Origin: Polyrhizophydium stewartii
Lineage: Eukaryota > Chytridiomycota > Chytridiomycetes > Rhizophydiales
DNA length: 12,906 nt
NCBI GenBank assembly: GCA_027604665.1
Contig: JADGIZ010000495.1
Span: forward strand, 1 to 12,906
Direction: 5' to 3'
This document shows, one piece after another, positions 1-12,906 of this stretch. The notes beneath the pieces are model-generated. The model was not told the DNA's origin, ran no database searches, and saw only the letters and a list, made by a program, of their open reading frames with translations. The first letter of the stretch is position 1, and every line of letters starts with the position of its first letter. The translations under genes were made by a program, and so were the position numbers.

Positions 1-282
1 CACCACCGACGCGGCCCGCCCGCGCCGCACGCCCGCGCCCGCCGCCGTCGCCGCCGCCGCGACCGTGCCGTTGTGCAGCACCGCCGTGGGCTCCACGGCC
101 GCCGCCGCCGCCGTGTCGCCCGTCGCCCGTCCGATGCCGAGCAGCCCTGCGTAGCACGCGGCCGCGACCACAAACGCCCCGACGAGCGTCTCCAGCGGGC
201 TGCGGATCGCCCGCTGCACCGCAGGCCGCACGGCCCGCGCCGCCGCGCCAGCAGCCCGCGCGTTCGCCGTCGTCGCTGGCAT
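1..282 (-). CDS. N-terminal part of a one-helix membrane protein, possibly HMG-CoA reductase (runs off left edge)
   Basis: An open frame starts at the ATG at 282 and runs without a stop to base 1, giving 94 visible residues. The start has a good context (A at -3). The first 29 residues are rich in Ala and Arg. Residues about 30-50 then form one hydrophobic helix, preceded by RSPLETLVGAF and containing CYAGLL, followed by a likely lumenal stretch with an N-glycosylation sequon (NGT, residues 71-73). A short basic N-terminus, then 'R-x-P-(I/L)-E/H-T-(I/L)-V' leading into the first helix, is how fungal HMG-CoA reductases begin. That enzyme is the ER membrane enzyme making mevalonate for sterol synthesis. 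Neither the sterol-sensing helices nor the catalytic domain lies in the window, so the identification is weak; another sterol-sensing or ER membrane protein is possible. The gene is head to head with the one at 557. Confidence 0.5.
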   Translation of the reverse strand, partial: MPATTANARAAGAAARAVRPAVQRAIRSPLETLVGAFVVAAACYAGLLGIGRATGDTAAAAAVEPTAVLHNGTVAAAATAAGAGVRRGRAASVV

Positions 283-556
283 TCTCTGTTCGGGTCGGTG
301 TGCCGCAGCGCCCGTTCCCGCCCTTGAATGCGCCGCATCACGTGTCCCGAGACGCTCTGCTCCCGTCACGGGGCTCGAGACTGTACCCTGTCGGCCGACA
401 CCCCGGGATCCGCCCGCTGCCGCCCGCTGCCGCCCTCCGGCCCACGCCGGTCTCCACAGACTCAGCGCACGCACAAGATAGCCCATCGTGGCCGGCGATC
501 GGACCGTCAGCTCACAACGCACACGCCGACCGCCCGCGCCAAATCCCACTTTGCCC
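283..556. promoter_or_regulatory. Divergent promoter region between the left-edge membrane protein and the unknown gene at 557
   Basis: These 274 bases separate two start codons pointing away from each other, so they must hold both promoters and both 5' leaders. I see no clear TATA box. The region is C-rich, with a repeated CCGCTGCCGC-type stretch near 411-436 and the palindromic element listed separately at 337-344. An in-frame upstream ATG for the right-hand gene exists at 488. I preferred the one at 557 because of its CCATGG context and because the extension looks like non-coding leader. Confidence 0.45.
337..344. promoter_or_regulatory. ATCACGTG element (E-box core CACGTG), candidate bHLH/SREBP site
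   Basis: The octamer ATCACGTG lies 55 bases upstream of the minus-strand ATG at 282. CACGTG is the E-box read by bHLH factors, and sterol regulatory element binding proteins of the bHLH-zip class can bind ATCACGTG-type E-boxes as well as sterol elements. If the left-edge gene is HMG-CoA reductase, such a site in its proximal promoter would make sense. The sequence match is direct; the regulator is an inference. A perfect CACGTG is also expected by chance at moderate frequency in GC-rich DNA. Confidence 0.3.
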
Positions 557-2865
557 ATGGACCTCGTCCCCGTGTTGCTCAACACCACCGTTGAGCGCGC
601 CGCCGACGCCCGCGACCGCTTCACCGAGGGCGACACGGACCGAGCCCGCCTGCGCCTCGAGGAAGTGGCAAGCGCGACCGCCGTGCTGCTGCGCCTGCTT
701 GCCTCGCTGCACCCCGGCAGCCCCGTCGCCGACGAGCTCGACGCCGAGGTGCGAAGGCGTCCGACAACAGTCTGCCCTCCACCTGCCAGCCGCCTCCCAG
801 GCGCCCGCTGACTGCCACCCGCAGCAGCACCTCGCAGACGACGCACACGCCCCCGGCACCCATGCAGACTCGCCTGGCGCCGCCCCCGACCGCCCGCCGA
901 CCACAACGCCCCCGCGGAAGCGCAAGCGACAGCGAGGCGTCGCCGACAACCCGCCGAGCACATCCGCCGCCGCCGCCGCCGCCTCCACCGACGCTGCCCC
1001 GCCTTCGGAAGCCGCTGCTGCTGCCGGCGTGGCGCAAACCCACGCCGCAACTCCGCCCGCGCGCACCACAACCAGGTCCAACGGCGTCACAGTCTTCTCT
1101 CGCGGTTCGCAGCGCTTCATCTGCATCCCAAAGTCGCTCGTCGGCATGTCTGGTCGCCCGGACACCCGGCCCGCCACGCATGCGCCGTCGGACGAGCTCG
1201 ACCAGGCGGCCCTGGCCCGGTCGCTGCTGCCACTGGGCATGTTCGATCCCGCTGCGACCTTTGGCGGCACCCTGCAGCACCCGTTTGGCCCCGCCATTGT
1301 CCACGACTCGCCCAGCCCGCCGCCGCGTGCAGCCCAGCTCCCAGGACAAGACGGCCAGCCGCCCGGTGCCGAGACCCAGCCGTTTGCGGTCCTCAATCTA
1401 CCGCACGTCGCCCAGGCCCTCGACGACATCTTCTTCAAGTTCCTCGCCCGCATCTGCAGCGACCCGCTGTTCAAGGACCCGTCTGGCGAGCGCCTGTGCG
1501 TGCACCATCTCCTTCCCGCACCGCTTACCCTCGGCACACCAGACGCTGACTCCGCTCACCTGTGGGTGCATCCATGCGCAACAGCAACGCAAGCACCTAC
1601 TCGGCCAAGCGCGCGTCCAAGGCCGATGAGCTGCTCGAGTTCATGACCTTCAAGTTCAAAGTGCGGCCGTTCACGGACGCGTTTGTGCACCAGGTTGGCC
1701 TCGTGCGCGCAAAGTACTTGCGCCAGCACGGCCAAGGAAGCTCGCAGGACACGCCGGGCCTCCCGATGCCGCATTCGACGCACGACGACCAAAGCGCTTT
1801 GTCTGCGCGCGGCGCATCTGGCCTGCAACCGCCTTCCTTGCTCGCGCCAGCGTCTGCATCGGCATCAAGATCAGCGACAGGTGTCGCAGCGTCAGCAGCA
1901 TCCTTGCGGGCCTCTAATCTGATGCCACTGCAGTCGCCATCGCCGATGATCCAGGCAGCTGCGGCGCTGACGGCCATTTCAACCCAGAACCCGGAGTTTG
2001 CCGCCGTCGATGCTCAACCGCAGTCCGACCCGCCTGCACAACCCAACAATCGCAACAACCGCAACGGCAGCGGCAGCGGCAGCGGCAACGGCAGCAACAG
2101 CAACAACAGCAACCCGCAGCAGCCGCTCAGCCTGCCACCCCGCCATGCACAAACACTCGCAACAACCCCGCGCCTCTCGGAATCAGCGCTGCACATGTAC
2201 ATCAGGCAGCACCGCTTCTTGTGCCGCTACCGCGCCAAGGACGGCCGCCTGGTCAAGTCGTCGGGCCGGTGCTGCTTCTTGGTCAATGCGCGCAAGTCGG
2301 CCTCGGACGAGTGGGTCTTTTGCGAGTTTGAGCCGTTCCTGGGCGGCGAGGAACCGCCCTCGACCATCCAGATCGGGCAATCGTTTTCGTACACCCCGCT
2401 CGTGGTCGACCCGCAGCACAAGGGTGCGTGCGTGCGTGCGTGCGTGTGTGTGTGTGTGTGTGTGTGTGGACGAGTGAATCCCGCTGACAGAGCCAACCGC
2501 CAATGGTGCGCAGATATCAAGGCCGCCTTCCACAGCCCGTGGCTGCCGCACTGGCTGCGCTGGCGCGACGGCACGCTTGTCGGCATCCCAGATATCAACT
2601 CGCGCTCGTGCGAGATAACCGTCGTGGCCGTCTTTGCGTTGCCGGGCCAAGGCGGTGAGGCCTGCCCCACGCATATTTGTTTGTCTGTCAGCATTTGTGT
2701 GTGCTTTCAAGCGGGATGTGCTGACTTGCGGTCTCTGCAGCCAGACGGACGCTTGAACGCACGATTGAGATCACGGTGCTGCCTGCCGTGGCGTCGGACG
2801 CTGGCGGTGGTGGCCGGCGGCCCCGCACCGTCGATCGGCGCGCTGTTGGCTCGGCGGCAATGTAA
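557..2865 (+). CDS. Unknown nuclear-looking fungal protein with a C-terminal beta-sandwich-like domain (five exons)
   Basis: Exons 557-748, 825-1495, 1585-2423, 2514-2654 and 2741-2865 join in frame to give 655 residues. All four introns (76, 89, 90 and 86 bases) have GT/AG ends, and three of the donors are GTGCGT or GTGCGA. An acidic, Leu-rich N-terminal helix comes first, then a basic cluster RKRKRQR (residues 95-101), a likely nuclear signal. Next are the segment NGVTVFSRGSQRF (about 150-162), a block around DDIFFKFLARICSDP (264-278) continuing across intron 2 to FKFKVRPFTDAF, a low-complexity Ser/Asn/Gly/Gln linker (about 440-468), and a compact C-terminal domain (about 488-630). That domain has RFLCRYRAKDGRLVKSSGRC, DEWVFCEFEPF, and a PxWLRWRDGTLVGIPD signature resembling the last strands of cadherin-like/immunoglobulin-like folds. 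I do not recognise the family by name. The modular conserved blocks, nuclear signal and disordered linkers would suit a transcription or chromatin factor, which is an inference. Confidence 0.75.
2424..2468 (+). repeat. Compound microsatellite (GTGC)5(GT)12 starting exactly at a splice donor
   Basis: Five GTGC units (2424-2443) run straight into about twelve GT units (2444-2468). The repeat begins at the donor site of intron 3 of the unknown gene, so the donor hexamer GTGCGT recurs every four bases at 2424, 2428, 2432 and 2436. Length changes here would alter the intron, not the protein, as long as the first donor is used. Confidence 0.9.
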
Positions 2866-3087
2866 CATGACCCGCAGCACTCCCTGCACAGTATTATGAT
2901 AATAATGCATATCTCGCAACGGCGGCAGGCTTCTGTGTTGTGTGTGTGCGTTTGGCCACAACAAGGTGGGCTTCATTCGGAAAAGATGCAGGCCCGAGCA
3001 AGTCGAGTCCTGCCGGAAAGGGACAAGAACGCGCGAGCATATGAGAAGTTGGCTGCTGTGGGAGATACGAGGCGCGTGCGCACACAA

Positions 3088-6000
3088 TCACAGCTTGGCC
3101 TTGCCCGGCGCCGCGAGCTTGAGCACCTGCTCGAGCTTGGTCGCCAGACCCATGTTGCCCTTGATCTTGATCTTGCCGGACATGAACATCTTCTGGGCGT
3201 TGCTCGTGCCCGCGGCAATGTCGAGGAAGTCCTTGTCGGCAATCGCAATGGTCATGTCGACCTTGCCGGCGGGCTTGCCCGCGCCGACGCTGCCCTCGCC
3301 GTTCTTGAGGTCAACAAACCACGACTGCGTGCTGCTGCCGTTGCTGATGTCAAAGCCAAACACGGCGTTGGTCTTCTTGACGAGAGCGCTGCGCGCGGCC
3401 GACGGCGTCGACTTGATGCCGGCCTCGACCTGCTCAAAGATCTTGGACGACGCGAAGCCGGGCACCGACACGCCCGCGGCGGCAGGCGCCGCGCCAGAGG
3501 CCGCGCCAGCAGACGCGCCGCCGGCGAGCTCGACGGCGGCGTTCGAGATCACAACCTCGTTGCGCTCAACAACCTTGACGACAAAGATGACCTTGTTGCC
3601 CTCCTTCCACATGTGGGTCTCGAGCGTCTCGCCGGGGAAGACGTGCTTGGCAAAGCGCACCTTGATGGCCTTGAACTTGGCCGGGTCGTTGTTGCAGAAG
3701 GTCGCGAGCACGTGCTTGCCGGCGATGCCGAACGTGGCGAGGCCGTGCAGGATGGGCACCTTGAAGCCGCCCATGGCCGACATCTGGGGGTCAATGTGCA
3801 GCGGGTTGTAGTCGCCCGACAGGCGGTAGAGCGCGGCCTGGTCCTCCTGCGTCTTCTCGCGCACAACGTGGTCCGGCGCACGCTTGGGCGGCTCGTTGGC
3901 GGCCGTGGCCTCGCCGCGGTCGCTGTCCTTCTTTCCGCCAAAGCCGCCCGAGCCGCGGATGAACATGGTGAACTCGTTCTCGGTGACAATGTCGCCCGAG
4001 GCGTCCTTGGTCGTGACGCCGACAATGACCGAGGCGCCCTTGCCCTTGTCAAGAATGTCGATGATGCGGCCAGTCGACGTGAGCTTGCCCGAGGTCGCAA
4101 GAGGCTTGTGAATCTTGAGGTACTGCTCGCCGTGCAGGAGCATCATGGGGTTGAAGTCGGGCAGGAAGTCGCCAAAGCCAACGTTGCGGATCTGGTAGTC
4201 GAACGCCGGGATGACGCCGAACGTGGGCAGGGCAATGAACTTGTCCGCCGACTCGTAGACGAGGTGCAGGTCGGTGCGCTTCGCGCCGACGCCGAGGTTG
4301 TACAGAATGACATCGCGTTCCGTGTACTCGAACGAGCCAGACTTGAACGCGGCGGCCTTGGCGCCCTCGACATTGACGCCGCCCTTCTTGGCACCGCCTG
4401 CAGCGGCGCCGGCGCCAGTGTCCTTGTTGTCAAAGTTGGCCTGCACGGCCGCGAACGAGTCCTGGGTCGAGATCGGGTGCGTGGCGCGGCCGTCGTTGAA
4501 GTTGGTGATTTCGGCCCAGCGCGAGGCAATGTGCTCGGGCAGCAGGGGGCGGTTGATCGGGAAGCCGACGCCGCCCGTGCGCTGCCAGCGGACCTTGGCG
4601 ATCCAGCCCGAGCCAACCTCGAAGATGGACCCGGTCTCCTTGCACGACTCATGACCAAGGAAGGCGACCAGCGGCGCAACGTAGTCGGGCTTGAGGGCCT
4701 CAACCATCTCGGGCGGCATGACGGTGGCCGTCATACGCGTGCCGGCGTTGGGCGCAATCGTGTTGGCAATGATGTTGGACTTGCGGCCCTCGAGCGCGAG
4801 CGTGTTCGAGAACGCCACCATGGCGGCCTTGGCGGCGCTGTAGTTGGCCTGACCAAAGTTGCCGTAAAGGCCGACGGCCGACGCCGTGTTGATGATGCGG
4901 CCGTACTTCTGCTTCAGCATGTGCGGCCACGCGGCCTTGGTGACCTTGTACGTGCCGCGGACGTGCACACGGTGGACCAGGTCCCAGTCGGCGTCGGTCA
5001 TGCGCGCAAACGACTTGTCACGCAGGATGCCGGCGTTGTTGACGACAATGTCGATGCGGCCAAAGGCCTTGATGGCGGTGTCGACGAGCTTGTCGCCGTC
5101 CTCGACCGAGTCGTAGTTGGCGACAGCCTTGCCGCCGGCGGCGCGAATCTCGTCGACGACCTTGTCGGCGGCAGCGTGGGCACCGCCGACGCCAGTGTGG
5201 GAGCCACCGAGATCGTTGACAACGACCGAGGCGCCGAGCTTGGCGAGGAGCAGGGCGTAGATGCGGCCAATGCCGTTGCCAGCGCCTGTGACGAGGGCGA
5301 CGCGGCCGTCAAAGCGCAGCTCGCCCGGGTTGGGGTTCTCGCGCAGCGACCTGGCCTTCTCGAGCAGGCCGATCCAGTCCGTGTCCGCGAGCGAAGCCGG
5401 GTAGTCCGGGTTGGTGAAGTCGGTGATCTCCTTCCACTTGGCGCCAACCGACGCGGGCGTGAAGGTCGAGTCGGCCTTGAAGACGGCGCCCTTGGAGCGC
5501 TCCCAGCGGAGCTTGCCGACCCAGCCGGCGCCAACCTCAAAGAGCGAGCCGTTCTCCTTGCAAGACTCGTGGGTCAGGTAGGCAACAAGCGGCACCACAA
5601 ACTCGGGCTTGAGCGCGGCGAGCACGTCGGGCGGCATGACGGTCTCGGTCATGCGCGACGCGGCGAGCGGGGCAATGGTGTTGGCGAACACGCCCTTGCG
5701 CGCACCCTCGCGGGCAAGCGTGTTGGTGAAGCCAAAGAGCGCGAGCTTGGCTGAGTGCGCAGACGCAGCGTGAGGGCGGCAGCAACGTCAGCAGCAGCAC
5801 AGTCAGGGCGAATGGCGCATCGGCGCGATCAACTCACCCGCGCTGTAGTTGGCCTGACCAAAGTTGCCGTAGATGCCAGCGGCCGACGCCGTGTTGATGA
5901 TGCGGCCATAGCCCTGCTTGGTCATGTGCTCCCAGGCGGCCTTGGTGACCTTGTAGGCGCCGCGGACGTGCACGAGGTGGATGAGGTCCCAGTCGGCGTC

Positions 6001-6493
6001 GGTCATGCGCGCAAACGACTTGTCACGCAGAATGCCGGCGTTGTTGATGACAATGTCGATGCGGCCAAACGCCTTGATGGCAGTCTCGACGATCTTGTCG
6101 CCAAACTCAACCGAGTCGTAGTTGGCGACAGCCTTGCCGCCGGCCGCGCGGATCTCGTCGACGACAACGTCGGCAGCCTGGCAGGGCACGAGGAAGCGTG
6201 ACGACGCAGCATGGCGATCGAGGTCAGCGGCGTCAGAGCGGGGCGACGTGCAAGTGCACCTGGCGCGAACGAACCCGCGAGCTGCCGGCGCCCTCGCCGG
6301 TGTGGGTGCCGCCGAGGTCGTTGACGACGACCGAGGCGCCTGGGCAGGCGGGTTGCGGGCAGCGGGGTCAGCGGCGGACGATCGGGAACAAGCTTGTGCG
6401 TCACGCGGGCGGCCGCGGAACGGTGGCCCTGGCGTGCCGCGGCCGGACGCGGGGCAACTGCTCACCACGCGAGGCAAAGAAGAGCGAGTAGGC
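3088..6493 (-). CDS. FOX2: Peroxisomal multifunctional beta-oxidation enzyme (two dehydrogenase domains, 2-enoyl-CoA hydratase 2, SCP2); N-terminus missing
   Basis: Minus-strand exons 6493-6466, 6339-6275, 6177-5838 and 5750-3088 join in frame to 1031 residues (numbered from 6493). The protein hydrates trans-2-enoyl-CoA and oxidises (R)-3-hydroxyacyl-CoA with NAD in peroxisomal fatty-acid oxidation. Dehydrogenase A (to about 230) keeps NNAG (76-79), Ser129, Tyr142 and Lys146. Dehydrogenase B (about 290-540) has the NAD motif TGAGNGIG (299-306), Ser435, Tyr448 and Lys452. The MaoC/hot-dog hydratase (about 619-886) has [14 protein letters not shown], with the catalytic Asp791 and His796 pair. 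An SCP2 lipid-carrier domain follows (about 913-1027), and the protein ends in AKL, a type 1 peroxisomal signal. Two dehydrogenases is the fungal pattern; SCP2 is as in animal MFE-2. The first 20-25 residues, including the glycine-rich TGxxxGxG motif of domain A, are not found upstream. Instead the frame runs into the neighbouring small membrane-protein gene. Domain identity is secure; the 5' end is not. Confidence 0.95.
4836..5172 (-). repeat. Dehydrogenase B copy of an internal near-identical repeat in FOX2
   Basis: This stretch aligns without gaps to 5841-6177 at a constant offset of 1005 bases. By hand I count about 35 mismatches in the first 330 positions (about 89% identity). It includes an identical run of 47 bases (4979-5025 against 5984-6030). 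It encodes the middle of the second dehydrogenase domain, from the region after the NAD motif to the catalytic YSAAK. Confidence 0.85.
5841..6177 (-). repeat. Dehydrogenase A copy of the same internal FOX2 repeat
   Basis: This is the partner of 4836-5172. It corresponds almost exactly to the third exon of FOX2 (6177-5838), which ends within NYSA|AK, where an 87-base intron interrupts only this copy. Outside the block the two dehydrogenase domains are clearly less alike at protein level. Confidence 0.85.
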
Positions 6494-6850
6494 CTGGCGG
6501 ACGAGCGGGCGGCGGGCGGCGGGCGGCGCCGCGGGCGGGCAGGCGGCCGCGGCACGCAACGCACCTGCGACCGTGAAGAAGGCTCCCAGCGGGATGGAGA
6601 CGAGGAGGAACGACTGCGCCGCGGGGCGTCAGCGCCTGCGCGGCGGCATCGCATCGGCGGGCCGGCATCGCATCGGCGGCCGCACCTTGTATGGGATCGA
6701 CACACGCTGATAGAACGGCAGCGTGCGCTGCGCAAGCAGGTGGCCGACGACGCCGGCGCTGCCCCACAGGGCCGCGGCCTTGGCGCCTTGCATGATGACC
6801 CACGAGTGCTGCTCGTCCGGGGTCTCGAAAGTGGGCGGCGGGGTGGACAT
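6462..6850 (-). CDS. Small two-helix membrane protein, 3' end ambiguous; alternatively the N-terminal part of a FOX2 fusion
   Basis: It starts at the ATG at 6850 (A at -3). Exon 1 (6850-6686) encodes 55 residues: an N-terminus beginning [14 protein letters not shown], a helix around [16 protein letters not shown], a loop with [12 protein letters not shown], then GTGCGG/CAG intron 1 (6685-6614, 72 bases). Exon 2 (from 6613) encodes a second hydrophobic stretch, [17 protein letters not shown]. If a 71-base intron (6564-6494) is removed, exon 3 reads [10 protein letters not shown] and stops at 6464-6462, giving 81 residues. If it is kept, the frame stays open and joins the FOX2 reading frame. 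The helix-loop-helix pattern, with a short charged loop before the second helix, recalls small HIG1/RCF-type mitochondrial inner-membrane proteins, a weak resemblance. The expected polar tail after the second helix is absent, so the gene may be truncated at its 3' end. Confidence 0.5.
6644..6679. repeat. Two direct copies of a 17-base unit inside an intron
   Basis: CGGCATCGCATCGGCGG occurs at 6644-6660 and again at 6663-6679, separated by GC (period 19). Both copies lie in the first intron of the small membrane-protein gene and make up about half of it, so this intron has recently grown by a short tandem duplication. Confidence 0.9.
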
Positions 6851-7652
6851 GGTGCTGGTGCGGGGCGGGCGTGCGGGCCGGTGCTGCGCGAGCCGGTGCG
6901 GGCAAGGCGGGCAAGGCGGCTCTGGCGCCTTGAAATATCCGCGCTCTGGCTGACCGTGATTCACCGTGATGGCAACAAAGTCAGGCCGCCACCGCCGCTG
7001 CGAGATGGCCCGGGCGGCCGATCTCGCCTGTGTGCGGGCCGCCAGGGGCGCATCCCCCCACACACACACCACGCAGGCGCATCGGCCTTCCCCGCCCCCT
7101 CCCCCCGCAGCCTGCGCGGCGATTCAGCCAGGCTGCGGCGCGGATCGGCGGGCCGGGCGGGTCAGGGCGACTCGGCGTCTCCCGCAGCGCCGCCGAGCCA
7201 TGGGGCGACGGAGATCTGCCCCGGCGGCGGCGGCGGCTCGCACCCCGAGGAGCTGGCGCCGTCGAGCGCAAGCAACGGGCGGCGGCGGCCGCACCCGCGA
7301 TGGCTGCAGCGCGAGCCTGTGCGCAGCCGCGGACGGCGAGCGGCTGTCCGGCCCGCGACCGACGGCTGCGGGGATCTGAGGAATGAAGGCCCCGATCGAA
7401 GCGTCGGCGGCGGGGGCATCTCAGAGCGTTGGTGGCGCCACCGACGCTCGATGCGCTCGAGCGAGTGCTGTGCGGCGCGCTCGAGGCGCAGCGCCGCGGC
7501 GGGGCGGATCCCGACTGCTGCCGCCGCTTCCGCCGCAGACCGCCGCGACGCCGCGGCTGCACCAGCCCGAGGCCGCCGCACCGCAGCAAGTGCACCGGCT
7601 GGATGGCGGACACTGCGCGTCGTCGAGCGACATTTTTCATTCTTCACGCAAC
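6851..7652. other. Long GC-rich stretch between divergent genes; no convincing gene
   Basis: These 802 bases separate the start codons of the small membrane protein (minus) and PUF6 (plus). Several open frames cross it on both strands, but their translations are Arg/Ala/Pro/Gly-rich low complexity, without domain-like segments or plausible splice partners, so I treat them as composition effects. Visible details are a tandem GGCAAGGCGG-like pair near 6899-6920, a repeated ACCGTGAT (about 6954-6970) and a C-rich/CA-rich patch near 7053-7075. The PUF6 frame stays open upstream to an ATG at 7383. I chose 7653 because of its AxxATGG context and the lysine-rich MVKK start, but a longer N-terminus is not excluded. 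Confidence 0.5.
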
Positions 7653-10321
7653 ATGGTCAAGAAGGTCGCCGGAGGCAAGACAAAGGACGCAGTTGCGAGA
7701 AAGCCCCCCGCAGCCAAGAAACACGGCGCGGCCAAGCCAGCAGCACAACCCGGCAAGAAGGCACGCCCGGCTGCCGCGACGCCTCGCATCACGCCGGTCG
7801 AGGATGAGGATGACCAAGACATGCCCGACGCCGAGGCCGACAACGACCAGACTCTGGAGTTTGGCGAGGACTTTGGCGACGCAGATGGCTGGGAGGATGC
7901 CGGCAGCGACGCTGGCGAGGAGCAAGACAGCGGCGCGGACGGCTCCGAGGCCGGTCATGCGCCCAAGGCGCCTGCGACCGAGGAGCAGGCCCAGAAGAAG
8001 CGCCAGGCGCGAGCAGAGCAGAGGGCCCAGACCAAGGAGCGCAAGATGCAGCGCAGCCATGCCAGCATCATCGCCGACGCCAAGGCGATCTGGGAGGAGA
8101 TGCGCGTCAAGCGCCTGACCAAGCACGAGCGCCGCGCGCACGTCGACAAGATGATGGCGCTCATCGGCGGCAAGACCAAGGAGGTCGGCGTCCTCTGCGT
8201 GCTCGTTTGCTTTTGCTTTTTTCTTTTTTCTTTTTTCCTCGCTGAATGCTGACTCTTGCATCCCGCAGCTCATCTTCAAGCACGACGCGAGCCGCATCGT
8301 CCAGTGCTGCCTCAAGTACGGCACGCCGAAGCAGCGCGACCAGATCGCCGGCGAGCTCAAGGGCACATTTGCGCAGCTCAGCCAGAGCCTCTACGGCCGC
8401 TTCATCGTTTCCAAGATCCTCAACTACTGCAGCCCAGAGTACCGCAGCGCCGTCATCAGCGAGTTCTACGGCAAGGTTCGCAAGCTGATCCGCCACAAGG
8501 ACGCGTCTCTGATCCTCGACGAGGCATATTCTCAGTTTGCAAACGCCCAGCAGCGCGCGGCGCTCATGGAAGAGTTCTACGGACCCGAGTTTGCTGTCTT
8601 CAAGAGCGTGAGTGCTGCGAGGCGAACCTTGTTCTGCCGCGCGGCTTGGCCTCTGACACATAAGCATGCAGCTCGGCGACAAGCGCACGCTGCAGTCGCT
8701 GCTCGAGTCGCAGCCTGAGAAGAAGCCCTCGATCCTCCGGCATCTTCGCCAGGCGCTCGACTCGGTGCTCCAGAAGGGCTCCTTCAGCCTGGCGCGCACC
8801 CCCATCTTGCACCGCGCCATCTTCGAGTACCTGACCTATGCCGAGCCCAAGGTCTCAAAGGACATGATCGAGCTGCTCAAGGATCATCTGGTCCACATCC
8901 TGCACACGCGGGATGGCGCACGCGTTGCGCAGTACTGCATCCTGCACGCCACGCCAAAGGACCGCAAGCACATCATCAAAACCTTCAAGGGCTTCGTTCA
9001 CGGCATCGCCAAAGAGCAGTACGGCCACGCCGTGCTGCTCAGCTGCTTCGAGTGCATCGACGACACCGTTCTGGTCGCCAAGAGTTTGATCACGGAGCTC
9101 CTGAACCCGGCCGTTGCTGCGGCGGGCGAGAGCGGTGCAGGTGCCGCTGCTGCTGCTGCTGCCGCGGCGGGCACACAGTCTGTCAGCGAGCTGCTGCGCG
9201 ATCGCTACGGCAGCCGCGTGGTTCTGTTCCTGCTCTCTGGCCGCAACAAGCGCCACCAGCCCATGTACATCATTCAGGAGCTCCAGCAGACCGACGAGAC
9301 GCGCGCGCAGACCACCAAGAAGGACGATGCCGCGCGCCGAGAGCAGCTGCTGGAGGCAACGGCCCCGATGCTGTCGCAAGCCATTGTCGAGAACCTGGAC
9401 GAGCTGCTGCGTGACCGCATTGGCGGCGTTGTGATTACTGAGGTCGTCCAGACGGCAGGCATCGACGGGGACGCGATCCGGAACGCGATTCTGGCTCTGC
9501 TCCCCAAGAGCCTTGACCCCAGCGGCATCAAGACTGTCGGCAACAAGACTACTTTCTCGGATGCCGAAGATGACGACAGAGGCGAAGTCGACGACGGCGA
9601 GGAGAGCGGAAACAAGGCGAAGAAGTCCAAGTCAAGCGAAAGCGACGGCGACGATGAGGATGACGACGAGGAGCACGAAGATACCGACGAGGACGAGGAC
9701 GACATGGACGACGAAGATAAGCCGGAAAAGCCGTTCAACGTCGTGTCCAAGCTCAAATCCGAGCGCGACGCTGCTCGTCAGGAGTCGCAGGGCCTCGACA
9801 TGCACTCGTCGCTGCTCGTCAACCGTGCGTCGACGCTCACGCTCAAGCAGCTCGTTGGTCGCGCGCAGCCGGCTGCTGCGGCTGGCAAGAAGGACGCCAA
9901 TTCCGCTGCTGATGCCGAGACGCCGGCCTGGAAGGTCTCGTTTGCGACGTCGGTCTTTGAGCTCGTCGAGCCTGTCTGGCCTCGGTGGCTCATGTACTGT
10001 GCAGAGGACCCGCTCAAGCGAACGGGCACGACGTTGATCTTTGTTGCCATGCTCGAGCTCGAGAACAAGGCGCTGACCGACCGCATCGTCAAAGCCACCA
10101 AGTCCAGCATCGACAAGGCCGCCCAGGCGGCACTCAAGTCGCAGATTGCCACCGCCAAGCAGCAAGCGGAAAAGGAAAGGGCCGAGCGCGACAAGGAGCT
10201 CGCCGATGCTGCCAAGAGCAAGGCGGCCAAGAACAAGCGAAAGCGAGATGCGGCCCACGACGCCGCACCGGCCCAACGCACTCTTGCGATTGAGATTCTT
10301 GCCGGCCACCTCAAGCTGTGA
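7653..10321 (+). CDS. PUF6: PUF6-like pumilio-repeat nucleolar protein
   Basis: Exons 7653-8183, 8269-8607 and 8672-10321 join to 839 residues. Intron 1 (85 bases) has a weak GTCGGC donor and a strong T-rich tract at about 8206-8238. Intron 2 (64 bases) has GTGAGT and a CTGAC-type branch site. The family (yeast Puf6, human PUM3, plant APUM24) binds RNA without base-specific Pumilio recognition and acts in large-subunit ribosome assembly; yeast Puf6 also represses ASH1 mRNA. Visible parts are a Lys/Ala-rich basic start, an acidic stretch (about 50-110) and a basic Gln/Arg/Lys helix. Pumilio-type repeats follow: LIFKHDASRIVQCCLKYG at the start of exon 2, GRFIVSKIL, DGARVAQYCILHA (about 370), EQYGHAVLLSC (about 405), DRYGSRVVLFLL (about 467) and DRIGGVVITEVV (about 538). 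The CPL-type C-terminal region is interrupted by a highly acidic insert (about 587-641), and the end is Lys/Ala-rich coiled coil. It is longer than yeast Puf6 (about 650 residues), mainly because of the acidic segments. Confidence 0.93.
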
Positions 10322-10448
10322 TGGCTTGGAGGCGGCGCTTCAGCAATAACAGTCCTCGCAGCAGGCATCACTTGTGGCCAGGGTCATATTGATTCACAGC
10401 ATACAGCACATGTTTGATTGTGGAATGGCTATTTGGATGTGCACAATA

Positions 10449-10491
10449 TTATGAGCTCAAGCGGGCGGTGCCGCTCCCGTCTGTGTCATTT

Positions 10492-10552
<61 letters not shown>

Positions 10553-12637
10553 GTCTCTCCTGGTCGCGCTGTTGCCGAGACAGCGACGCTTGCCGCGACG
10601 AGTTGAACCAGCGCACAAGCCGTCCATTCGGCCGCAGCAGCGATCTCCGGTTGGTGCCGGCGTTGCTCGGCAGAGCACTTGTTGCCGGCGCCGACGAGAT
10701 CGGCGACATGGGCACAAGGACCGGGCTGGGCTCTTGGGTCGAGGATGACGACAGATCCAGCCGCGGCGGGCCTCGAGCCGGCGAGTCTGGCGACGGCAGC
10801 GATGGTGCCGATGGTATTCCCAACGGAGATGCCTCGATGTGTGGGTAGTTCGGTGCCCGCTGCTGAGCATCGCTGCGCGGGCGTACGCGGGGGTCGAGCC
10901 AAGGAGGCAGATCGGGCTGCAAGTCGGTTGTGAAAGACGAGGACGGAGGCTCGGCGGGGCGGGCAGCCTGGCCGAGCGCGTCCTGGTTGCACACAGGGCA
11001 CTTGCGCTTGCCTTGCAGCAGCCACTCATCAACGCAGTCTGCGTGGAATCGATGCACGCAGTGGAGCTCACGGAGGCGGTCTCCGTTCTCGTAATCGCAC
11101 AAGCACAGCGCACACGTCTTGTCCGTTGTACGCTCGTGGGATTCGTCGGCAGCAAGCCCCGACGGCGCAGCAGCGGGAGCGGCCGTATCGTCCTCGGGAA
11201 CAATCACAGCCGCAGATGTCGGGCGATCGGCCTGGCGGGGGAGGTTGGATGAGACGGACTCGGTGTCCGAGCTCAGCACAATGATGACGGACGACGGCGT
11301 CGATACCGCCGGCCGGAGCGCAGGCGAGCGCTGAGGCGTCGTGTCTTGAGAGTTGGCCGCGCTATCGGCAGGAGTACCGCTCTCCTTGGGTCGCGGCTGC
11401 TGCTCGGATGCGAGAACCGTCGCCATCGACATGGCCGATCCCGCATTGGACACACCGACGTGGGTGTCGGCTGTCACAGCCGGCGGCGGTATGGTTGGCG
11501 GTGCGACGCTCGAAGGCGCCGGCTGTTGGCCACCGGCCTCGTCCGAGTAGACGAACGTGCGCAGCTGGCCGAGCTCCTCCTGCGACAAGCCTCGGTCTGC
11601 GCTCATGGGCGCCATCGGCATCGGCTGTGATGCGACGGTGTTGAGCACCTCGAACGTCCGCGCTCTGCGTGTGCGGTATTCCTGCAGCGGCTCGCCCTGC
11701 CTGCGCCATTGCGAGCGATCGACCCGGAAGGTGGGGCACGAGTCTGGCCACCGCGAGTTGTCGATCGAGAAGCCCGGGAAGCAGTACCCCTTGCTGGCTC
11801 GGTTGGCGAGGAAGACAAACGCAAACGACACGATGAAGCTGAAGTACACAATCGTCGCCGCAATAAGCTCCCACTGCGTCACCAGCGCAAGCGGGTTGCG
11901 GCACTGCGGCTCGGTGCGCACGCTCGAGATGCCGTAAATCCAGGACACGTACGCCAGCCAGTCCACCAGCGTGAACATGCGCATGCCGCACACCTGGCCG
12001 TACAGCATGTTCCCCACAAAGCCGTTCGTGAGCTCGGCCGGGTTGCGCCACTGCGATCCCGACCGCTCGAGCGCCCTGTTCGCCATGTAGTGTATGGGGT
12101 TCTTGATCTGCGCGGTCGGGCAAGCCCCAGGCGGCGGCAGCGGTGTCAGCGCTCCTGTGTCCCGCTCCACCGTGCCTGGTATGAGGGCCACCGGAGGGAC
12201 CCGGCGGCACTGGGATGTTCCGCTGGCCAGCGAGGTCTCGGCCGACAGACACCGCAGCCCCGCACCACCCCGACGCCAGCGGGCAAGGGTGCGCAGCGGC
12301 GCTTCCCTATGCCTGCCGCAGGCACTGCCCCTGCTGCCCCGCAGTGCGGCGCGGGGTGTGTGCCCAGCACCCGCAGCCCCTTGGCGAGCTCTCAAACGCA
12401 GCGGCCGGGACGCACCAGTCTCAGGCACGTCAGCGCAACGTCGAGCACCAGCCAGGAGAACGGGCCTCGGTTGTCGCTGAGGTCCCGCACGCACGGCTCG
12501 GAGCCGTAGCGTACGAGCAGGGTGACATGCGCGGCGACCAGGCCCCCGTCCCTCAGCATGCACCACGCCAGGTCGCGCAGCGAGAACGAGTCGGGCTCGA
12601 CCTTGATGGACGTGAGCCCGACCAGCACGCACGACAT
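10449..12637 (-). CDS. Multi-pass membrane RING-H2 E3 ubiquitin ligase with polyglutamine tail
   Basis: Exon 1 (12637-12416, ATG at 12637) and exon 2 (12107-10449) join in phase 0 to give 626 residues, reading LTCLRL|IKNPIHYM across the splice. Hydrophobic segments at about 60-73, 119-136 and 154-175 suggest several membrane spans. A long Ser/Pro/Ala-rich disordered region follows, then a RING-H2 finger: Cys406, Cys409, Cys424, His426, His429, Cys432, Cys444, Cys447, with Trp436 before CPVC. The spacing C-x2-C-x14-C-x-H-x2-H-x2-C-x11-C-x2-C is canonical, so it should bind an E2 and ubiquitinate targets from the cytosolic face of a membrane. The acidic/serine stretch VIIVLSSDTES could be a SUMO-interacting motif (inference). 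The tail is rich in Ser/Pro and ends with 19 glutamines (594-612). The 308-base intron is an outlier here, so a small extra exon inside it cannot be excluded. The membrane substrate is unknown. Confidence 0.85.
10494..10550 (-). repeat. Pure CAG repeat (18 units plus one CAA) coding for polyglutamine
   Basis: On the plus strand 18 uninterrupted CTG units occupy 10494-10547, followed by TTG. On the coding strand this reads one CAA then 18 CAG codons, giving 19 Gln residues fourteen residues before the end of the RING protein. A pure tract of this length is prone to slippage, so its length should vary between strains. Confidence 0.97.
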
Positions 12638-12754
12638 TTGAGGCAAGGTGCGTTCAACAGCCCAAGGCCAGGTTCATTCGAACAGGCGCATCCTGGGCGG
12701 CAGGCACGAAATATGAGGGAAGCGGGGGCGGCGTGCGCCGGTGCATGCCCGCGC

Positions 12755-12906
<152 letters not shown>

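What the first reader, a model, noticed from the sequence alone, without database searches (positions are those of the whole stretch)
6466..6850. FOX2 has no start codon, promoter or NAD-binding glycine motif of its own; the frame continues into a small membrane-protein gene
The 28-base exon 6493-6466 ([10 protein letters not shown]) splices perfectly to [11 protein letters not shown], so it is FOX2. The segment that must precede it in every such enzyme (RFDGxVxxVTGAGxGxGR, as kept in dehydrogenase B at 299-306) is not found in any minus-strand frame between it and 7640. Reading back without splicing, the same frame stays open through a GC-rich tract into [17 protein letters not shown] and, across one intron, to the ATG at 6850. 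The resulting 1126-residue fusion would be a peroxisomal enzyme with a two-helix membrane N-terminus and a crippled first dehydrogenase. The small gene also lacks the polar tail expected after its second helix, as if one deletion had removed the end of one gene and the beginning of the next. An assembly collapse in the CCGCCCGCCGCC-like tract (about 6505-6560) would look the same.
Basis: partly seen in the sequence, partly recalled or inferred. Interest (0 to 1): 0.78.

Follow-up and report, generated by a model that had tools for sequence, protein, structure and literature searches.

The report
Assembly misjoin truncating a FOX2 gene
A chytrid fungus gene for peroxisomal fat breakdown looks beheaded and fused to a small neighbouring gene probably only because this draft assembly lost a stretch at an extremely GC-rich tract; another record of the same protein has a start of its own, so this is ordinary.

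Summary
The sequence facts hold: exon 6493-6466 is FOX2, no start or glycine-motif exon lies upstream in the window, and one frame runs open back to ATG 6850 across one intron. The fusion reading is not supported. A deposited Polyrhizophydium stewartii protein (P0001, on a 103,219-base contig) is identical to the spliced window protein over all 1031 residues and adds MSDLRFDGRVVLITGAGGAASRS in front. The window's contig has 12,906 bases, so P0001 is from another assembly. The join (6494-6564) holds a 96% GC tract; places with its 16-base core lie within 200 bases of a contig end in 7 of 28 cases, 0.6 expected. The open bridge scores like intron, and 5000 of 5000 shuffles of it are open too. 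Best explanation: a misjoin or collapse dropped the small gene's tail, the FOX2 promoter and exon 1. No reads, and no DNA of the other assembly, could be seen. Loose end: P0001's glycine motif is irregular (TGAGGAAS), probably a gene-model or base error, as 9 other models of 120 break at the same point.

The parts
6466..6493 (-). FOX2 mini-exon AYSLFFASR(G), the first FOX2 exon present in the window
   Evidence: spliced product identical to P0001 from residue 24 on
6275..6339 (-). FOX2 exon (G)[21 protein letters not shown]
5838..6177 (-). FOX2 exon AADVVVDEI...QANYSA
   Evidence: adh_short match at 5839-6165
3088..5750 (-). FOX2 last exon: rest of dehydrogenase A, dehydrogenase B, hydratase-2 domains, SCP2 domain, C-terminal AKL, stop
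6494..6564 (-). suspected misjoin: 71 bases with GT...CAG ends and a 96% GC core; not coding-like
   Evidence: contig-end enrichment of its core
6502..6557 (+). extreme-GC tract; 50-base windows of at least 96% GC occur only here and at 10-61, next to the contig's left end
6686..6850 (-). small hydrophobic-protein gene, putative exon 1 (55 codons from ATG)
   Evidence: coding score positive in this frame only, 0.31 bits per codon; no homologue found
6565..6613 (-). small gene, putative exon 2 ([16 protein letters not shown] + 1 base), 3' part apparently lost at the join
   Evidence: coding score 0.24 bits per codon; one reverse frame also slightly positive, 0.09; hydropathy up to 1.47

Best explanation
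The window is one contig of a fragmented assembly of what appears to be the saprotrophic chytrid Polyrhizophydium stewartii. FOX2 (peroxisomal multifunctional beta-oxidation enzyme) has a first exon of its own. In this assembly the stretch holding the end of the upstream small gene, the intergenic region, the FOX2 promoter, exon 1 and part of intron 1 is missing. Its two edges are joined at 6494-6564 through a (GGGCGGC)n tract of about 96% GC. Shown: the missing start exists in a deposited protein otherwise identical over 1031 residues; the tract type is enriched near contig ends here; the bridge is not coding-like. Inferred: that short-read dropout or repeat collapse is the mechanism, that the lost sequence belonged exactly at this place, and that it included the small gene's tail.
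For: P0001 [Polyrhizophydium stewartii, HK105_208527], 1054 aa on a 103,219-base contig, matches 1031 of 1031 residues and adds MSDLRFDGRVVLITGAGGAASRS. The held contig is 12,906 bases, so the assemblies differ. The 22-base core GCGGGCGGCGGGCGGCGGGCGG occurs at 3 places in the held genome: here, at 8-29 of C465 and at 86-107 of C613. The 16-base core lies within 200 bases of a contig end at 7 of 28 distinct places (0.6 expected, binomial P about 2e-6) and within 500 at 9 of 28 (1.5 expected). A non-repetitive 14-mer control lay within 500 bases of an end at 0 of 4 places. Among 50-base windows only this tract and a stretch beside the contig's left end reach 96% GC. The bridge scores -0.69 bits per codon in the fused frame, against 0.24 to 1.27 for the five exons scored and -0.57, -0.78 and -0.47 for the best frames of the three introns scored. 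A long-read assembly of strain JEL0888 exists (31 Mb, 291 scaffolds; passages of PMC12204190). In vertebrates, missing sequence in older assemblies is biased towards GC-rich promoters and 5' exons (PMC9516821, abstract only).
Against: The DNA of the other assembly and the reads could not be seen, so that the extra residues lie between 6494 and 6564 is inferred. The 71-base bridge happens to have intron-like ends (GTGCGT...CAG). P0001's glycine motif is itself irregular (TGAGGAAS), so the exon-1 region may not be clean there either. Nineteen of 28 places with the 16-base core lie more than 2,000 bases from any contig end, so the tract does not always break the assembly. The distance limits were chosen after the positions were seen; the 14-mer control is small and not GC-matched; some enrichment may simply reflect GC-rich contig ends. 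The tool's own control, the same letters read backwards, is about as frequent in the genome (27 against 30 matches; 2 against 3 for the 22-mer), and where those control matches lie was not shown. In the codon score the base-frequency background came from 7630-6860 and two FOX2 introns, and exon 4 is part of the training set.
Confidence: 0.92

Rival explanations
1. A real fusion gene: the small membrane-protein gene reads through 6564-6494 into FOX2, giving a 1126-residue protein with a crippled first dehydrogenase.
For: The frame is open from ATG 6850 across one intron.
Against: Openness is not informative in this tract (5000 of 5000 shuffles open) and the bridge scores like intron. The deposited FOX2 has its own start. 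No fused protein of this species is among the 120 rows listed (of 7951 that passed; a fusion holding the whole FOX2 should rank near the top), and the length range of that search includes 1126. No protein with the small gene's words was found at 40-126 residues, and none scored E <= 1 at about 118-376 residues.
Confidence: 0.02
2. A real deletion, in the isolate sequenced here or in one allele, removed the end of one gene and the start of the other, while another isolate or allele keeps them.
For: It gives the same sequence as a misjoin; the bridge is unbroken in this assembly.
Against: All 1031 shared residues are identical, with no sign at the protein level of a second lineage. The break falls at a tract type enriched near contig ends.
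Confidence: 0.04
3. FOX2 exon 1 lies far upstream, beyond the small gene or beyond the window, and is joined to 6493 by a long intron; nothing is missing.
For: The bridge ends in CAG just before 6493, as an acceptor would. The window does not hold exon 1.
Against: Since the window does not hold exon 1, the intron would have to run past the window's end at 12906, across the small gene and the plus-strand CPL-domain gene starting at about 7653, whereas the three complete FOX2 introns here are 126, 97 and 87 bases (coordinates). The small gene would still lack its end.
Confidence: 0.02

Closest known systems
Fungal FOX2 / peroxisomal multifunctional enzyme type 2 with SCP2 domain (PF00106 x2, PF22622, PF01575, PF02036)
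   Same: Domain order and sequence; 80% and 77% identical to the Batrachochytrium proteins P0002 and P0003, 100% to P0001.
   Different: In the window the first 23 residues of P0001 are absent; the remaining 1031 are the same.
False loss of GC-rich promoters and 5' exons in earlier assemblies (PMC9516821, abstract read)
   Same: A GC-rich 5' end of a gene is missing, and the missing part is present in another assembly.
   Different: Here the edges are joined into a plausible-looking open frame instead of leaving a gap; and this is a fungus, not a vertebrate.

Membership tests
FOX2 (multifunctional beta-oxidation enzyme) | two short-chain dehydrogenase domains followed by the hydratase-2 domain | tested here: met
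   P0001: adh_short in two stretches, MFE-2_hydrat-2_N and MaoC; window: adh_short at 5839-6165 and 4729-5304, hydratase-2 and MaoC in the last exon
FOX2 (multifunctional beta-oxidation enzyme) | glycine motif TGxxxGxG at the start of dehydrogenase B | tested here: met
   TGAGNGIG at 5289 downwards
FOX2 (multifunctional beta-oxidation enzyme) | glycine motif TGxxxGxG at the start of dehydrogenase A | tested here: inconclusive
   absent from the window, where the exon itself is missing; P0001 has TGAGGAAS, which does not fit; 90 of the 120 listed relatives carry the motif in their first 110 residues, 10 break at this point, 20 show no such N-terminus
FOX2 (multifunctional beta-oxidation enzyme) | peroxisomal C-terminal tripeptide | tested here: met
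   C-terminal AKL; that AKL is a variant of the SKL signal is recalled
Assembly misjoin | missing sequence present in an independent assembly of the same organism | tested here: met
   protein level only: P0001 on a 103,219-base contig
Assembly misjoin | join falls in a tract that lies at contig ends elsewhere | tested here: met
   7 of 28 places within 200 bases of a contig end, 0.6 expected; 19 of 28 far from any end
Assembly misjoin | reads or coverage contradict the join | not testable with these tools
   no reads held

The most novel reading that the evidence does not exclude
The first dehydrogenase of P. stewartii FOX2 really has a degenerate glycine motif (TGAGGAAS, as in the deposited model), so that the enzyme relies on dehydrogenase B alone.
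Probability: 0.05. Interest if true: 0.35.

Novelty: not a real feature. Interest (0 to 1): 0.08.

Why it matters
It shows that a convincing gene fusion can come from a probable misjoin at a GC-rich tract. Extreme-GC (GGGCGGC)n tracts in this draft deserve a check before any gene loss or fusion is claimed from it. It also flags a FOX2 exon junction at which several deposited fungal gene models break.

Tried and rejected
Homologues of the small protein: none at 40-126 residues; six candidates shared words at about 118-376 residues but none scored E <= 1; no Pfam match up to E 10; none in the PDB set up to E 10; none in plasmids, where none was expected. So its expected polar tail could not be verified.

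Splicing the 71-base bridge out gives [12 protein letters not shown] and the wrong frame for FOX2, so small gene to FOX2 by splicing alone was rejected. No Rfam family reached its gathering score. A 14-base inverted repeat (6432-6445 / 6544-6557) was considered as a hairpin cause, but the single-strand DNA fold is no stronger than shuffles (z 0.05). Searching the held genome for the missing exon found nothing, but it holds 12.86 Mb against 31 Mb published for the species, so absence says little. My motif count missed relatives with LITG; it was redone and only that count is used. An earlier pattern (88 of 120) allowed only T and only the first 60 residues. Paper searches; passages of PMC11797018, which names an earlier assembly version GCA_027604665.1, were seen and not needed.

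Full report
What is there. On the minus strand the window holds a FOX2 gene. Exons 6493-6466, 6339-6275, 6177-5838 and 5750-3088 join to 1031 residues ending in AKL. The domains are those of the fungal enzyme: two short-chain dehydrogenase domains, hydratase-2, and an SCP2 domain. A six-frame scan of the window with three N-terminal motif patterns hit only dehydrogenase B (5316-5289) and an unrelated place at 1528. A protein search of the held genome with the deposited N-terminus found only dehydrogenase B and the exon at 6339-6275; a degenerate DNA pattern for RFDGRVV found nothing.

A start exists elsewhere. The best homologue, P0001, is named by its source as HK105_208527 of Polyrhizophydium stewartii, has 1054 residues and lies on a contig of 103,219 bases. 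Residues 24-1054 are identical to the window's spliced protein, letter for letter. It starts MSDLRFDGRVVLITGAGGAASRS. The window's contig is only 12,906 bases, so P0001 comes from a different assembly of what looks like the same organism. A paper reports a 31-Mb, 291-scaffold Nanopore-plus-Illumina assembly of strain JEL0888 (PMC12204190, passages seen). That P0001 belongs to it is my inference. The held genome has 12.86 Mb in 690 contigs; the contig lengths seen fall with the contig number, from 65,121 bases for C5 to 10,141 for C674. It therefore looks like the longer contigs of a fragmented draft.

The join looks technical. Among 50-base windows, at least 96% GC is reached only at 6502-6557 and at 10-61, beside the contig's own left end. 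The 22-base core of the tract occurs at three places in the held genome: here, and at 8-29 and 86-107 of two other contigs (contig starts read). The 16-base core has 30 matches at 28 distinct places. Six of 28 lie within 100 bases of a contig end (0.3 expected), 7 of 28 within 200 (0.6 expected) and 9 of 28 within 500 (1.5 expected). These limits were chosen after the positions were seen. A non-repetitive 14-mer control lay within 500 bases of an end at 0 of 4 places; it is small and not GC-matched. Against this, 19 of 28 places lie more than 2,000 bases from any end, so the tract does not always break the assembly. The same letters read backwards are about as frequent in the genome (27 against 30 matches), and their positions were not shown. 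Bias of missing sequence towards GC-rich promoters and 5' exons is reported for older vertebrate assemblies (PMC9516821, abstract only).

The fusion frame carries no weight. The bridge 6564-6494 has no stop in the fused frame, but nor has any of 5000 dinucleotide shuffles. With codon usage trained on FOX2 exons 4 and 5 (999 codons), against base frequencies of 7630-6860 and two FOX2 introns, the small gene's two exons score +0.31 and +0.24 bits per codon in frame. The FOX2 mini-exon scores +0.86 and exon 3 +0.59; exon 4 scores +1.27 but is part of the training set. The bridge scores -0.69 in the fused frame, like the best frames of the three introns scored (-0.57, -0.78, -0.47). No fusion protein of this species is among the 120 relatives listed, although its length lies in the range searched. 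The small gene's product was found in no protein of 40-126 residues or about 118-376 residues. The small gene therefore remains a prediction.

Loose end. In P0001 the conserved GLGK before AYSLFF is replaced by AASRS. Of the 120 listed relatives, 90 have the motif in their first 110 residues, 10 (P0001 included) break directly after TGxGG, and 20 show no such N-terminus. Of those ten, six go straight from the glycines to a later exon (P0012, P0016, P0021, P0037, P0086, P0117) and the others have odd residues there, which suggests a splice junction that gene predictors often miss. I read P0001's irregularity as a gene-model or base error in the same GC-rich place. A truly degenerate motif is not excluded.

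Verdict. Sequence facts confirmed; fusion not supported; assembly misjoin about 0.92. Interest is low.

Noticed in passing
P0001, P0005, P0012, P0016, P0021, P0023, P0037, P0083, P0086, P0117: Ten of 120 listed FOX2 models break directly after TGxGG, several skipping the AY-LFFASRG mini-exon: probably a short exon that is often mispredicted, mostly in chytrids (kinship recalled).
   Followed up: partly
7653-10321, + strand: Divergent gene whose 8657-10318 part has a CPL (NUC119) domain and a PUF repeat match below Pfam's cut-off; introns by eye at about 8184-8268 and near 8610-8670; PUF6-like (name recalled).
   Followed up: partly
10449-12653, - strand: Open frame with a RING finger (zf-RING_2), hydrophobic stretches before it (by eye), and a long glutamine run near its C-terminus encoded by a CAG-type repeat at about 10495-10545.
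   Followed up: partly
6432-6445 and 6544-6557: Perfect 14-base inverted repeat flanking the FOX2 mini-exon; the predicted DNA fold is no stronger than shuffles.
   Followed up: yes
1-100: The contig's left end is itself an extreme-GC stretch (first 100 bases 85% GC), like the suspected join.
   Followed up: yes
6850-6565, - strand: Putative small gene with two hydrophobic stretches and coding-like codon usage; no homologue found.
   Followed up: partly
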